This document shows, piece after piece, positions 1 to 64,000 of a stretch of DNA of 64,000 bases. The notes beneath the pieces are model-generated. The model was not told where the DNA came from. It made no database searches and saw only the letters and a program-made list of their open reading frames with translations. The DNA is from Alphaproteobacteria bacterium (GTDB taxonomy: Bacteria; Pseudomonadota; Alphaproteobacteria; UBA8366; Aestuariispiraceae). The position numbers and the translations under genes are program-made. Numbering within the stretch: the first letter of the stretch is position 1; every line of letters begins with the position of its first letter. The stretch spans positions 372,001 through 436,000 of the forward strand of contig JANSXE010000001.1 of NCBI GenBank assembly GCA_024743195.1. The letters run 5' to 3'.

Positions 1-2090
1 GCGGTGAGCGCGCCCAGCGTCGCGCGCTCCGCGTTGCGCGCCGCGTTGGTCGCCTCGTCGGCGTAGTCGCGCAGCGCGGTCCGCATCCCGTCCGACCACT
101 CGCGCGAGCGCTCCAGCTGCTCTTCCTGCGCCTTGACGATCAGCTCGCCGTGGATGCGCGCGACCTCGTCGGCGAACTCCCGATAACCCGCCTTCGTCGC
201 GTCGAGAGCCGCGAGCTGCTCGTCGCGCCAGCGGTTCGCTTCCGCGATCGCCCGTTCGTAGGGGGTCAGCAGCGCCAGGCCGGCGCGCTCGATCTCGGCG
301 ACCGCCTGGACGTGCGCGCGGGCGGCCTCCTCCGCCGCGCGGGCCTGCTCGCGCTGCGCCTCCTTCGCGTCGTCGAGCGCGCGCTTGGCCTCCGCATAGG
401 CGAAGGCCGCGCGGGAGACCGCCTGATACTCTTCCAGCGACAGGTCGGCGCCGGCCTTGCGGACGATCCCCAGGGCCTCGTGCGCGACCTCGGCCTCGCG
501 CACCGCCTCCGCGCTCTCGCCATAGGCCAGCGTGAGGCGCGTGAGCGCGGCCGCCTGCTCGAAGATCGCATCGACCTCTTCGCGGATCTCGTCGCGCACG
601 GCGGGGCGGCCGGCGCCGGTCGATGCGGCCGCCGGGGCGGCGGGCGCATTCCGTCGCAGGTCGCCAAGCGCGCCGACCGACGCCTCGCGCGCCTCCGCCC
701 GGGCGTCCGATCGGTTCGGGTCCCGCAAGTCCCGCAGCCCCTCCTTGATCTCGCGATAGACCCCGGCATAGAAGTCGAACGCCAGTTCGAGACGGTCCTT
801 CAGGAGGCTGCCGACGTCGGCGTCTCCGCCCGCGGCGTCCAGCAGGTCGAAGATGTCGCCGAAAAGCGCGAGGTCGCCGCCTGTCAGCTCTTTCAATTCG
901 CGATTGACGGCCCCCAGAACCGCGACCGCGTCGCCGCCCAGGGCGACGATGTCGCCCATCAGACCGACGATCGCGCCGACGCCGTCGCGGAACTCCGGCG
1001 TCGCCACGGTCGCGCGGATGTCGTCGAGCGCGCCGGCGAGATCGGCCGTCGTCCCCTCCGCCTCGTCGATGACGCCGATCGAGCGCAGGAGATCGTTGCG
1101 CAGCTGCGTCCAGGCCTGGCTCGACGTCCGGTCGATATTGTCGAACTCGTCCCGGACGGCCTCGAGCTGGGAGAGCAGCGCCGGCAGCACCACGTCGGTC
1201 GTAAGGCGGCCGTCCTCGGCCATCTCGCGCAGCCCGTTGGGGTCATCGACGCCGTCGATGCCGTCGACCAGCGCCTTCGCCAGCCGCGGCAGTTGCTCCA
1301 TGACGGACCGCAGCTCCTCGCCGCGCAGCTCGCCGGAGGCGAGGCCCTGGGCGAACTGGATGACGCCGGCCGTCGCCTCGGCCGCGGTCGCCCCCGACAC
1401 CTGGATCGCCTTGTTGGTCGCCTCCGCGATCAGCAGGAGCTCGCGCTGGCTGACGCCGAGCCGCTCGCTCGAGCGTGCGACGCGGGCGTAGAGCTCGACC
1501 GTCGATTCGTAGGCGGTGCGCGTCTCCTGCGCGAGATCGAAGAGCTTGGCCTGCGTCGCCGTCAGCTCCTCGGCCGAGGCGGTGACGTTGCGCAGCTGGC
1601 TTTCCGTGCGGATCGCGGCGTCGGCGAGGCGGAGATACTCGCGCGACGCGATCCCGAGGCCCAGCGCGGTGACGGCCGCGCGCACGCCCAGCACGCTGCC
1701 GCGCAGATCGTCGGCCCCGCGCGCCGCGCGCCGGCTGGCCCGGCCATAGGCGTCGGTCTGATGCGCGGCGCGCCGGCTGGCCGCGCCGGATCGGTCGGCG
1801 GCGGCGGCCTGGCCGCCCATGGCCTGCCCGCCTTCGCGCGCCGCCCGGCCGGCCCGGTCGAAGTCTCGGCCGAGATCCTCGACCGCCTCGCCGGCGGTGC
1901 GGGCGCTGCGTCCGGACTTGGCCGCGCCGGCGGCGAAGGCCTCCGTCCCCTGGCCGCCGCGGCGGGCGGCCGCGTCGGTCTTGCCCAGCTCCTCGCGCAG
2001 GCCCTTGGCCGCCTGCTCGGACAGGCGGAACTCTCCGACCAGGCCCGACCCGTCGGCCTTGAGCGTCACGCCGAAGGTGATGTCGCTCAT
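1..2090 (-). CDS. Tail tape measure protein (C-terminal part beyond window)
   Basis: An open frame of 696 codons runs from the ATG at 2090 off the window edge with no stop. It sets tail length and probably helps DNA ejection. The protein is Ala/Arg/Glu-rich and helical. Around residues 250-275 it carries the tape-measure N-terminal-domain signature (GELRGEELRSVMEQLPRLAK), preceded by a long coiled-coil-like stretch. Its ATG overlaps the stop of the upstream chaperone extension (ATGA), implying translational coupling. A long antisense open frame on the plus strand over the same DNA is only a GC-rich shadow. Confidence 0.9.
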   Translation of the reverse strand, partial: MSDITFGVTLKADGSGLVGEFRLSEQAAKGLREELGKTDAAARRGGQGTEAFAAGAAKSGRSARTAGEAVEDLGRDFDRAGRAAREGGQAMGGQAAAADRSGAASRRAAHQTDAYGRASRRAARGADDLRGSVLGVRAAVTALGLGIASREYLRLADAAIRTESQLRNVTASAEELTATQAKLFDLAQETRTAYESTVELYARVARSSERLGVSQRELLLIAEATNKAIQVSGATAAEATAGVIQFAQGLASGELRGEELRSVMEQLPRLAKALVDGIDGVDDPNGLREMAEDGRLTTDVVLPALLSQLEAVRDEFDNIDRTSSQAWTQLRNDLLRSIGVIDEAEGTTADLAGALDDIRATVATPEFRDGVGAIVGLMGDIVALGGDAVAVLGAVNRELKELTGGDLALFGDIFDLLDAAGGDADVGSLLKDRLELAFDFYAGVYREIKEGLRDLRDPNRSDARAEAREASVGALGDLRRNAPAAPAAASTGAGRPAVRDEIREEVDAIFEQAAALTRLTLAYGESAEAVREAEVAHEALGIVRKAGADLSLEEYQAVSRAAFAYAEAKRALDDAKEAQREQARAAEEAARAHVQAVAEIERAGLALLTPYERAIAEANRWRDEQLAALDATKAGYREFADEVARIHGELIVKAQEEQLERSREWSDGMRTALRDYADEATNAARNAERATLGALT

Positions 2091-2482
2091 GGGTTAAGCC
2101 GCTCCTCGAACCGCTCCAGCATCACGTCGCGCGCCGCCGCCTCCATCGCCTGCAGATCCTCGAAGAGCGCCGGCGTCGGCGCGATCTCGAGGAGGCGGCA
2201 GGCCGGCTCGATCGCCGCGTAGTCGAGGCCCAGCGGCGCGCCGGCCAGACCGCCCGTCCGCCATTGGCTCCCCAGCGCGAAGAAGAGACGCGCCGCGTCG
2301 AGATTGTCGGGCCAGATCTCGACCGTCTCCGTCTCGCCGGCCCGCCCCGATTGGGCCGCGTCGCGCCAGCGCGCCGCCTCGGCCGGGTCGAAGCCCAGCG
2401 CGACCAGGTCCTCGACAGCTTGCTCGACGCCTCGATCCTCGCCGCCGCGCGCGCCGGCCCAGGCCGCGGCGACGGTCCTCAG
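2087..2482 (-). CDS. Tail assembly chaperone C-terminal extension (GT part, reached by -1 frameshift)
   Basis: This 131-codon frame has no ATG, GTG or TTG start between the preceding in-frame stop (2612-2614) and its own coding part, so it can only be read by a -1 shift from the chaperone gene at 2479-2841. It begins (Leu-Arg-Thr-Val) exactly at the shifted codon. It contains VEIWPDNLDAARLFFAL, which looks like the DUF1799 family found in this position in lambdoid and Mu-like siphoviruses. It ends in TGA overlapping the tape-measure ATG. The predicted fusion is about 251 aa. By analogy with lambda G/GT, the T part would load tail tube subunits on the tape measure. Confidence 0.8.
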   Translation of the reverse strand: MRTVAAAWAGARGGEDRGVEQAVEDLVALGFDPAEAARWRDAAQSGRAGETETVEIWPDNLDAARLFFALGSQWRTGGLAGAPLGLDYAAIEPACRLLEIAPTPALFEDLQAMEAAARDVMLERFEERLNP

Positions 2483-2841
2483 TTTCCCAACTTCGACTTC
2501 TCGCCGGTGATGACCGCATCGCGATAGGCCTTCGCCATGGCGATCAGGACGTAGGGGATGTCGAGCAGCTGGTCCTTGACGCCCTCGCTGAAGGGGATCT
2601 CGGCGCCGTCTTCATCGACGACATCCCTCGCCTCCCAGCCGATCAGCGCCTCGTGGATCATGCTGCGGTTGGTGTCCTGGTCGTCGACTCGGGCGCGCGC
2701 GATCTCTTCGAGGCGCGACTGGGGAAGCACGCGGAACTGCGCGCGGATCGCCTGCGTCTGGAAGGTCCCGCTCTCGGTCGGGACGCGGATCTCGACCGGC
2801 CAGGTGAACCGGGGCTCCTCGGCCAGGATGAACTTCGCCAT
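2479..2841 (-). CDS. Tail assembly chaperone (lambda gpG-like position)
   Basis: 120 aa, starting MAKFILAEEPRF. It lies between the tail tube gene and the tape measure, the usual slot of the first tail chaperone of long-tailed phages. The start at 2841 is preferred because upstream in-frame sequence is Arg/Ser-rich shadow. The C-terminus (EKSKLGN) ends at a slippery heptamer and stop, so most ribosomes should make this short form and a few the fusion. Family assignment is mainly by position, size and the frameshift rather than by a strong motif. Confidence 0.8.
   Translation of the reverse strand: MAKFILAEEPRFTWPVEIRVPTESGTFQTQAIRAQFRVLPQSRLEEIARARVDDQDTNRSMIHEALIGWEARDVVDEDGAEIPFSEGVKDQLLDIPYVLIAMAKAYRDAVITGEKSKLGN
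2482..2488 (-). other. Slippery heptamer GGGAAAC for programmed -1 frameshift
   Basis: On the minus strand the zero-frame codons are TTG GGA AAC TGA, so G-GGA-AAC matches the X-XXY-YYZ rule, with the stop immediately after. Slipping back one base continues as CTG AGG ACC into the 131-codon extension. Lambda G/GT uses GGGAAAG at the same place in its tail genes. Confidence 0.8.
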
Positions 2842-2851
2842 CGCCCGTCTC

Positions 2852-3781
2852 CTACTTGATGGTGAGCGTGATCTCGTCGTCGCCGGCGTTCGGGATGAGC
2901 CAGACCGGCAGCGAGAGGGTGGCCGCGCCGCGGGCGTCGCCGTAGCTCGGCCGGCCGATCTGCACCCGCGGCGCATCGATCTGGACGATCGCGCCCGCGG
3001 CGGTCCCGTGCACGAGCTGCAGGGCGGCGAGCGTCTGCGCTTCCGCTGCGGCGAAGAAGTTCTGCGCAGCCAGCGCCGGCGCGTCGATCACCGCCGTCCC
3101 GGCAAAGCCGCGGTCGGTGATCACGACGGATTCGTCGTTGACCAGATCGCGATGCACCAGCTCGTTGTTCTGGGCGATCTCGAGACTGTGCATCACGCCC
3201 GCATGGCCGTGCAGCGTGAAGGTGGGCGTGTTCGCGCGGGTGACCGGCAGCGGCGTCTGGAAGGCGGAGAAGTCAGGCGTCGGATAGGCCGCCGCGGCCG
3301 GCGTCGACCACAGGCCGACAAGCCGGATCGTCGCCTTCGGAAAGTCGCTCCCCGCCACGCGGATCGTCGAGGTTCCCCGCGCGCCGAGCAGCACGTGCCG
3401 GTTGCCGTCGAGGTTGAAGTAGACCGCGACCGATTCCTCGTCGACCGAGACCGGCTGATAGACGACGTCGACGCCGGCCTGCACGGTTTCGGAGAAGGCG
3501 CAGGCCCGCAGCATCGGCCCATAGGCCGGGACGGTCCCGGCCGCGCCGGCGCCGGTCAGCTCGATCGTCGCCTCGAGCGCGACATGCAGGCCGACCAGGA
3601 TCTTCGCCTGCTCGCCGATCGACCGGCCGACCAGATTGCGTTCGACCTCTTGGCCCTCCATCGGGCTGATCGTCACGTCGGCGAGCTGGATCGCATTGGC
3701 CGCGCCCGTGGGGATCGGATCGACTCCGTAGGTCGCCTCCGGCTTCACCAGCACCGCGCGACGGCGGAATTTCAGCGGCAT
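2852..3781 (-). CDS. Phage tail tube protein
   Basis: 309 aa, starting MPLKFRRRAVLVKPEATYGVDP, which resembles the start of tail tube proteins of RcapMu/B3-type transposable siphoviruses. Low-charge beta-rich sequence follows. It would polymerise into the inner tube around the tape measure. No sheath gene (Mu gpL type) is adjacent, which argues for a non-contractile tail. It sits 10 bp upstream of the tail chaperone gene in the same operon. Confidence 0.8.
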   Translation of the reverse strand: MPLKFRRRAVLVKPEATYGVDPIPTGAANAIQLADVTISPMEGQEVERNLVGRSIGEQAKILVGLHVALEATIELTGAGAAGTVPAYGPMLRACAFSETVQAGVDVVYQPVSVDEESVAVYFNLDGNRHVLLGARGTSTIRVAGSDFPKATIRLVGLWSTPAAAAYPTPDFSAFQTPLPVTRANTPTFTLHGHAGVMHSLEIAQNNELVHRDLVNDESVVITDRGFAGTAVIDAPALAAQNFFAAAEAQTLAALQLVHGTAAGAIVQIDAPRVQIGRPSYGDARGAATLSLPVWLIPNAGDDEITLTIK

Positions 3782-3784
3782 GGA

Positions 3785-3976
3785 TCAATCCTCCTGCTTG
3801 CCGCGGCCGCGGCCGCGCGTCTTCGGGGGCTCCCCAGCGGGCGCCGGATCGGGCGCCGGATCGGGCGCCAGCGGGTCGGCGGCGGCCTCGCCTGCGAGGC
3901 GGGTTCGTTCGACGCGCACGCGCACGCCGTCGATGATTTCGAAGCGGCCGCCGCGGCCGCGGGTCCTGTCATCCAT
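3785..3976 (-). CDS. Small hypothetical phage protein
   Basis: 63 aa with RGGRFEIIDGVRVRVE near the N-terminus and a Pro/Ala/Asp linker containing repeated APDP units encoded by a short DNA repeat. It ends 3 bp before the tail tube start, and the strand, spacing and codon use match the operon. I recognise no family. A structural or tail-completion role is possible only from context. Confidence 0.6.
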   Translation of the reverse strand: MDDRTRGRGGRFEIIDGVRVRVERTRLAGEAAADPLAPDPAPDPAPAGEPPKTRGRGRGKQED

Positions 3977-3992
3977 CGTCTCGGCCCTCCTC

Positions 3993-4427
3993 TCAGCTCT
4001 CCTGGCGCGCGGTCTCGAATTCGATCAGGTAGAACAGGAGCCCGTTCGCGAAGGCCGACGTCGCGCTGCGGCGATGCTCGGCCGGCTCGTGCTCCTCGGT
4101 CGCCTGCCAGCCGCGGAACACGCCCTTCACGGCGGCCTCGATCTCCTCGAGCTCCTCGGACAGCCCGTCGCCGCGCGGCCTGTTCCGGCCCGCGAGCGCC
4201 AGAAGGACGCCGAAGCGCTGCGTCGTGCGCTGGCGCACCGCGTTGACCAGGCTCGACGGCTCCGCGCGCTGCGCGATCGGGATCACGAAGGCCGCCGGCG
4301 TCCCATGCCGCTGGGGCGGCCTCGCGGCGAGCGCCTGGAAGCTGATCGCCCCGTCGACGGACTTGAGCAGCCCGCTGCCCGCGGGCCCGAGCGCGGCCTC
4401 CAGGCGTTGTTCGGCGGCGACGAGCAT
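3993..4427 (-). CDS. Putative tail terminator (Mu gp37-like position)
   Basis: 144 aa, starting MLVAAEQRLEAAL. The start at 4427 overlaps the stop of the upstream morphogenesis gene (TGATG). It has FVIPIAQRAEP and FGVLLALAGRN segments, reminiscent of the alpha/beta gp37/tail-terminator fold that caps the tail tube, and it sits between the gpG-type gene and the tube. The longer open frame upstream is Arg-rich shadow. Assignment rests on position and general pattern. Confidence 0.65.
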   Translation of the reverse strand: MLVAAEQRLEAALGPAGSGLLKSVDGAISFQALAARPPQRHGTPAAFVIPIAQRAEPSSLVNAVRQRTTQRFGVLLALAGRNRPRGDGLSEELEEIEAAVKGVFRGWQATEEHEPAEHRRSATSAFANGLLFYLIEFETARQES

Positions 4428-4942
4428 CAGCGCGGTCCTCCGCCGCCAGGGGCCGGCGCAGCGCCCGCGAAGTGATCGGCGAGGATCTCCAGGATCTCCG
4501 CCTCGTCGTCGCCGTCGAGGCCGAGATAGGGCCGCGCCGGCAGCGTGACCGACTGCACGTAGACGAAGGCGTCGCCGATCCGGAAGGCGAGCGCCTTGGC
4601 CGCCTTCGCGCGGATCGTCCCGCCCAGCTGATGGATCGCCGCATAGACCAGGTTGGAGCCCCATTCGACCGCATCGCCCAGAACCCGGTGCGTCAGAAAG
4701 CCGACCAGGTTGCCGCGGTCGGTCAGCGTGCGCCCGCCATCGGCCAGCGCGCGGGCCGACTTCTCCCAGGGCCGCCCGTCCGGCCCCTCTTCGCGCTCGA
4801 ACCGGTCCATCGTGCTCGACACCATCGCGCCGCCGATCTGATCCATCGCCGGCGTCAGATCCTCGCCGGCGTCGACCAGGCGGCGCAGAACCGGGCCGAT
4901 CTCGTCGGTGGTGACGTCGATGCGCGCGGAGACGCCGGCCAT
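4427..4942 (-). CDS. Phage virion morphogenesis protein (Mu gpG / P2 gpS family)
   Basis: 171 aa. Typical family features are visible: a DRFEREEGPDGRPWEKSA segment, LTDRGNLVGFLTHRV, YAAIHQLGGTI and a C-terminal LPARPYLGL. Members help finish or connect the tail. In Mu itself gpG lies between F and I; here it is between the gp36 and gp37 homologues, a different order within the structural operon. Confidence 0.9.
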   Translation of the reverse strand: MAGVSARIDVTTDEIGPVLRRLVDAGEDLTPAMDQIGGAMVSSTMDRFEREEGPDGRPWEKSARALADGGRTLTDRGNLVGFLTHRVLGDAVEWGSNLVYAAIHQLGGTIRAKAAKALAFRIGDAFVYVQSVTLPARPYLGLDGDDEAEILEILADHFAGAAPAPGGGGPR

Positions 4943-4945
4943 GGC

Positions 4946-5365
4946 TCAGTAGTCCCTCAGGCTGTCGGCGCTGAAGACGCGCGGCGCGCCGTCGAAGACC
5001 GGCGCGCCGGATTCGTCCGCCGCCGGCTCGACCCCGGCCGCGTCGAGATCGGCGCGACCGGCCGCCACGTCCTTCAGCCAGGCGAGTGTGGCGCGGTAGG
5101 CTTCGCTGACGCGCTCGTGCGGCGCATCGGCATAGAGATGCCAGCGCGCGATCGCGGCCGCGGCGGCGACGAGCTGGGCGGGGACCGGATCGACCGGCAG
5201 GCGGTAGCGCGCGCCGATATAGCTGTCGATCAGCCCGGCCGCGTCGGCGAGCGCGCGGTCGACGACGGCCGCGTCGATCGCGCCGTCGCCGTCGCGGTCG
5301 GCGAGCGCAAGCAGCTCCTCCTCGCCGAAGCGGTCGATCAGGTCCTGCTGGGTCGCGTAGCTCAT
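4946..5365 (-). CDS. Mu gp36-family protein (DUF1320), head-tail connector
   Basis: 139 aa, starting MSYATQQDLIDRFGEEELLALADRD, the diagnostic N-terminus of DUF1320/gp36, with ALADAAGLIDSYIGARYRLP and AIARWHLY in the middle. Such proteins sit at the head-tail interface. The ATG overlaps the stop of the preceding 80-aa gene (ATGA). A longer upstream extension was rejected as compositionally unlike protein. Confidence 0.9.
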   Translation of the reverse strand: MSYATQQDLIDRFGEEELLALADRDGDGAIDAAVVDRALADAAGLIDSYIGARYRLPVDPVPAQLVAAAAAIARWHLYADAPHERVSEAYRATLAWLKDVAAGRADLDAAGVEPAADESGAPVFDGAPRVFSADSLRDY

Positions 5366-5604
5366 CCGACCAAGTCCCGGGGATCGTGAGCGGCGGGGCC
5401 AGCCGAGCTCGGCCGGGCCGTCACCGCCTTCACCGCCCACATGACGGCCTCCTCGAGCTTGGTCAGCGCGAGCGCGGCCTCGCGGCCGGGGCCGCACGCG
5501 TCGATCAGCTCCTCGAGATCGGCCGCCGTCGCCTTGACGGCGTCAACCAGACGCCGCTCGGCCTCGGTCAGCGGGCGATGTTCTTCGCGAAATCGGTCGG
5601 CCAT
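5362..5604 (-). CDS. Candidate Acb2/Tad1-hairpin protein (anti-CBASS cyclic-nucleotide sponge)
   Basis: 80 aa and helical. The core GREAALALTKLEEAVMWAVKAVT resembles, from memory of the family, the motif of short phage proteins annotated Acb2/Tad1 hairpin domain (formerly DUF7681), preceded by a first helix LTEAERRLVDAVKATAADLEELI. Characterised Acb2 proteins sequester cyclic di- and trinucleotide signals of CBASS and related immunity. It lies unusually inside the head-tail operon and is translationally coupled to gp36. No search was possible, so the family call is moderate. Confidence 0.5.
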   Translation of the reverse strand: MADRFREEHRPLTEAERRLVDAVKATAADLEELIDACGPGREAALALTKLEEAVMWAVKAVTARPSSAGPAAHDPRDLVG

Positions 5605-5649
5605 CGAAAGCTCCTGACGGAATGCGCAAACCGTGTCTGAAAGGCGTCG

Positions 5650-5683
5650 CCCGCCCAGGGTCGTCGCGGCGGCCCTGGGCGGG
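5650..5683 (-). other. Intercistronic hairpin, 11-bp perfect stem
   Basis: CCCGCCCAGGG at 5650-5660 pairs with CCCTGGGCGGG at 5673-5683 across a 12-nt loop, in the 175-bp gap between the FluMu_N-type gene and the Acb2-like gene. No T-run follows on either strand, so attenuation or RNA processing is as likely as termination. Nothing else is seen in the gap. Confidence 0.4.
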
Positions 5684-5779
5684 ACTTGCTGGCGGGCCTT
5701 GGCTCGGGTCTTCTCGCCGCCCCGCGCGGCGGCGGGCCCTCTGGCGCCGGTCCTCTCTTCAGGAATCTCGGGTCAGCTC

Positions 5780-6100
5780 TCAGCTCTTGGCCTCGGTCTT
5801 CTTCCCGCCGGCCCCCTTAGCGGGCGGCTGCTTGGCGTCGGGCTGCTTCGTCTCGTCGCCGGCGTCGGGCTGCTTCGTCTCGTCGCCGGCGTCGGATGCT
5901 TTGGGCGCCGCGCTCTCGATCGCGGCGTCGCGCACGGCCAGGTTCGGATCGCTTTCCAGCGCCGCGATCTCCTCCGCCGTCAGGTCGGCGCGCGCGATCG
6001 GCTCGCTCCAGGCCGGCCCGAAGCGCCGGCCGCAGCGGCGGAAACCGCCGTCGCGGAAACTGCGCACCTGAATGGCGGGAACGCTCGTCGTCTTGCTCAT
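5780..6100 (-). CDS. FluMu N-terminal domain protein (HI1506-like)
   Basis: 106 aa. The N-terminal half has the pattern QVRSFRDGGFRRCGRRFGPAW followed by LTAEEIAALESDPNLAVRD, which I recognise as the Mu-like FluMu_N/HI1506 domain. The C-terminal half is low complexity and contains DAGDETKQP twice, encoded by a 27-bp direct repeat (about 5840-5893). It lies just downstream of the major head gene. Function is unknown, probably capsid or connector related. Confidence 0.75.
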   Translation of the reverse strand: MSKTTSVPAIQVRSFRDGGFRRCGRRFGPAWSEPIARADLTAEEIAALESDPNLAVRDAAIESAAPKASDAGDETKQPDAGDETKQPDAKQPPAKGAGGKKTEAKS

Positions 6101-6159
6101 GATCCGGATCGTCCTTCTTCTCGGGGTCTGTCGTCGGCTTGGGCTGCGCGTCAGCGCGT

Positions 6160-7053
6160 TCAGGCCAGCCAGGGGACGACGACCAGTTCCGCCGTGCCCT
6201 TGTAGACGTTGGTCGCGCCGGCCGCGTCGCGCTCGGCGTTGAGGATCTCCAGCCCCGCGCCCTCGAGCGCGGGGGGCACGACCAGCTTGCGCGGGACCAG
6301 GCCGAGCGGCCGTCCGTAGTCGGCCTTCATCTCCATCAGCGCCTCGCGCGCACTCTTGTAGGCGGCCTTGTCGAGCGTTTGCTTGGAGCCCCAGGCGAAT
6401 TGCCAGAAGCCGAAGCCGACATTGTTGCGGCCGTCGACGCCGTACTCGAACTCCTTCTTGCGGAAGACGTTCTCGTCGGTCGGCTGGTCCATGGCCACGA
6501 AGTCGAAGGCGCGGCGGTCCTGGAAGATGATCGGCTTGAGCGCGCGGCTGTCGTCGATCAGAAACCAGGGCGTCCCGGCGCCGCCGTCGGTGTTGGCGAC
6601 CGACGTCTCGTTCCCGGCCGCGTCCAGCACCGGGTGGTCGGTGTCGAAGAAGAATTGGCCGTCGTAGCAGGTCGTGGCGAAGCCGGCCTTCAGAAGGTCG
6701 AACACCAGCTGATCCTTATGCGCCGCAGTCGAGCGGCCCATCTCCTCGAACAGGGGCCCGTAGACGCCGTACTGGTCGTCCTCGATGGCGTCGCGATCGA
6801 CGCCGATCGTCAGCTCCCAGGGCTCGTTCTTGATCGAGTAGTCGTGCTGGCTGATGTTCTGCACGACGCGGTCGCCAAGCCACTTGCGCACGTTCGGGAT
6901 CTTGCCGAGCCAGCCGTACTTCTCCTCGCCCGTGGTCGAGCGCACGGTGGTGGACAGCATGTCGGCCTGGTTTGCGGCCTGGCCCAGCCCGCGCTGGAAG
7001 CTCGCCTTGAACCCCTGCGTCAGCATCGACAGATTGGCGGCGTTGATCAGCAT
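6160..7053 (-). CDS. Major head (capsid) subunit, Mu gpT family
   Basis: 297 aa, the normal length of Mu-like major head subunits. The N-terminus MLINAANLSMLTQGFKASF, the central HDYSIKNEPWELTIGVDRDAIEDD and the FFFDTDHPV segment are typical of gpT. It forms the icosahedral shell with the cement protein gene next upstream and the scaffold/protease before that, the standard Mu order. Confidence 0.95.
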   Translation of the reverse strand: MLINAANLSMLTQGFKASFQRGLGQAANQADMLSTTVRSTTGEEKYGWLGKIPNVRKWLGDRVVQNISQHDYSIKNEPWELTIGVDRDAIEDDQYGVYGPLFEEMGRSTAAHKDQLVFDLLKAGFATTCYDGQFFFDTDHPVLDAAGNETSVANTDGGAGTPWFLIDDSRALKPIIFQDRRAFDFVAMDQPTDENVFRKKEFEYGVDGRNNVGFGFWQFAWGSKQTLDKAAYKSAREALMEMKADYGRPLGLVPRKLVVPPALEGAGLEILNAERDAAGATNVYKGTAELVVVPWLA

Positions 7054-7134
7054 CGAAGATCTCCTCGCGATCGTCTCTCTGGCCGGCGGTGCGCCGGCCC
7101 GGATGGCGCGCCCCGCGGGTGCGGGCCGCCGTTG

Positions 7135-7554
7135 TTAGGTGACGTCCGGGCCGGTCTTGACCCAGACGCCCTGGGCGTCGACGTCGACGATCCGGCCCGC
7201 GGCGGAGCGGGTCCCCGTGCCGTCGGTCTTCGCGACCGTCTGGTCGTCGACGATGTAGGCGAGCGCGCCGACGTCCGAGAGCGCGATCTCGTCGCCGCCG
7301 GCGCTGTTACCCCACCGGAAGACGCCCGGCCGCACCTCGGCCTTCAGGTCGCCGGCAGCCCCGGCGGAATTGTCGACGCGCGCCTCGAAGCGCCCGAGCG
7401 CGACCAGGCCGGTCGCCGTTGCGGCGGGCGCCGCCACGCCGGCGGCCAGCGCCGCCAGCCCGCCGGCGAAGCACACGGTCGCCGCGGCGACGGGATAGTG
7501 GAAGGTCTCGCCGTCGCGGCGCGGCGTGTTGCGGTCCGTGGTGAGAGCGGCCAT
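7135..7554 (-). CDS. Putative capsid cement/decoration protein
   Basis: 139 aa, starting MAALTTDRNTPRRDGE. It contains ATGLVALGRFEARVDNSAGAAG, VRPGVFRWGNSAG and YIVDDQTVAKT, a beta-rich pattern common to small head proteins placed between scaffold and major capsid genes of Mu-like phages of Alphaproteobacteria. It is expected to stabilise the capsid surface. Identification is by pattern and position. Confidence 0.75.
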   Translation of the reverse strand: MAALTTDRNTPRRDGETFHYPVAAATVCFAGGLAALAAGVAAPAATATGLVALGRFEARVDNSAGAAGDLKAEVRPGVFRWGNSAGGDEIALSDVGALAYIVDDQTVAKTDGTGTRSAAGRIVDVDAQGVWVKTGPDVT

Positions 7555-7602
7555 CGCTCAAGCCTCCTGCTGTCTGTCGTGTGTTGCGGCGGCGTTGTGG
7601 GT

Positions 7603-8235
7603 TCAGCCCTGTCGCCGAACCTCCGCCGCCTTGAACTCGTCGGCGGTCAGGCCCATCGCCGCGCAGATCGCCGTCTGCCCGGCGGTCAGGCCGTTCTCGC
7701 CCGTCGGCGGTTCGACCGTCGCGACCGTCGCGTTCGCGCTCACGAGCGTCGGCTGCTTCTCGATGAAGCTCTTGAAGCCGTCGGGCTCGCTTGCGGCGTA
7801 GCTGAGCGCCCAATCGCGCGCCGCCGGCGCCAGCTTGCCGGCCGTGATCGCGGCGTCGACCGCCGCCTCGGCCGCGCCGGACGCCTGCGCCGCCTTCAGC
7901 ATGTTGACCTCCGACTGCAGCGCCTTGATGGTCTCCTGCAGCTGGGCCGCCTGAGGGCCGTCGCCATCGCGGTCCGCGCCGTGGGCTTTCGCCATCTTCG
8001 CCTGCAGCGCGACGACGACGTCGCCGAGCGCCTTGTCGCGCGCCGGGCCGGCGCCGGCCGCATGCAGGGGCGCGAGATCGACCGGCCCGCCGGTCAGCTG
8101 CGTGACGATCTTGGAGAGAAACTCGGCCTCGGCGGCCTGACGCGCGACCTGCTCGATCTGCTGCAGCGCGACGGCCTGGTCGGCGTCCGGCTTGAGGCCC
8201 AGCGCCTTCACGATCTGGGTGAGGAATTCATCCAT
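7603..8235 (-). CDS. Internal in-frame start for separate scaffold protein (Mu gpZ equivalent)
   Basis: Inside the gpI-type gene, residue 157 is a Met (ATG at 8235) preceded on the minus strand by AGGAGA and an 8-nt spacer, a near-perfect ribosome binding site. Initiation here gives a 210-aa scaffold starting MDEFLTQIVKALGL without the protease part, as Mu makes gpZ within gene I. Confidence 0.6.
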   Translation of the reverse strand: MDEFLTQIVKALGLKPDADQAVALQQIEQVARQAAEAEFLSKIVTQLTGGPVDLAPLHAAGAGPARDKALGDVVVALQAKMAKAHGADRDGDGPQAAQLQETIKALQSEVNMLKAAQASGAAEAAVDAAITAGKLAPAARDWALSYAASEPDGFKSFIEKQPTLVSANATVATVEPPTGENGLTAGQTAICAAMGLTADEFKAAEVRRQG

Positions 8236-8703
8236 GGAAGCGGTCTCCTGGGTTTGGGAATGATTGAGGGCGACCAGGTCGAGATTCGGCTTGTTGGTGA
8301 GCCCGGCCCGCAGCAGCTGCAGGATCTCCCCGCCCGCCTTCTCGTGGGCGAAGACCGGGCTCAGATAGCGGTACTCGCGGCCCTCGATGCGCCGCGCCCC
8401 CGTCTCGGTCCATTCGACCCGGCCCCACAGCGCGCCGTCGCGCTCCTCGAGCGCGACGATCCAGCCGGCCGCCGGCGCCTGCCCGCCGACGCCGCCGACG
8501 GCGGCGAGGTCGGTCTGATGGTCGTAGTCGACGACCAGATGGCCGAGGCGCGCCATCGACCGCGCGATCACCGCGGCCGGGTCGGCAAGACGGTAGGGCC
8601 CGCGCCCGTCGTCGCCGCGGAACGTGCCGGCCGGGATCAGCTGAACCCAGGCCGGCGCGGCGCCCTCAAGCGCGACGGAATGAATGGCGAGCGGCGGCGT
8701 CAT
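7603..8703 (-). CDS. Head maturation protease / scaffold (Mu gpI family)
   Basis: 366 aa. The N-terminal 150 residues have the Mu protein I pattern: IPAGTFRGDDGRGPY, LVVDYDHQTD (likely catalytic region), GWIVALEERDGALWGRVEWTE and EYRYLSPVFAH. The C-terminal half is helical and scaffold-like. In Mu the protease frees itself and the scaffold during maturation. It is the first gene after the late promoter at 8771-8820. Confidence 0.93.
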   Translation of the reverse strand: MTPPLAIHSVALEGAAPAWVQLIPAGTFRGDDGRGPYRLADPAAVIARSMARLGHLVVDYDHQTDLAAVGGVGGQAPAAGWIVALEERDGALWGRVEWTETGARRIEGREYRYLSPVFAHEKAGGEILQLLRAGLTNKPNLDLVALNHSQTQETASMDEFLTQIVKALGLKPDADQAVALQQIEQVARQAAEAEFLSKIVTQLTGGPVDLAPLHAAGAGPARDKALGDVVVALQAKMAKAHGADRDGDGPQAAQLQETIKALQSEVNMLKAAQASGAAEAAVDAAITAGKLAPAARDWALSYAASEPDGFKSFIEKQPTLVSANATVATVEPPTGENGLTAGQTAICAAMGLTADEFKAAEVRRQG

Positions 8704-8770
8704 CGCGATCCTCGGTCGAGACGCCGTCTCATGGGCCCCGGCGGGGCTGTCGGGCGGCGTCGAGGAGGCG

Positions 8771-8820
8771 AGACTAGAAGGCGCGCAGCGGCCTTTCGCC
8801 CCTGACAGCTGTCAGGGGCG
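8771..8820 (-). promoter_or_regulatory. Predicted Mor/C-type activated late promoter of protease/head genes
   Basis: A 24-bp perfect palindrome (8797-8820, core CTGACAGCTGTCAG) is followed on the minus strand by TAGTCT (8776-8771), the two centres exactly 35 bp apart. The same palindrome and spacing recur at 16827-16876. If TAGTCT is the -10 box, the dyad is centred near -44.5, close to where Mor binds the Mu middle promoter. It drives the gene starting at 8703. Confidence 0.65.
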
Positions 8821-9040
8821 GACGCGGACGGACGGCGGTCGATTGCAGATGAGAGGAGACGACGCTATCCCGAGCGCGCTCCGGAGTCCACAAGGCTGCC
8901 GCCGCACGGCCTCGAGCACCGCCGCGACGCGTCGCTTTAAGAGCCTTTAAGAGGCTGTGAGAGGCCTTCTGGGGCCATTCAGGGGGGATGGGGCCGGGCC
9001 GAAACCAACCAGCGGCCTTTGCGCGCGCTCCGCGCGCCTA

Positions 9041-9069
9041 TTGAGACGGCGCGGCGGAACGCCTATATA
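9041..9069 (+). promoter_or_regulatory. Sigma70-like promoter on the strand opposite to all neighbouring phage genes
   Basis: TTGAGA (9041-9046), a 17-bp spacer and TATATA (9064-9069), close to the housekeeping consensus in very GC-rich surroundings. Predicted start near 9076. Confidence 0.6.
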
Positions 9070-9075
9070 GGTCGT

Positions 9076-9154
9076 GAGAGTGCAGTTCGAGCCGACGCCG
9101 GCATCATAGGCGGCTCTCTGACGGCGTTGGGGCGTCCCGGCGCCGTTGTTTTTT
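9076..9154 (+). ncRNA. Candidate prophage small RNA of about 80 nt
   Basis: The transcript predicted from the promoter at 9041-9069 ends at a strong intrinsic terminator. It would hold two hairpins: GAGCCG (9089-9094) with CGGCTC (9111-9116), then the terminator stem. No ORF with a ribosome binding site is inside; an 11-codon GTG frame at 9074 lacks one. It lies in the 457-bp gap between gpF and the protease gene, antisense to read-through from the late promoter region but not to a gene. Apart from this and the late promoter I see nothing else in 8704-9160. Confidence 0.5.
9121..9154 (+). terminator. Intrinsic terminator of the candidate small RNA
   Basis: ACGGCG (9121-9126) pairs with CGCCGT (9141-9146), with an inner GGG/CCC pairing, followed by TGTTTTTT. 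The T-run exists only on the plus strand. Confidence 0.7.
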
Positions 9155-9160
9155 CCGACC

Positions 9161-10438
9161 TCACTCTTCCCGTCGATAGAGCAGCTGGCCCGTCCGCTGG
9201 CCGTCGAGATAGCCCGGCGCGTCGGCGGCGAAGATGGTGCGCCCGGTCCAGCCGGCCGTGGTCCACTCGAAGACGGCGATCAGGCCGGCGCGGTCGGGCA
9301 GCTCCATCCGGCGGATGTAGCGCCGGCGCAGCGCCGGCGCCCCGCGGATCTCCGCCCAGTCGATCCAGATCTCGTCCGGCGCCTTCAGCGCATCCGCCAG
9401 CGCCAGCAGATAGCGCGCGCGGCCGAGCTTCGTGGCCTTGTAGACCGGCGCGCCGGGTCGCGAGCGCGCGCGGTCGCGGAAGAGCTCCTCGCCGATCCCG
9501 ATCAGATGTCCGCCGGCGTCGCGGAAGCCGACGGTGCGGCCGCGCGCGCCGCCGAACTCATCCAGGAAGCGATCGACGTATTCGGCCTCGCCCAGGTTCT
9601 CCGGCAACATCCGGCTCTCCGGGAAGGCGCGCGGCGCCGGCGGCGTCGGCGCGTCGCCGGCGATCGCCGGGCCGAAGCGCGGAAGCGGATTTTCCATCGG
9701 AACGGGTCCGCCGCCGCGCAGCCAGGCCTCGCCCGGGTTATAGCCGAAGCCGGTGTCGATTCCAGGCGGCGTTGGCCAGGTCTCCGGTCCATAGGGCGTG
9801 TTGACCTGGCGCGGCTCCGGCGCCGTCGCGGGCAGGTCCGCGTCGGCCGTCGGCGTCAGACTGCGCCGGCGCAAGCCGCGCTCGGTCAGGATCTGGATCG
9901 TGCAGCGGCAGTTCCAGCCGTTCGGGGGCGTGTGGCTTTCCCAAAACGGATGGTCGATCGGCAGGATGATGTCGTGCCAGGCCCGATGCTGGGGTCGCGT
10001 CCTGGAATCCAGCACCGCCGAATAGCGGATATAGACCGTGCGGCCGCGCCCGCTTTCCGCCTCGGCCAGGCGCCGGGCCTGGGCCCACCGGCCGGCCGAT
10101 TGCGCCATGCGCAGATTGGTGTTGTAGATGACGGCCGAGCGCCAGCCGCGCCCGCCGTTGTAACTCCAACCGTGCGCCGCGACGATCCGGTCGAAGTCCT
10201 TGCGGAAGTCCGCAAGCGTGGCGCCGTCCTCGATCGCCCGCGCGACCGCCGCGCGGAAGTCGGAAACCAGATCCATGGTGGTGGCGCCGGCGACGGTGAA
10301 GGCGCGCGTGTGGGCCTTCTCCTTCAGATCCGTCCAGGCGCGGCTCGGGACGTTCACCTTGCCGCGCAGATAGTCGATCGCCTCGCTGAAGGGGACGGCG
10401 CGCGGCAGGATCTCGAGGCTTACGCCATCATCGGCCAT
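9161..10438 (-). CDS. Mu gpF-like minor head protein fused to a PBECR-type nuclease-like domain
   Basis: 425 aa. Residues about 1-200 are the phage head morphogenesis (SPP1 gp7/Mu F) domain, ending in the diagnostic DSRTRPQHRAWHD ... PPNGWNCRCTI. After a Pro-rich linker, residues about 290-425 (YKATKLGRARYLLALADAL, PDEIWIDWAE, RRRYIRRM, GQRTGQLLYRRE) match the pattern of phage-Barnase-EndoU-ColicinE5/D-RelE-like nuclease domains seen at the end of many F proteins. F is a minor capsid protein near the portal; the tail domain may be injected. Confidence 0.88.
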   Translation of the reverse strand: MADDGVSLEILPRAVPFSEAIDYLRGKVNVPSRAWTDLKEKAHTRAFTVAGATTMDLVSDFRAAVARAIEDGATLADFRKDFDRIVAAHGWSYNGGRGWRSAVIYNTNLRMAQSAGRWAQARRLAEAESGRGRTVYIRYSAVLDSRTRPQHRAWHDIILPIDHPFWESHTPPNGWNCRCTIQILTERGLRRRSLTPTADADLPATAPEPRQVNTPYGPETWPTPPGIDTGFGYNPGEAWLRGGGPVPMENPLPRFGPAIAGDAPTPPAPRAFPESRMLPENLGEAEYVDRFLDEFGGARGRTVGFRDAGGHLIGIGEELFRDRARSRPGAPVYKATKLGRARYLLALADALKAPDEIWIDWAEIRGAPALRRRYIRRMELPDRAGLIAVFEWTTAGWTGRTIFAADAPGYLDGQRTGQLLYRREE

Positions 10439-10445
10439 GGCGCCC

Positions 10446-12125
10446 TCACGCCTCCCCGTCGGCCTCGGCCGTGCGTGGCGCTTCCGCCGCGCCGGCGAGA
10501 TAGGCGGCCGTCAGCCCGCGCTCCAAGGCCGCGCCGACGCCGGACGGCTCCAGCTCCGGATAGAGGCTCAGGAGCGAGACGGCCAGGTCGTCTAGGGTCT
10601 CGGCCGCCTCCACCGCGGTGCGCAGCCGCTTGATCATCCGGTCCATCGGCTCCGCCGCGGCGCGGTCGACCAGGCCGGTCAGCCGGTCCGCCAGGTCGGC
10701 GGCCGCCGCCTCGGCCGCATCGTCGGCCGCATCGCCGGCGGCGTTTCGCGCGATTGCGTGCGGCGCCGTCGGATCGCGCGGGTCCGCGTCGGGCTCGACC
10801 TTCGGATCGGCCCCTGGATCGGCCCCTGGATCGGCCCCTGGATCGGCGTCGCCCGCGGCGTCCGGGCGGGCCGCGCCCAGGTGATCGGCCGCGTCTTCCG
10901 GTTCCTCGAGGCCGAACATGCCGCGCACCTGCGTCTGGCTGACGCGCAGCCCCAGCGGCACCAGCTTCGCCAGCGCGCCGGAGAGCCCGGCCATGTCCGT
11001 CTCTTCCGCGCGGCCGATATGGATCTTCGGGTAGCGCTTCTGCGGCCCCCGGTTGAGATCGATCAGCGGGCGGATGACGAAGCGGCTGAGCGCCGCCTGC
11101 AGCTCGTTCGCGTCGGCGCGCTCGATGTCGGAGCGCACGTCGTTGTGCTCCCGGCCGACCGCGTGGCCGCCGGCGATGGCGTCCGTCGTCGCCGTCTGGC
11201 CCAGCACCGCCTTGGAAACCTGCTGGTCGAGATACTTGGCGAGGCCCTCATAGACATCCGCGCCCTTCGACGCCCCGCCGCCCTTCGCCTCGACGAACTC
11301 CATCATCATGCTGTCTGGGATGATCGCGGCGGCGTCGCGGCCGATGTTCGCGACCGCGCGCAAGAGCGTGCGCTTATCCGCCTCGCTCGCCCCGGCGCCG
11401 AACTTCCCGACCCGCAGCGGCTGGCCGTAGATCTCGACGAACTCGACCCAGCCCTTCAGATCGAAGTTCTTGAACAGATAGACCCAGGCGACCGCGCGCG
11501 CGAGGCCGCCGCGCAGCGGCAGCCCCGACTTCATCTGGCTCTTGTGGTACAGGAACTTGTAGGGCGTCAGCGCGACGCTCTGGCCGTGCGCGTCAAGCAG
11601 GCGCGGCGTGCGGCGATCCGGCGGGTCGAAGGTGATCCAGCGCGGATCGACCCAGGTCAGCGCGTAGGGCCGCCAGTCCCGCTCGGACGTCTCCCACATG
11701 ATCTCGGAGACCGAGAAGCCCTTGCCGACGGCGTCCAGCACGTCGAAGAGCTCGCCCTGCAACACGTCGCGGTCCACGAACTCCTGCGCCAGCGCCGCGT
11801 TGGCGACGTCGTCCTTGTCCTCGCCCGCCGGCTCGACCGTGATCTCGAGCTGGCTGACCTGGCGCTTGCGGGTGCCCAAGACGCCCAGATAGTGGAGATC
11901 CTTTTCCTCCATCTCCTCCGCCAGCGCCAGATAGGCTTGCGGCATGTCCTCCTCGGCCGCGCGCAGGAGCTGCGCCAGCCGGACCGGGGTCAAGCCGACG
12001 CTCGGATGTTCCGAGATCGTGCTCCGCACGCCCGTCAGCGTCGCGCCCGCCACCTCCTGCGTCAGGTCCGAACGGCGGATCGGCCGCCCCCACTGATCGA
12101 CCAGGCCCGTCTCGCGATCCGCCAT
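10446..12125 (-). CDS. Portal protein, Mu gp29 family (DUF935)
   Basis: 559 aa, starting MADRETGLVDQWGRPIRRSDL, with the DUF935 core (YLALAEEMEEKDLHYLGVLGTRKRQV, KGWVEFVEIYGQP, GGHAVGREHNDVRSDIE). It forms the dodecameric DNA channel. A hydrophilic insert near residue 430 holds repeated DPGA units coded by a 12-bp tandem repeat (about 10809-10850). Its ATG overlaps the terminase stop (TAATG). Confidence 0.93.
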   Translation of the reverse strand: MADRETGLVDQWGRPIRRSDLTQEVAGATLTGVRSTISEHPSVGLTPVRLAQLLRAAEEDMPQAYLALAEEMEEKDLHYLGVLGTRKRQVSQLEITVEPAGEDKDDVANAALAQEFVDRDVLQGELFDVLDAVGKGFSVSEIMWETSERDWRPYALTWVDPRWITFDPPDRRTPRLLDAHGQSVALTPYKFLYHKSQMKSGLPLRGGLARAVAWVYLFKNFDLKGWVEFVEIYGQPLRVGKFGAGASEADKRTLLRAVANIGRDAAAIIPDSMMMEFVEAKGGGASKGADVYEGLAKYLDQQVSKAVLGQTATTDAIAGGHAVGREHNDVRSDIERADANELQAALSRFVIRPLIDLNRGPQKRYPKIHIGRAEETDMAGLSGALAKLVPLGLRVSQTQVRGMFGLEEPEDAADHLGAARPDAAGDADPGADPGADPGADPKVEPDADPRDPTAPHAIARNAAGDAADDAAEAAAADLADRLTGLVDRAAAEPMDRMIKRLRTAVEAAETLDDLAVSLLSLYPELEPSGVGAALERGLTAAYLAGAAEAPRTAEADGEA

Positions 12126-13825
12126 TACCAGGCTCCTTTCCCGAAGGGCGCCCCGTCGCAGCCCGTCTCGTCGGCGCGTCGGCGCATCCGTCCGGCGCCG
12201 CGGCCGCGGATCGCGCCGTCTTCCCAGGACGCGCCGCGCTCGCCCCACGGGTCCGGCCGGTCGCCGGCGCGGGCCGGCGCGTACCCGTACTCCGCCACCT
12301 CGCTACGGCTGGCCGCCGTGAGATTCAACAGCGCGACCGCTGCGTCGCCGTGGCGCTTGCCGCCGCCGGCGGCCGCGGACCCGTCGGTGCGCACGTCGCG
12401 AGGCACCTTGCCCACGCCGTCGATCATCTCCATCAAGGCCAGGTCGCCGCGGATGTCGTCGTCCTTCGGAACCAGGATTGTCTTGTCCTCGAAATGGCTT
12501 TGGAAGACGGGCGTGAACTCGCGCAGCCAGGCGTCGCTCGGCATCAACTCCGTCACGCGCGCCTGGCCGAAGCGCTGACGCGCCTCCTGCGCCAGCACCA
12601 TCCCATTGCCGTTCGCGTCGAGGATCGCCTGCTGGAAGCGGTGCAGCCGCTCGATGATGAAGAAGAGCACCTGTTTCTGCTGGTCATAGGGGACACGCCA
12701 GAGCTCGACGACCAGCGGTGCGTGAAGGCGCATCGTCTCATCGATGAAGCCAACAGCGAAGACGCTGCGGTCCTGACGCATGCCGAAGTCGCCGCCCAGC
12801 GCGGTGCGGCGACGCTCGGGGAAGCGCTCCAACGCGGGCGCCACCTCCCGCTCGAGCCAGAGCTGCACCGTGGCGCGTCGCGCATCTTGCGGCCAGTCGA
12901 CGAAGTCCTCGCGCGGCGGCTTCCAGCGTTTGACGACGTAGTCGGCGTCCATGCAGGCGTCGATGCGCGCAAACGGCAGCAGCCGGCCCTCGCCCTCGGC
13001 CGGAATCGCGTCGAGCTCCTGCTTCATGATCGAGACCCGCGTCCCGTAGCCCCCGCGGACTTTCCTGTACCAGCGGGCCTTGCCGTCCGGCGTAGGCGTC
13101 TCGCCAGTCTTCAGGCACATCCGCTCGTAGAGGCCGTTGCGGACGGCGTCGTCGAAGGTGTAGCGGTGCAGCGAGTAGTCGGTCTTGCCCGCTCGGGTCT
13201 CGTTGATAAGCTCGTTGAACGCGTTGAGGACGCCGTTGTGGGTTGAGATGATCCGAATTCGTCCGCCCCAAATCAGCAGCGCCAAGCAGGCCTCGATGAC
13301 GGCTCTTACATTCCGGTGGAAGGCCGCCTCGTCGATCACCACGACGCCCTGCAGGCCGCGGATGACCGCCGGCCGGCTGGCAAGCGCCGAAATGCGCTTG
13401 CCGCTCTTGCAGCGGATCGTATAGGCCGCCACGCGCTCGACGACCTCCTCGCCCTCTTCGACGTGGCGGACGACCTCTTCGGTCTCCCAAATGTCGACTG
13501 AGTGCCCCTCGACGAAGCCCAGGAGATGCGCGCAGTAGCCGACGAACTCCAGCCCCTTCTCCTTGGAGTCGCCGATATAGAAGACGTTGTCGCCGCCTGC
13601 GAGCGCGCTGGCGGCGGCGATCAATGCGTCGTCCTGGGCTTCCGCCCAGGTGATGCCGGTTCGCCGGCCCTTCTCACACAGTTTCAGCGGGCTGTCGTCC
13701 GCGATCCAGCTCGCTTGATGGTCCATAAGGACGCCATCCTCGAGCGGGTTGAAGTCAATCGGGATATCCAGCACCGAGGCCGGCAGCTCCTCCCGCTGGA
13801 CGAGTCGCGGGGCGGCCATCTTCAA
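12125..13825 (-). CDS. Terminase large subunit, Mu gp28 family
   Basis: 566 aa. ATPase motifs are visible: a Walker A-like CEKGRRTGITW at about 50-60 and Walker B VVVIDEAAF at about 161-169. The C-terminal nuclease half includes GGDFGMRQDRSVFAVG (acidic metal ligand) and ILDANGNG. It packages DNA headful-fashion with the gp27-type small subunit encoded just upstream (4-nt overlap). Confidence 0.93.
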   Translation of the reverse strand: MKMAAPRLVQREELPASVLDIPIDFNPLEDGVLMDHQASWIADDSPLKLCEKGRRTGITWAEAQDDALIAAASALAGGDNVFYIGDSKEKGLEFVGYCAHLLGFVEGHSVDIWETEEVVRHVEEGEEVVERVAAYTIRCKSGKRISALASRPAVIRGLQGVVVIDEAAFHRNVRAVIEACLALLIWGGRIRIISTHNGVLNAFNELINETRAGKTDYSLHRYTFDDAVRNGLYERMCLKTGETPTPDGKARWYRKVRGGYGTRVSIMKQELDAIPAEGEGRLLPFARIDACMDADYVVKRWKPPREDFVDWPQDARRATVQLWLEREVAPALERFPERRRTALGGDFGMRQDRSVFAVGFIDETMRLHAPLVVELWRVPYDQQKQVLFFIIERLHRFQQAILDANGNGMVLAQEARQRFGQARVTELMPSDAWLREFTPVFQSHFEDKTILVPKDDDIRGDLALMEMIDGVGKVPRDVRTDGSAAAGGGKRHGDAAVALLNLTAASRSEVAEYGYAPARAGDRPDPWGERGASWEDGAIRGRGAGRMRRRADETGCDGAPFGKGAW

Positions 13826-14418
13826 GCGCTCCCGTCTGGACTTGACCGCGCGCGCTTAACGCCCAGGAACTCCTCGCGCCAGAACCGCACCTGATCCTTC
13901 GTAAGCCCGGCCTCGGTCATGGCTTCAGCGGCCGAGTCGGCCGCGGCCGCCTTCTCCTCGTCGCGGATTCGCGCGCGCAGCTTCTCCTCGAAGTCCTGAC
14001 TGAAGCGGTTCGCCTGGGCGACGTCCTTCAGCGCCCGCCCGAGCTGCATGAAGTCCTTGGTGTCGAAGCCGGCCTCTTCCTCCTCGTCATCGCCGGCCGC
14101 CATCTTGCTGCTGATGAGATCGAAGACGAGCCCATTGAACATCTCGACCAGCAGCCGGCCCTGCTTGCCATCGACGGCCTCGGGGCCGAGCTCCTTGGCG
14201 AAGGCGGCGGTGACCTCACGCTGGCGCTTGAGCGCCTCGCGCGTCTTCGCCTCGCGCTTGGCCCAGCGGTGCAGCGACGACTTCGAGATCTCGAAGCCGT
14301 GTTCGTCGGCGAGCCATTGCGCGAGATCCTCGAAGGTCTTGCCGGACTCCTGCAGCTCGAACTCGATCGCCTGCTTGACGTGGGCCGGCAGCGCGTCGAC
14401 CCGCGATTTGCGCCCCAT
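13822..14418 (-). CDS. Terminase small subunit, Mu gp27 family (DUF3486)
   Basis: 198 aa, starting MGRKSRVDALPAHVKQAIEFEL, with a helix-turn-helix ISKSSLHRWAKR near residue 45 and a helical acidic middle. DUF3486 proteins recognise phage DNA for packaging in Mu-like phages. Stop/start overlap with the large subunit. Confidence 0.92.
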   Translation of the reverse strand: MGRKSRVDALPAHVKQAIEFELQESGKTFEDLAQWLADEHGFEISKSSLHRWAKREAKTREALKRQREVTAAFAKELGPEAVDGKQGRLLVEMFNGLVFDLISSKMAAGDDEEEEAGFDTKDFMQLGRALKDVAQANRFSQDFEEKLRARIRDEEKAAAADSAAEAMTEAGLTKDQVRFWREEFLGVKRARSSPDGSA

Positions 14419-14421
14419 CGG

Positions 14422-14724
14422 TCAGCCCTCCGGGCCGGGCCGCTTCACGCCGGGCACGCTGGCGACGCCCTTGGCCACGTCGTGGCCGCGCGGCGTGAGC
14501 TTCGCGACATGGACGCTCTCGCACAGCGCTTCGACGGACACCAGCCCCTGCTCGGCGAGCCAGGCGAAATCGCCGCGCACCACGTCGCGGCTCTCTCCAT
14601 GTCCCCAACCCTTCAAGGCCATCTGCATGACCGAGCAGTTGACCGAGTAGTCGCGATCCTCGGCCAGAATGCGAAGGATCACGAGACGGCGGTCCTGCGC
14701 GATATGATCGCTGTAACGTGTCAT
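14422..14724 (-). CDS. VpaChn25_0724-type phage protein (winged-helix-like)
   Basis: 100 aa from the ATG at 14724, which overlaps the previous stop (ATGA). The pattern DRRLVILRILAEDRDYSVN, SRDVVRGDFAWLAEQGLV and C-terminal VPGVKRP is what I know as the VpaChn25_0724 family, conserved just before gp27 in Mu-like phages. It looks like a winged helix; function unknown. Confidence 0.8.
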   Translation of the reverse strand: MTRYSDHIAQDRRLVILRILAEDRDYSVNCSVMQMALKGWGHGESRDVVRGDFAWLAEQGLVSVEALCESVHVAKLTPRGHDVAKGVASVPGVKRPGPEG

Positions 14725-15128
14725 CGGTGGCTCTCCCGGCTGCGCAGCCATTGATCGATCAATTCGGTCTGCCGGCGGCTGACCGCGACGAGATCCCGCA
14801 TGCCGTTGAACTCGCCATGCAGGCGCGACAGCGCGTCGCTCACCGTGTGCAGCTCTTGGCGCAGCTCTTTCAGTTCCTCCCGCGACGGTCCGGACGCGAG
14901 CTGCGTTTCGATCCGGGCGATCCGCTGCGCGTGGTCGGCGAGCTGATGGGCGCTCCGGTCGTCACCCTCGTCGATCGCTTCTTCGAGCGCATCGCGGATC
15001 GCCGCCAGCTCCTTCCGGTCGTCGCGCCGCCTGTTAGCGACAGCGGCGTAGATCGAGAAGCCGAGCGCCGTGAAGGCGACGACCAGCGCGCCCGCGTCCA
15101 GAAACACCTTGATCAGCTCATAGCTCAC
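14721..15128 (-). CDS. Mu gp25-like membrane protein (DUF2730)
   Basis: 135 aa with a GTG start at 15128 (VSYELIKVFLDAG). An N-terminal transmembrane segment (AGALVVAFTALGFSIYAAV) is followed by a long coiled coil with LKELRQELHTVSDALSRLH. DUF2730 members occupy this position in Mu-like phages, perhaps as spanin-like or packaging-associated proteins. The start was chosen because upstream sequence is Arg/Ala shadow. Confidence 0.85.
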   Translation of the reverse strand: MSYELIKVFLDAGALVVAFTALGFSIYAAVANRRRDDRKELAAIRDALEEAIDEGDDRSAHQLADHAQRIARIETQLASGPSREELKELRQELHTVSDALSRLHGEFNGMRDLVAVSRRQTELIDQWLRSRESHR

Positions 15129-15132
15129 GCCG

Positions 15133-15327
15133 TCACCCCCACCGCGCGCCGCAGCGCGCGCACTCCGTCGCGTTGGGATCGCGCGCGAGGCGCGCGCGCT
15201 CGACCGCCTCGCCGCACCGCATGCACAGCCGGGCGAGCGGCGCGTCGGCGCTGCGCGCGCCCCGGCGCCGGCCCGCCGCGCGTTCGGCCTCTTCCAGCCG
15301 CTGGGCGTGATCGGCAAGGTCGGTCAT
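15133..15327 (-). CDS. TraR/DksA-type C4 zinc-finger protein
   Basis: 64 aa. It starts MTDLADHAQRLEEAERAAG and has four cysteines spaced C35-x2-C38 and C55-x2-C58 (LCMRCGEAVE ... ECARCG), the DksA/TraR zinc finger. Such phage proteins may bind host RNA polymerase. The ATG at 15327 overlaps the holin stop. Confidence 0.85.
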   Translation of the reverse strand: MTDLADHAQRLEEAERAAGRRRGARSADAPLARLCMRCGEAVERARLARDPNATECARCGARWG

Positions 15328-15917
15328 CGGGGCCTCGTCAGCTTCTGCGCCAGCCCGGCAAGCAGGCCGGGGCCGGCAACGCCGGCGGCGACCCTCTTGT
15401 CCTGGCTGCGCTGGATGATCGACACGCCGACGACCGATAGTCCGACGGCCCACATCGGCACCGTCGCGGCCGTCGCTTGGCCGATCGCGGTCAGGATGGC
15501 GCCCGCGTTCGCCGGCGCCGCGATGATGGCGTAGAGCGTCCCGCCGGTCGTACCGGCGATCTGGATCACCCAGGTCACGGCCATGCAGTAGCCGAAGACG
15601 GGCCGCCAGCGCTTCACCACCTTGTCGTCCGAGGCGTACTCCGCCTGCATCGTCGCGTTCACGGTTCGGAGGCGCTTCGTCTCCTCCTCGAGCTTCCGGA
15701 TCTCCAGCTCCTGCATCTGGGCCTGGAAGGCCGCAAGCGCCTCGGGACTGGCCTTGAGCGCATCCAGCAGCTTCGTCTCGTCGCTCTCGCCGGTGACCGC
15801 GCGCGCCGTGCCGATCACCTCCTCGGCGGCCTTCTCGGCCTCGTCCCCGAAAAGCCACCGGGCGGCTTTCGGCGCCGCGTAGCTCGCAATCCCCAGCGCG
15901 ATCGAGATCGGGTCCAT
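15324..15917 (-). CDS. Holin of the 3-TM (GTA) family
   Basis: 197 aa from MDPISIALGIASY. Amphipathic N-terminus (AAPKAARWLFGDEAEKAAEEV), coiled coil (LEIRKLEEETKRLRTV), then KRWRPVFGYCMAVTWVIQIAG and two further hydrophobic segments, the pattern of GTA_holin_3TM. It would permeabilise the inner membrane for the endolysin encoded nearby. Confidence 0.85.
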   Translation of the reverse strand: MDPISIALGIASYAAPKAARWLFGDEAEKAAEEVIGTARAVTGESDETKLLDALKASPEALAAFQAQMQELEIRKLEEETKRLRTVNATMQAEYASDDKVVKRWRPVFGYCMAVTWVIQIAGTTGGTLYAIIAAPANAGAILTAIGQATAATVPMWAVGLSVVGVSIIQRSQDKRVAAGVAGPGLLAGLAQKLTRPR

Positions 15918-15918
15918 C

Positions 15919-16353
15919 TCACCCTCCCAAGAACGCGATGGCCCAGCCAATCAGCCAAGCTGCGCCAGCCGGAACCCAGCCCATCAGCCAGGTGAAGGCC
16001 GCCACGACGACGGCGATGACGATGAAGATCACACCGAGGCCGAAGGTGGTTGTTGCGTCTTCCCAGGAGATCTCTCGCAGGATGCTGGCCGCGATCAACG
16101 CCGCCCCCGTGGCGCCGACGCCGCCGGCGAAGGCGTAGGCGATCCAGTCCGGCCAATGGGCCAGCAGCGGCGCGAGCGGCGGCGCCGTCACCGCGATCGC
16201 GACCGCGGCCATGCCCGCCCAGCCGCCGAGCTGCCGGTCGACCGCGTCGAAGACCACGCGCACGGGCCGAATGTCGTTCAGCGCCGCGAGCGCCAGGACG
16301 AGGCCCGCATAGCCGAGGGCGAGGGCGAAGCCGGCATTGATCAGCTCTTGCAT
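15919..16353 (-). CDS. Multi-pass membrane protein of lysis cassette
   Basis: 144 aa from MQELINAGFALALG with about five hydrophobic segments (near 5-27, 45-65, 70-92, 105-125, 128-143) and almost no soluble domain. It lies between endolysin and holin genes with 1-10 bp gaps, so it is plausibly a second holin or antiholin. No family recognised. Confidence 0.65.
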   Translation of the reverse strand: MQELINAGFALALGYAGLVLALAALNDIRPVRVVFDAVDRQLGGWAGMAAVAIAVTAPPLAPLLAHWPDWIAYAFAGGVGATGAALIAASILREISWEDATTTFGLGVIFIVIAVVVAAFTWLMGWVPAGAAWLIGWAIAFLGG

Positions 16354-16363
16354 GGTCGGCCTC

Positions 16364-16789
16364 CTAGGCGAGCGCGAGCGCGATGGCGTCGTCGAAGAGC
16401 CAGTCCGGATAGGGCTGCTGGCCGTTCTCATGGCGCACCATCACGCGCATGAGCGCGCGCAGCGCGTCGCGGTCGGTGGCGAGGTCGAGCTCGAAGTCGA
16501 GGCCGACCGCCATCTCCTGCGCGACGTGGCGGGCGTAGGCGGCGGTGTCGTTCTCGGCCGGCGGCGCCCAGCGGCCGATGATGCGCCGCACGGTCAGGAG
16601 CCCGTGGATGGCCTGATAGTTGAGCAGGATCCGCGCCATGGCCCGCAGGCCGTAGACCGGGTGCTCGAACTGCACGAATTCGGCGTCGGCCGACTGGTCG
16701 GCCGACGCGCCGCGCCAGCGGTCTGCGTTGTGACGGATGTTGCCGGGGTTCGCGTTGCGAATCCCCCGGGGGACGGCAGCGTCGGTCAT
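16364..16789 (-). CDS. Endolysin / lytic transglycosylase (PRD1 P5-like)
   Basis: 141 aa from MTDAAVPRG. It has GIRNANPGNIRHN, FVQFEHPVYGLRAMARILLNY, LLTVRRIIGRWAPPAENDT and HENGQQPY, a pattern known in P5-like virion-associated transglycosylases and phage lysozymes. The ATG at 16789 gives a leader of about 30 nt from the predicted promoter at 16827-16876; an ATG at 16816 is less likely. Confidence 0.85.
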   Translation of the reverse strand: MTDAAVPRGIRNANPGNIRHNADRWRGASADQSADAEFVQFEHPVYGLRAMARILLNYQAIHGLLTVRRIIGRWAPPAENDTAAYARHVAQEMAVGLDFELDLATDRDALRALMRVMVRHENGQQPYPDWLFDDAIALALA

Positions 16790-16826
16790 CGGGCTCGGGC
16801 TCCGGTTGCGATGCAAGCGAAGCCGA

Positions 16827-16876
16827 AGCCTAGGCCCTGGCGGACGCCAAAACGCCCCTGACAGCTGTCAGGGGCG
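16827..16876 (-). promoter_or_regulatory. Predicted Mor/C-type activated promoter of the lysis/late operon
   Basis: The 24-bp palindrome at 16853-16876 (core CTGACAGCTGTCAG) is identical to that at 8797-8820. TAGGCT at 16832-16827 on the minus strand is centred 35 bp from its dyad axis, the same spacing as the other site. The hairpin is also followed by GCGTTTTGG on the minus strand, so it could double as a weak terminator of the activator gene ending at 16914. Confidence 0.65.
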
Positions 16877-16913
16877 CTGGCGCAGATCGACGGGGCTGGA
16901 TGCGGAACGGCCG

Positions 16914-17315
16914 CTAGCCTCCCCCGGAATCGCTTCGGCCGTCAAGGCCGTCGAAAAGCGGCAGCGGCGCCTCGCGCAGCCGCGCCTTGACGCGCCAGGC
17001 CGTGCGCTCGTGCACGCCGGCCGCCTTCGCAGCCTCGGCGGCGGAGCCGCCGCGGGCGATCACCGCCGCCGCGGTGCGCCGGCGCGCCGAGGGCCCGCCG
17101 AAGGCGCCCATCGGAACGGTGTGAACCCCGTGCCCGATAGCGCTCACGATCCGCCGCGCCGCCTCCAGCCCCACCGCGCGCGCCAGCGGCGTCGTCTCCC
17201 GCGGCGTCGCCGGCAGCTTGACGGTCTGCCCGCCGAAGCGCAGCGCCACCTTCACGGCCGTCCGCTCGTCGGTGGCCGCGGCGATCTCCGCCAGGATGCC
17301 GGGCAGCGTCGTCAT
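16914..17315 (-). CDS. Mor/C-family late transcription activator
   Basis: 133 aa. It has ALRFGGQTVKLP followed by a central helical part and a C-terminal helix-turn-helix (AAEAAKAAGVHERTAWRVKARL), the layout of Mor/C proteins, which bind as dimers to a dyad upstream of -35-less late promoters. The predicted target lies directly downstream of the gene. Confidence 0.85.
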   Translation of the reverse strand: MTTLPGILAEIAAATDERTAVKVALRFGGQTVKLPATPRETTPLARAVGLEAARRIVSAIGHGVHTVPMGAFGGPSARRRTAAAVIARGGSAAEAAKAAGVHERTAWRVKARLREAPLPLFDGLDGRSDSGGG

Positions 17316-17318
17316 GGG

Positions 17319-17588
17319 TCAGCCTTGCTCCGCCTCGAAGTGCTGGCACGCCGGGTCCTTCGCGCGGATGTCGCTGCCGGGCCCGCGGGTCCAGTGCGGC
17401 TCCATCAGGCCGCACTTCAGATGGCGCCTGGCGCCGCCTTTGACGCGGCAGTAATGCGCGCAGTCGCGGCACGTCTTGCCCTCGGGCCCGCGGCCCGGCT
17501 GGCCGGCGTGGCCGCGGCGCCTCACCCGCACGCTCGGCGTCCAGCCGGGGAACAGGCTGTCATGTAGATGATCTCGCTTCAGCGCCAT
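17319..17588 (-). CDS. Cys-rich conserved phage protein
   Basis: 89 aa starting MALKRDHLHDSLFPGW. Cysteines at 40, 43, 47, 59 and 81 (KTCRDCAHYCR, KCGL, DPACQHFE) suggest a zinc site. I have seen similar KTCRDCAHY...RAKDPAC proteins in Mu-like prophages but know no function. It ends 3 bp before the Mor-type gene. Confidence 0.75.
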   Translation of the reverse strand: MALKRDHLHDSLFPGWTPSVRVRRRGHAGQPGRGPEGKTCRDCAHYCRVKGGARRHLKCGLMEPHWTRGPGSDIRAKDPACQHFEAEQG

Positions 17589-17713
17589 GGTTCGACCCCG
17601 AAGGCGTCGAGCCAGGCCTGCACGCCGATGATGGCGAGCGAGCCGACAATCGCGGCCAGCAGGACGCAATCGATCGCCTGCCGCATCAGCGTTCGGAAGA
17701 AGCGCCAGGACAT
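17579..17713 (-). CDS. Small single-pass membrane protein
   Basis: 44 aa, starting MSWRFFRTLMRQAIDC, with one hydrophobic segment (CVLLAAIVGSLAIIGVQAWL), ending VEPWR. It overlaps the next gene by 10 bp and starts 3 bp after the stop of the gene at 17717. The basic N-terminus suggests N-in orientation. Unknown function. Confidence 0.6.
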   Translation of the reverse strand: MSWRFFRTLMRQAIDCVLLAAIVGSLAIIGVQAWLDAFGVEPWR

Positions 17714-17716
17714 GGG

Positions 17717-18019
17717 TCAGGCCTTCAGCTTCGCAAGCGCCGCGGCCTGCTCCGCCTTGGTGAAGCTCACATTGACCGAGATCCGGTCGGTCGCGCGCGC
17801 CGGCCGCACGAACGCCACATAGTCGAAGCGCTCGCCGAGCTCCTCGCCCTCTTCGCTCACGAACCAGGTCCACTCCTCGCAGCGCGCCACCGCGCCCAAG
17901 CAGACGTCGCCCGTGTCGCTCTTCAAATCGTATTTGTCGCCGCCGAAGACGTGAACGCCATCGCCGTCAAACGGGAAGAAGCCGTCCGCGTCGGGCTGGG
18001 GAACGTTCTTGAACTGCAT
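17717..18019 (-). CDS. Hypothetical phage early protein
   Basis: 100 aa, acidic, starting MQFKNVPQPDADGFFPFDGDGVHVFGG. It contains WTWFVSEEGEELGERFDYVAFV and no membrane segment or cysteine motif. Spacing and composition fit the operon. Family not recognised. Confidence 0.65.
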   Translation of the reverse strand: MQFKNVPQPDADGFFPFDGDGVHVFGGDKYDLKSDTGDVCLGAVARCEEWTWFVSEEGEELGERFDYVAFVRPARATDRISVNVSFTKAEQAAALAKLKA

Positions 18020-18034
18020 GGCTCTTCTCCTCTC

Positions 18035-18361
18035 TTAGCCGTTCGCCGAGCGGGCGGGATAGTCGCGGTTTAGGGTCTCCAGCTTCAGCTGGTTGAGCCG
18101 GCGCAGCTCCGGGTCGTCGAGATCCACGCGCTCGCCGCGCAGGAAGCGGCGGAAGACGCGCAGCGCGAGATAGGCTTCCTCCTCGCTGCCGGCCTCCGGC
18201 AGGCCGGGGACGAGGACGTCGCCGGAGCCATCGCGCTTCCAACGCGCTCTGGTCTTGACCCTCTCCATCGCCGCCTCGTCGCCTTCGATGAGCGATAGGC
18301 ATCCTTTCGGAATCGTCTCTCCGAACCCGATCTCGCCTGAGCGATAGCAGTACGCGTGCAT
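18035..18361 (-). CDS. Hypothetical protein resembling phage host-nuclease-inhibitor proteins
   Basis: 108 aa. The start MHAYCYRSGEIGFGETIPKGCLSLIEGD followed by VLVPGLPEAGSEEEAYLALRVFRRFL resembles proteins often labelled host nuclease inhibitor in Mu-like phages of Proteobacteria. That label is by similarity in pattern only. The ATG at 18361 coincides with the end of the ASCH-like gene. Confidence 0.55.
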   Translation of the reverse strand: MHAYCYRSGEIGFGETIPKGCLSLIEGDEAAMERVKTRARWKRDGSGDVLVPGLPEAGSEEEAYLALRVFRRFLRGERVDLDDPELRRLNQLKLETLNRDYPARSANG

Positions 18362-18810
18362 CAACTTCTCCTTTCCTCGATCGCGGGCGCCGAGCAGTCG
18401 CTCGGGTCCCAATGGATGACGACGCCCTCGAACGGCCCGAGCCCATGCGTGATCGCCCAGAAACGGATCATCACGCTCGTCGCGGTGAATTCGTAGGTGT
18501 CCGGAACCTCGAACCCATCCCGCTCAGCGAAGGCCTCCACCGCCGCTTCGTCGAGCGGGATGCCGTTGATCTCGAAGAGGGCAAAGCGCCATTCGTGGGA
18601 GCGCCCGACCTCCAAGACGATTTCGTCGAGCCGCGTACACGGCGGATCGGGCGTCAGGATCTTCCGGCAGTGTTTGGTGCGCATGCCGGTATAGAGCTGC
18701 AAGGCTTCGCCGGGGCGCGCGTGGCGCGGCCGCAGCCGGCGCACCGTCTGCCGCTTGCGCTTGGCCTGGATCGCGCCGACGAATCCGCGCTTGAAATTGT
18801 AGGCGACCAT
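18361..18810 (-). CDS. ASCH/PUA-like domain phage protein
   Basis: 149 aa starting MVAYNFKRGF. The segment RQTVRRLRPRHARPGEALQLYTGMRTKHCRKI has the RNA/nucleotide-binding ASCH-like pattern (beta barrel with GE..QLYTG). The C-terminal half (FAERDGFEVPDTYEF, VMIRFWAITHG) completes such a fold. The role may be binding of modified bases or RNA; untested. Confidence 0.6.
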   Translation of the reverse strand: MVAYNFKRGFVGAIQAKRKRQTVRRLRPRHARPGEALQLYTGMRTKHCRKILTPDPPCTRLDEIVLEVGRSHEWRFALFEINGIPLDEAAVEAFAERDGFEVPDTYEFTATSVMIRFWAITHGLGPFEGVVIHWDPSDCSAPAIEERRS

Positions 18811-19127
18811 CAGTTCCGCACCTCCCCTTTGAGCCGCGCGCTCTGCGGCCGGTAGACGCGGTCCTTCGGCCGCACCCAAATCGTCAGCAGGCATCTCAGC
18901 CGCGCGTCGTAGACGGCGCGCAGGCGCAGGCCGCGGGTGAGCTTGAGCCGCAGCCGCACGCGCTCGACGCCGGCGGTCTCCCAGGTCGGCCGCATCTGCT
19001 CGATCCGCTCCTCGAGGGCGACGATGTCGGTCAGGTCGAGCGGCAGCCGGCGCTCCACCACCTTGGTCAGCAGATAGAGGTGGCAGCCGTTGCGCGCCTC
19101 GCGGTCGCTCTGCGGATCGGCTCTCAT
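18810..19127 (-). CDS. Hypothetical phage protein
   Basis: 105 aa from the ATG at 19127, overlapping the GemA stop. Basic and helical then beta-rich (VERVRLRLKLTRGLRLRAVYDARLRCLLTIWV). It contains no recognised motif. The N-terminal extension upstream was rejected because it is Arg/Gly shadow. Confidence 0.6.
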   Translation of the reverse strand: MRADPQSDREARNGCHLYLLTKVVERRLPLDLTDIVALEERIEQMRPTWETAGVERVRLRLKLTRGLRLRAVYDARLRCLLTIWVRPKDRVYRPQSARLKGEVRN

Positions 19128-19852
19128 GACCCGGGGCCCTCCGCCTGGGCCTTGCGGATGCGCTGGCCGAACTGCTCGATCAGCCGGTCCGCCTCCGCGT
19201 CGCTGAGATTGAGGACCGAGATGCCGGCGGGCCGGCCGGCGAAGCGGGAGACGTAGGCGCTGAGCGCGTGGCTGTCCGCGACGACGACGCCGAGCTTCCC
19301 GAGGATTCGCCATTGCGCCTCGATCACGCGGCAGCGCGGCTTCTCAAGCGTGGTGAAGCCGATCTTGTAGGGCCGCCAATCGACGCCTGCCTCGCGCGCC
19401 GCCATGTCCTTCAGCGCCTCGATCACCTTGCGCCAGTCGCCCCTGATCCATTGCAGCGCCGCCTTGCCGGTCTGGCGCTGGCCGAAGGCGGCGAGCGCGC
19501 CCTCCTGGGGATTACGGACCACGGCGAGGTGATAGAGCGAGAGCCACAGCGCTCGGGCCTTCTTCGCCTCCGGCGCGTCGGCCAGCGGCCGGCCGCCGGC
19601 GCGCTTCGGCCCGCGGGCCGATCGCGTCGGCCGGAACCCCTGCGCCTTCAGGTACGCCAGGAGGTCCTCCAACTCCCCGACCGACAGCGCCGTCATCGAG
19701 CGCTTGCCATAGCGCGCCGCCATCAGGTCGCGCCGCGCCTCCTCGTCGATCGAGAGATCCTTGCAGCCGATCGCGATCTTCGAATAGAGGCCGAGGCGCA
19801 CGCGCTTGGCCGGCGCGGCCGGGCGGCGGGCGGCCGTCGCCCGCGCGCTCAT
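19124..19852 (-). CDS. gemA: GemA/Gp16-family regulatory protein
   Basis: 242 aa. It contains YSKIAIGCKDLSIDEEARRDLM, GKRSMTALSVGELEDLLAYLKAQGFRP and RGPKRAGGRP, the signature of the Gp16/DUF1018 (GemA) family. In Mu, GemA alters host gene expression and DNA topology and precedes mor. The gene lies about 1.8 kb before the Mor-type gene. Start at 19852 after a 4-nt overlap with the next upstream small gene. Confidence 0.9.
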   Translation of the reverse strand: MSARATAARRPAAPAKRVRLGLYSKIAIGCKDLSIDEEARRDLMAARYGKRSMTALSVGELEDLLAYLKAQGFRPTRSARGPKRAGGRPLADAPEAKKARALWLSLYHLAVVRNPQEGALAAFGQRQTGKAALQWIRGDWRKVIEALKDMAAREAGVDWRPYKIGFTTLEKPRCRVIEAQWRILGKLGVVVADSHALSAYVSRFAGRPAGISVLNLSDAEADRLIEQFGQRIRKAQAEGPGS

Positions 19853-20046
19853 CGCCGCACCTTCGCGCCGGCGTGCAGGCCGCGGCCGATCCGCACGTCC
19901 TCCGACAGCGCCTTGCAGGCGCGGCAGATGCGCTCGCCAAACCAGCTCGACGGGAATTCCTTGCGGCAGTCGAGGCATTTGCGCACCCGCGCCTGGCCGG
20001 CGTAGCGCCCGTCGTTTGACGGCTTGGAGATTGAATAGGCGGGCAT
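19849..20046 (-). CDS. Small zinc-ribbon phage protein
   Basis: 65 aa starting MPAYSISKPSNDGRYAGQ, with CLDCRKEF and ICRACKAL making a C2-C2 zinc ribbon (cysteines near 24, 27, 41, 44). Similar small proteins precede gemA in alphaproteobacterial Mu-like prophages. Probably nucleic-acid binding. Confidence 0.75.
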   Translation of the reverse strand: MPAYSISKPSNDGRYAGQARVRKCLDCRKEFPSSWFGERICRACKALSEDVRIGRGLHAGAKVRR

Positions 20047-20056
20047 GGCGGGCTCC

Positions 20057-20344
20057 TCAGTGGCGGGTGGTTTGGCGCGGGCGGAAGACGTGCTCGCCGC
20101 GGCGATGGGCCTCGACCGCTGGCCCGAACATCGCGTCGGCGCGCATCACCCAGCTCGTGCGGGCGGCGTCGTCCTGGATGCAGGCGGTCGTCGCGGCCAG
20201 GCCTGAGAGGACCTCGTCGAAAAAGCGCTCGAACAGGTCCGTCATGGCGCGCGGGTCACGCCGATCGACGCCCGATTGCTCCACGAGGTCGAGCCAGGCC
20301 TGAAGGATCTCGCAGTGCATGCAGCGCGGCTGCTCGTCGGCCAT
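20057..20344 (-). CDS. Hypothetical phage early protein
   Basis: 95 aa starting MADEQPRCMHCEILQAWLDLVEQ. Mostly helical, with an N-terminal CxxC and no partner cysteine pair. Start at 20344, 1 bp downstream of the methylase stop. No family recognised. Confidence 0.65.
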   Translation of the reverse strand: MADEQPRCMHCEILQAWLDLVEQSGVDRRDPRAMTDLFERFFDEVLSGLAATTACIQDDAARTSWVMRADAMFGPAVEAHRRGEHVFRPRQTTRH

Positions 20345-20345
20345 C

Positions 20346-21005
20346 TCAGCTCTCCTCGGTCGTGAATTTGTCCAGCTCGTCGCCCCAGGCGTCCCAGCCG
20401 GGCCGCCGCGTGCGGGCGAAGAGCTCGGCGCACGGGCCCGGGGCCAGACGCTCCAGCCGGCGATAGGCCTCGTCGGGCTTGCGGCTGTGCTCGCGGATGG
20501 GCGCGAACAGGGTCTGGCGGACGTTGCGCTCCAGCCGCGCCGGCGCTCCGACGCTGGCCAGCAGGCACATCTCGGGATTGGCCCGCGTCCAGTAGCCGAG
20601 GCCCATGGGCGCCAGCGCTTCGCCGACCGCATTCCAGTCGCGATCCTCGACCGCCCGATGCAGCAGCGCCGTGCGCGGGGCCTGGCGGCCGAATAGGTCG
20701 AAGGTCTTCACCCAGGTGAAGCCGACCGTGACGTAACGAAAGCCCCAGGCCTCGATCAGCGCCAGCGCGTCCGGCAGCATGGAATCGATGGCCCAGAGGG
20801 CGACCAGCGCGTCCGGCCGGGCGAGATCCATCACCGGCAACCGCGCCAGCTCGGTCAGCCTCATGGTCTGGTAGTCGGCGGAGCGGTCGGTCCCCGCTTC
20901 CGACCAGGTCTCGAAGGCCCAGGGCGGGTCGATCGCGAGAAGGCCGTAGTTGAGTGGCTGCAGGGCGCCCCACCGCCAGCCGCGCGGCGTGTCGAGGGCG
21001 CTCAC
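20346..21005 (-). CDS. MT-A70-family N6-adenine DNA methyltransferase
   Basis: 219 aa, GTG start at 21005 overlapping the upstream stop (GTGA). The catalytic motif DPPW is at 26-29 (LLAIDPPWAF), with VALWAIDSMLPDALALIEAWGF and FTWVKTFD downstream as in MT-A70 enzymes. It transfers a methyl group from S-adenosylmethionine to adenine. In a transposable phage it may protect DNA from host restriction, a role Mu fills with Mom. Confidence 0.9.
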   Translation of the reverse strand: MSALDTPRGWRWGALQPLNYGLLAIDPPWAFETWSEAGTDRSADYQTMRLTELARLPVMDLARPDALVALWAIDSMLPDALALIEAWGFRYVTVGFTWVKTFDLFGRQAPRTALLHRAVEDRDWNAVGEALAPMGLGYWTRANPEMCLLASVGAPARLERNVRQTLFAPIREHSRKPDEAYRRLERLAPGPCAELFARTRRPGWDAWGDELDKFTTEES

Positions 21006-21601
21006 GACGCGACCTCGCGAGCGCCGCCGCGCGGCGGCTCCTGGCCGCGGCGCTCGGCCTCTTCGCGTGCGCGGCGCCACAGATCGCGGCGTGAGTGCGG
21101 CACCCCGTTCACCAGCCAGCGGCCGGCCCGCGCCGGCGGCGGCGCGCCGCAGACAATGAAGGCGCAGGATTTGAGGAAGAGGATAGCCGGGGCGTCCTCG
21201 CCGAAATCGACGGCGCGCGACGGCTCGCGCTCGGCGAGAAAGCGCTCGATCGCCGCGCGCTCCTCGCGCCGACGGATCTCGGCCGCGGTGACCAGCGCTG
21301 GGCCGGCGGGTGGGGCCGGCGCCGAAACCAACGGCGGCGGGGCGTTGGGCGCAGGCGGCTCGGGATCGATGGGCCCACTGTCAGGTTCGCAGGCCGGCTC
21401 CGGATCGGCCGTCGCCGCTGGCGGGCCGGTCTCGGTCCGCCGGCCCAGATCAATCCCGACCCATGAAGGCGTCTCGGGGATGCCGGCCGGATTCACCGCC
21501 GCCTCGACCGTCTGCCAGCTCACCAGCAGACGGCAGCAGATCTCGACCGGGTCGACGCCGGCGGCGTGCAGGGCGCGGATCTTCGCGGAGCGATCAGCCA
21601 T
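21002..21601 (-). CDS. Putative DNA-binding early protein with Pro-rich linker
   Basis: 199 aa. Residues 1-45 (KIRALHAAGVDPVEICCRLLVSWQTVEAAVNP) look like a helix-turn-helix; 60-100 is a Pro/Ala linker; 105-199 is helical and charged with a hydrophobic AILFLKSCAFIVCGAPP. Coupled to the methylase gene. The family is unknown; a regulatory role is inferred only from the HTH-like part. Confidence 0.6.
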   Translation of the reverse strand: MADRSAKIRALHAAGVDPVEICCRLLVSWQTVEAAVNPAGIPETPSWVGIDLGRRTETGPPAATADPEPACEPDSGPIDPEPPAPNAPPPLVSAPAPPAGPALVTAAEIRRREERAAIERFLAEREPSRAVDFGEDAPAILFLKSCAFIVCGAPPPARAGRWLVNGVPHSRRDLWRRAREEAERRGQEPPRGGAREVAS

Positions 21602-21604
21602 CCC

Positions 21605-21850
21605 TCAGCCCTCCAGATCCGCGCGGTAGCCGGGACGCTCGCGGGCGGCGCGCTCGGCGGCCTCGATCGCGGCGACCAGACGCTCGCGGCCGCGTTGCTC
21701 CGCCAGACACGTGCGGGCCTCCTCGCACAACGCCCGCACGCGCCGCCGCGCCGCCCGGTTCAGCGGGTGCGCGGCCAGCGTCGCCGACCAGAAGAGCAGC
21801 TCGTCGAGCAGCTCCTCGGTCGGGTTCGGCGCGGGGGCGAGCGCGGGCAT
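21605..21850 (-). CDS. Hypothetical helical phage protein
   Basis: 81 aa starting MPALAPAPNPTEELLDELLFW, Ala/Arg/Glu-rich, entirely helical, no motif. It lies between the HTH-like and zinc-binding genes with 3-bp gaps on both sides, which supports it being expressed. Confidence 0.6.
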   Translation of the reverse strand: MPALAPAPNPTEELLDELLFWSATLAAHPLNRAARRRVRALCEEARTCLAEQRGRERLVAAIEAAERAARERPGYRADLEG

Positions 21851-21853
21851 GGG

Positions 21854-22246
21854 TCAGAAGCTCCGGCCGCCCATCTCGTCGATCGCGGCGTCGACTTGCT
21901 CGATCGCCGCGAGGGCGCGGGCGGCCACCTGCAACAAGGCCGTGCGCATCACGAGAAGGTTGATTTCCGGCCCGCCGAACGGCCCGCCGACTCCCCCGCC
22001 GAGACCGAAGAGCGGCTGGATCGTCTTCAATGCCAGCTCAGGGGCCGTCGCGTCCCCGAGGCCGTGCTCCCCCACCAGCTCCGCCCAGCACTCCGCCGCC
22101 TGGAACAGCACGCCGCTCTCGAAGAAACGCGCGCTGCACGCGGTGCAGAGATCCTCGTCGGCCCAGCCGCAGGGCGAGCCGTCGGGCTCGACGCAGGCGG
22201 TGATGTCGGTGCAGCCGCACAGGCGGCATTGGCGGTCGGATATCAT
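21854..22246 (-). CDS. Zinc-finger phage protein
   Basis: 130 aa. The N-terminus CRLCGCTDITACVEPDGSPCGWADEDLCTAC is a multi-cysteine zinc motif common in small phage proteins. The rest is Gly-rich then helical. Start overlaps the stop of the Gam-like gene. The role is probably nucleic-acid or protein binding. Confidence 0.75.
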   Translation of the reverse strand: MISDRQCRLCGCTDITACVEPDGSPCGWADEDLCTACSARFFESGVLFQAAECWAELVGEHGLGDATAPELALKTIQPLFGLGGGVGGPFGGPEINLLVMRTALLQVAARALAAIEQVDAAIDEMGGRSF

Positions 22247-22791
22247 TGCCCGTCTCCTTCCGCGCTCTCCAGGATCGCCGCGGCCGCCTTCGCCGCGTCG
22301 GACTTCTCGACCCCCGCGAAGGGGGCATCCGCGCCGATGACGCGGCAGACGCCGAGCTGGCGCAGCTCCTCTTGCGAGAGCCTCTTCAGCGCGTCGCGAT
22401 TGACCTCGACCGTGCGGCGCAGCAGCTCATCGGCCTTGCCCGGCAACAGGCTCTGGATGCGGCGAACCACCGCGCCGGCGTCGAAGCGGATGGAGTCCTG
22501 CGCCTTCTTGAGGCCCAGCTTCACGCCGTAGAAGATCCGGCTCTTCGGGCTCTTGAAGAGCGCGCGGTTGCGGTCGACCGCATCGATCAGCGCGCTGTGG
22601 GCCGCGGCCTCCGCCTCGGCCGCCGCGCGGACGCTGAGCGCGTGCTCCGCATGGATGGCGCGAACCCGGTCCTCGACCAGGCCGACGACGTTGGCGAGGC
22701 CCTGGTGGGCGATCTGATACTCCGAGGCCAGCGCCTCGATCTCCGCGAGCGCCGCGTCCTTCGCGACGTCGGCCGCCTTAGTCTTAGCCAT
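22243..22791 (-). CDS. Possible Gam-like host-nuclease inhibitor
   Basis: 182 aa. An N-terminal coiled coil (AEIEALASEYQIAHQGLANVV) is followed by KSRIFYGVKLGLKKAQDSI and EVNRDALKRLSQEELRQLGV, which parallels Mu Gam (coiled coil, then a strand pair, then KQEINKEAIL). Gam binds DNA ends and blocks exonucleases. Size and position after A and B fit, but sequence similarity by eye is weak. Confidence 0.5.
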   Translation of the reverse strand: MAKTKAADVAKDAALAEIEALASEYQIAHQGLANVVGLVEDRVRAIHAEHALSVRAAAEAEAAAHSALIDAVDRNRALFKSPKSRIFYGVKLGLKKAQDSIRFDAGAVVRRIQSLLPGKADELLRRTVEVNRDALKRLSQEELRQLGVCRVIGADAPFAGVEKSDAAKAAAAILESAEGDGQ

Positions 22792-22897
22792 GGCGGGTCT
22801 CTCCTTTTAGAGTGGTTCGGCGTGCGCCGCCGAAAAGCGTCATCAGCCAGCGCAACTGCTGGCGGATCGAACGGAAGGGGCTGCGGCGATAGGTCAT
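22784..22897 (-). CDS. Possible 37-aa basic small protein
   Basis: Starts MTYRRSPFRSIRQQLRWLM with ATGA overlap to the upstream stop, ends 8 bp inside the Gam-like gene. It is strongly basic with one short hydrophobic stretch. Only the coupling and the otherwise empty gap support it. Confidence 0.4.
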   Translation of the reverse strand: MTYRRSPFRSIRQQLRWLMTLFGGARRTTLKGETRHG

Positions 22898-23463
22898 CGG
22901 TGACCTCCCGCACGCTTGCGATCGCCCCCGCACTTGCCGGCAAAAAGCGGAAGGACCGTGCCTTCCTCCTCTCCCGCGCCGAGGTCGCGGATCTCGCGCA
23001 ATCGATGCAGGAGGCGCTCGGGGTCGGAACGGGCCTGACTTCGCAAATCAGCGAAGAGCCGCCGAAGATCGGCGATCATCCTGCCTTCCAGCCGATGCAG
23101 GATCGCGCCCGCCACCATGTCGAGCTCGTTGGCGATGTCGGCGGTCCCGATCTCCGCGCAGAGCTCTTCGTGCATCTTCTCGATCACGGCCGCGAGGTCG
23201 GGGTCTTCATCGACCATCTCCTCGATCCGGCCCAGGGCGTACACGATCGTGGAGTGATCGCGACCGCCGAAGGCGGCGCCGATCTTCGGGAGGCTGTGGC
23301 CGGTCAGCCGCCGGCAGAGATGGATCGCGACCCAGCGGGGAAGAATGATCTCACCGTCCCGTCGCGCCGCCTCCAGATCGGCGACGCTGACACCGTAGTG
23401 TTCGGCAACGCGCGCCTTGATCCGGTCGGTCGCGCCCGGGCGCCTCGTGAAGAAAACGCTCAT
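22894..23463 (-). CDS. DnaA domain IV-like DNA-binding phage protein
   Basis: 189 aa from ATG 23463. Residues about 10-80 match the C-terminal DnaA-box-binding domain: RVAEHYGVSVADLEAARR, ILPRWVAIHLCRRLTGHSLPKIG and the hallmark GGRDHSTIVYAL. No AAA+ domain is present, so it is not an initiator; it could bind DnaA-box-like sites in phage or host. The C-terminal 100 residues are helical and unassigned. Confidence 0.88.
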   Translation of the reverse strand: MSVFFTRRPGATDRIKARVAEHYGVSVADLEAARRDGEIILPRWVAIHLCRRLTGHSLPKIGAAFGGRDHSTIVYALGRIEEMVDEDPDLAAVIEKMHEELCAEIGTADIANELDMVAGAILHRLEGRMIADLRRLFADLRSQARSDPERLLHRLREIRDLGAGEEEGTVLPLFAGKCGGDRKRAGGHR

Positions 23464-23798
23464 GCCGCGCCTCCCGACCCCTTCGGGTCCGGCTCGCTCG
23501 GATCGGGCCGCCACGGCGGCCGACCCAACACCCGCGGGTCGCGCGGCGCGCGCAGACCTTCGCCGAAGCGCAGGCTGGCCGGGTCGCGCCCCGGCGCCAC
23601 GGTCTCCAAGGCGCGGCGCGTCTGCAGGTCGACGACGTTGTCGTCGGCGCCGGCCGTACCCTCGAGCTCGTCAGCGTCCTGTTCGAGCCCCGACAGTTGA
23701 TAAGAGAGCCGGCTATCGGCGACCGCGAGCTCTTGGAGGCGCTGACGGAGCGCGCCGACGCGGTAGCGCAGGCGGTCTGCGATTGTGCGCGGGCTCAT
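23460..23798 (-). CDS. Hypothetical phage protein
   Basis: 112 aa from MSPRTIADRLRYRVGALRQRLQELA (ATG 23798, overlapping the B gene stop). Coiled-coil N-terminus, Pro/Arg-rich C-terminus (RPPWRPDPSEPDP). No known family; it lies between B and the DnaA-like gene. Confidence 0.6.
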   Translation of the reverse strand: MSPRTIADRLRYRVGALRQRLQELAVADSRLSYQLSGLEQDADELEGTAGADDNVVDLQTRRALETVAPGRDPASLRFGEGLRAPRDPRVLGRPPWRPDPSEPDPKGSGGAA

Positions 23799-24763
23799 TG
23801 CGCCGCTCCGATCGAGAAGTCGAGGTTCTCGAAGCCCTGCTTCAGATGGTCGAGCGTCAGCGCCGCTTTCTGAGACGCGGCCAGGAACTGTCCGTTCCAC
23901 AGCGTGTTTGCGGCCAACCGGAACGCGCCCGGCCGTTTGGCGACTGCGCGCAAAAAGTCCTGCATGCCCTTGTCGTCGAGCGCGGCGGCGGCGACGAAGG
24001 CTTCGACGTCTTGCGCCGCAGGCTTGCGCGCCGCGACCCGCCGGCCGACGCGGCTCTTGAACTGCGCGCCGTCGCGCTCGCGCGCCATCTTGTTGATGAT
24101 GTGCGTGAGCGTTTCATTGCCGAGCAGGGCGACCCCGACCCCGTAATCGTCGTGAAGAGAACGCAGTTGCTCCAGCGCCTTGGCGTCCAACCGCTGCGCC
24201 TCGTCTATCAGCAACAGCGATCGACGGCCGCCCAAGCGCTCACCGACCGCATCGGCGTAGTCTGCAGGGTTCCGCGCCGGGATTCGGAGCCTGCGAACCA
24301 GCGTCCAAAGCAGGCCGTTGTGGTTCGCCTTCGACGGGTCGGTGTTGATGAAGTGGGCGTTCGGCGTCGCCTTCGCATACTCCCGCGCCGCCGTCGTCTT
24401 CGACATGCCGGGATCGGCGACGACCAGGGTGATGGACGGCCGAACGCGCGCGTAGTCGAGGCCGATCCATATCTCCTCGACGAAGGGGGTTCGCACGAAG
24501 GGCAGGGCTGCCGGAACCCCGACGGGCGATTCGCGCTCGGCCGCCCGACTGTCCAGCCAGCGCTTGGCGCGCCTGGCCATGCCCTGCATGTCGCCCGCGT
24601 AAGTGCCGTTCGCAACCGCCTGCAGGGTCTGATGGGCCATCTCGGCCTGCTCGCCGAGCTGCGGCCAACTCAGGCCCTCGCGCTCCTTGATCGCGCGGAT
24701 CTCGGCGCCGATCGCCTCGATCTCCTCCGCGGACAAGAGGGTTTCGGTTTTCATCGCGTTCAT
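23795..24763 (-). CDS. Transposition target-DNA ATPase, MuB family
   Basis: 322 aa. An N-terminal helix-turn-helix region (LSWPQLGEQAEMAHQTLQAVANG) precedes an AAA+ domain. The Walker A is a variant, ADPGMSKT at 116-123, lacking the second Gly; Walker B is SLLLIDEAQ near 181-189; a sensor-1 VALLGNET follows. MuB captures target DNA and stimulates transposase A, encoded directly upstream. Confidence 0.9.
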   Translation of the reverse strand: MNAMKTETLLSAEEIEAIGAEIRAIKEREGLSWPQLGEQAEMAHQTLQAVANGTYAGDMQGMARRAKRWLDSRAAERESPVGVPAALPFVRTPFVEEIWIGLDYARVRPSITLVVADPGMSKTTAAREYAKATPNAHFINTDPSKANHNGLLWTLVRRLRIPARNPADYADAVGERLGGRRSLLLIDEAQRLDAKALEQLRSLHDDYGVGVALLGNETLTHIINKMARERDGAQFKSRVGRRVAARKPAAQDVEAFVAAAALDDKGMQDFLRAVAKRPGAFRLAANTLWNGQFLAASQKAALTLDHLKQGFENLDFSIGAAQ

Positions 24764-24827
24764 CTAGTCTGACCTCGCTCTAGTTTGGGCCTCGAAGGCG
24801 CGGCGCCGGTGCAAGCGGCCCGCGCCT

Positions 24828-26771
24828 TCACTCGTCCTGCGCCTCCACGAGCCGCAGTACATTCGTCATCGCCGCGTAGTCCTCTTGCGTCGCGTCCGCC
24901 TCTTCGTTGGCTTGCTGGGCGATCGCGCGGGCCGGCGCCGCGGCTCCCGCGACCATGCGGACCGTCCGCGCGGCCGGCGGCGGCGGGGGCTCGATCTCGG
25001 GCTGCATTCGCACCCACTCCTCGATCGACATCTCCTGCTCGAGCTCGGCCGCGCGCCGCGCGCTGCGAACAAACTCCCGCCGCTTGCGGTTGTGATCGCG
25101 GGCCGCATCGACGCTGTCGAAGCCGACGGCCTCCAAGACCTCGGCGAACCCGAGATAGGCGCCGTCCCGCCGATACAGGTGCACACCGGCGTGCAAATTG
25201 TCGGGGTCGAACCGGACGGTCAGCTTCTCGCCGACATGGTTCGAGAGAAGCTTCGACCAGAAGCGGTTTCCAAGGAGATGGACGGCGCCGTCCGGCTGGC
25301 GGGCGGTGACGGCCTCGGCCGCCAGCATCGCCATGCGCAGTTGCGCCTCGCCAGCCTGCTTGACGATCGCCGTCTCGTAGCTCGCCTCGAAGGCTTCGTC
25401 GAAGCTGCGCACGCCCCCGCACACCTTCGTGCGTCTTTGCGGGCGCCGGTTGTGGGCGATGATGCCGCGCTCGAAGGTTTGGAGGAACGCGTCGAAATCG
25501 ACAGCTTTGGGCGTGTAGTCGGGCTTGTTGGCCGGGCTGTTGCCGGTGTAGCAACCGGCGAAGGCCGGATGCATCGAGATGCGTTCGCACACATCGCGGA
25601 ACGCCCGCTCGATCGGCTTCGACTGGCCGGAATAGGGCGTCGTCCAGTGGACTTCGACGCCGAGCTGGGTGAGGACGCCCGACATCTCTTCCGGGCTGAC
25701 CTTGAACCGGAAGCGCGTCGGCTGGCCGCCGGTGATCAACTTCGCGGCAAAGCCGCGGCCGTTGTCGAGATAGGCGAGCTCCGGGATTCCGTAATTCTTG
25801 AAGACGTCCAGGAAGGCGAGCCGAACGCCCGTCGCGGTCTCCGCCGCGTCGATGCGCCAGGAGAGAATCTTGCCGCTGAAGAGATCCTGGATCGCCAGAA
25901 CCACGGGCCGGATCACCGACCCGTCCGGCATCTTCACCCAGACGTCCATCTTGTGGCCGTCGGCGTTGACCGCCTGCATCGCCGTGAAGTGCGAGCGGTC
26001 CCGCTCCTGCGCGGGATAGCGCCGCTTGAGCGCTTCCGGCCCCTCGCGCAGCAGCACCCGGACGGGCGCCGGAATTTCGGTCTCGATGCGCCGCATCAGG
26101 GTGCGCAGCGACGGGATCGCCCACCCCTCGACAGCGGCGGTCTCGACGAGGCGCTCGTAGCAGGCCTCGGCCGTCACGGGCTCGAGGCGCAGGTAATCGG
26201 CCTTGAAGGCGGCCCACGCCCGCGGATGGCACGCCGCGGTCTTCGTGCGGCCTTGGTGCTGCGGCGCGAGGTACGGCAGCCAGTCCGCGCGATCGGCGGC
26301 GGCGACCAAGTCGAACCATGTCCAGATCGTTCGGGCGCCCTTCGCGACGCGCCGGGCCACGGCGGCCACCGCGGCGTTCTTCTGCAACCCGCCGCGTTCG
26401 AGCGCGATAACGGACTCGAGCGCCGCCAGCCGGTCGCGCGCGGTCTCCTTCCGGCTTTCCGGAAGCCCCTCGAACCACCGCCACAATTCGCTTACTGGGC
26501 GATCCGGCTTTGCGGAGGCCGGCTCGGCCTTCACCCGGGCCGCGCGGGCGTCGGAGACGAGCTTGAGCTGCGCGCGCTGTGGCAGGAGACTGTAGTGGTA
26601 TTCCCGGCCGCCGCCGTTGCCGCGGCGCGCCCGGCAAAGCGGCTCGCCGGCCGCGGTGAGACGCTTATCCCACCCGGCCTTCTTGGCCGCGGCGTTCACG
26701 CCGCGCTTCGTGGCGGGCAAGTCGGGCAGAGCCAGCGCGGCCAGTTCGGCGGCGGTGAACCACTCCTTCAT
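24828..26771 (-). CDS. Phage transposase A (MuA-like DDE recombinase)
   Basis: 647 aa. The N-terminal Ibeta/Igamma-like DNA-binding part begins KEWFTAAELAALALPDLPATKRGV. The rve core has the DDE triad at D271 (NADGH), D336 (LDNGRGF) and E388 (KPIERAF), almost the same numbering as Mu A (269/336/392). The C-terminal part (about 570-647) is the region that contacts MuB in Mu. It catalyses end cleavage and strand transfer. Confidence 0.95.
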   Translation of the reverse strand: MKEWFTAAELAALALPDLPATKRGVNAAAKKAGWDKRLTAAGEPLCRARRGNGGGREYHYSLLPQRAQLKLVSDARAARVKAEPASAKPDRPVSELWRWFEGLPESRKETARDRLAALESVIALERGGLQKNAAVAAVARRVAKGARTIWTWFDLVAAADRADWLPYLAPQHQGRTKTAACHPRAWAAFKADYLRLEPVTAEACYERLVETAAVEGWAIPSLRTLMRRIETEIPAPVRVLLREGPEALKRRYPAQERDRSHFTAMQAVNADGHKMDVWVKMPDGSVIRPVVLAIQDLFSGKILSWRIDAAETATGVRLAFLDVFKNYGIPELAYLDNGRGFAAKLITGGQPTRFRFKVSPEEMSGVLTQLGVEVHWTTPYSGQSKPIERAFRDVCERISMHPAFAGCYTGNSPANKPDYTPKAVDFDAFLQTFERGIIAHNRRPQRRTKVCGGVRSFDEAFEASYETAIVKQAGEAQLRMAMLAAEAVTARQPDGAVHLLGNRFWSKLLSNHVGEKLTVRFDPDNLHAGVHLYRRDGAYLGFAEVLEAVGFDSVDAARDHNRKRREFVRSARRAAELEQEMSIEEWVRMQPEIEPPPPPAARTVRMVAGAAAPARAIAQQANEEADATQEDYAAMTNVLRLVEAQDE

Positions 26772-27253
26772 GGCCGCGTCGCCTTCTTGGCGTTACGAAG
26801 CGCCGCCTGATACTCCCGATCGGTGATGTTGCGCCGCTCGCCGAGCTGGCCGACCTCGACCCAGGAGAGCCACTTCTCCTCGACGACCGCAGCGCCGAAC
26901 ATCTCGGCGATCATTTGCAGCGGTCGGATGTCACCGGTGGCGTGAACGAGGGCGATCAGCCTTATCGCGCTGATCGTGTGATCCTTGCGCGCCTCGCTGG
27001 CGTAGGCGTCGAGCATCGCCTTGGTGACGGTGGTCTCCTCGTGGTCCTCCTCGCCCAGGAAGGCGGTCATGCGCTTGGCTATCTCTTCGCGGCTGAGCGC
27101 GCTGTCCTTCATCGTCTCTGACACGCAGCGCGCGACCCGCGCCTTCAGCGAGGCGGTTCGGACCCGCGTCTCCTCATAGCGCTTGACGATCTCCGGCGGC
27201 TTCCAGGTCAAGAGATCGCCTGTCAGCGGGCAGGGTTGGTGGGTCTTCGCCAT
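26768..27253 (-). CDS. Conserved early phage protein next to transposase
   Basis: 161 aa, starting MAKTHQPCPLTGDLLTWKPPEIV. Helical; SREEIAKRMTAFLGEE and TKAMLDAYASEARKDHTISAIRLIALVHATGD look like a regulator of the HTH type. Four-nt overlap with the transposase start and with the ParB-like stop, so all three are co-translated. No family name known to me. Confidence 0.65.
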   Translation of the reverse strand: MAKTHQPCPLTGDLLTWKPPEIVKRYEETRVRTASLKARVARCVSETMKDSALSREEIAKRMTAFLGEEDHEETTVTKAMLDAYASEARKDHTISAIRLIALVHATGDIRPLQMIAEMFGAAVVEEKWLSWVEVGQLGERRNITDREYQAALRNAKKATRP

Positions 27254-28110
27254 CAGGCCGCCTCCTCCTCTTCCGGCTCGTCGATCCAGCAGAGCGCCTG
27301 GCCGGCGCCATTGCCGAAGCCGGTCTCCACCAGCTCCTCGACGAAGGCGCGCTGGTCGCGCTTGGAGAGCCGCGCGAACGCATCGAGCGCGCGCTGCAGC
27401 GCGCTGGTCTCTGGGGCGGCGGCGTCGGCGGCGGGTGCGCCGGAGAGCCGTTTGTGGGCGCCGCCGACGGTCTTGGCCTCACCGGCGCGGATCAGACCCG
27501 CGAGGCGGCGCTGGATCTCCGGCCCGAACTTGGAAAGCCGCTCCAGCTCCTTCTGATTGTCCTCGATCGCCGAACCGCGCAGCGCATCGGCCGCCGCGCC
27601 GTCCAGCCGCTCGCCGATTTGAACCGCCTTCTTGAGCGTCGCCTCGGTCCAGCCGGTGCGCCCGGCCGCTGCAGCTGACCAAGAGGGAATCTTTCCCTCT
27701 TGAAACTCAGCGCTGCGGCGGTCGCCGCCATGCGCCGCCTCCGGGTTGAGCGCCAAATGAACGGCCTTCAGCTCGGAGACGAACTGCGCGCGCTCCAACT
27801 TGCTGAGCTCGTTTCGCGCCAGATTCTCCAGAAGTTCATCGCGGCGGTACGTCAGATCGTCGCCGGTAAGCACCACGGCCGGGATCGTCTCCCAGCCGAG
27901 GCTTGTGCAGGCGGTCAGGCGATGCAGGCCCGATACGAGCCGGTAGGGCGTATCGCCGTCCTGCCTGCCTACTTCGATCGGTTGGCGCAGGCCGCGCTCG
28001 GCGATGTCGGCGCTCAGCGCCTCGACCTTCACCGCGGTGGCTGGGCGCTTCCTGTCGCCGATTGCGATGTCAGCGATCGCAATCTCCTCGACGGCGAGAC
28101 GGCTGTTCAT
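27253..28110 (-). CDS. ParB/Srx-fold protein
   Basis: 285 aa. The N-terminal 100 residues have the ParB N-domain motifs (IERGLRQPIEV-like GLRQPIEVGRQ, YRLVSGLHRLTACTSLGW, LLENLARNELSKLERA). After HGGDRRS comes a KorB/ParB-like HTH zone and a helical tail. ParB-like proteins in this place between Ner and A are known in RcapMu-type phages; a role in regulation or end binding is inferred. Confidence 0.85.
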   Translation of the reverse strand: MNSRLAVEEIAIADIAIGDRKRPATAVKVEALSADIAERGLRQPIEVGRQDGDTPYRLVSGLHRLTACTSLGWETIPAVVLTGDDLTYRRDELLENLARNELSKLERAQFVSELKAVHLALNPEAAHGGDRRSAEFQEGKIPSWSAAAAGRTGWTEATLKKAVQIGERLDGAAADALRGSAIEDNQKELERLSKFGPEIQRRLAGLIRAGEAKTVGGAHKRLSGAPAADAAAPETSALQRALDAFARLSKRDQRAFVEELVETGFGNGAGQALCWIDEPEEEEAA

Positions 28111-28391
28111 GCGGCCCCCGCTTTTTGACGGTGCGCGCCGAGGGCCGAGTTGCTACGCTTTGAACGCATCGCGAGGCGGCCGCCGTCGGGCCCGTACCAC
28201 TCCGGCCAGAGCTGGTGGCGGGTTGCGCCGAGGAAATCGGCGATGGCGTCATTGCCCCGCGGAACGGGTTGGCGCAGGGCCTTGCGCACCGCGCTGTCGG
28301 AGAGGTCCTTCGCCCGCCGCGCGAGACCGGAAAGCGTCATTCCGCGCTTTCGGATGCGCGCCTTGATGTCTTCGGGGTGCGTGTTTCGCAT
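28107..28391 (-). CDS. Ner-like negative regulator of transposition
   Basis: 94 aa. MRNTHPEDIKARIRKRGMTLSGLARRAKDLSDSAVRKAL ... RQPVPRGNDAIADFLGATRHQLWPEWY parallels Mu Ner (HTH ending in xxxxIWPSRY). Divergent from the repressor gene, first gene of the early transposition operon. A hairpin (28408-28429) lies in its leader. Confidence 0.85.
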   Translation of the reverse strand: MRNTHPEDIKARIRKRGMTLSGLARRAKDLSDSAVRKALRQPVPRGNDAIADFLGATRHQLWPEWYGPDGGRLAMRSKRSNSALGAHRQKAGAA

Positions 28392-28407
28392 GGTTTCTTT
28401 CGTCGTG

Positions 28408-28429
28408 ACCCGGTCTGGCAGGACCGGGT
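28408..28429 (+). other. Hairpin in the Ner leader
   Basis: ACCCGGTC (28408-28415), a 6-nt loop, GACCGGGT (28422-28429), followed on the plus strand by TTTGTT. It resembles a plus-strand terminator, yet no plus-strand gene lies upstream; on the minus strand it is a leader hairpin just before the Ner start. Confidence 0.4.
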
Positions 28430-28444
28430 TTTGTTGGGGGTGAG

Positions 28445-28635
28445 TATTCCCGAATGGGAATAACGCTAACTGGAAATCCGGCTCGCATCAACCGGAAAAA
28501 CGGTTCCCAGATGCCAAAGCTAATCGAATTTCCGGTTCAGCCAAAAGTCACAGGAAGTCAATGAGTTATGGAGAACCGGGAAAAGCCAAGCGATTTGGGA
28601 AGCGAGGTTCCCACTTTCAGGCAGGAAGTGGGAAC
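28445..28635. promoter_or_regulatory. Immunity operator region (repeated TTCCC/GGGAA dyads)
   Basis: TATTCCC-GAAT-GGGAATA is a perfect dyad at 28445-28462. A second perfect dyad, GTTCCCACTT (28607-28616) and AAGTGGGAAC (28626-28635), lies inside the repressor coding start. Further TTCCC or GGGAA half-sites occur at about 28504, 28578 and 28597, and AACCGG/CCGGTT motifs at 28490, 28501, 28535 and 28573. Such clusters fit cooperative repressor and Ner operators between divergent promoters. Confidence 0.6.
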
Positions 28636-29029
28636 GCGGCTGCGCGAGATAGAAAACCGGTTCAAAAACCGGGAATCCGCCGCCAAGTGCGCCGGCGTCG
28701 CCAAGTCGACGCTGCAGAGTTGGATCGAAGGCAGGGCCGACCCCTCCTTCGAGGCTGTTTCCCGCCTTTCGCGCGAAACCGGGGTGAGCATTGACTGGAT
28801 CGCCTTCGGCGCAGAAGAGCCAACCAGTGCCGGGGCTGCGCCGGACGACGAGACGCTGCGCGCCGTCATGGATGCGGTGGCCTTTGAGGTGGAGGGCCGC
28901 GGGCTTCACCTGCGGCCGACCCAGTTCGCGCGGCTCTGCCAGGTCGTCTACCGCTTGATCACCGAATCGGGCGCGAGCAATCGCGCCGCGGCGATCAAGG
29001 CGGCGCTTGAGCTGGTGGAGCTCAACTAG
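28568..29029 (+). CDS. XRE-family c-type repressor
   Basis: 153 aa, ATG 28568 preceded by AGGAAG. A helix-turn-helix (ESAAKCAGVAKSTLQSWIEGRADPSFEAVSRLSRETGV) is followed by SIDWIAFGAEEP and a helical C-terminal domain (LRAVMDAVAFEVEGRGLHL). It diverges from Ner, the usual place of the lysogeny repressor. Its architecture also matches the chromosomal XRE protein at 54446-54889, suggesting paralogy. Confidence 0.85.
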   Translation: MENREKPSDLGSEVPTFRQEVGTRLREIENRFKNRESAAKCAGVAKSTLQSWIEGRADPSFEAVSRLSRETGVSIDWIAFGAEEPTSAGAAPDDETLRAVMDAVAFEVEGRGLHLRPTQFARLCQVVYRLITESGASNRAAAIKAALELVELN

Positions 29030-29123
29030 TTCCCGTCTCGCTTGTCACGGCCACCCGCGATGGTAAGGTAACTGCTCGCTTAGGCTGCGGTTTGCGGTTG
29101 CGACCCGAATTGAGGATATCGCT

Positions 29124-29381
29124 ATGTCCCTGGAATTCTTGCATTCTGAGGTGCAGCGCATCCTCAACGGCGGCCGGCCGATGGACCGTTCCGATCGCAT
29201 GGCCTGGATCAAGGACACCATCGCCGCTCTTGAGATCGGGCCGATCGTCGCCGGCTTCGCGCTCAGCCACTTCGGCTCTGCCGACATCGAGACGCTCGAC
29301 GACGCGCAACTGGCCCGCCTGCAGCGCTTCGTGAAGAATTGCGCGGACGTCGAAATCGAATGCCGGGCGCGGCCGCAATGA
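29124..29381 (+). CDS. Small helical protein of cargo module
   Basis: 85 aa, MSLEFLHSEVQRILNGG, ending FVKNCADVEIECRARPQ. The part IGPIVAGFALSHFGSADIETLDDAQLARLQRF matches VRPLVDAYVRESFGAESMEQ... of the chromosomal gene at 54162-54389. It lies between repressor and PAS-like gene, with an ATGA overlap to the latter. Function unknown. Confidence 0.75.
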   Translation: MSLEFLHSEVQRILNGGRPMDRSDRMAWIKDTIAALEIGPIVAGFALSHFGSADIETLDDAQLARLQRFVKNCADVEIECRARPQ

Positions 29382-29857
29382 GCGCCTTCATCGAGCCGAT
29401 CGACGCGGCCTATTTCGCGCCGAATGGCCGCTGCGCCGCGGGCATCGCTTGGTTTCGCAGCGCCGACGGGTTCATGAACGCAGGAGACGACGCGGTTCTC
29501 TCGCGTCTGATGGCGGAGAGCCACGTCTCCGTGATCCGTGATCCCGAGATCCCGCCCGTCCTCTACATGGTCGGCGCGCAGAGCCCGGCCGCCGCGACCT
29601 TCGGCGAGGAGTGGGCGGCCGACGCCACGGGCGCCGCCGGCGTGCCGGACGAAGAGGCGGAGCGTCTCTGCAACGCGGCCTATTACGACGCCGCGGCGCG
29701 CGAGCGGCCGGTCGCTCACGTCTGCCGCGCGTCGTTCCGGGTGTCGCCGGCGCGCAAGGTCGACCTCTTCTACACGCGACTCCTGTTGCCGCTTCGCCGG
29801 CGCGGCCGGCCGCCGCTCATTCTGTGTTGCGCTGATCTAATGCGACACGATAGCTGA
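29378..29857 (+). CDS. PAS-like sensor-type protein of cargo module
   Basis: 159 aa from ATG 29378. Features AGVPDEEAERLCNAAYYDAA, RPVAHVCRASFRV and FYTRLLLPLRRRG align with AGVPDSAYDERLREDYF, LPLAQTVRTSLDV and EYCRYIFPVTIAG of the chromosomal PAS-like protein at 53627-54169. The pattern resembles the PAS_5-type single domain seen in Rhodospirillales. Its 3' end overlaps the convergent GNAT-like gene by 41 bp. Confidence 0.7.
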   Translation: MSAFIEPIDAAYFAPNGRCAAGIAWFRSADGFMNAGDDAVLSRLMAESHVSVIRDPEIPPVLYMVGAQSPAAATFGEEWAADATGAAGVPDEEAERLCNAAYYDAAARERPVAHVCRASFRVSPARKVDLFYTRLLLPLRRRGRPPLILCCADLMRHDS

Positions 29858-30509
29858 GATCGGCGCGCGAGGCGGCGACGAACCAATCCTTCTCGCTGAT
29901 CGAGGCCGGCTTGTCGCTGTAGTGGCTGCCGTAGGGCTCGGCCCGCCAATAGCCGATCTTGACGTGATAGCCGCGCAAGACCTTCTCCTCGGCCACGAAT
30001 CCCCAGATCCAATCCGGGTCCCACCGCAGATAGGCGATCAGGTGCGCGAGCACCGCGAAGCGCTGCGCCAGGCGCTTTCCGCGCGCCGCCTCGGCGACGA
30101 ACAGATCGCCGTGATACACGACCGAGCCGGTCACCTGATGGACCATCGGCGCGTGGCCGATCAGCTCGGCCTGGCTGTGGGCGCAGTAGTAGCGGTGGTA
30201 CTGCCGGTCGAGATGGGCGGCGAGCGGGACGCTGATCCGCTCGCGACGCATGGCCTGGACGGCGAGCGTCGCGCCGTCCGCGCCGCGCGCCTCGAGCCAG
30301 AGAAGGTCGGCCGGGTCGATGTCGTTGATCGCGGGATCGAGCGGCGGGGAAGGCGCGGCCTTGCCGGAAAGCGCCTGCAACGCGGCGGCGAAGGCCGTGA
30401 TGTCGTCGGCCTGGCGGATCAGGACGCCGTCGGCTGCCAGCGCGGCGTCCAGGCGCACGGCGGCGCGCATGGTCGCCAGTTCGTTGCGGGGCGGGCGGTG
30501 GAACTGCAT
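29817..30509 (-). CDS. GNAT-like acyltransferase of cargo module
   Basis: 230 aa from ATG 30509. The stretch VVYHGDLFVAEAARGKRLAQRFAVLAHLIAYLRWDPDWIWGFVAEE looks like a GNAT motif A (V....RGxxL) followed by helix and strand. The same order occurs in the chromosomal protein at 53053-53694 (YHGDTWVSPAMRGARLGG ... RWQPDFVYAFFEK). Substrate unknown. Transcribed toward the PAS-like gene. Confidence 0.7.
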   Translation of the reverse strand: MQFHRPPRNELATMRAAVRLDAALAADGVLIRQADDITAFAAALQALSGKAAPSPPLDPAINDIDPADLLWLEARGADGATLAVQAMRRERISVPLAAHLDRQYHRYYCAHSQAELIGHAPMVHQVTGSVVYHGDLFVAEAARGKRLAQRFAVLAHLIAYLRWDPDWIWGFVAEEKVLRGYHVKIGYWRAEPYGSHYSDKPASISEKDWFVAASRADLSYRVALDQRNTE

Positions 30510-30710
30510 GGCGGTCCTCGGCCGATGGTTGGTTGGCCGCGATTTTTCCACCATTCGGCGCGCCGCGCAAAACCGCCTCTAAGACGCCGCTGAGAGCCCG
30601 CCCAGCGATCTCTGCGCGACTGCCATTTCAAGTGACCGCCACCGCCGAGTCGCCCTACACTGCCAAATCAAACCCCGCGCCGCCGAAAGGCCCAAAATGC
30701 CCGCATCCCC

Positions 30711-30770
30711 CTATATCCCGCCCCGTCCCGCCATATCCCGCCTCACTGCAGGTTCATGTGTCCTCTAACA
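30711..30770 (-). other. Predicted left end of the prophage with transposase-binding repeats
   Basis: Two ATATCCCGCC copies (about 30713 and 30733, 20 bp apart), a related GTCCCGCC between them, and a terminal sequence reading TGTTAGAGGACACATG from 30770 on the minus strand. Mu-type ends begin with TG and hold spaced transposase sites. The remaining noncoding DNA (30510-30710) shows nothing else I can name. Confidence 0.5.
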
Positions 30771-30777
30771 GAGGGAG

Positions 30778-30813
30778 AAAAAGCCGCCCCCCTTCATGGG
30801 TGGAGCGGGGCGG
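30778..30813 (-). terminator. Intrinsic terminator of the repeat-rich membrane protein gene
   Basis: On the minus strand CCGCCCC (30813-30807), a 16-nt loop, GGGGCGG (30790-30784), then CTTTTTCTCC. It ends a few bases from the predicted prophage terminus, so the phage inserted just behind this host terminator. Confidence 0.7.
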
Positions 30814-30832
30814 GAGCGGCCCGCGCGCCCGC

Positions 30833-32866
30833 TCACTCCTTCTTCACGATGCCCGTCACGGCGGCGAGGAACAGGCCGGTCAGCAGGCTGCCGAGGAGGA
30901 TCTGCACATAGTGCCAGATCAGCACCAGCCAGCCCCAGGGCGCGGCGGCGTTGACGGTCCAATGCTTCTCCGGCCGCATCTCCAGGAGCGGGATGGCGAG
31001 GTCGAAGGAGTAGGTGAGCGGGATGAAGCCCGGATAGTCCTTGGGCAGGCAGGCCGCCTCCGCCGGGCTGCGCCGCGTCAGCGCATTGCTTTCCGGCGGA
31101 TGGCGGCCGGCGCAGTCGTAAAACCCCGCGCCCCACCCCTGCCCCTTGAGGGTCGCGTCGGGGGGGATCGCCTCGAAGATCGTCGCCTGCGCCGGCGCCA
31201 TCAGACGCGCGTCCCAGGCCTGCTGGAAGATCAGCATGCCCAGCAGGATCAGCCCAACCATCGCCCACACCGCCCGCATCGGCCGATAGCCGTAGCCGAT
31301 GACGCCGTCCAACAGCCAGGCGTCGAATGTCCGGCGAAACCATTCGGCGACCCGGTCCGGGAAGTAGCCGTTGAGGCGGTGGTCGCGTTGCGGCTCCGGG
31401 ATGGCCATGACGAAAGCCCGATGCTCTTCCGCCCGTTGCTTGCGGCGCATGGCGATGTAGACCGCCTTCGCGCAGTCCTCATGCCCCCCTTCGCGCAGCC
31501 GCGCCGCCACCTGCTGATAGGCGTGCGGCGCCCAGTACTGGGGTTCTTGCGCGTCCAGCCAGGCGATCCAGCCGTCCCGACGGCCGCGGGTGTAGGCCGG
31601 CAAGGATCCGATGCGGATGTCGGGGGCGACGACCGTGAGGTTCCTCGGCCAGCCTTCCGCCGGGGTGTCGAGATACAGGGTGTCGATCCGCGCGTCGGCG
31701 AGGTCGCACACTCCCTCGCAGGCGCCCGTGAGCCCCTTCAGCCAGGCGCGATCCACGCTCGCCTTCTCCAGAGTAAGCGCCGCACCGCCCGGCCGCCGAA
31801 AGGTCGCGCCGGGCACGTCGAAGGATCCGCCGAGGCGCGCGCCGGCGAACTGCACCGTCCCCGTCGCGTCGAGCCCTTTCAGGAACGCGCCTTGCGCGGC
31901 GCTCAGGCCCTGGCCCCGGAACGCCAAACCGTCCCGGCCGGCGTCCAGAACCGCCTTGGTCATCGAAAGCGGGCCGCCGATCTCGGCGGTGGCGAGATCG
32001 ACCGTCCCGGTCGCGCGCAGGCCGCGCAGGAAGGCGCCTTGCGCGGCGCTCAGGCCCTGGCCCCGGAACGCCAGGCCGTTCGGACCGGCGTCCAGAATCG
32101 CCTCGTTCATCGAAAGTTGATAGCCGATCTCGGCGGCGTTGAGGTCAACCGTCCCGGTCGCGCGCAGGCCGTCCAGGAAGGCGCCTTGCGCGGCGCTCAG
32201 GCCCTGGCCGTTGAAGGCCTCACCGTCCGGACCGGCGTCCAGAACCGCCTCGTTCATCGAAAGCTGCCCGCCAATCTCGGCGGCGTTGAGGTCAACCGTC
32301 CCGGTCGCGCGCAGGCCGTCCAGGAAGGCGCCTTGCGCGGCGTGCAGGCCCTGGCCCTGGAACGCCAGGCCGTCCGGACCGGCGTCCAGAACCGCCTTGT
32401 TCATGACAAGCTGGCCGCCGATGCGGGCGCTCATCAGATCGAGGGGCGCGGACGCGTGCATGGCGTTGAGGACAAGATTCGTGTCGATGCGGAGGTGCGA
32501 CGCGGACAGCGCGGCGTCGACGCGGCTGTCCGACAGGGCGAGCGCCGGGGCGCGCAGGCGGTCGAGCGCGACCCGGTCGGGGAAGCGGCAGGCGATCAGC
32601 GCGAGGGGAAAGCCCAGATCGCCGTCCGAAAGGTCGAGCGCGCCGCGGATGCGGGCGCCGAGGAGAACAAGGCCCTTGCGGCCGGGCGGGGGGCCGGCGA
32701 AGCGGCCGTCGATCAGGGCCTCCAGCACCTCGGCGCGGATGTCGTGGGCGCGGTCGTCCGCATCCGGCGGGGCCTCGCCGGTGAAGCCGGGCACGGCGAA
32801 GGGCTCGCCGGCGCGGGCGGCGGCGAGGAAGGCCTGTTCGAGGGGGGTGAGATCGTCCTCCCGCAT
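30833..32866 (-). CDS. Repeat-rich (pentapeptide-like beta-helix) membrane protein
   Basis: 677 aa from MREDDLTPLEQAFL. The middle holds four near-identical 49-aa repeats (GGQLSMNEAVLDAGPDG.., GLSAAQGAFLDGLRATGT) predicted to stack as a beta-helix related to pentapeptide proteins. Near the C-terminus are hydrophobic segments AVWAMVGLILLGMLIFQ and WLVLIWHYVQILLGSLLTGLF. Similar proteins are sometimes labelled membrane-associated oxidoreductase without evidence. Function unknown. Confidence 0.8.
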   Translation of the reverse strand: MREDDLTPLEQAFLAAARAGEPFAVPGFTGEAPPDADDRAHDIRAEVLEALIDGRFAGPPPGRKGLVLLGARIRGALDLSDGDLGFPLALIACRFPDRVALDRLRAPALALSDSRVDAALSASHLRIDTNLVLNAMHASAPLDLMSARIGGQLVMNKAVLDAGPDGLAFQGQGLHAAQGAFLDGLRATGTVDLNAAEIGGQLSMNEAVLDAGPDGEAFNGQGLSAAQGAFLDGLRATGTVDLNAAEIGYQLSMNEAILDAGPNGLAFRGQGLSAAQGAFLRGLRATGTVDLATAEIGGPLSMTKAVLDAGRDGLAFRGQGLSAAQGAFLKGLDATGTVQFAGARLGGSFDVPGATFRRPGGAALTLEKASVDRAWLKGLTGACEGVCDLADARIDTLYLDTPAEGWPRNLTVVAPDIRIGSLPAYTRGRRDGWIAWLDAQEPQYWAPHAYQQVAARLREGGHEDCAKAVYIAMRRKQRAEEHRAFVMAIPEPQRDHRLNGYFPDRVAEWFRRTFDAWLLDGVIGYGYRPMRAVWAMVGLILLGMLIFQQAWDARLMAPAQATIFEAIPPDATLKGQGWGAGFYDCAGRHPPESNALTRRSPAEAACLPKDYPGFIPLTYSFDLAIPLLEMRPEKHWTVNAAAPWGWLVLIWHYVQILLGSLLTGLFLAAVTGIVKKE
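31831..32418 (-). repeat. Tandem 147-bp repeat, four units, within the beta-helix gene
   Basis: The phrase GCTCAGGCCC (or GTGCAGGCCC) recurs at 31901, 32048, 32195 and 32342, exactly 147 bp apart, equal to 49 codons. Units are highly similar, implying recent duplication or gene conversion. Confidence 0.9.
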
Positions 32867-32927
32867 CCGGGTGAGACTAGCCGCTTTCGCGCGGAGCGGG
32901 CAATGCGGGACGCGCGGCGCACGAAAA

Positions 32928-33085
32928 ACCCCTCGCCCACGGGGAGAGGGGCTGGGGTGAGGGGATGGCGAGGCCGGCGCGTTTAGGGGGCGAGGCCCCT
33001 CACCCGGCCGCTTCGCGGCCACCCTCTCCCCCGGCCGCGTTGCGGCCGGCCGTTTTCCCTAGGGGCGGGAGAGGGCGACGGGAGG
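32928..33085. repeat. REP-like palindromic intergenic repeat
   Basis: GC-rich alternating blocks (CCCCTCGCCCACGGGGAGAG, GGGGTGAGGGG, CCCCTCACCCGGCC, GGCGGGAGAGGGCGACGGG) of the kind scattered between genes in many Alphaproteobacteria. It sits between trcR and the downstream membrane-protein gene and may act as terminator. Confidence 0.65.
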
Positions 33086-33092
33086 GAGCGGC

Positions 33093-33704
33093 TTACTCCA
33101 GCCCTTCCCAACCGCCGGAGCGGCTGAGGCTTTCGGGGTCGTCGGTGACCGGCTCGTGGATCGGCTGCTCCAGCGGCTTGCGGCCGGCCTTGATGGCGCG
33201 GTCGATCTCGATCGACAAATCCATCTGGCTGCACAGGCCGAGCTCGACCGGCGAGCGCGGGCGCAGATTGGCGCTGTTCCAGTGGCTGCGCTCGCGGATC
33301 GCCTTGATGGTCGGCTTGGTGGTGCCGATCAGGCGGCCGATCTGGGCGTCGGCCAGCTCCGGATGGTGGCGGATCAGCCAGGCGATGCCGTCCGGCTTGT
33401 CCGCGCGCTTGGAGACCGGCGTGTAGCGCGGCCCTTTGTGGCGCACGACGGGCTCCGGGATGTCGCTCTTCAGAAGCGTCAGGCGCGCGTCCGGGTCCTT
33501 CTCGCAGCGTTCGATCTCGTCCTTGGCGAGCTGGCCGGCCTGGATCGGATCGATGCCCTGCATGCCGCCGGCGACCTCGCCGTCGGCGATCGCCTGGACT
33601 TCCAACTCGTGCAGGTCGGTGAAGGCCGCGATCTGCTCGAAGGTCAGGCCGGTGTTGTCGATCAGCCAGACCGCCGTCGCCTTGGGCATAAGAAGCTTCG
33701 CCAT
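33093..33704 (-). CDS. trcR: Cell-cycle transcriptional regulator TrcR (DUF1013)
   Basis: 203 aa from MAKLLMPKATAVWLIDNTGLTFEQIAAFTDLHELEVQAIADGEV, the diagnostic start of DUF1013/TrcR of Alphaproteobacteria. A second HTH-like stretch (ELADAQIGRLIGTTKPTIKAIRER) lies near residue 120. It binds DNA with RNA polymerase and is essential in Caulobacter. The 310-bp region upstream (33705-34014) holds its promoter and the phasin terminator only. Confidence 0.92.
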   Translation of the reverse strand: MAKLLMPKATAVWLIDNTGLTFEQIAAFTDLHELEVQAIADGEVAGGMQGIDPIQAGQLAKDEIERCEKDPDARLTLLKSDIPEPVVRHKGPRYTPVSKRADKPDGIAWLIRHHPELADAQIGRLIGTTKPTIKAIRERSHWNSANLRPRSPVELGLCSQMDLSIEIDRAIKAGRKPLEQPIHEPVTDDPESLSRSGGWEGLE

Positions 33705-33906
33705 CTCTTCGACGTCTCCCGTCTCGATTGGTTCCGTCTCGCTCGCCGCCGCCGGGCGCGGATCGCTCGCGACCCGCGCGGGAGCCGAAGCCCCGCTAAA
33801 GCGGCGCGCCGCGCCGTCCGCGGCGCGGTGGAACCCTACCACCTATGAAGGGGATCGGCGGCTGTATATCAAGGCGCGCGCCCGCCTGCAAAGGAAATGC
33901 GGCGGA

Positions 33907-33942
33907 AAGGAAAAGCGGCCCCGCGCCGGGGCGCGAGACCGC
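33907..33942 (-). terminator. Intrinsic terminator after the phasin gene
   Basis: AGCGG (33942-33938 on the minus strand) pairs with CCGCT (33917-33913) around an inner GC-rich stem, followed by TTTTCCTTT. Confidence 0.55.
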
Positions 33943-34014
33943 TCTTCGTCCCGGTCCCGCCGCAAGCGCAAGCGCCGGCGGCGGACGAGACCTCCCCTCG
34001 TCAGCGAGGGTCGA

Positions 34015-34515
34015 TCAGGCGGCGACCTGCTTCGTCATCTTCTCGACGACGGTCGTGAACTGCGCCTGGATCGGCTCGAAGGCCTCGTTGGCGACCTTCA
34101 TGCCCATCTCCGACATCTTGGTCGACTCGGCGACCCAGGCGTCGAAGCTGGTGCGCGCGATGTCGGACTGGATGTCGACCACGTCGTTGATGGTCTTGGC
34201 CGTCATCAGCTTCTTGGCGGCGGCGACGTTCTGCTCCGCGGCGGACTGGGCGAAGGCGAAGTAGGCCTTGCCGAGATCCTCGAAGCCCTTGGCCATGATG
34301 TTCGAGGACTTCACGAAGGCGTCCATCGAGGTCTTGTTGATCGTCGCGAACTCGTCATAGCCCTTCAGCGCCGCGGTGCTGGCCTTCTCGACCTGCTCCT
34401 TGGTGGCGGCGACGGCCTGCTCGACGGTCTGCTTGCCGACCTGCACGGCCTCGTCCATCTTCTTGGTGTCGATGGGGGTGACGGCGGCGGTCGTGGTCTT
34501 CTTCTGCTGGGTCAT
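34015..34515 (-). CDS. Phasin family protein
   Basis: 166 aa from MTQQKKTTTAA. Amphipathic helices: MDAFVKSSNIMAKGFEDLGKAYFAFAQSAAEQNVAAAKKL and DIARTSFDAWVAESTKMSEMG, the phasin_2 pattern. Phasins coat polyhydroxyalkanoate granules and limit their fusion. Candidate PhaR operators lie 200-280 bp upstream. Confidence 0.93.
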   Translation of the reverse strand: MTQQKKTTTAAVTPIDTKKMDEAVQVGKQTVEQAVAATKEQVEKASTAALKGYDEFATINKTSMDAFVKSSNIMAKGFEDLGKAYFAFAQSAAEQNVAAAKKLMTAKTINDVVDIQSDIARTSFDAWVAESTKMSEMGMKVANEAFEPIQAQFTTVVEKMTKQVAA

Positions 34516-34710
34516 GTCTTTCGCTCCTTCGGCCGGGTCTGTCGGCCTTGTCTGGTGGTCGGGTACGCTCGTCAAACGCTTGCTCAAAGCAGCCGGCGCG
34601 TTCGCCGCACCGGTCGCCGCGATAGCTTGCGGCGGGCCGGACGATCCTTTTGCAGCCGGCGCTGCGCGCGATGAGCGGAGAAACGGTTTCGCCTACCGTT
34701 GCGACGGTGA

Positions 34711-34792
34711 ATTGTGCACCGCAACATCGCTTGTGCCCCTATATGCTCTTGCGCTCTTCGTGCGTCAAGGGAATTTTTTGTGCACTGCACAA
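34711..34792. promoter_or_regulatory. Candidate PhaR operators upstream of phasin
   Basis: TTGTGCACTGCACAA (34778-34792) is a perfect 15-bp dyad and TTGTGCACCGCAA (34711-34723) is a close copy. PhaR, the PHA-responsive repressor of phasin genes, binds TGCA-type dyads. The 487-bp gap 34516-35002 contains no other gene I can support. Confidence 0.5.
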
Positions 34793-35002
34793 TAATCCGG
34801 AAAGGGCGCGCCAAGGCCCTTATCCGAGGGCCTTTTCCGGCGCAGGGGGACGCGATCGACGCGGGGCGGCGCGCCGGGCCGGGCGGCGCGCCTATGGACG
34901 GCCCGACGAATCTGCCCTACGTCAGTTCGGTGCAGGCCGGGGAGCGGGCGGTCGGCGAAAGCGGGGAGCGCGCCGGCCTCGGCGCGGGAAAGGGTTCACC
35001 CG

Positions 35003-35788
35003 ATGACCTATTGTCTGGCGATCAAGGTGCGCGAGGGGCTGGTCTGCCTGGCGGACGGCCGGATCACGGCGGGCACCCAGGTGACGGCGGCGCGCAAGGT
35101 GGAGCGCCTCGGCGTCGCCGCCTCGGGCCGCGCCGGCGAGATGGTGCTGATGACGTCCGGCCTGCGCTCGGTGCGCGACAAGACGATCGCCTTCTTCCGG
35201 CGCGATCTGCAGCGCGAGGACGCGACGCCCTTCCCCTCCATGCTCGACGCCGTCGACGCCTATTGCGCCAAGCTGCGCGAGGTGCGCGAGGCGGACGAGG
35301 AGGACCTCAAGCTCTCCAACCTGAAATTCAACATCCACACGATCCTCGCCGGCAGGATGGCGGAGGACAGGGAGCCCTCCTGCTTCCTGGTCTATCCCGA
35401 GGGCAACTGGATCGAGATCGGCAGCCGCACTCCCTACCTCTCGATCGGCGAGACCAGCTACGGCAAGCCGATCCTGGACCGTACGCTGACGCCGGACACG
35501 GATCTCGCGACCGCGCTCAAGCTGGCCTATCTCTCCTTCGATTCCACCCGCATCAGCGCGGCGGACGTCGGCTTCCCGATCGACATGCTGACCTATGCGA
35601 CCGCCGACGGCTTCTGGCGCGAGCAGCATTACGACTATGACGACGTGCTCCAGCAGCGCCAATGGTGGAACAAGCACATCACCGAACTGGCCATGAAAAT
35701 GCCCAACGGACCCTGGACCGGCAGCCTGCTGCCCGGCGGATCGGGCAAGAGCCGTCTGCAGGTCGTGTCCGGCGACGAGGACGGCTGA
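35003..35788 (+). CDS. Anbu proteasome-type protease
   Basis: 261 aa, MTYCLAIKVREGLVCLADGRITAG. After Met removal, Thr2 would be the N-terminal nucleophile; the GLVCLADGRITAG motif is typical of the ancestral beta-subunit Anbu. The C-terminal part (WWNKHITELAMKMPNGPW) also fits. It forms open ring assemblies; the physiological substrate is not known. Confidence 0.93.
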   Translation: MTYCLAIKVREGLVCLADGRITAGTQVTAARKVERLGVAASGRAGEMVLMTSGLRSVRDKTIAFFRRDLQREDATPFPSMLDAVDAYCAKLREVREADEEDLKLSNLKFNIHTILAGRMAEDREPSCFLVYPEGNWIEIGSRTPYLSIGETSYGKPILDRTLTPDTDLATALKLAYLSFDSTRISAADVGFPIDMLTYATADGFWREQHYDYDDVLQQRQWWNKHITELAMKMPNGPWTGSLLPGGSGKSRLQVVSGDEDG

Positions 35789-35799
35789 GGCGCCGCACT

Positions 35800-36579
35800 C
35801 TAGCGCGGCGGATAGCTTCGCCCGATGGTCACGCCCGCATCGGTCACGATCAGATCGTAATGCACGAAGGAGCGCTGGCGCGCCCCGGGCTCCCATCCCT
35901 TCGGATCGGGTCGATTGACGCGACGCGTCGCCTCCGCCGGAAGCGGGTTGAGGGGGACGCCCGTCGCGTCCGCCGCATGCAGCAGATCGGCGAAGGGGCG
36001 CGTGCGATAGCCGGGCTCAGGCCACTCCCAAACCTGAAAGGCGAAGCGCTGGCCGGCCTCCCCGTCGGGCAGGCAGGCGGAGACCAGCCAGAAGAAGCTG
36101 CGCGAGGCGAGCCGGCGAGCCGCCGGCGGCGGCGCGCCGAGGCCGCCGGCGCGCGCGTCGGCGCGGATCGCGTCCGCGGTCGCGGCGTCGATCCGGCTTT
36201 CGGCGACTTGCCCGCGCCAGGGCTCCAGGATGTCGTCGGTCACCCGCCAGCGTTTCACGTCGATCATGGCTTTCAGCGCATGCGCGCGCAGCGTCGCGTC
36301 GCCCGACCCGTCGCCCGCCGGGCGCAGGTCGTAGAGCCGCACCTGGACGGCGCGGTCGCGGAACTCGACGAAACGATGGAGGTCGCGCACGGAGGCGTCG
36401 CCCGCCGCGCAGGCCCGGCGCAGATCGCCGCCCGATATGTGGTCGATCCAGGTCAGGCGGCGCTCCAGCGGGTTCGAAACGTCCCCGCCCGACGCGCATC
36501 CGGCCAGGAGCAGCGCCGCCGCCGCCCCGACGCCCGCCCGCATCCAGCCCCGCCCGATCGCCGAGAATACGCTGCGCAT
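35800..36579 (-). CDS. Hypothetical lipoprotein
   Basis: 259 aa. Signal peptide with lipobox LLLAGC (Cys28). The mature part contains NPLERRLTWIDHISGGDLRRACAAG and FFWLVSACLPDGEAGQRFAFQVWEW. It is convergent with the Anbu gene (11 bp apart). Family unknown; likely anchored in the outer membrane. Confidence 0.75.
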   Translation of the reverse strand: MRSVFSAIGRGWMRAGVGAAAALLLAGCASGGDVSNPLERRLTWIDHISGGDLRRACAAGDASVRDLHRFVEFRDRAVQVRLYDLRPAGDGSGDATLRAHALKAMIDVKRWRVTDDILEPWRGQVAESRIDAATADAIRADARAGGLGAPPPAARRLASRSFFWLVSACLPDGEAGQRFAFQVWEWPEPGYRTRPFADLLHAADATGVPLNPLPAEATRRVNRPDPKGWEPGARQRSFVHYDLIVTDAGVTIGRSYPPR

Positions 36580-36795
36580 CGCTTTCGCTCCACCGCGCCG
36601 CCCCGCGGGCGGCGACGCCTAAGACGTTCTTCCGATTCGCCTTTTCCAGTCTGCCGAACGCGCGCCCGTCCGACAAAACAAAAAAGTAACGGCTACACCC
36701 GGTGAAGAATTAGACTTTCCGAATCACTTGGCCTATAAATTGCTTGCCTATCGCGCGCCGAAGAATCGCCTGTGTGACGGAATAATGGGGAAGTC

Positions 36796-38118
36796 ATGAG
36801 AGGGGTCGCCGCAAAGGCCTTCGCACGCGCCGCCGCCGCGCTGGTCCTCGCGGTCGCGCTGACCGCCGCAGCCGCCGGAGACGCGTCCGCGAAATACGCG
36901 TCCATCGTCGTCGACGCCGAAACCGGACGCGTGCTGCACGAGAAGAACGCCGATACGCGCAATTACCCGGCGTCCCTCACCAAGATCATGACGCTCTACA
37001 TGCTGTTCGACGCGTTGGAGCGCGGCGATCTGACGCTGAACACCCGGCTGAAGGTTTCCAAGCGCGCCGCCGGCCAGGCGCCGTCGAAACTGGGTCTGAA
37101 GGCCGGCCAGACGATCCGCGTCGAGGACGCGATCCTGGCGCTGGTGACGAAGTCGGCGAACGACGTCGCCACCGTCGTCGGCGAGGCGCTGGGCGGCACG
37201 GAGTACAAGTTCGCGATCGCCATGACGAAGCGCGCCCGGGAGCTGGGCATGCGCCGGACCACCTTCCGCAACGCCAGCGGCCTGCCCAACCGCCGACAGC
37301 TCTCCACCGCCCGGGACATGTCGATCCTCGGCCGGCGGATCATGGAGGATTTCCCGCAGTATTACGGCTACTTCAACCGCAAGCGCTTCTCGTTTAACGG
37401 CCGCGCCTACGGCAACCACAACAATCTCCTGGGCCACTACAGCGGGGCCGACGGCATCAAGACGGGCTATACGCGGGCCAGCGGCTTCAACCTCGTCGCC
37501 TCGGTCGAGCGCAACGGACGGCGCATCATCGGCGTCGTCTTCGGCGGCAGGACGGGCAAGAGCCGCGACCGGCACATGGTCTCGCTGCTGGACCGGGGCT
37601 TCACGCGCCTCGCTGCGATCCCCAGCAAGGAGGATCTCGAGCGCACCGCCGCCGAAGCGGCGCGCGTCGCCGAACGGATCGACCAGCGCAATCCGTTCCG
37701 CAACGCGGGCGCGGCGCCGGCGCTCGCCGCCGGGACCGTCCCCCAACGGGCCGACGGCGCGCTGCTGGCGCAGGGCGACGCCGACCCCGCGCAGGATCTG
37801 GCGGCGCGCGCCTCGGTCACGCAGATGGCCCAGGAGGCGGTCCGGCGCATGGGGCCGTGGAAGATCCAGGTCGGCGCCTTCCGATCCCCGGACTCCGCCC
37901 GCACGCTGGCGGAGCGCGCCCAGCTCGAACTGCGCGATTTGGGCGACGGCCTCGGCGTGATCGTCGACCGGCTGAGCGGCAAGGGCCTCTATCGCGCCCG
38001 CCTGGGCGGGATTGAGTCCGAGGAGGAGGCGCGCCTCGCCTGCCGCGTCCTGCAACGCCGCAAGCTCGACTGCCTGCCGATCTCTCCCAGCGCGCAGGAC
38101 CTGGCCAAGCGGAATTGA
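36796..38118 (+). CDS. D-alanyl-D-alanine carboxypeptidase with SPOR domain
   Basis: 440 aa. Signal peptide ending about residue 32, then PBP5-type catalytic motifs S60-L-T-K63, S120-A-N122 and K222-T-G224. A linker leads to a C-terminal SPOR domain (about 355-425, WKIQVGAFRSPDSARTLAERA) that binds denuded septal glycan. It trims pentapeptides of peptidoglycan, probably at the division site. A 216-bp promoter region precedes it. Confidence 0.95.
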   Translation: MRGVAAKAFARAAAALVLAVALTAAAAGDASAKYASIVVDAETGRVLHEKNADTRNYPASLTKIMTLYMLFDALERGDLTLNTRLKVSKRAAGQAPSKLGLKAGQTIRVEDAILALVTKSANDVATVVGEALGGTEYKFAIAMTKRARELGMRRTTFRNASGLPNRRQLSTARDMSILGRRIMEDFPQYYGYFNRKRFSFNGRAYGNHNNLLGHYSGADGIKTGYTRASGFNLVASVERNGRRIIGVVFGGRTGKSRDRHMVSLLDRGFTRLAAIPSKEDLERTAAEAARVAERIDQRNPFRNAGAAPALAAGTVPQRADGALLAQGDADPAQDLAARASVTQMAQEAVRRMGPWKIQVGAFRSPDSARTLAERAQLELRDLGDGLGVIVDRLSGKGLYRARLGGIESEEEARLACRVLQRRKLDCLPISPSAQDLAKRN

Positions 38119-38152
38119 TCCCGTCTTTCGCCTTCCAGGTCGATGTCGCCCC

Positions 38153-38842
38153 TCAGTGCCGACCCAGCGGGTTGGCGACCGGCACGCCGGGATTGGGCAG
38201 ATAATCCACCAGGATATTGACCCGCGGGCGGGGCGACTTGTTGCGCACGCTGTGCTGCAGCTTGTTGTTGAAGTCGTAGGCGCGCCCCACCCGCATCTTC
38301 AGCTTCTTGCCGCCGATCTTGTACTCGACCCCCGGCGGGCTGATCAGCGGGATGTGAATCCGATGGGCCAACGCGGCCATCTCCTGACCGTCGACATGCG
38401 GGTCGATCCTGCCGCCGGGGGCCAGTTCGACCACCGCGATGCGGTTGACGACGCCCTGTGGGGTCCGGATCGGCGCGAGCGCCTGCTCGACCAGAGGCCC
38501 GATGACGGCCTCGAAGGCGCGCCATTGCGGGAACACGTTGACGACGCCGAACTGGGTCTCACGCTCGATCTCGGGCACGGCGGCCTCCTCGGGCTCGCCC
38601 TCCTGGCGGCACCAGTCCTTCACCACCTCGGCCATGGTGCGGCGGCGCCAGGGGTGCATGTAGGGGACCCAGTTGTATTTCAGCAGGATGGCGCGGGTCG
38701 ATTGCCGGTGGGCGCTGGCGGTCAGCACCTCCTGGCGAAAACGGTTGAGGCGCCACGCCTCCTCAGGCAGCGCCGAAACCATCTCCGACGCCGCAGTCGC
38801 ATGCACCGGCCCGAGGTCGCGTAACGGAACCCCAATGTCCAT
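38153..38842 (-). CDS. Aspartyl/asparaginyl beta-hydroxylase-like dioxygenase
   Basis: 229 aa. The Fe(II)/2-oxoglutarate facial triad H149-x-D151...H197 is present (DPHVDGQEM, NKLQHSVRNKSP), with RIHIPLI between. Substrate unknown; family members hydroxylate Asp/Asn side chains or small molecules. Convergent with the carboxypeptidase gene. Confidence 0.88.
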   Translation of the reverse strand: MDIGVPLRDLGPVHATAASEMVSALPEEAWRLNRFRQEVLTASAHRQSTRAILLKYNWVPYMHPWRRRTMAEVVKDWCRQEGEPEEAAVPEIERETQFGVVNVFPQWRAFEAVIGPLVEQALAPIRTPQGVVNRIAVVELAPGGRIDPHVDGQEMAALAHRIHIPLISPPGVEYKIGGKKLKMRVGRAYDFNNKLQHSVRNKSPRPRVNILVDYLPNPGVPVANPLGRH

Positions 38843-38942
38843 CGCCGAACCTTCCCCCGCTGGAACCCGGAAGGTACGCTATCCCCGTCGATATCGCCCG
38901 CGCAAGCGGCGGGGCGATCGGACGCCGCCGGCGCTGTTCTTA

Positions 38943-38956
38943 ATTGATCGTCCAAT
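38943..38956. promoter_or_regulatory. Candidate BetI operator
   Basis: ATTGATCGTCCAAT is an imperfect dyad of the ATTGA...TCAAT type, like choline-responsive BetI boxes, about 80 bp before betI in an AT-rich island (TTAATTGATCG, CCAATAAAAGATCG). Confidence 0.55.
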
Positions 38957-39035
38957 AAAAGATCGATAGCTTGGCCCCTCGTCGCGGAGGGCCGCACCGA
39001 CGGCCCGCCGCCGGGCGAATTGGGAGGGACCCGGC

Positions 39036-39689
39036 ATGCCCAAGCTCGGCATGGAGCCGATCCGACGCAAGCAACTGATCGACGCGACGGTGGAGACCAT
39101 CCACGCGCACGGCTTCGCCGAGGCCACGGTGAAGCAGATCAGCGCGCGCGCCGGCGTCTCCAGCGGCATCATCCACCATTATTTCGGCGGCAAGGACGCG
39201 CTACTGGCGGCGACCATGCGCGCCATGCTGCGCGACCTGCAACGCGCCGTCGCCGTCCGCCTGACGCAGGCTGACACCTCGCGCGAGCGGCTGGAGGCCG
39301 TGATCGACGGCTGCTTTTCGCGCGATCAGTTCTCCGGCGCCGTGCAGACGGCCTGGCTCAGCTTCTGGGCGCAGACGCCGCACTCACCGGCCCTGAAACG
39401 GCTGGCGCGGGTCTATCTCGGCCGGCTGCGCAGCACCTTGCGCCACGATCTGAAGGCGCTGCTTCCCGACGCGGAAGCGGCGGCCGCCGCAAGCGGCCTC
39501 GCCGCCCTGATCGACGGTTTGTGGCTGACCGCCGCGGTCTCGCCCGAAACCGTGAATCCGGAGACGGCGCGCGCGCTGGCGCGGGCCCATCTGTCGGCCC
39601 ATCTGGCCGCCCATATGGCCGCCCATCCGGTCGCCGCGCCTCGCCAGGACGCGGTCCCACAGCACGACGCGGGAGCCTGCAGCGCATGA
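39036..39689 (+). CDS. betI: Choline-responsive transcriptional repressor BetI
   Basis: 217 aa TetR family. [54 protein letters not shown] is very typical of BetI. The C-terminus carries an unusual [15 protein letters not shown] stretch from a 12-bp repeat (39589-39632). It represses betA until choline is present. The stop overlaps the betA ATG. Confidence 0.93.
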
Positions 39690-41368
39690 GCGAAAGCTTT
39701 GATTACATCATCGTCGGCGCCGGCAGCGCGGGCTGCGTGCTCGCCAACCGCCTGAGCGCGGACCCGGACGTTCGGGTGCTGCTGCTGGAGGCGGGCGGCG
39801 GCGACCGCTCGCTGTTCATCCAGATGCCGACCGCGCTGTCGATCCCGATGAACATGCCGCGCTTCAACTGGGGTTACGAGTCGGAGCCCGAGCCCTTCAT
39901 GGACGGCCGGCGGTTCGATTGCCCGCGCGGCAAAGTGTTGGGCGGCTCCTCCTCCATCAACGGCATGGCCTATGTGCGCGGTCACGCCCGCGACTTCGAC
40001 CAGTGGGAGACCGAAGGCGGGCTCGACGGCTGGGGCTATCGCCATTGCCTGCCCTATTTCCGGCGGGCGGAAAGCTGGATCGACGGCGCCGACGAATACC
40101 GCGGCGCCGACGGGCCGCTGGGCACCAGCGCGGGGAACCGGATGCGCAACCCGCTCTACCGCGCCTTCATCGAAGCGGGCGATCAGGCGGGTTACGGCGT
40201 GACGCCGGACTATAACGGCCGGCGCCAGGAAGGCTTCGGGGCGATGCACATGACGGTGCGGGACGGGGTGCGCTCCTCCTGCGCCAACGCCTATCTGAAG
40301 CCGATCCGGGAGCGCGCCAATCTGACGATCGCGACCGAGGCGGTGACCCGGCGCGTGCTGCTCGACGGACGCCGCGCGACGGGCGTTGAGTATGAGCGCG
40401 GCGGCCGCGTGTTCCAGGCGACGGCGCGGCGCGAGGTGGTGCTGAGCGCCGGCTCCATCGGATCGCCCATGATCCTGCAGATGTCGGGAATCGGACCGGC
40501 CGACGCGCTGCGCCAAGCCGGCGTCGAGGTCGTGCACGACCTGCCCGGCGTCGGCCGCAATCTTCAGGACCATCTGGAGGTCTATTTCCAGTTCCGCTGC
40601 GCGCAGCCGATCACGCTGAACGGCCATCTCGACCCGTTCCACAAGTTCCTCATCGGCGCGCGCTGGGTGCTGTTCAAGTCGGGCCTCGGCGCAACCAACC
40701 ATTTCGAAAGCTGCGCCTTCATCCGCAGCCGCGCCGGCCTGGAGTGGCCGGACATCCAGTACCATTTCCTGCCCGGCGCCATGCGCTACGACGGGCGCGC
40801 CGCCTTCAAGGGGCACGGCTTCCAGGTGCATGTCGGGCCGAACAAGCCGAAGAGCCGCGGGCGGGTCGAGATCCGCTCGACCGATCCGCGCCACCGCCCC
40901 AGCGTGCTCTTCAACTACATGGAGGCCGAAGAAGACCGTATCGCCTTCCGCAACGCGATCCGCCTGACCCGCGAGATCATGGCGCAGCCCGCCATGGCTC
41001 CCTACAACCAGGGTGAGATCCAGCCGGGCGAGACGGTGCAGTCCGACGAGGAGATCGACGCCTGGATCCGCCAGGCGGCCGAGAGCGCCTATCACCCCTC
41101 CTGCACCTGCAAAATGGGCCCCGACGGCGACCCGCTGGCGGTGCTGGACCGGGAGGCGCGGGTGCGCGGCGTCGAGGCCCTGCGGGTCGTCGACAGTTCG
41201 GTCTTCCCGACCATCACCAACGGCAATCTGAACGCGCCGACGATCATGGTCGCCGAGAAGGCGGCCGATCTGATCCGCGGCCGCGACCCCCTGCCCCCGT
41301 CCAACGCGGAGGTCTGGATCGCGCCCAACTGGGAGCGCGACCAGCGCGAACGCCCGCCGGCGGCCTGA
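39686..41368 (+). CDS. betA: Choline dehydrogenase BetA
   Basis: 560 aa GMC flavoprotein. The N-terminal FAD-binding [18 protein letters not shown] and the GMC signatures [13 protein letters not shown] and [16 protein letters not shown] are present. The catalytic His region [12 protein letters not shown] is typical of BetA. It oxidises choline to betaine aldehyde, giving the osmoprotectant glycine betaine. No betaine-aldehyde dehydrogenase (betB) is in the window. Confidence 0.95.
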
Positions 41369-41394
41369 GCCGCGCGTCTTCGGGGGCGCGGCTC
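41367..41394. terminator. Hairpin between convergent betA and chemoreceptor genes
   Basis: GAGCCGCG (41367-41374) pairs perfectly with CGCGGCTC (41387-41394), loop 12 nt, overlapping the betA stop. No T-run, but its place between convergent ends suggests bidirectional termination. Confidence 0.5.
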
Positions 41395-41405
41395 CCGCGC
41401 GCCGA

Positions 41406-43601
41406 TCAGGCGTCTTTCACGGTGCGTCGATCGACCGGCACGGGTTTCTCCTCGACGCGCCGGTCGACTTCGGCGGTCGAGGTGCGCACGACGCGCGTTA
41501 CGGTGCGCTTCAGCCCCTCCACCTCGTCCGAGACCTTGTCGGAGACCTCTCGAACCTCGCCGGCGAGCGTTCCGACGCCGTCGGCTTCGCGGGTGACCTC
41601 GGCCACGCGGCTGGTGACCTCCCGCGAGCCTGACGCGGCCTCCTGCACATTGCGGGCGATCTCCTTGGTGGCGGCGTTCTGCTCCTCCACCGCGGCGGCG
41701 ATCGACTGGCTGCCGTCGCGCATCTCCTCGATGACGTCGATGATGTGATTGATCGCGGTGACGGCGGAGCCGGTGTTGCGCTGCATCTCCTCGATCTGCA
41801 CGACGATGCCGTCGGTGGCCTTGGACGTCTGCTCGGCGAGCGACTTCACCTCCTGCGCCACCACGGCGAAGCCTTTGCCGGCCTCGCCGGCGCGCGCCGC
41901 CTCGATGGTGGCGTTGAGAGCGAGCAGGTTCGTCTGTTCCGCGATGTCGGAGATCAGGTCGACCACCTCGCTGACCTTGGCGGCGGAGCTTTCCAGCCCG
42001 CCCATGACGCCCTTGGTCTGTTGCGCCTCGGAGGACGCCTGATCGGCAATGCGGGTCGCGCTCGCGACTTGGCCGGCGATCTCGGCGATCGAGGCGGAGA
42101 GCTGTTCGGCCGCGCCGGCCACCGCCTCGGCGTTGGCCAGGGCCTGCTCCGCCGCGGCGGAGACAGCGGAGGAATCGCCTTGCACCTTGCGCACGGCGTC
42201 CATCATCCGGTCGGCCTTCCGCGCCAGATCCTGCGCCTGCTCGGAGACGGAGGCGACCGCCCTGGACGCCTCGCCCTCGACCGTGTCCGCCATGGATTGC
42301 AGGGCGCGCTGCTGGTTTTCCCGGGCGGCGTCCTGTTGACGCTTGAGATCGGCCTCCTGCTCCGCCTGACGGGCGCGCAGGCTCTCGTTCTCCCGCGCCT
42401 TTTGCTGAAAGACCTCCATGGCCTTCGCCATGTCGCCGATCTCGTCCGCCCGCGTCGTGTGCGGCGCCTCGCGGTCAAGCCGTCCTTCCGTCAGCTGATG
42501 CATCGCGCCCGCCAGTTCGCCCAGCGGCCGGGAGATGCTGCGCCCCATGAAGAGTCCGACCGCCAGGAAGGCGACGCTCACCGCGAGCGTCTCCAACCCC
42601 TGGATCAGCAGGCTCTCCTCGACGGCGGCCAGCGCCTCGTCCGTGTCCCGGGTCGTCAGCAGCGCGTAGTCGACGCCCATCAGCGCCAGCGGCCGGTAGG
42701 CGACCAGGGCGCCGTCGATCTCCTGGACGCCCGCTTCGCCCGCGAAGGCCTTCGCGGCGGCCTCATTCTCGATCCGGCGCTGCAGAATGGCGTCCTCGGT
42801 AAAGCGCGTGTCGTTCCGCACGAGCCCGTCCGACCCGACGAGCAACGCCTCGCCCGTTTCGCCGAGCCCGGCCTCTTCGCTCATCACCGCATTGAAGCGG
42901 TCGATCGGCATCTGGAAGACCAGAGCGCCGATAGTCGCGCCGTTCTCGACGATCGGCGCGGAGATGAAGCTGGCCGGCGCGTCGTAGGACGGCGCGTACG
43001 GGCGGTAGTCGAAATAGGACAGGGCGTTCGGATCGGATTGCGCGATCGCCGCCCGGAAAGCGTTGCCGAGATCCGTGTCCCGGTACTGACCGTCGTTCAG
43101 GTTCGTCGCGTAGTCCAATTCCTTGAAGACGGAATAGACGAGGTTCCCGTCCGGGTCGAACAGGAAGATGTCGTAGTAGCCGCCTTCCAGCAGGAAGGTG
43201 CGGAAGGTCGGGTGATGCGCCGCGTGGGCGTTCGAATAGAGGGAGCCGTCGCCCGCATCGTCGAGTGCGTCCTTCTCCCCCGTAGGATTGGGGTTGTCGG
43301 TGATGTAGAGGCGCTGGAGCGTCTCCCGCCGCCCCCCGCCCAGCGACTCCCACCCGAACTTGAAGGCGCGCAGAGCGTCGGCCGTTCCAGGGTCCTTGGC
43401 GAGAAACCGCAGGTCGCCCTGGACGCCGCTCAGATACTCTTCGATCGCCGTGGCGCGGGCGTCGCCGACAGCCGACAGCTCGCTCGACACGGCCGCGCGC
43501 AGGGACGACGCCGCGGTCCAAAGCCCCGACCCGCCGACGAGCAGGGCGGCCACAATGGCCGGCAGCATGATGAACACAGGCAGTTTCACCGACAGACGCA
43601 T
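41406..43601 (-). CDS. Methyl-accepting chemotaxis protein with periplasmic cache domain
   Basis: 731 aa. TM1 near 8-30, a large periplasmic cache-type sensor ([33 protein letters not shown]), TM2 near 335-355, HAMP ([22 protein letters not shown]), and a signalling domain with the hairpin tip [32 protein letters not shown]. No C-terminal CheR-binding pentapeptide. Ligand unknown. The 285-bp upstream gap contains its promoter and the BLUF hairpin. Confidence 0.95.
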
Positions 43602-43863
43602 CGCTCACCTCCACTCGTGCGTCGGGCCCTGTGCGCATCCCGCCCGCTGCGCGCATTGCAACCCGAATTCGTGAATGCGGCGCGTGTGCCATGGCGTATG
43701 CGCCTGCATAACCCTCACTTGAGGGTAAGTCGGCAATCCTTACCGCTTGGTAAACCGTTGCGTGTTTTTTTCGCGTGATTGGCCATTCATAGATTGAAGG
43801 CTTCGGCGCGCGAGCGCTCTGGCGTATCGAGCGCGATCATGATGACGTCAGGCGAGGAGCGGA

Positions 43864-43885
43864 CGACCCGGCCGCGGCCGGGTCG
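43864..43885 (-). terminator. Hairpin downstream of BLUF gene
   Basis: A 22-bp perfect palindrome with core CCCGGCCGCGGCCGGG directly after the BLUF stop. Strong stem but no T-run, so termination is only likely. Confidence 0.35.
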
Positions 43886-43886
43886 C

Positions 43887-44333
43887 TCAGGCCGCGCTGC
43901 GCGCGCGCACCGTCTCGACCATGGCCCGGAACAGGCGGGCGGCGGCCTTCGAGGAGGCGCCCGCCTCGCGGGCCAGCGCGTCAAGACCGCGGAAACTGCC
44001 GAGACCGTGCATCCGGCGCTCGGTTTCCGCATCCCACGGGATGAAGGCCATGCTCCAATCCCCGAACAGGCGGGGACGATCGGATTCATCCCCGAGGATC
44101 GTCATGTCCACATGGCGCGGATCGCAGGCGATGCTCGCCAGCAGGCGGTCGATCGCCTCCGGACGGCCCTCCAGCACCTGGAGATAGGCGCCCTCATCGT
44201 ACAAGAGCACGCCGGTCAGTCCGACGGCCTGGTTGCGCGCCCGCGCGTCGTCGAGCAACGCCCAAAGATCGTCTTCCGTGGGAGTCTCACAGGCTTTCGA
44301 ACGGTAGACGACCCGCCGAATGCGCTCCGCCAT
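43887..44333 (-). CDS. BLUF-domain blue-light sensor
   Basis: 148 aa from MAERIRRVVYRS. Flavin-site residues match AppA with an offset of 11: Tyr10, Asn34 (ARNQAVGLTG), Gln52 (YLQVLEG) and Trp93 (FGDWSMAF). A short helical C-terminal extension replaces an output domain, so it presumably signals by protein interaction. Stand-alone gene. Confidence 0.93.
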   Translation of the reverse strand: MAERIRRVVYRSKACETPTEDDLWALLDDARARNQAVGLTGVLLYDEGAYLQVLEGRPEAIDRLLASIACDPRHVDMTILGDESDRPRLFGDWSMAFIPWDAETERRMHGLGSFRGLDALAREAGASSKAAARLFRAMVETVRARSAA

Positions 44334-44433
44334 GGCTTCCCGTCCCCCCAATCCCCGTCCAGCGGCGTGGACCGCTGACTATGGTACCACTCGAAGCGCC
44401 GCCGAACCAAGCGTCCGACGGTTGCAGTTCGGA

Positions 44434-46062
44434 TCAACCGTCGCGCGCCTGTTCGCGCAGCACGTATTTCTGCACCTTGCCGGTTGAGGTCTTGGGCAAC
44501 GCCCCGAAGACCACCGTCTTCGGGCATTTGTAGTGGGCGAGGTTGTCGCGGCAGAAGGCGACGATCTCCTCGGTCGTCGCCTCCTCGCCGTCCTTCAGGG
44601 TGACGAAGGCGCAGGGCGTCTCGCCCCACTTCTCGTCCGGCTTGGCGACCACGGCGGCCTCCAGCACCTTCGGATGGCGGTAGAGCACGCCTTCGACCTC
44701 GATGGTCGAGATGTTCTCGCCGCCGGAGATGATGATGTCCTTGGCGCGGTCCTTGAGTTCGATATAGCCGTCCTCGTGCCAGACGCCGAGATCGCCGGAA
44801 TGATACCAGCCGCCGGCGAAGGCCTTTTCGGTTGTGGGCCCGTTCTTCAGATAGCCGCGCATCACCACATTGCCGCGGAACAGCACCTCCCCCATGGTTT
44901 CGCCGTCCTGCGGGACGGGCTGGCAGGTGTCCGGATCGGCGACGGTCAGATCCTCCAGCACCGGATAGGGCACGCCCTGCCGGGCCTTCTTGGCGGCGCG
45001 CTCATGCGGCGGAAGGTCGTTCCATTCCGGATGCCAGTCGCACACCACGGCCGGCCCATAGACCTCTGTCAGCCCATAGACGTGGGTGACGCGGAACCCC
45101 TCCTCCTCCATGCGCTGCAACACGCTGGCGGGCGGCGGCGCGGCGGCGGTCATCACCTCCACCACATGCGGCAACTCGCGCCGCTCCTCCGGCTTGGCGT
45201 TTATCACCATGTTGAGGACGATCGGCGCGCCGCAGAAATGGGTGACCTTCTCCTCGTCGATCGCGCGGAAGATGTTGGCCGCGCTGACTTGGCGCAGGCA
45301 GACGCTGGTGCCCGACATCGCCGCCAGCGTCCAGGGGAAGCACCAGCCGTTGCAGTGGAACATCGGCAAGGTCCAGAGATAGCGTGCGCCCGCCGGCAGA
45401 CTCCAGGTCATCACGTTGCCGACGGCCAGCAGATAGGCCCCGCGGCTGTGATAGACGACGCCCTTCGGATCCCCGGTGGTGCCGGAGGTGTAGTTCAGCG
45501 TCACGGCCCGCCATTCGTCGTCGGGAGGCCCGTACGCGTACGACGGGTCCCCACCGGCCAGGAAGCCCTCGTACTCGATCTCGCCGATCCGCTCGCCGCC
45601 GGGGCCTTCGGGATCGTCGATGTCGACCACCGCAATGTCTCGGCCGCTGTGCGCCAGCGCCTCGCGCATCACCGGGGCGTACTCGGTGTCGGTCAGCAGC
45701 ACGTCCGCCTCGCCGTGTTTCAGGATGAAGCCGATCGTCGCCGCGTCCAGGCGGGTGTTGATCGCGTTCAGGACCCCGCCCGTCATCAGCACCCCGAAAT
45801 GCGCCTCGTAGAGCGCCGGGATGTTCGGGGCCATGACCGCGACCGTGTCGCCCGCCCCCACCCCCTTCGCGGCGAGCGCCGAGGCCAGCCGCCGGCACCG
45901 CGCGTGCGTCTCCGCCCAGGTGAAGCGCTGGCGGCCGTGGACCACGGATTCGCGATCCGGAAAGACCTGGGCGGCGCGTCGGATGAAGCTGAGCGGCGTC
46001 AGCGGCGTGTAGTTGGCCGCGTTCTTGTCGAGATCGGTCTCGTAGATGCCGGGCGTGGACAT
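44434..46062 (-). CDS. Acyl-CoA synthetase (AMP-forming)
   Basis: 542 aa ANL-superfamily ligase. The P-loop YTSGTTGDPKGVVYHSRGA, the VYGLTEVYGP motif, WYHSGDLGVWHEDGYIELKDRAKDIIISGGENIS and the C-terminal lysine region KTSTGKVQKYVLR are all present. It resembles medium/short-chain fatty acid or methylmercaptopropionate CoA ligases (DmdB-like); the substrate cannot be fixed from sequence. Confidence 0.92.
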   Translation of the reverse strand: MSTPGIYETDLDKNAANYTPLTPLSFIRRAAQVFPDRESVVHGRQRFTWAETHARCRRLASALAAKGVGAGDTVAVMAPNIPALYEAHFGVLMTGGVLNAINTRLDAATIGFILKHGEADVLLTDTEYAPVMREALAHSGRDIAVVDIDDPEGPGGERIGEIEYEGFLAGGDPSYAYGPPDDEWRAVTLNYTSGTTGDPKGVVYHSRGAYLLAVGNVMTWSLPAGARYLWTLPMFHCNGWCFPWTLAAMSGTSVCLRQVSAANIFRAIDEEKVTHFCGAPIVLNMVINAKPEERRELPHVVEVMTAAAPPPASVLQRMEEEGFRVTHVYGLTEVYGPAVVCDWHPEWNDLPPHERAAKKARQGVPYPVLEDLTVADPDTCQPVPQDGETMGEVLFRGNVVMRGYLKNGPTTEKAFAGGWYHSGDLGVWHEDGYIELKDRAKDIIISGGENISTIEVEGVLYRHPKVLEAAVVAKPDEKWGETPCAFVTLKDGEEATTEEIVAFCRDNLAHYKCPKTVVFGALPKTSTGKVQKYVLREQARDG

Positions 46063-46153
46063 GGACGGCGGCTCCCCTGGACATGTGCTTCTTTATTCAG
46101 GGGACCATGCCGCAGCCCGGGGGAAATGTGTAGAGGGCGTATCGGATCCGACG

Positions 46154-47137
46154 CTAGGCCTTCTCATCCTGCGCCTTTTCATCCTGCGCCCTCTCATCCT
46201 GCGCCCTCTCATCCTGCGGCAGGCGCATCCAGTCCGGAAGCTCCGGCGTGACGCGGGCTCCGTCCGCCTCCAGCCGCGTCTCCGCCTCGCCGGCGCGGCC
46301 GAGCGCCTTCAGCCGCAGCAGCGCCAACCCCCAACCGTCGGCGACCGAATGCAGCTCGCCCACCTCCTTGCCGTCGAGCGTGACCGGCGCCCCCGCCGCC
46401 GGGGCGCCGCCTCCGTCGAGCCGGACCGGCATCAGACGCTTTTTGACGAGCCCGCGATACTTGGTGCGGGCCGTCAACTCCTGGCCCATGTAGCAGCCCT
46501 TCTTCCAGTCGACGCCGCCCAACTCGTCGAACCCGTTCTCCAGCAGGATCGCCTTGTCGACCTGCAGATCGCGCGACCCGTCCGGCAGGCCGCAGCGGAT
46601 GCGCTGCACCTCCCAGGACGCGCGCTCGCCCGGCGCGACGCCGGCCTCTGCCAGAGCCGCCCTGGCCGCCTCCGCCGGGGCCAGGATCACGACGCCGCCT
46701 TCGGCCAGACGGGGATCGACGAAAGCGACGCCGCCGGCGAAGGGCTTGGCGGCGCCGGCGCGGGGCGCGAGCCCAATGGCCTGCGCGGCGCCCTCGCCCG
46801 CCGCCTGAAAGACGCCAAGCTCGCGCGCGACGCCGAGGCGTACATCGGCGCGCAGCACGAACCGGCGCAGCCCGACGCCAAGATCCATCAACCGCTCGCC
46901 CGCCTCGCAGACCAACAGCAGCCGCGGAAAGCCGGCCCCCTCGCCCGCCTGCTCGACCAGGAAGAAATCGTGGCGGAACTTGCCCTGCGGGGTCAGGAAA
47001 GCGGCCCAAAGCGCGCTGTCCGGCCCGGCCTTCGCGACGTCGTTCGAGATCAGTCCCTGCAGGAATTCGGCGCGATCCGGCCCGGCGACGGTGACGACGC
47101 CGCGCTCCGGCCGCTCAAAAAAGAAGGCGTTGCTCAT
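46154..47137 (-). CDS. ygfZ: YgfZ/GcvT-like folate-binding protein
   Basis: 327 aa from MSNAFFFERPERG. The family signature KGCYMGQE (K-G-C-x-x-G-Q-E) is near residue 220, after LLENGFDELGGVDWKKG. YgfZ supports iron-sulphur cluster enzymes with tetrahydrofolate. The C-terminus ends in repeated AQDER/AQDEK units from a 15-bp tandem repeat, absent from typical YgfZ. Confidence 0.92.
   Translation of the reverse strand: MSNAFFFERPERGVVTVAGPDRAEFLQGLISNDVAKAGPDSALWAAFLTPQGKFRHDFFLVEQAGEGAGFPRLLLVCEAGERLMDLGVGLRRFVLRADVRLGVARELGVFQAAGEGAAQAIGLAPRAGAAKPFAGGVAFVDPRLAEGGVVILAPAEAARAALAEAGVAPGERASWEVQRIRCGLPDGSRDLQVDKAILLENGFDELGGVDWKKGCYMGQELTARTKYRGLVKKRLMPVRLDGGGAPAAGAPVTLDGKEVGELHSVADGWGLALLRLKALGRAGEAETRLEADGARVTPELPDWMRLPQDERAQDERAQDEKAQDEKA
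46162..46216 (-). repeat. 15-bp tandem repeat at 3' end of ygfZ
   Basis: Unit CTCATCCTGCGCCCT, about four copies, in frame, encoding AQDER or AQDEK. Prone to length variation. Confidence 0.85.
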
Positions 47138-47310
47138 GGGGCGCTCGACCGATCTTCGGATGGACCAAGGGGCGTGAGCGCAATGTGGGGCCATTGCAAA
47201 TCCCTCGCAAGCCTGCGGCGCATTCGGCGCGCCGGTTGGCAAGGGGGCCGCGCCGCGCTATACGCCCGGAAATGCTGGCTTCGCCAAGCCGGCCGGGGGC
47301 CGCGGCGTCA

Positions 47311-48309
47311 ATGAAACTCTTGTTCATCACCTCCAACCGGATCGGCGATGCGGTGCTCTCGACCGGCCTGCTCGCCCATCTGATCGCGCGGGCCGAGGCG
47401 GCGGGCGACCCGGCCCGCGTGACGGTCGCGACCGGGCCGGCGGCCGCGCCTCTATTCGGCGCGGTTCCCGGTCTGGAGCGGGTGATCCTGCTGCGCAAGA
47501 AGCGCTACCGCGCGCATTGGCTCGATCTGTGGCGGCGCACCGCGACCACGCGCTGGGATCTGGTGGTCGATCTGCGCCGCTCGGCCCTGTCCTACGTCGT
47601 TCCCGCGCGGCGCCGGCTGGTGGTGCGCAAACCGACGGCGCCGATCCATCGCGTCCTGCTGCCGGCGGAGCTCGCCGGCGATGCCGACGCGCCGCCGGCC
47701 CCGCATCTGTGGACGCTGGAGCCGCATCGCGACAACGCAGCCCGCCTGCTGCCGGCGGACCGCCCGGTGCTGGCGCTGGCCCCCACCGCGAACTGGCCGG
47801 GCAAGATCTGGCCGGCCGAACGCTTCGCCGAGACCGCGCGCCGCCTGACCGCGCCGGACGGGCTGCTGCCCGGCGCGGCGGTCGCGGTCTTCGGCGCCCC
47901 GCAGGAAAGACTGCAGGCCGCGCCGGTCTTGCGCGAGATCCCGCGCGAAGACCGCATCGACCTCGTCGGCAAGGTCGATCTGCTGACCGCGGCGGCCTGC
48001 CTGGAGCGGGCCGCGCTGTTCGTCGGCAACGATTCGGGGCTGATGCATATGGCGGCGGCGATGGGAGCGCCGACGCTGGGGCTGTTCGGGCCGTCGAAGC
48101 CGGCGCTCTACGCGCCCTGGGGGTCGAAAGCCGGCTGCGTCACCACGCCGGAGACCTTCGAGGAACTGACCGGCGCGCCCGACTACGACCATCGCACCAC
48201 CGGCAGCCTGATGGGCGGGCTGCAGGTCGAGGCGGTGGTCGCGGCGGCCGATACGTTGCTGCGCGGCGTCGCCGACGCCCCGGACGCCGCCCCGAGCGCA
48301 GGAGGTTGA
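47311..48309 (+). CDS. Glycosyltransferase family 9 (heptosyltransferase-like)
   Basis: 332 aa from MKLLFITSNRIGDAVLSTGLL, the GT9 start. ALAPTANWPGKIWPAERFAE and ALFVGNDSGLMHMAAAMGAPTLGLFGPS are the nucleotide-sugar site. It probably adds a heptose or other sugar to the lipopolysaccharide core. First gene of the tight operon ending with pyrC, divergent from ygfZ. Confidence 0.93.
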   Translation: MKLLFITSNRIGDAVLSTGLLAHLIARAEAAGDPARVTVATGPAAAPLFGAVPGLERVILLRKKRYRAHWLDLWRRTATTRWDLVVDLRRSALSYVVPARRRLVVRKPTAPIHRVLLPAELAGDADAPPAPHLWTLEPHRDNAARLLPADRPVLALAPTANWPGKIWPAERFAETARRLTAPDGLLPGAAVAVFGAPQERLQAAPVLREIPREDRIDLVGKVDLLTAAACLERAALFVGNDSGLMHMAAAMGAPTLGLFGPSKPALYAPWGSKAGCVTTPETFEELTGAPDYDHRTTGSLMGGLQVEAVVAAADTLLRGVADAPDAAPSAGG

Positions 48310-48316
48310 GCGGACG

Positions 48317-49069
48317 ATGGCGGGGAAACTCTCGGCCCTGGTGGTCGCGCATAACGAAGAGGCGCAGCTCGCCGACTGTCTGGCCGCGCTGCGCTTCGCC
48401 GACGAGATCGTCGTCGTGCTCGACAAATGCACCGACGGCTCGAAGGCGATCGCCGAGGCCCAGGCCGACCGAATCCTGGAAGGACGCTGGGAGATCGAGG
48501 GCGCGCGCCGCAACGCGGGCCGCGACGCCTGCGACGGCGACTGGATACTGGAAATCGACGCGGACGAACGCGTCCCGCCGGCGCTGGCGGAAGAGATCCG
48601 GGCCGCGATCGCCCGACGGGACGACGGCTATTTCCTGATCCCCTTCGACAACTACGTGGGCGACCGGCTGGTGCGCTACGGCTGGGGCGCGGCCTGGGGG
48701 GCGAGCGCCGCGGCCCGCCTGTCGCGCAAGGACGCCAAGCGCTGGGGGATGGAGCGGGTGCATCCGGGCCTGCAGCTCACCGGTCCGGAACGGCGGTTGG
48801 AGAACCGCATCCTGCACTATGTCGACCGCGACATCTCGGACATGATCCATCGGCTCGACCGCTACACCACCGCGAAGGCGCGCGATCTGCGGGAAAACCC
48901 GGACGGCGTCGGCTTCTGGCGCAATGTGCGGCGCATCTTTTCGCGCTTTTACAAATGCTATGTGGGACGGAAAGGGTATAAGGAGGGAACGTACGGGTTC
49001 CTGATCGCGCTGTTCGCCGGTCTCTACCCGATCCTGTCCTACCTGAAGGCGACGCTGGAGGACGAGTGA
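48317..49069 (+). CDS. Glycosyltransferase family 2
   Basis: 250 aa, KLSALVVAHNEEAQLADCLAALRFADEIVVVLDKCTDGS, then EIDADERV (DxD-type metal site) and AARLSRKDAKRW. Resembles WaaE/KdtX-type core glycosyltransferases. The C-terminal helix may attach to the membrane. Seven bp after the GT9 gene. Confidence 0.92.
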   Translation: MAGKLSALVVAHNEEAQLADCLAALRFADEIVVVLDKCTDGSKAIAEAQADRILEGRWEIEGARRNAGRDACDGDWILEIDADERVPPALAEEIRAAIARRDDGYFLIPFDNYVGDRLVRYGWGAAWGASAAARLSRKDAKRWGMERVHPGLQLTGPERRLENRILHYVDRDISDMIHRLDRYTTAKARDLRENPDGVGFWRNVRRIFSRFYKCYVGRKGYKEGTYGFLIALFAGLYPILSYLKATLEDE

Positions 49070-50106
49070 CGCGCATCCTGCAAGCGATGGCCGGGGCCCC
49101 AGTCGGCGGCGCGGAGGCCTTCTTCACGCGTCTGGTGCCGGCGCTGGCCAGGTCCGGGCAGGCGCAGCTCGCCGTCATCCGCACCCACGCGCCCCGGCAG
49201 GAGGTGCTGCAACAGGCCGGCGTCCCGACCGTGGCGCTGCCGTTCCGCGGCCGCCCGGACTTCCTGACGCCGTGGCTCTTCAAGAAGGCGGCGCGGCGCT
49301 ATGCGCCCGACATCGTGCTGACCTGGATGAACCGCGCGACCCGGGCCGCCCCCGCGGGCGACTGGACGCTGGCGGCGCGGCTGGGCGGCTATTACGACCT
49401 CAAACACTATCGGCGCTGCGATCATCTGATCGGCAACACCGAGGACATCCGCCGCTATCTGCTCGCCAAGGGCTGGCCGGAAGAGCGCGCCTGGTATCTG
49501 CCCAACTTCGTCGACGCCCGCCGCCTGCCGGCGGCGGATCGCGCGGCGCACGGCACGCCGGCGGACGCGCCGCTGCTGCTGTGCCTGGGCCGGCTGCACC
49601 GCAACAAGGGCTTCGACGTCGCGCTGGCCGCGCTGGCGGAGGTTCGGGCCGCCTATCTCTGGATCGCCGGCATCGGACCGGAGGAGCAGGCGCTCAAGGC
49701 GACGGCGGAGCGGCTGGGCGTCGCCGAGCGGGTTCGGTTCCTCGGTTGGCGGGGCGACGCGCCGGCGCTCCTGGCGGCCGCCGACGTCTTCGTCTGCTCG
49801 TCGCGTCACGAGCCGCTCGGCAACATCGTGATCGAAGCCTGGGCGCATGAAACGCCGATCGCCGCCGTCGCCTCCCAAGGGCCGAGCCAGTTGATCGCGC
49901 ATGAACGGACGGGTTTGCTCTCCCCCGTCGACGACGCCGACGGGCTGGCGGCCTCCATCGTGCGGCTGTTGGACGACCGAACGCTGGCCGACGATCTCGT
50001 CGGCCGGGGGCGCGAAGCTTTCGAGGCGCGCTACACGGAGGCGTCCGTCGTGGCCGCCTATCAGGACTTCTTCGACCGGGTGAAGCCGGGGGGCGCGAGC
50101 GTCTGA
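49066..50106 (+). CDS. Glycosyltransferase family 4
   Basis: 346 aa with a GTG start overlapping the GT2 stop (GTGA). GT-B fold: TRILQAMAGAPVGGAEAFFTRL at the N-terminus, LLCLGRLHRNKGFDVALAAL and the donor-binding SSRHEPLGNIVIEAWAHETPI (E-x7-E type). It likely extends a cell-surface polysaccharide with its neighbours. Confidence 0.92.
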   Translation: MTRILQAMAGAPVGGAEAFFTRLVPALARSGQAQLAVIRTHAPRQEVLQQAGVPTVALPFRGRPDFLTPWLFKKAARRYAPDIVLTWMNRATRAAPAGDWTLAARLGGYYDLKHYRRCDHLIGNTEDIRRYLLAKGWPEERAWYLPNFVDARRLPAADRAAHGTPADAPLLLCLGRLHRNKGFDVALAALAEVRAAYLWIAGIGPEEQALKATAERLGVAERVRFLGWRGDAPALLAAADVFVCSSRHEPLGNIVIEAWAHETPIAAVASQGPSQLIAHERTGLLSPVDDADGLAASIVRLLDDRTLADDLVGRGREAFEARYTEASVVAAYQDFFDRVKPGGASV

Positions 50107-51884
50107 TGTGCGGGATCGCCGGCGTCATGACGCGCGACGGCCGCGCGCCCGACGGCGCGGCCCTCGACCGGCTGCTGGCCGCGCTCTCGCATCGGGGGCC
50201 CGACGGCGAGGGGCGCTACGTGTCCGGCGGCGTGGCCCTGGTGCAGACCCGCCTCGCCATCATCGACCTCGAGACGGGCGACCAGCCGCTCTACGAGCCC
50301 GGCGGCGCGGCGCTCGTCGCCAACGGCGAAATCTACAATTACGTCGAGCTGCGCGCGGAAATGGAGGGAGCCGTCGATTTCCGCACCCAGTCGGACTGCG
50401 AGCCGCCGCTGCATCTCTACCGCCGCACCGGGTTGGATTACGCCGAGCGGCTGCGCGGCATGTACGCGATCGCGATTCACGACCCGGCCGAGGGCGGCCG
50501 TCTGGTGCTGAGCCGCGATCCGTTCGGCATCAAGCCGCTCTACTATGTCCAGACGGACGCGCATTTCGCCTTCGCGAGCGAACCCGGGGCCTTGATCGCC
50601 GCCGGCCTGATCGACGGCCGGCCGACCATCGAGCCCGACGCGCGCAAGAGCCTGCTGCAACTCCAATTCGGCTGCGGCGAAGCGAGCCCGATCCGCGGAA
50701 TTCACCGGGTTCTGCCGGGCGAGACCCTGGTGATCCAACGCGGTCGCATCGTCGAACGCCGCCATCGCGCCGCGTTGCCCGCGGGCGGTCCGGAAGCGAT
50801 CGGAGAAGAGGAGGCGCTCGACCGCCTGGACGCCGCCCTGCGCGACAGCGTGACGGTGCATCAGCGCTCCGACGTGCCCTACGGCCTGTTCCTGTCGGGC
50901 GGGATCGACTCCAGCGCCATCCTGTCGATGATGGCGGAGTTGAACGAGCGGCCCGTGGTCGCCTTCACCGCGGGCTTCGAGGGCGGCCACGTGCATGACG
51001 AGCGCGACCATGCGCGCCTGCTGGCCCGACGCCTCGGGGCCGAGCACCACGAGATCAACTTCGCGGAAGCGGACTTCTGGGAGACCCTGCCGCGCATCGC
51101 CGCCGCGATGGACGATCCCGCCGCCGATTACGCGATCCTGCCGACCTGGAAGCTGGCGGAGCGCGCGGCGCGCGACCTCAAGGTCGTGCTCTGCGGCGAG
51201 GGCGGAGACGAGCTGTTCGCCGGCTACGGCCGATACCGCGCGCTGCAGCGGCCCTGGTGGCTGGGCGGGCGGAGCATCCGCAACCGGGGCGTCTTCGACG
51301 GGCTGGACGTGCTGCGCGAGACGGCGCGCGGCTGGCGCGATCCGATCGCCGGCAAGGAGGCGCTGAACCGCGAACAGGGCCGCAACCGCCTGCAGACCGC
51401 CCAGGCGATCGACTGCGAGGATTGGCTGAGCAACGATCTGCTGACCAAGCTCGACCGCTGCCTGATGGCGCACGGGCTCGAAGGCCGCACGCCCTTTCTC
51501 GACCCGGCCGTGGCGCAGGCCGCCTTCCGCCTGCCCGACCGCCTGAAGATCCGCGGCAAACTCGGCAAATGGCTGCTGCGGCGCTGGCTCGACCGGCGTC
51601 TGCCGGAAGCCCGCGCCTTCGAGCGCAAGCGCGGTTTCACGGTGCCGGTCGGCGCCTGGATCGCCGCCGAGGGACGACGGCTGGGCGCCCTGGTCGCGCG
51701 TCAGCCGTCGGTGGAGGAGATCGCCCATCCCGAGGCGGTGCGCGCCCTGTTCGACAAGGCCGCCGGCAAACGCGAGGGATTCGCGGCCTGGACCCTGCTA
51801 TTCTACGCCTTGTGGAGCGCCGCCGTGATCGAGCGGCGCGCCGTTGCGAACCATGACGTCTTCACCCTGCTGGAGGAGAGCTGA
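50106..51884 (+). CDS. asnB: Asparagine synthase (glutamine-hydrolysing)
   Basis: 592 aa. Cys2 (MCGIAGVM) is the glutaminase nucleophile, followed by SHRGPDGEG and SRDPFGIKPLYY. The synthetase half has the ATP pyrophosphatase loop LFLSGGIDSSAI and GEGGDELFAGYGRY. It makes asparagine from aspartate and glutamine, or an amidated sugar or peptide product given its glycosyltransferase neighbours. TGATG overlap with the GT4 gene. Confidence 0.93.
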   Translation: MCGIAGVMTRDGRAPDGAALDRLLAALSHRGPDGEGRYVSGGVALVQTRLAIIDLETGDQPLYEPGGAALVANGEIYNYVELRAEMEGAVDFRTQSDCEPPLHLYRRTGLDYAERLRGMYAIAIHDPAEGGRLVLSRDPFGIKPLYYVQTDAHFAFASEPGALIAAGLIDGRPTIEPDARKSLLQLQFGCGEASPIRGIHRVLPGETLVIQRGRIVERRHRAALPAGGPEAIGEEEALDRLDAALRDSVTVHQRSDVPYGLFLSGGIDSSAILSMMAELNERPVVAFTAGFEGGHVHDERDHARLLARRLGAEHHEINFAEADFWETLPRIAAAMDDPAADYAILPTWKLAERAARDLKVVLCGEGGDELFAGYGRYRALQRPWWLGGRSIRNRGVFDGLDVLRETARGWRDPIAGKEALNREQGRNRLQTAQAIDCEDWLSNDLLTKLDRCLMAHGLEGRTPFLDPAVAQAAFRLPDRLKIRGKLGKWLLRRWLDRRLPEARAFERKRGFTVPVGAWIAAEGRRLGALVARQPSVEEIAHPEAVRALFDKAAGKREGFAAWTLLFYALWSAAVIERRAVANHDVFTLLEES

Positions 51885-52936
51885 TGGCCGCGCCCGAGCG
51901 TCTCGTCATCCGACGCCCCGACGATTGGCACCTGCATTTCCGCGACGGCGCGATCCTGGAGCGCGTGGTCCCCTATACGGCCCGCCAGTTCGCGCGCGCC
52001 ATCGTGATGCCGAACCTGACGCCGCCGGCGGCGACGACCGCGCAGATCGCCGCCTACCGCGACCGGGTGTTGGCCGCCACGCCGGACGATCTGTCCTTCA
52101 CGCCCTTGATGACGGCCTATCTGACCGACAAGACGGACCCCGACGATCTGGCGCGCGGCCATGAGGCGGGCGTCATCACGGCCGCCAAGCTCTATCCCGC
52201 CGGGGCGACGACCAATTCAGACAGCGGCGTGACCGACATCGCCAAGATCGACGGCGTGCTGCGGCGCATGGCCGAGATCGACATGCCGCTTCTGGTGCAT
52301 GGCGAGGTGACGCACGGATCCGTCGACATCTTCGACCGGGAGGCCGTCTTCATCGAGGAGATCCTGAAACCGCTGATGGAGCGGCTGCCGGACTTGCGGG
52401 TCGTCCTGGAACACATCACGACCGCCGAGGCGGCGGAGACCGTGCGCACCGGCGGCGACACTCTGGCCGCCACCGTCACCGCGCATCATCTGATCATCAA
52501 TCGCACCGACATGTTCCGCGGCGGCATCCGCCCGCATCTCTACTGCCTGCCGATCGCCAAGCGCGAGCGGCACCGGCTCGCGGTGCGGGAGTTCGCGACC
52601 TCCGGGCATCCGCGGGTGTTCCTGGGCACCGACAGCGCACCGCATCCGATCGGCGCGAAGGAGAGCGCCTGCGGCTGCGCGGGCATCTTCTCCGCGCCGA
52701 CCGCGCTCGAACTCTACGCCCAGGCCTTCGACGAGGACGGCGCACTCGACCGCCTGGAAGGCTTCGCCAGCCTGAACGGCCCGGCCTTCTATCGGCTGCC
52801 GGTGAACGACGACCGCATCGCACTGGTGCGCGGCGAGACGGTCGCCCCCGGCCCCGTCGTCGTCGACGAGGCGACGGCGATCCTGCCATTCCAGAGCGGG
52901 GAGACGATCCCCTGGCGGCTCGAAGCGGTCGAGTGA
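51884..52936 (+). CDS. pyrC: Dihydroorotase
   Basis: 350 aa, class II PyrC. Zinc ligands are in DWHLHFRDG (His16, His18); the carboxylated lysine is Lys102 in AAKLYPAGATTNS; FLGTDSAPHP is the C-terminal active-site motif. Pyrimidine biosynthesis. It overlaps asnB by one base, so it is tied to the polysaccharide operon. Confidence 0.95.
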   Translation: MAAPERLVIRRPDDWHLHFRDGAILERVVPYTARQFARAIVMPNLTPPAATTAQIAAYRDRVLAATPDDLSFTPLMTAYLTDKTDPDDLARGHEAGVITAAKLYPAGATTNSDSGVTDIAKIDGVLRRMAEIDMPLLVHGEVTHGSVDIFDREAVFIEEILKPLMERLPDLRVVLEHITTAEAAETVRTGGDTLAATVTAHHLIINRTDMFRGGIRPHLYCLPIAKRERHRLAVREFATSGHPRVFLGTDSAPHPIGAKESACGCAGIFSAPTALELYAQAFDEDGALDRLEGFASLNGPAFYRLPVNDDRIALVRGETVAPGPVVVDEATAILPFQSGETIPWRLEAVE

Positions 52937-52942
52937 CCGGCC

Positions 52943-52964
52943 CGCACTTCACGCTAGAAGTGCG
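52943..52964 (+). other. Hairpin after pyrC
   Basis: CGCACTTC (52943-52950) and GAAGTGCG (52957-52964) around a 6-nt loop. No T-run; possible terminator of the operon or an operator before the GNAT-like gene. Confidence 0.4.
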
Positions 52965-53052
52965 CTGAAAGATTCACGCTCCCATATCGTGCGGGCAATC
53001 CCAGAATCGCCCCACCGTCGGCCCCTCCACCATACAACCGGAGGGAAAGACA

Positions 53053-53694
53053 GTGAATCCGATGCACCTATCGTCCCTGTTGCAGGCGCTCACGGCCCAG
53101 GTCCGCGCGAAGGGCATGGCCTTGGAACTGCTTGAGGATATGGAAGCGCTCTACCGGGCAGAACCCCAGTTGGACGGCAAAGCCCTGTCGCCGCTGTTCA
53201 GAGGGGAGCTTTTCGACATGCAGGACGCCTTCTGGATCCGCGGCGTGCGGTTGAGCGACGGCAAGCTCGTCCATGTCCAGGCCGCCAAGCTGGAGGATAC
53301 GGGCCGACGCAGCCTGGCGGAGCTTCTGCCCCGCCAATTGAACCGGTGCTACGACGCCGGCCTGCAGCGGGCGGACTGTCCCGCGCTGGATCTGATCAGA
53401 GGCCGCCTCGCCTACCACGGCGACACCTGGGTCAGCCCCGCAATGCGGGGCGCCCGGCTCGGCGGGACGCTTACGCAGATCGGATTGCTCGCGGCCTATG
53501 CGCGTTGGCAGCCGGACTTCGTCTACGCCTTCTTCGAGAAGGGGCCGGCCTATTCCGGGTTCGGCGCCCGGTCCTGGTACACGAAGATGGAGCGGATGGG
53601 CCGACGCTGGAGCCGCTGGATCGAGGCTACCGAGTTCCTGGCCTATATGACGCGCGAGGAGCTGGACCGGCTAGTCGCTTTGGAGGCTCGATGA
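53053..53694 (+). CDS. GNAT-like acyltransferase (chromosomal module copy)
   Basis: 213 aa with GTG start behind GGAGGGA. YHGDTWVSPAMRGARLGGTLTQIGLLAAYARWQPDFVYAFFEK parallels the prophage cargo protein at 29817-30509. The central RGxxL stretch is GNAT motif A-like. Its 3' end overlaps the convergent PAS-like gene by 68 bp. Substrate unknown. Confidence 0.7.
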   Translation: MNPMHLSSLLQALTAQVRAKGMALELLEDMEALYRAEPQLDGKALSPLFRGELFDMQDAFWIRGVRLSDGKLVHVQAAKLEDTGRRSLAELLPRQLNRCYDAGLQRADCPALDLIRGRLAYHGDTWVSPAMRGARLGGTLTQIGLLAAYARWQPDFVYAFFEKGPAYSGFGARSWYTKMERMGRRWSRWIEATEFLAYMTREELDRLVALEAR

Positions 53695-54169
53695 AGCGGG
53701 AGCAGATATTGACCGCAACGGCCCCGGCGATGGTTACCGGAAAGATGTAGCGGCAATACTCGACGAAGAAAGGAGCGCCCCAGACGTCGAGCGACGTCCG
53801 GACGGTCTGCGCCAGCGGTAGGCCCGTCTCCAGAACCCGGAAATAGTCTTCGCGAAGCCGCTCGTCATAGGCGGAGTCGGGAACGCCCGCCCGCCCGCTC
53901 GCCGAGCGCGCGAAAGCGCGTCCGTACAGGGCGGCGGGCGGGGTCGCCGCGCCGCAGTGGAGATAGCGATAGACCCCGTCGCCCACCTCGTGGATCTGGA
54001 AATAGGGGCTCAGCGCGCCGAGTTCGGCGTCGTCGTTCCCGAAGACCCCGTCCGTCAGCAGGTGCCAGTCCAACACCCGCCGCATCACGCGGTCGCTGCG
54101 GAGCGCGGCGAAGCGGATGGGGCGAATGTCCGGCTCGCTCGCCATGGCGTCGTGGATCGCGTCACTCAT
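53627..54169 (-). CDS. PAS-like domain protein (chromosomal module copy)
   Basis: 180 aa. IRFAALRSDRVMRRVLDWHLLTDGVFG, YFQIHEVGDGVYRYLHCG, AGVPDSAYDERLREDYFRVLETGLPLAQ and YCRYIFPVTIAGAV form one PAS_5-like domain that may bind a ligand. The start overlaps the stop of the small helical gene by 8 bp. Homologous in pattern to the prophage gene at 29378-29857. Confidence 0.75.
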   Translation of the reverse strand: MSDAIHDAMASEPDIRPIRFAALRSDRVMRRVLDWHLLTDGVFGNDDAELGALSPYFQIHEVGDGVYRYLHCGAATPPAALYGRAFARSASGRAGVPDSAYDERLREDYFRVLETGLPLAQTVRTSLDVWGAPFFVEYCRYIFPVTIAGAVAVNICSRFIEPPKRLAGPAPRASYRPGTR

Positions 54170-54389
54170 GGCGCCGCTTCACCATGTCCATGAACGCCGC
54201 GATGAAGTCGAGAAGCTCCTTCAACTCGGCGGCGCTCAATTGCTCCATCGACTCCGCGCCGAAAGACTCCCGAACATAGGCGTCGACCAGCGGGCGAACC
54301 CCCATCTCCCGCGAGAGCTTCTCCACGCGGGTCAGGCTGGCGTTGTGCAGCAATTCGGTCAGTTCGGATCGCAGCGCTTCGTCGATCAT
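54162..54389 (-). CDS. Small helical protein (chromosomal module copy)
   Basis: 75 aa from ATG 54389 (a GTG at 54395 is an alternative). VRPLVDAYVRESFGAESMEQLSAAELKELLDF matches the prophage cargo protein at 29124-29381 in the positions P, FG, E-L, L and F. Entirely helical; might bind the PAS-like or XRE partner. Confidence 0.7.
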   Translation of the reverse strand: MIDEALRSELTELLHNASLTRVEKLSREMGVRPLVDAYVRESFGAESMEQLSAAELKELLDFIAAFMDMVKRRHE

Positions 54390-54445
54390 GCTCACATCGC
54401 TCGCGCCGGGCGCCGGCGGCCGCGGCGCCCATCCCGGGGTCGACC

Positions 54446-54889
54446 TCAGAAACTCTCGACCAAGTCGCGGGTGAAACGCAAGCGATTGTCGGTCGACGGC
54501 TGAACCAGGGCGTACTGATAGAGCAGAGGAACCGCACGCGCCTTGGTGTCCGGCGGCAGATCCAGATCGAGCGCGCGCAGCGTCGCCTCCAGGGTCTCCA
54601 CGACATCCACCAGCAGCCGCACGTCCAGGGCAAGCGCCGGCGCGCCGGCCTCCTCGCCCTGCAGCATCGCCCCCTCGCCATAGGCCAGCCAGTCGAGACG
54701 CACGCCGGCTGCGCGCGCCAGCGTCGCAAGCGGCAGAAACGGCGGCTTGGTCTCCGCGCGACAGTAGCGATGCACCATATCCTCGGACACGCCCATCACC
54801 TGGGCGGCCTGACGCTTGGTGCCGATCTGGGCGCAGGCTCGGGACAGGCGCTCGGCCAGCGCCTCAAGGTCCGCAGCGGTTGCCCTCAT
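54446..54889 (-). CDS. XRE-family regulator (chromosomal module copy)
   Basis: 147 aa from MRATAADLEALAERL. HTH (KRQAAQVMGVSEDMVHRYCRAET), then GVRLDWLAYGEGAM, and a helical C-terminal domain, the same layout as the prophage repressor at 28568-29029 (GVSIDWIAFGAEEP). It precedes the small helical gene on the same strand. It may regulate the module through the dyad at 54976-54996. Confidence 0.75.
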   Translation of the reverse strand: MRATAADLEALAERLSRACAQIGTKRQAAQVMGVSEDMVHRYCRAETKPPFLPLATLARAAGVRLDWLAYGEGAMLQGEEAGAPALALDVRLLVDVVETLEATLRALDLDLPPDTKARAVPLLYQYALVQPSTDNRLRFTRDLVESF

Positions 54890-54975
54890 CCCCTCACTCC
54901 CAACGGCTTTGGTCCCAAACGGCATCATATACGGGATGGCCGAGAGAAAGCCATTCAACGCGCCTTTGCATTGCT

Positions 54976-54996
54976 ATACCGCAAATTTGCGGGTAT
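54976..54996. promoter_or_regulatory. Dyad operator in AT-rich divergent promoter region
   Basis: ATACC-GCAAATTTGC-GGGTAT; the 12-bp core CGCAAATTTGCG is perfect. It lies between the divergent XRE genes at 54889 and 55162 in the most AT-rich stretch nearby. Confidence 0.5.
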
Positions 54997-55161
54997 TCTC
55001 TACCAACCTCAAAGGGAAAATCTGGGTAAATTCGGGCTAGCGGACGAATTCGACGGACATTTTATGCAAATATCCTAGTGTCGAAATCTCGAACCGTCCG
55101 CATCAGGGGGCGAACGAAGCGCGGACCGACGGGCCGCGCGGAAACTGGAGGAGCAGCAGTC

Positions 55162-55533
55162 GTGTCTAGTGGGAAACATCCGGTCGACGTCGCGGTGGGC
55201 GCTCGGGTCCGGGAATTGCGAATCCGCGCCGGCATGTCGCAAACCAAGCTCGGCGAAGCGCTGGGCGTCAGCTTTCAGCAAATTCAGAAGTACGAGAACG
55301 GCGCCAACCGGATGGGCGCGTCCCGTCTCGTGCAGGTCGCGTCCGCGCTGAATGTGCCGCTCGCCCAACTCTTCACCGGGGTAGACGTCGAATCGCAGAG
55401 CGGCGCGGAGCCGGCGCTCGACACCGAGGCGTCGAAGGTCGCCCGGGACTGGGCGTCCATTCCCAATCAGACGATGCGCGACTCGTTGCGCCAGGTGGTT
55501 CGCAGCATGGCGGAGAAGACGGGCGGCCGCTGA
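55162..55533 (+). CDS. XRE-family transcriptional regulator
   Basis: 123 aa from the GTG at 55162, which has a strong GGAGGAG; an upstream ATG-like start at 55078 lacks one. VGARVRELRIRAGMSQTKLGEALGVSFQQIQKYENGANRMGASRLVQVASAL is a classic HTH_3 common in Alphaproteobacteria. Not closely related to the module XRE proteins. Divergent from them. Confidence 0.88.
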   Translation: MSSGKHPVDVAVGARVRELRIRAGMSQTKLGEALGVSFQQIQKYENGANRMGASRLVQVASALNVPLAQLFTGVDVESQSGAEPALDTEASKVARDWASIPNQTMRDSLRQVVRSMAEKTGGR

Positions 55534-55553
55534 GGCGCACCGCCCCGTCCCGG

Positions 55554-56522
55554 CTACAACGCGCCGCCGCGCTTCTTGTAGCCCTCGACCGCGTTCGATA
55601 TCTGACCGGCCAATTCGCCCGCGTCGGCGTTTGGGTTGAGGCCGGCCGCAATTGCGTCCGCCAGCGGTTTGAGCAGCTCGATCTCCTTGCGTTCCGGCTG
55701 CTCGACCGTATCGCGCAACGACGCGGTAACCTGCATCAGCGATGAACACAGCTCGGAGACGTGGCTCCACTTGGTGCCCTTCACCCGCGTAGCCGTATCC
55801 CGCGCGGTCTCCAGCAGCTTCTCCAGGCCCTTAAGGAGCGGCGCCGTGACCTCGCGCTTCTTGAATTCCGGCAGGATCACCTCGACCAGGAACGCGATCT
55901 GGAAGGCGTTCCGGCGCAGCCGCTCGTCATTGATGGTCGCCTGCGCCTTCTGGATCGATTCGCTCAGTTCGGTGCGGTTGATCTCTTCGCCGCGCACTTT
56001 CGCCCGCAACGTATTCGGCACTTCGATTTGCGGGATCTCGCTCTTGCGCGTGTCGTCCTTGCGGCGGTCCGGCCCGATATAGTCGCTGGTCACCACGAAG
56101 GGCTTGCGCGCCTGCACAATCGCCTTGATCCGGTCGAGGATCTGGGCGGGGCTGACCGGCTTGACCATGATGTCGTCGGCGCCGCTCGAGGCCACGCGCT
56201 GCACGATCTCCTGGGTCGGCTCCCAGATCGTGACGATCACCGGAATGAATGGATTGTCGCCGAGACCGCCGCGCCGGATCTCCTGAATCACGGCGTCGGC
56301 GGCCCCAACGTCCATCTCGGAATCGAGGATCAAAAGGTCCGGCGCCGACTTGACCACCGCGTCGCGCAGAGCGCGCATCCGGTCGAAATCGACGATGCCC
56401 TCGAACCCCTCCCGGTTCAGGGCGATGCGGAGCGCCTGACGCAGCGATCCCTCCGGCTCCCCGAACAGGATCGTCGCGTTCTTGGCGTAGCTGTTCTTCC
56501 GCTGCTGCTCGAAAAAGGCCAT
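55554..56522 (-). CDS. Response regulator receiver-domain protein
   Basis: 322 aa from MAFFEQQRKNSYAKNATILFGEPEG. Receiver domain about 18-135 with the phosphoacceptor Asp in LLILDSEMD and the conserved MVKPVSPAQIL lysine. A C-terminal helical domain (150-322) has no known output motif (YIGPDRRKD is PilZ-neighbour-like). Kinase unknown; convergent with the XRE gene. Confidence 0.9.
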   Translation of the reverse strand: MAFFEQQRKNSYAKNATILFGEPEGSLRQALRIALNREGFEGIVDFDRMRALRDAVVKSAPDLLILDSEMDVGAADAVIQEIRRGGLGDNPFIPVIVTIWEPTQEIVQRVASSGADDIMVKPVSPAQILDRIKAIVQARKPFVVTSDYIGPDRRKDDTRKSEIPQIEVPNTLRAKVRGEEINRTELSESIQKAQATINDERLRRNAFQIAFLVEVILPEFKKREVTAPLLKGLEKLLETARDTATRVKGTKWSHVSELCSSLMQVTASLRDTVEQPERKEIELLKPLADAIAAGLNPNADAGELAGQISNAVEGYKKRGGAL

Positions 56523-56725
56523 GGTCCCCCGCGCCTGCGCCGGCGACCGCATCGCCGCAATTACCGGCCCGGCGCCCCCGCGCCGGCGTCCGACAGACCA
56601 CCCCCTCGCCGCCTAGAGCGGCGCCCAGCGCGATCTTAGCCGTAAAGCGCGTCGCCGTGCACCCCTCTCTCGCGCCTGCGGCGCCGGCCCCCTCGTCTGG
56701 CCGCCTCGGCGCGGTGGCGCCCCCG

Positions 56726-59413
<2,688 letters not shown>

Positions 59414-59458
59414 CGGTCCGCCCTCGTCCTTAGATCGGCCGCGCGCCCGGCGCCGCCC

Positions 59459-61585
59459 TCATCCCTCGATCGCCGAGAAGTCGGCGATGCGCCCCATCGT
59501 CTCGCGGATCTTGGCCAGCAGCGCGAGCCGGTTGGCCCGCAACGCCGCGTCTTCCGCATTCACCGTCACCGCGTCGAAGAAGGCGTCGACCGGCGCCCGC
59601 AGGCCGGCCAGCGCGGCCATCGCGCCTTCGAAATCCTCGCGCTCAAGCGCCGGCGCGACCGCCGCCTCGGCCTCGACCAGCGCGTCCGCCAACGCCTTTT
59701 CCGCATCGAGCGCAAGCGCGCCCGGGTCGACCGACGCGCCCTCGTAGGAGCGCGCGTCGTTCTTTTCCTCGGCCTTGAGGATATTGGCGGCGCGGCGGTG
59801 GGCGGTCAGCAAATTGGCCCCGTCCTCGCTGCCCAGGAAGTCGGTCAGCGCGGCCACCCGGCGCGAGAGGCGCACCAGATCGTCCTCCGCCGCCAGCGCG
59901 AAGACGGCCGAGACCACATCGTGCCGCAGCCCCTGCTGCCGGTAATGGGCCTTCATCCGATCGGCGAAGAAGGCGAGCAGATCGTGGAAGACGGCCACGG
60001 ACCGCTCCGGCCCCGGCAGGTGCGGGCGATCGCCCTCGCGGCCCGTCTCGTCCAGGAAGTAGGCCGCGCGCGCGGTGCGGAACAGCGCCATCAGCGGCGC
60101 GCGCAGCCCGTTCTCCAGCACCAGGCGGATCACGCCCAGCGCGGCGCGGCGCAGCGCGAAAGGATCCTTCGAGCCGGTCGGCTTCTCGTCGATCAGCCAG
60201 AAGCCGACCAGGGTGTCGAGCTTCTCGGCCAGCGCGACCGCGACGGAGACCGGCGCGGTCGGGCAGGCGTCACTGGGGCCTGCGGGGGAGTAGTGCTCCG
60301 CGATCGCCAGGGCGACCGCCTCCGGCTCGCCCTCAGCAAGCGCGTAGTAGCGGCCCATGATCCCCTGCAGTTCGGGGAACTCGCCCACCATGTCGCTGAC
60401 CAGATCGGCCTTGCAGAGTTGGCCGGCGCGCCGCGCCTGGGCGGGGTCGCATTCCGGGACGTGCGCGGCGATCGCCTGCGCCAGATCGGCGATGCGGCGC
60501 ACGCGCTCCGCCACCGTGCCCAGCCCGTGATAGAAGGCGACCTTCTGCAGATTCGGCAACCGGTCTTCGAGCCGGGTCCTGCGGTCCTGGTCCCAGAAGA
60601 ACTTGGCGTCGGCCAACCGCGCGCGCAGCACGCGCTCGTTGCCGGCCCGGATCGCCGCGCCGCCGTCGTCCGCCGCCATGTTGGCGACGACCGCGAAGCG
60701 CGGCGCCAGCGTCCCGTCCGGGCGCAGCAGGGAAAAGTACTTCTGGTGGCCGCGCATGGAGGCGGTCAGCGCCTCGTCCGGGACCGCCATGAAGGCGTCG
60801 TCGATGGCGCCGACGAGGACGTTCGGCCATTCGACGAGGTTCGCCACCTCCTCCAAGAGCGCCGGGTCGTCCTGGACCGTCAGACCTTCATGGTCCGCGG
60901 CCTCGCGCAGTTGCGCCAGGATGGTCTCTTTCCGCTCCTCCGGGTCGAGCAGCACGAAAGCCTCGCGAAGCTTGGCCGCATACTCGTCGAAGCCGCTCGC
61001 CGTGAAGGGCGTCGGCGCCAGGAAGCGGTGGCCGCGCGTCGCGTCGGTGAAGGCGAGGCTCTGGCCGCCGCCCAGATCGACGGCGCCGTCCAGCGCGCGA
61101 CCCGCGAAGACGGCCAGCACATGGTGCAGCGGCCGCACCCAGCGGAAGCTCTGATCGGCGAAGCGCATGCTCTTGGGCCAGGGCAGCGCGCGGATCGCGT
61201 CCGCCAGCAGGTCAGTCAGCACCTCGGCGGTCGGGCGCCCTTCCCTTTCGATCACCGCGAACCACACCGGTCCCTTCGGCGTCTCGCGCTGCTCGCACTG
61301 GTCCAGGCTGTCGAGTCCGGCGGCGCGCAGAAACCCCTCCACCGCCTTGTCCGGCGCGCCGACTTTGGGGCCCTTGCGCTCCTCGCGCCGATCCGGCTGA
61401 CGCTCGGGCAGGCCGTCGACGACCAGAGACAGCCTACGCGGCGTCCAGAAGATGCGCGCCTCGCCATGCGCGAGATCGGCGTCCTCGAGCCCCGCCAGCA
61501 CCAGCCGGCGCAGATCCTCGGCCGCCTGACGCTGCATGCGCGCCGGAATCTCCTCCGAGAAGAGCTCGACCAGCAGTTCAGCCAC
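59459..61585 (-). CDS. glyS: Glycyl-tRNA synthetase beta subunit
   Basis: 708 aa with GTG start at 61585 (VAELLVELFSEEIPARMQRQAAEDL). SMRGHQKYF, ANMAADDGGAAIRAGNERVLRARLADAKFFWDQDR and the C-terminal anticodon-binding part are typical. It pairs with GlyQ. The downstream gap to ppdK is short. Confidence 0.96.
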   Translation of the reverse strand: MAELLVELFSEEIPARMQRQAAEDLRRLVLAGLEDADLAHGEARIFWTPRRLSLVVDGLPERQPDRREERKGPKVGAPDKAVEGFLRAAGLDSLDQCEQRETPKGPVWFAVIEREGRPTAEVLTDLLADAIRALPWPKSMRFADQSFRWVRPLHHVLAVFAGRALDGAVDLGGGQSLAFTDATRGHRFLAPTPFTASGFDEYAAKLREAFVLLDPEERKETILAQLREAADHEGLTVQDDPALLEEVANLVEWPNVLVGAIDDAFMAVPDEALTASMRGHQKYFSLLRPDGTLAPRFAVVANMAADDGGAAIRAGNERVLRARLADAKFFWDQDRRTRLEDRLPNLQKVAFYHGLGTVAERVRRIADLAQAIAAHVPECDPAQARRAGQLCKADLVSDMVGEFPELQGIMGRYYALAEGEPEAVALAIAEHYSPAGPSDACPTAPVSVAVALAEKLDTLVGFWLIDEKPTGSKDPFALRRAALGVIRLVLENGLRAPLMALFRTARAAYFLDETGREGDRPHLPGPERSVAVFHDLLAFFADRMKAHYRQQGLRHDVVSAVFALAAEDDLVRLSRRVAALTDFLGSEDGANLLTAHRRAANILKAEEKNDARSYEGASVDPGALALDAEKALADALVEAEAAVAPALEREDFEGAMAALAGLRAPVDAFFDAVTVNAEDAALRANRLALLAKIRETMGRIADFSAIEG

Positions 61586-61616
61586 GGGCGGCCTCCTGCA
61601 GGGCGTGCGCCCGGCG

Positions 61617-61810
61617 CAAACCGGCCTCGCCCTTCGAGACGGGCGCCGCCGCGCCCTCCTCAGGGTGAGGCCTTGAGCGGAACGCGAAGCGCATCCCAAG
61701 GTGACGCTTCGAGCGGAACGAGAAGCGCGTCTCAGGGTGACGCTTCGAGCGGAACGAGAAGCGCGAAGCCCTCATCCTGAGGAGCCGCCGACAGGCGGCG
61801 TCTCGAAGGA
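61617..61810. repeat. Intergenic repeat cluster between glyS and glyQ
   Basis: Contains near-identical copies of GTGACGCTTCGAGCGGAACG-type units (about 61700 and 61738) and a palindromic TCCTGAGGAGCCGCCGAC..TCTCGAAGGA element (61775-61810). Similar GC-rich BIME-like repeats are common in Alphaproteobacteria. Confidence 0.8.
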
Positions 61811-61865
61811 TCAGGGCGCGTCGCGCGCGCGCTTTGACTGTCGGGCGAGCGACCGGGACCATCGC

Positions 61866-62792
61866 CTACAGCTCCCCCTGGCTCTTAAGCCAGGCTTCCG
61901 CGCAGGCCTTGGCCAGCGTGCGCACCCGGCCGATATAGGCCTGGCGCTCGGTCACGGAGATCACGCCGCGCGCATCCAACAGATTGAACAGATGGCTCGC
62001 CTTCAGGCACTGGTCGTAGGCCGGCAACGCGACCCCGCCCTCGACCAGGCGCGCGCATTCGGCCTCCGCGTCCTCGAAATGGCGCAGCACCATGGCGGTG
62101 TCGGCGAGTTCGAAATTGTGCCGGGAATACTCGATTTCCGCCTGATGGTAGACCTCGCCATAGGTCATGGTCTCGTTGAAGGCGAGGTCGTAGACGTTCT
62201 CGACCCCCTGGACGTACATCGCCAGCCGCTCCAGCCCGTAGGTCAGTTCGGTCGAGACCGGCCGGCAGTCGAAGCCGCCCACCTGCTGGAAATAGGTGAA
62301 CTGGCTGACCTCCATGCCGTCGCACCAGACCTCCCAGCCGAGGCCCCAGGCGCCCAGCGTCGGGCTCTCCCAATCGTCCTCGACGAAGCGGATGTCGTGG
62401 CGCATCGGGTCGATCCCGATCGCGGCCAGCGAACCGAGATACAGATCCTGGCTGTCCGCCGGCGAGGGCTTCAGAATCACCTGATACTGATAATAGTGCT
62501 GCAGCCGGTTCGGGTTCTCGCCGTAGCGCCCGTCGGTCGGCCGGCGCGAGGGCTGGACATAGGCCGCGCTCCAGGGCTTCGAACCGAGCGAGCGCAGCGT
62601 CGTCGCCCAGTGGAAGGTGCCGGCTCCGACCTCCATGTCGTAGGGCTGGAGGATGGCGCAGCCGCGCTCCGACCAATAGCGGTGCAGGGTCAGAATGATG
62701 TTCTGCAGCGTCGCCTCGCGCGGGATGCCCAGGCGGGAAACAACACTGTCCGGCCGCGCGGCGGGCGCGGTGTTCTCTGTCGTCTCGGCCAT
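61866..62792 (-). CDS. glyQ: Glycyl-tRNA synthetase alpha subunit
   Basis: 308 aa. [44 protein letters not shown] and [32 protein letters not shown] are unmistakable. Catalytic subunit of the alpha2beta2 enzyme charging tRNA-Gly. Confidence 0.98.
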
Positions 62793-62980
62793 GGGTGCGG
62801 GCGTCGTCCTGCTAAGCGGGGCGGCGCGCCGCCCCTCGTCAGCCTGCCAAGGTGCGGCGCAACATAACGGTCACACCGGGGGGAATCAACCGCGTGAGCG
62901 GGGCGCGGGCGCCCCGGCGGGGAAACGCGCACGGACGGGCGGCGGCGCCGCGCCACCCGCGCGAGCGCCGGCGGCGTGCG

Positions 62981-63016
62981 TCCTTCGAGACGCCGCCTGT
63001 CGGCGGCTCCTCAGGA
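62981..63016. repeat. Inverted copy of the 61775-61810 palindromic repeat
   Basis: 36 bp that are the exact reverse complement of 61775-61810; together they flank glyQ. The 346-bp gap 62793-63138 holds this, a second repeat fragment (CTCGCCCTGAGGAGGGCGCG, 63049-63068) and no gene. Confidence 0.8.
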
Positions 63017-63138
63017 GGAGGGTTAACCCGCTGTTTCCAAAAAACGAAACCCTCGCCCTGAGGAGGGCGCGCCAGCGCCCGTCCCGAAGGGCGCCGCCGC
63101 CCTGCGCGCGACCGCCGGCGGCGTGCGTCAACCGCGCT

Positions 63139-63420
63139 TCAATAGGGACAGCCCGGCCGGCCGCAATTCTCCACGCCCTCGACCGAGACATAGGCCTTGC
63201 AGACCGGGCACTGCTCGGTGTCCTCGACGCGGCCCGGCTCGCCCCCCTCGTCGGCGCGGGCCTTGGTCGCCTTGCGCAGACGCTCGCCGAAGGTGCGCTC
63301 GCCCACCTTGCGCTCGCCCTTCTGCACGCGGTCCAGCCGGCCGATATACTTGAAGCCGTACCAGACCGCCGCGACGACCGCGGCCAGGACGAGCAGCTTG
63401 GTGAAGGAAAATCCGAACAT
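63139..63420 (-). CDS. Small membrane-anchored zinc-ribbon protein
   Basis: 93 aa. One N-terminal TM segment (FTKLLVLAAVVAAVWYGFKYIG), a basic helical linker, and a C-terminal ribbon CPVCKAYV...NCGRPGCPY (four cysteines). Conserved hypothetical in Alphaproteobacteria near S49 peptidase genes; the role is unknown. Confidence 0.8.
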   Translation of the reverse strand: MFGFSFTKLLVLAAVVAAVWYGFKYIGRLDRVQKGERKVGERTFGERLRKATKARADEGGEPGRVEDTEQCPVCKAYVSVEGVENCGRPGCPY

Positions 63421-63479
63421 GGGGCGGATTTAGCGGGCGCGCTCCCGCCGGGTCAAGCGCGGCCTCGGACTTCCGGCCG

Positions 63480-64000
63480 CTAAAGGCCGAGCCGCGTCCA
63501 GAGGGCGCGCTCCTCAGCCGCCGCAAGCAGACCGTCGGCGAGGCCCGCGCCCAAACCACCCCAGGAGGCGGGCGCGGCGGGCGTCTGCGCCGCGCCGCCG
63601 AAGAAGCGGGCCAGCCGGCCCTTGGGCGGGTTCATCAGGCGGAAGCGGGTCTTGTCGCCGAACACCTGGCGCAGGGTCGAGCGCATATCGCCCAGCCCGT
63701 CGACCAGGCCAAGCTCCAGACCGCGGGCGCCGGTCCAGAACTCGCCGCTGAAAAGCGTCTCGTCCTCCGCCTTCAGGCGCGGTCCGCGCCGAGCCTTGAC
63801 CCACTCGATGAACTGGCGGTGCAGCTCGCCCTGGATGGCCTTGAGGCGTTCGACCTCGTCCTCCTTCTCCGGCCGGAAGGGGTCGAGCATCGCCTTTCGC
63901 TCGCCGGCCGTGTGAACCCGGCGCTCGACGCCCAGCTTGCCAATCGCGTCCTGGAAGCCGAAGGAGGCGGAGACGACCCCGATCGAGCCGACGATCGAGC
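63480..64000 (-). CDS. S49 family peptidase (SohB/SppA-like), N-terminal part beyond window
   Basis: The frame is open through the window edge (174 codons visible including stop). It contains VGSIGVVSASFGFQDAIGKL and GVERRVHTAGERKAMLDPFRPE, followed by FSGEFWTGARGLELGLVDGLGD, the SppA/SohB C-terminal pattern. It degrades signal peptides or membrane fragments. The catalytic residues lie outside. Confidence 0.93.
   Translation of the reverse strand, partial: SIVGSIGVVSASFGFQDAIGKLGVERRVHTAGERKAMLDPFRPEKEDEVERLKAIQGELHRQFIEWVKARRGPRLKAEDETLFSGEFWTGARGLELGLVDGLGDMRSTLRQVFGDKTRFRLMNPPKGRLARFFGGAAQTPAAPASWGGLGAGLADGLLAAAEERALWTRLGL

What the first reader, a model, noticed from the sequence alone, without database searches (positions are those of the whole stretch)
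28568..30509. Four-gene module (XRE, small helical, PAS-like, convergent GNAT-like) at the prophage left end has a paralogous chromosomal copy at 53053-54889
Seen by eye: each locus has an XRE gene, a ~75-85 aa helical gene, a PAS-like gene overlapping it, and a GNAT-like gene on the opposite strand whose 3' end overlaps the PAS gene (41 bp and 68 bp). Shared patterns: XRE GVSIDWIAFG vs GVRLDWLAYG; small P..V......FG..x.E.L; PAS AGVPD...Y...P.A...R.S...Y.R...P...G; GNAT YHGD...RG.RL....RW.PD......E. I know of no described system with this gene set. One copy sits where the phage repressor and cargo lie, so it may couple a sensed ligand and an acyltransferase to lysogeny, or be a phage-captured host signalling module.
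Basis: partly seen in the sequence, partly recalled or inferred. Interest (0 to 1): 0.85.

Follow-up and report, generated by a model that had tools for sequence, protein, structure and literature searches.

The report
Phage repressor paired with sensor and acyltransferase
A bacterial virus lying dormant in a marine bacterium carries its likely off-switch next to a sensor protein and an enzyme that may make what the sensor detects; relatives of this sensor-enzyme pair sit in other phages and in many alphaproteobacteria, and my searches of open papers found no description of it.

Summary
All four genes lie inside a Mu-like prophage, between its transposition genes and its left terminus (best placed at 30770), and match the genes of the chromosomal module at 53053-54889 (BLASTP E 1e-10, 3e-5, 2e-8, 4e-21). 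The chromosomal copies of GNAT and PAS model confidently as those folds.

The conserved core is the GNAT/PAS pair, not the four-gene set. In the 14 genomes of the window's family 17 of 20 GNAT genes have a PAS beside them; 64 of 82 distinct GNAT genes from all loci do, 55 convergent. The PAS is fused to a LysR-type DNA-binding domain in 18 of 30 loci of one family and to a CI/XRE domain in some prophages. The full four-gene set was seen five times, including at the repressor of Labrenzia phage vB_LagS-V1 and in a tailed-phage prophage.

Best reading: the GNAT makes or modifies a small ligand, the PAS senses it, and the coupled repressor is switched: LuxI/LuxR-like logic from families that fail LuxI/LuxR membership tests, used by phages for lysogeny. 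Chemistry and output are inferred. Several phage-type GNATs lack the usual CoA-loop arginine-glycine, and one family genome has related PAS genes without a GNAT; both count against it.

The parts
28568..29029 (+). XRE/CI-like repressor, 153 aa, no S24 protease domain found
   Evidence: Phage_CI_repr E 2.6e-8, HTH_3 1.1e-7; PHROG transcriptional repressor 4.6e-11
29124..29381 (+). small helical protein, 85 aa (helical by eye, no model made)
   Evidence: homologous to 54162-54395; its profile finds 9 loci among the loci scanned, which were chosen for the GNAT
29378..29857 (+). PAS-fold sensor protein, 159 aa, 4-nt overlap with the small gene
   Evidence: homologous to 53627-54169, whose model has a PAS fold
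29817..30509 (-). GNAT-fold acyltransferase-like protein, 230 aa, 3' end overlaps the PAS gene by 41 bp
   Evidence: homologous to 53053-53694, whose model has a GNAT fold
28392..28567 (.). divergent intergenic region with operator-like inverted repeats (28490-28537)
   Evidence: operator role is inference
28107..28391 (-). Ner-like first gene of the phage early operon (name recalled, not from a search)
   Evidence: ORF; position next to the transposition genes
24828..26771 (-). Mu-type transposase of the prophage
   Evidence: phrog_310 E 2.9e-153
30755..30770 (.). left terminus of the Mu-like prophage, followed by the GAGGG duplication
53053..53694 (+). GNAT of the chromosomal module, 213 aa
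53627..54169 (-). PAS of the chromosomal module, 180 aa, 68 bp convergent overlap with the GNAT
54162..54395 (-). small protein of the chromosomal module, 77 aa
54446..54889 (-). XRE regulator of the chromosomal module, 147 aa
   Evidence: HTH_3 E 4.8e-5, just above cut-off

Best explanation
A ligand-making enzyme and ligand-sensing repressor module. Shown by sequence: a GNAT-fold protein and a PAS-fold protein form a recurrent pair, and the PAS is joined to a DNA-binding protein (XRE or LysR type) by operon or by fusion. Inferred: the GNAT acylates (or otherwise makes) a small molecule; the PAS domain binds it; in the phage the PAS protein, with the small protein, acts on the CI-like XRE repressor and so sets lysogeny or lysis. 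Because the XRE has no recognised S24 self-cleavage domain, ligand control by the PAS partner would be its way of being switched. Whether the molecule leaves the cell (communication) or stays inside (metabolic check) is open.
For: (1) In 14 genomes of the family GNAT (E <= 1e-3) and PAS (E <= 3e-22) counts are equal in each genome, 20 of each, 17 adjacent; but the PAS profile was trained on those 17. A PAS profile without any row from this family still finds 13 of the 20, among them the three unlinked ones at E 2e-22 to 2e-21; 13 of its 17 hits are these, the other 4 are in one genome without the GNAT. (2) In 198 genomes of family f26, GNAT (E <= 1e-15) is in 32, PAS (E <= 1e-20) in 20, both in 18, Fisher p 5e-15; with a GNAT cut of 1e-50, chosen afterwards, 18 both, 2 and 2 single, 176 neither. 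(3) 64 of 82 distinct GNAT genes have a PAS within 700 nt, 55 convergent, 45 with overlapping ends, 9 on the same strand. (4) GNAT and PAS distances correlate (Mantel r 0.82, 61 pairs, 0 of 2000 permutations as high; r 0.86 in 17 pairs of the window's family, 0 of 5000). (5) Fusions: LysR HTH_1 (6e-12) + PAS in L061, LysR-PAS beside GNAT in 18 of 30 f26 loci by profile; XRE (HTH_3 5e-8 in L181; Phage_CI_repr 2e-5 in L183) + PAS convergent with GNAT. (6) Phage settings: Labrenzia phage vB_LagS-V1 has CI-small-PAS/GNAT; the G012 module lies near portal, head, terminase and helicase genes. (7) The PAS model resembles VqmA with its autoinducer, host (6ugl, Z 9.4, rmsd 3.3, 109 aligned) and phage (7dwm, Z 9.0, rmsd 3.4, 110 aligned), as well as PYP (Z 10.1); FeeM, an N-acyl amino acid synthase, is rank 9 of the GNAT model's Foldseek list. 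(8) Two of seven rhizobial plasmid loci opened (of 22 records) have a LuxR with an Autoind_bind domain 1.1 and 2.2 kb downstream of the GNAT.
Against: No chemistry or regulation was tested. The CoA-loop arginine is present in 52 of 58 aligned GNATs, but the Labrenzia phage GNAT and some GNATs of the phage-rich clade lack the RG there by eye, so these may not be ordinary CoA enzymes. 18 of 82 GNAT genes had no PAS recognised nearby (two of these, L094 and L127, were later found to have one), and 3 of 20 in the window's family have the PAS elsewhere. The equal counts in the family depend on a cut set after seeing the list; G001 and G006, without the GNAT, have the next PAS hits (1.4e-19, 1.3e-16), and G001 has 4 hits with the independent profile, which also misses 7 of the 20. 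In f26, 14 genomes have a GNAT without a strong PAS. PAS folds bind many things. Regulator-enzyme neighbours also fit ordinary detoxification. Five of seven plasmid loci show no LuxR.
Confidence: 0.5

Rival explanations
1. Protein-modification switch: the GNAT acetylates the PAS, small or XRE protein and so tunes the repressor; no small ligand is made.
For: The GNAT model resembles protein N-acetyltransferases (NatD, NatC) as well as small-molecule ones; pairing with the PAS fits an enzyme-substrate pair; three pairs are unlinked.
Against: No lysine column is conserved: none at 80% in 5 XREs or 9 small proteins, none at 60% in 52 PAS domains. N-terminal acetylation is not excluded by this.
Confidence: 0.2
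2. Sensor-regulated enzyme: the PAS-coupled regulator senses a host or environmental compound and controls the GNAT, which detoxifies or modifies that compound; in phages it is cargo near the repressor.
For: LysR-type regulators beside the enzyme they control are common (established knowledge); LysR-PAS with co-directional GNAT in 18 of 30 f26 loci; SpeG-type polyamine acetyltransferases are prominent among the fold matches.
Against: In the phages the partner is the CI-like repressor itself, or an XRE-PAS fusion; cargo would not be expected to keep that link in unrelated phages. Convergent order gives no shared promoter.
Confidence: 0.22
3. Anti-repressor or toxin-antitoxin style unit: the GNAT is a toxin or antirepressor and the PAS/small pair its antidote.
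For: GNAT toxins exist (recalled); one structure titled bacterial toxin is among the fold matches (7byy, Z 11.0, rmsd 3.7, 158 aligned).
Against: GNAT toxin systems have a co-directional ribbon-helix-helix antitoxin (recalled); here the partner is a PAS, the order mostly convergent, and some pairs are unlinked. No PADLOC match at E <= 0.01 for GNAT, PAS or small.
Confidence: 0.06

Closest known systems
LuxI/LuxR quorum-sensing pairs
   Same: GNAT-fold enzyme beside a PAS-like sensor joined to a DNA-binding domain (LuxI/LuxR folds and frequent convergence recalled)
   Different: no Autoind_synth match in 61 GNATs and no Autoind_bind match in 53 PAS domains at E <= 0.05; DNA-binding half is XRE or LysR type; ligand unknown
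XRE-LuxR-smORF modules of Aeromonas phages (PMC10432266, passages read)
   Same: phage XRE in an operon with a ligand-sensing partner that links an autoinducer to lysis, as an SOS-independent pathway
   Different: their sensor is LuxR and binds C4-HSL natively made by Aeromonads; here the sensor is a PAS protein with an adjacent GNAT, and the XRE looks like the repressor itself
VqmA of phage VP882 (PMC8284805, search listing only)
   Same: phage PAS-domain receptor that senses an autoinducer
   Different: no companion synthase and its own HTH in the same protein (both recalled)
Arbitrium (AimR-AimP-AimX; named in the abstract start of the review PMC13389391, other passages read)
   Same: phage-encoded signal and receptor setting lysogeny is the logic proposed here
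   Different: peptide signal and a different receptor fold (recalled)
Phage contig with an AHL-type receptor and a LuxI-type synthase upstream, mentioned in PMC6456758 (passages read)
   Same: a phage encoding both receptor and small-molecule synthase
   Different: LuxI/LuxR families by that paper's prediction
FeeM N-acyl amino acid synthase
   Same: GNAT fold, rank 9 in Foldseek
   Different: only 1 of 61 members matches the FeeM profile, at E 0.039

Membership tests
GNAT superfamily (fold) | GNAT fold | tested here: met
   model of P0008, pLDDT 95.2; Foldseek best E 1.3e-6; 765 of 999 chains at Z >= 8
GNAT superfamily (fold) | CoA pyrophosphate loop with RG at its start (motif recalled) | tested here: inconclusive
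   R in 52 and G in 44 of 58; window copies RGKRLA and RGARLG; absent in the Labrenzia phage copy by eye
PAS domains | PAS fold | tested here: met
   model of P0007, pLDDT 91.8; PYP Z 10.1 and VqmA Z 9.4; best Foldseek E only 0.018
Pfam PAS_5 (PF07310) | match above the Pfam cut-off | tested here: not met
   neither window PAS matches at E <= 1; 5 of 53 relatives match at E <= 0.05
LuxI autoinducer synthases | Autoind_synth (PF00765, number recalled) profile | tested here: not met
   0 of 61 members at E <= 0.05
LuxI autoinducer synthases | makes an acyl-homoserine lactone | not testable with these tools
   needs expression and mass spectrometry
LuxR receptors | Autoind_bind (PF03472) sensor domain | tested here: not met
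   0 of 53 PAS members at E <= 0.05
CI-type phage repressors | Cro/CI helix-turn-helix | tested here: met
   P0001 Phage_CI_repr 2.6e-8; P0012 HTH_3 9.5e-15
CI-type phage repressors | S24 self-cleavage domain of the SOS-responsive type | tested here: not met
   no such Pfam match in P0001, P0005, P0012 or the G012 XRE
Arbitrium | peptide signal and AimR-type receptor | not tested
   no AimR or AimP search was run; the sensor here models as a PAS domain
RcgA/RcgR plasmid-transfer regulators | membrane protein plus alpha/beta hydrolase | tested here: not met
   passages of PMC9601222 and PMC13055273 against the GNAT and PAS folds here; no sequence comparison was run

The most novel reading that the evidence does not exclude
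Alphaproteobacterial phages carry their own small-molecule communication system: a phage-made GNAT product accumulates across lysogens and infected cells and, through a PAS receptor coupled or fused to the CI-like repressor, sets lysis or lysogeny; hosts run the same synthase-receptor family with other DNA-binding domains.
Probability: 0.3. Interest if true: 0.95.

Novelty: new variant of a known kind. Interest (0 to 1): 0.77.

Why it matters
It points to an apparently undescribed enzyme-sensor pair in Alphaproteobacteria, with up to four copies per genome in the window's family, only weak Pfam matches for the enzyme, and repeated use beside phage repressors. If the enzyme makes the ligand, this is a new signalling class and a phage-encoded small-molecule counterpart of arbitrium. 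The Labrenzia phage vB_LagS-V1, a sequenced phage with a named host strain, makes the idea directly testable.

Tried and rejected
RcgA/RcgR (rhizobial conjugation regulators) was considered because GNAT relatives sit on rhizobial plasmids; the papers describe a membrane protein and a hydrolase (passages): rejected. A recent duplication of one module into the prophage was considered and rejected: 30% GNAT identity and different tree positions. LuxI/LuxR membership was tested and not met. Known defence genes: no PADLOC match for GNAT, PAS or small at E <= 0.01; the XREs have weak ones (best 0.0013).

Searches that led nowhere: the GNAT profile against PDB sequences (0 matches at E <= 1) and the XRE-PAS fusion profile (0); viral scans with P0004 and P0007 (no relatives); phage records with P0007 (one match covering 30% at E 0.05, disregarded). 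Paper searches: searches gave no paper; one gave 4 papers, seen as listing only, none on this subject by title; 96 (the Labrenzia phage's name) gave one review, listing only; one gave the phage quorum-sensing papers.

The terminal-repeat scan alone is weak: 16-base matches of 10 or more with a 5-base duplication occur 1.35 times per control window. The placing rests on TGT/ACA at both ends (0 among 60 control windows), the position about 40 bp after a ubiX-like gene (name recalled), and the internal repeat shared by both ends. No empty site was looked for.

Circularity and dropped rows: the PAS profile A8 holds the 17 adjacent PAS of the window's family and the GNAT profile A1 most of its GNATs, so the equal counts are partly built in; one search repeats the PAS search with a profile (A10, 21 of the 52 rows of A8, none from the family, PAS_5-like rows left out). 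The profiles used (A7, A8) were trained partly on the loci counted. GNAT domains under 120 aa were left out, pairs with a PAS under 110 aa or a GNAT under 150 aa out (61 of 64 kept), GNATs under 170 aa out of the tree (80 of 82 kept). The tree tool flagged copy A's composition as unusual and L094, L091, L127 and L086 as long branches.
Full report
What is there. Copy A (28568-30509) reads XRE, small, PAS to the right and GNAT back to the left; copy B (53053-54889) is the mirror image. Tail-to-tail overlaps are 41 and 68 bp. The four pairs are homologous: BLASTP E 1e-10, 3e-5, 2e-8 and 4e-21. In Pfam only the XRE genes reach a cut-off; the phage GNAT touches Acetyltransf_7 at E 0.039 and the phage small and PAS proteins have single matches at 0.04; copy B's small, PAS and GNAT have none at E <= 1. 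No NCBIfam cut-off is reached. In PHROGs the XREs match repressors and nothing else matches below E 0.09.

Folds. AlphaFold2 models of copy B's PAS and GNAT, with alignments of 52 and 58 sequences, have mean pLDDT 91.8 and 95.2. The GNAT model matches GNAT enzymes at Z 12.0 (3gy9, rmsd 2.8, 139 aligned) with SpeG tied (6cy6, Z 11.9, rmsd 3.1, 149 aligned); Foldseek places FeeM, an N-acyl amino acid synthase, ninth. The PAS model matches photoactive yellow protein (2d02, Z 10.1, rmsd 2.9, 114 aligned) and, tied, the quorum-sensing receptor VqmA (6ugl, Z 9.4, rmsd 3.3, 109 aligned); the phage form is close behind (7dwm, Z 9.0, rmsd 3.4, 110 aligned). Its best Foldseek E is 0.018. A shared fold shows no function.

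Setting of copy A. The genes to the left are those of a Mu-like phage: transposase (phrog_310, E 2.9e-153), DNA transposition protein, portal, major head, head protease, tape measure. The best pair of termini is G000:C15:360996 and 402770 (window 30770), with TGT/ACA ends, a GAGGG duplication and a common GACACATnAnCCTGCAGT inside each end. So the GNAT starts about 260 bp from the phage end, and the module takes the place of the Mu repressor region (Mu layout recalled). Between the first early gene and the XRE lies a 176 bp divergent region with inverted repeats that look like operators. The genome shares its genus with Marivibrio halodurans: the contig of L054 has the length of the contig of G007, a genome of the same genus.

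Setting of copy B. It lies among ordinary chromosomal genes. Its GNAT is 46% identical to one in another genus of the family; that module has the same four genes, between pheS-like and pheT-like genes (names recalled). Two more GNAT/PAS pairs are in this genome: C15:315447, with the small gene but no XRE beside it, and C20:309794, with a longer PAS protein.

The pair is the conserved unit. Over the 14 genomes held for the family, GNAT counts (E <= 1e-3) and PAS counts (E <= 3e-22) are equal in every genome: 4, 2, 1, 1, 4, 4, 1, 2, 1 and five zeros, 20 of each. Seventeen of the 20 are adjacent; in three genomes of one genus a GNAT has no PAS beside it and one PAS lies elsewhere. Two cautions: the cut was chosen after seeing the list (the next hits, 1.4e-19 and 1.3e-16, are in genomes without a GNAT), and the PAS profile was trained on the 17 adjacent ones. 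A profile with no row from this family (A10) gives 17 hits at E <= 1e-3: 13 of the 20, including the three unlinked ones at 2e-22 to 2e-21, and 4 in G001, which has no GNAT; 7 of the 20, mostly of the short type, are missed. So the link stands, the strict equality less firmly.

In 198 genomes of family f26, the GNAT (E <= 1e-15) is in 32, a strong PAS (E <= 1e-20) in 20, both in 18, GNAT alone 14, PAS alone 2 (Fisher p 5e-15); with a GNAT cut of 1e-50, chosen afterwards, 18 have both, 2 only GNAT (one at a contig end), 2 only PAS, 176 neither (p 2e-21). Among 82 distinct GNAT genes from all loci then held, 64 have a PAS within 700 nt, 55 convergent, 45 with overlapping ends, 9 on the same strand; 18 had none recognised. 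GNAT and PAS divergence go together: Mantel r 0.82 over 61 pairs (0 of 2000 permutations as high) and 0.86 over 17 pairs of the window's family (0 of 5000). In a sample of 385 genomes of the class 32 have the GNAT at E <= 1e-15; in a sample of 398 of the phylum 10 have it, all of the same class (how many of the 398 lie outside the class is not told).

What the PAS is joined to. (a) XRE and small gene in one operon-like row: complete in copy A, copy B, G004 (L098), the G012 prophage (L101) and Labrenzia phage vB_LagS-V1 (L094). The small-gene profile finds nine of the loci scanned; of the other four, one is cut off by a contig end (L100), two have no XRE beside the small gene (L095, L104), and one has a LysR-like gene there (L099). 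(b) A longer protein with another N-terminal region before the PAS (for example L067, L091, L097); no Pfam match in the two scanned, L067 and L091. (c) A LysR-type HTH before the PAS, with the GNAT on the same strand: HTH_1 E 6e-12 in L061, and 18 of 30 f26 loci by a profile made from five fusions. (d) An XRE before the PAS in one chain, convergent with the GNAT: L181 (HTH_3 5e-8) and L183 (Phage_CI_repr 2e-5) reach Pfam cut-offs; L184 and L156 are weak, L182 and L157 show no HTH match; the PAS half matches at E 6e-12 to 8e-3. The LysR and XRE fusions are the best evidence that the PAS domain serves to control a DNA-binding protein.

Phages. The module is at the repressor of Labrenzia phage vB_LagS-V1, where the record names a CI repressor (1 record of 50,697; its PAS matches the profile at E 6e-10 as a single test). 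It is near major head, protease, portal, terminase and helicase genes in G012 (the ends of that prophage were not sought). An IMG/VR contig has an XRE-like gene (HTH_19 only at 0.051) and a long PAS protein (L091). Eight IMG/VR contigs have the fusion type, five of them 98-100% identical in the GNAT to L127 and three 48-52%; the partner was read in four of the eight. In all ten loci L149-L158 the partner is convergent and overlapping, by 26 to 137 bp, but they are not ten independent phages: L149 is 99% like the Labrenzia phage, L150 is the contig of L091, L151-L155 are near copies. The PAS match of the two weakest (L157, L158) is only E 8e-3 and 5e-3; their partner aligns at 51% with that of L156. 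Of six viral records searched for a Mu transposase two have a match (L157's contig E 2e-139, L158's 1e-18). One further IMG/VR contig (L090) has the GNAT without a recognised PAS. A tree of 80 GNATs places copy A, the Labrenzia phage, both IMG/VR GNATs and L127 together with four metagenomic ones at 91/89, below the tool's mark for firm support, with long branches; copy B groups with genes of G004 (100/98).

Mechanism. The simplest account of a GNAT paired with a PAS, and of a PAS fused or row-linked to different DNA-binding proteins, is a ligand maker and a ligand sensor. The XRE genes show no S24 domain, so they are not expected to be cleaved in the SOS response in the classical way; a sensing partner would supply the switch. 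In Aeromonas phages an XRE and a LuxR in one operon link an autoinducer to lysis (PMC10432266, passages read), a close functional parallel. A phage contig with a receptor beside a LuxI-type synthase is mentioned in PMC6456758 (passages read). On two of seven rhizobial plasmid loci opened, out of 22 records, the GNAT lies 1.1 and 2.2 kb upstream of a LuxR with an autoinducer-binding domain; others show IS elements, ATP-grasp or C45 peptidase genes, so this is only a hint.

Against. No ligand, enzyme activity or regulation is shown. The loop arginine is kept in 52 of 58 GNATs, and both window copies keep RG, but the Labrenzia phage GNAT, L060 and L156 lack it by eye. Protein acetylation is a live rival, although no lysine column is conserved in 5 XREs, 9 small proteins or 52 PAS domains. 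A regulator with its own detoxifying enzyme is another, above all for the LysR form. I found no paper on this pair, in an open-licence library that lacks most subscription papers.

Verdict. It is best described as a new variant of the synthase-receptor regulatory kind, built from families that do not match LuxI or LuxR profiles, and used by several unrelated phages beside their repressor. Confidence that GNAT and PAS work together is high; that the GNAT makes the PAS ligand, about one half; that it serves phage-to-phage communication, about 0.3.

Noticed in passing
window 28490-28537: Inverted repeats of 16 nt (81% complementary) between the first early phage gene and the XRE, likely repressor operators.
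   Followed up: partly
window 30833-32866: A 677-aa ORF with repeated near-identical blocks, looking by eye like a pentapeptide-type repeat protein, directly beyond the prophage terminus.
   Followed up: no
L092 6872-7711; L148 6956-7741: LuxR regulators with Autoind_bind on rhizobial plasmids downstream of the GNAT relative; whether a LuxI is nearby was not checked.
   Followed up: partly
L102 3805-5718 (G012): A GNAT whose PAS is unlinked lies beside genes resembling, by eye, a histidine kinase and response regulator pair.
   Followed up: no
L033, L035, L039, L040: In other families of the order two PAS proteins stand in tandem next to the GNAT instead of one.
   Followed up: no
L124 1318-3345; L087 433-2412: Two GNAT genes of the family in tandem, with one or no recognised PAS partner.
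   Followed up: no
G001 (C1:841778-842608, C9:54752-55558, C12:124236-124613): PAS proteins related to this family in a genome without the GNAT, two of them with two PAS matches in one long frame.
   Followed up: no
window 55078-55533: A further XRE-family regulator gene just beyond copy B, not part of the module as far as tested.
   Followed up: no
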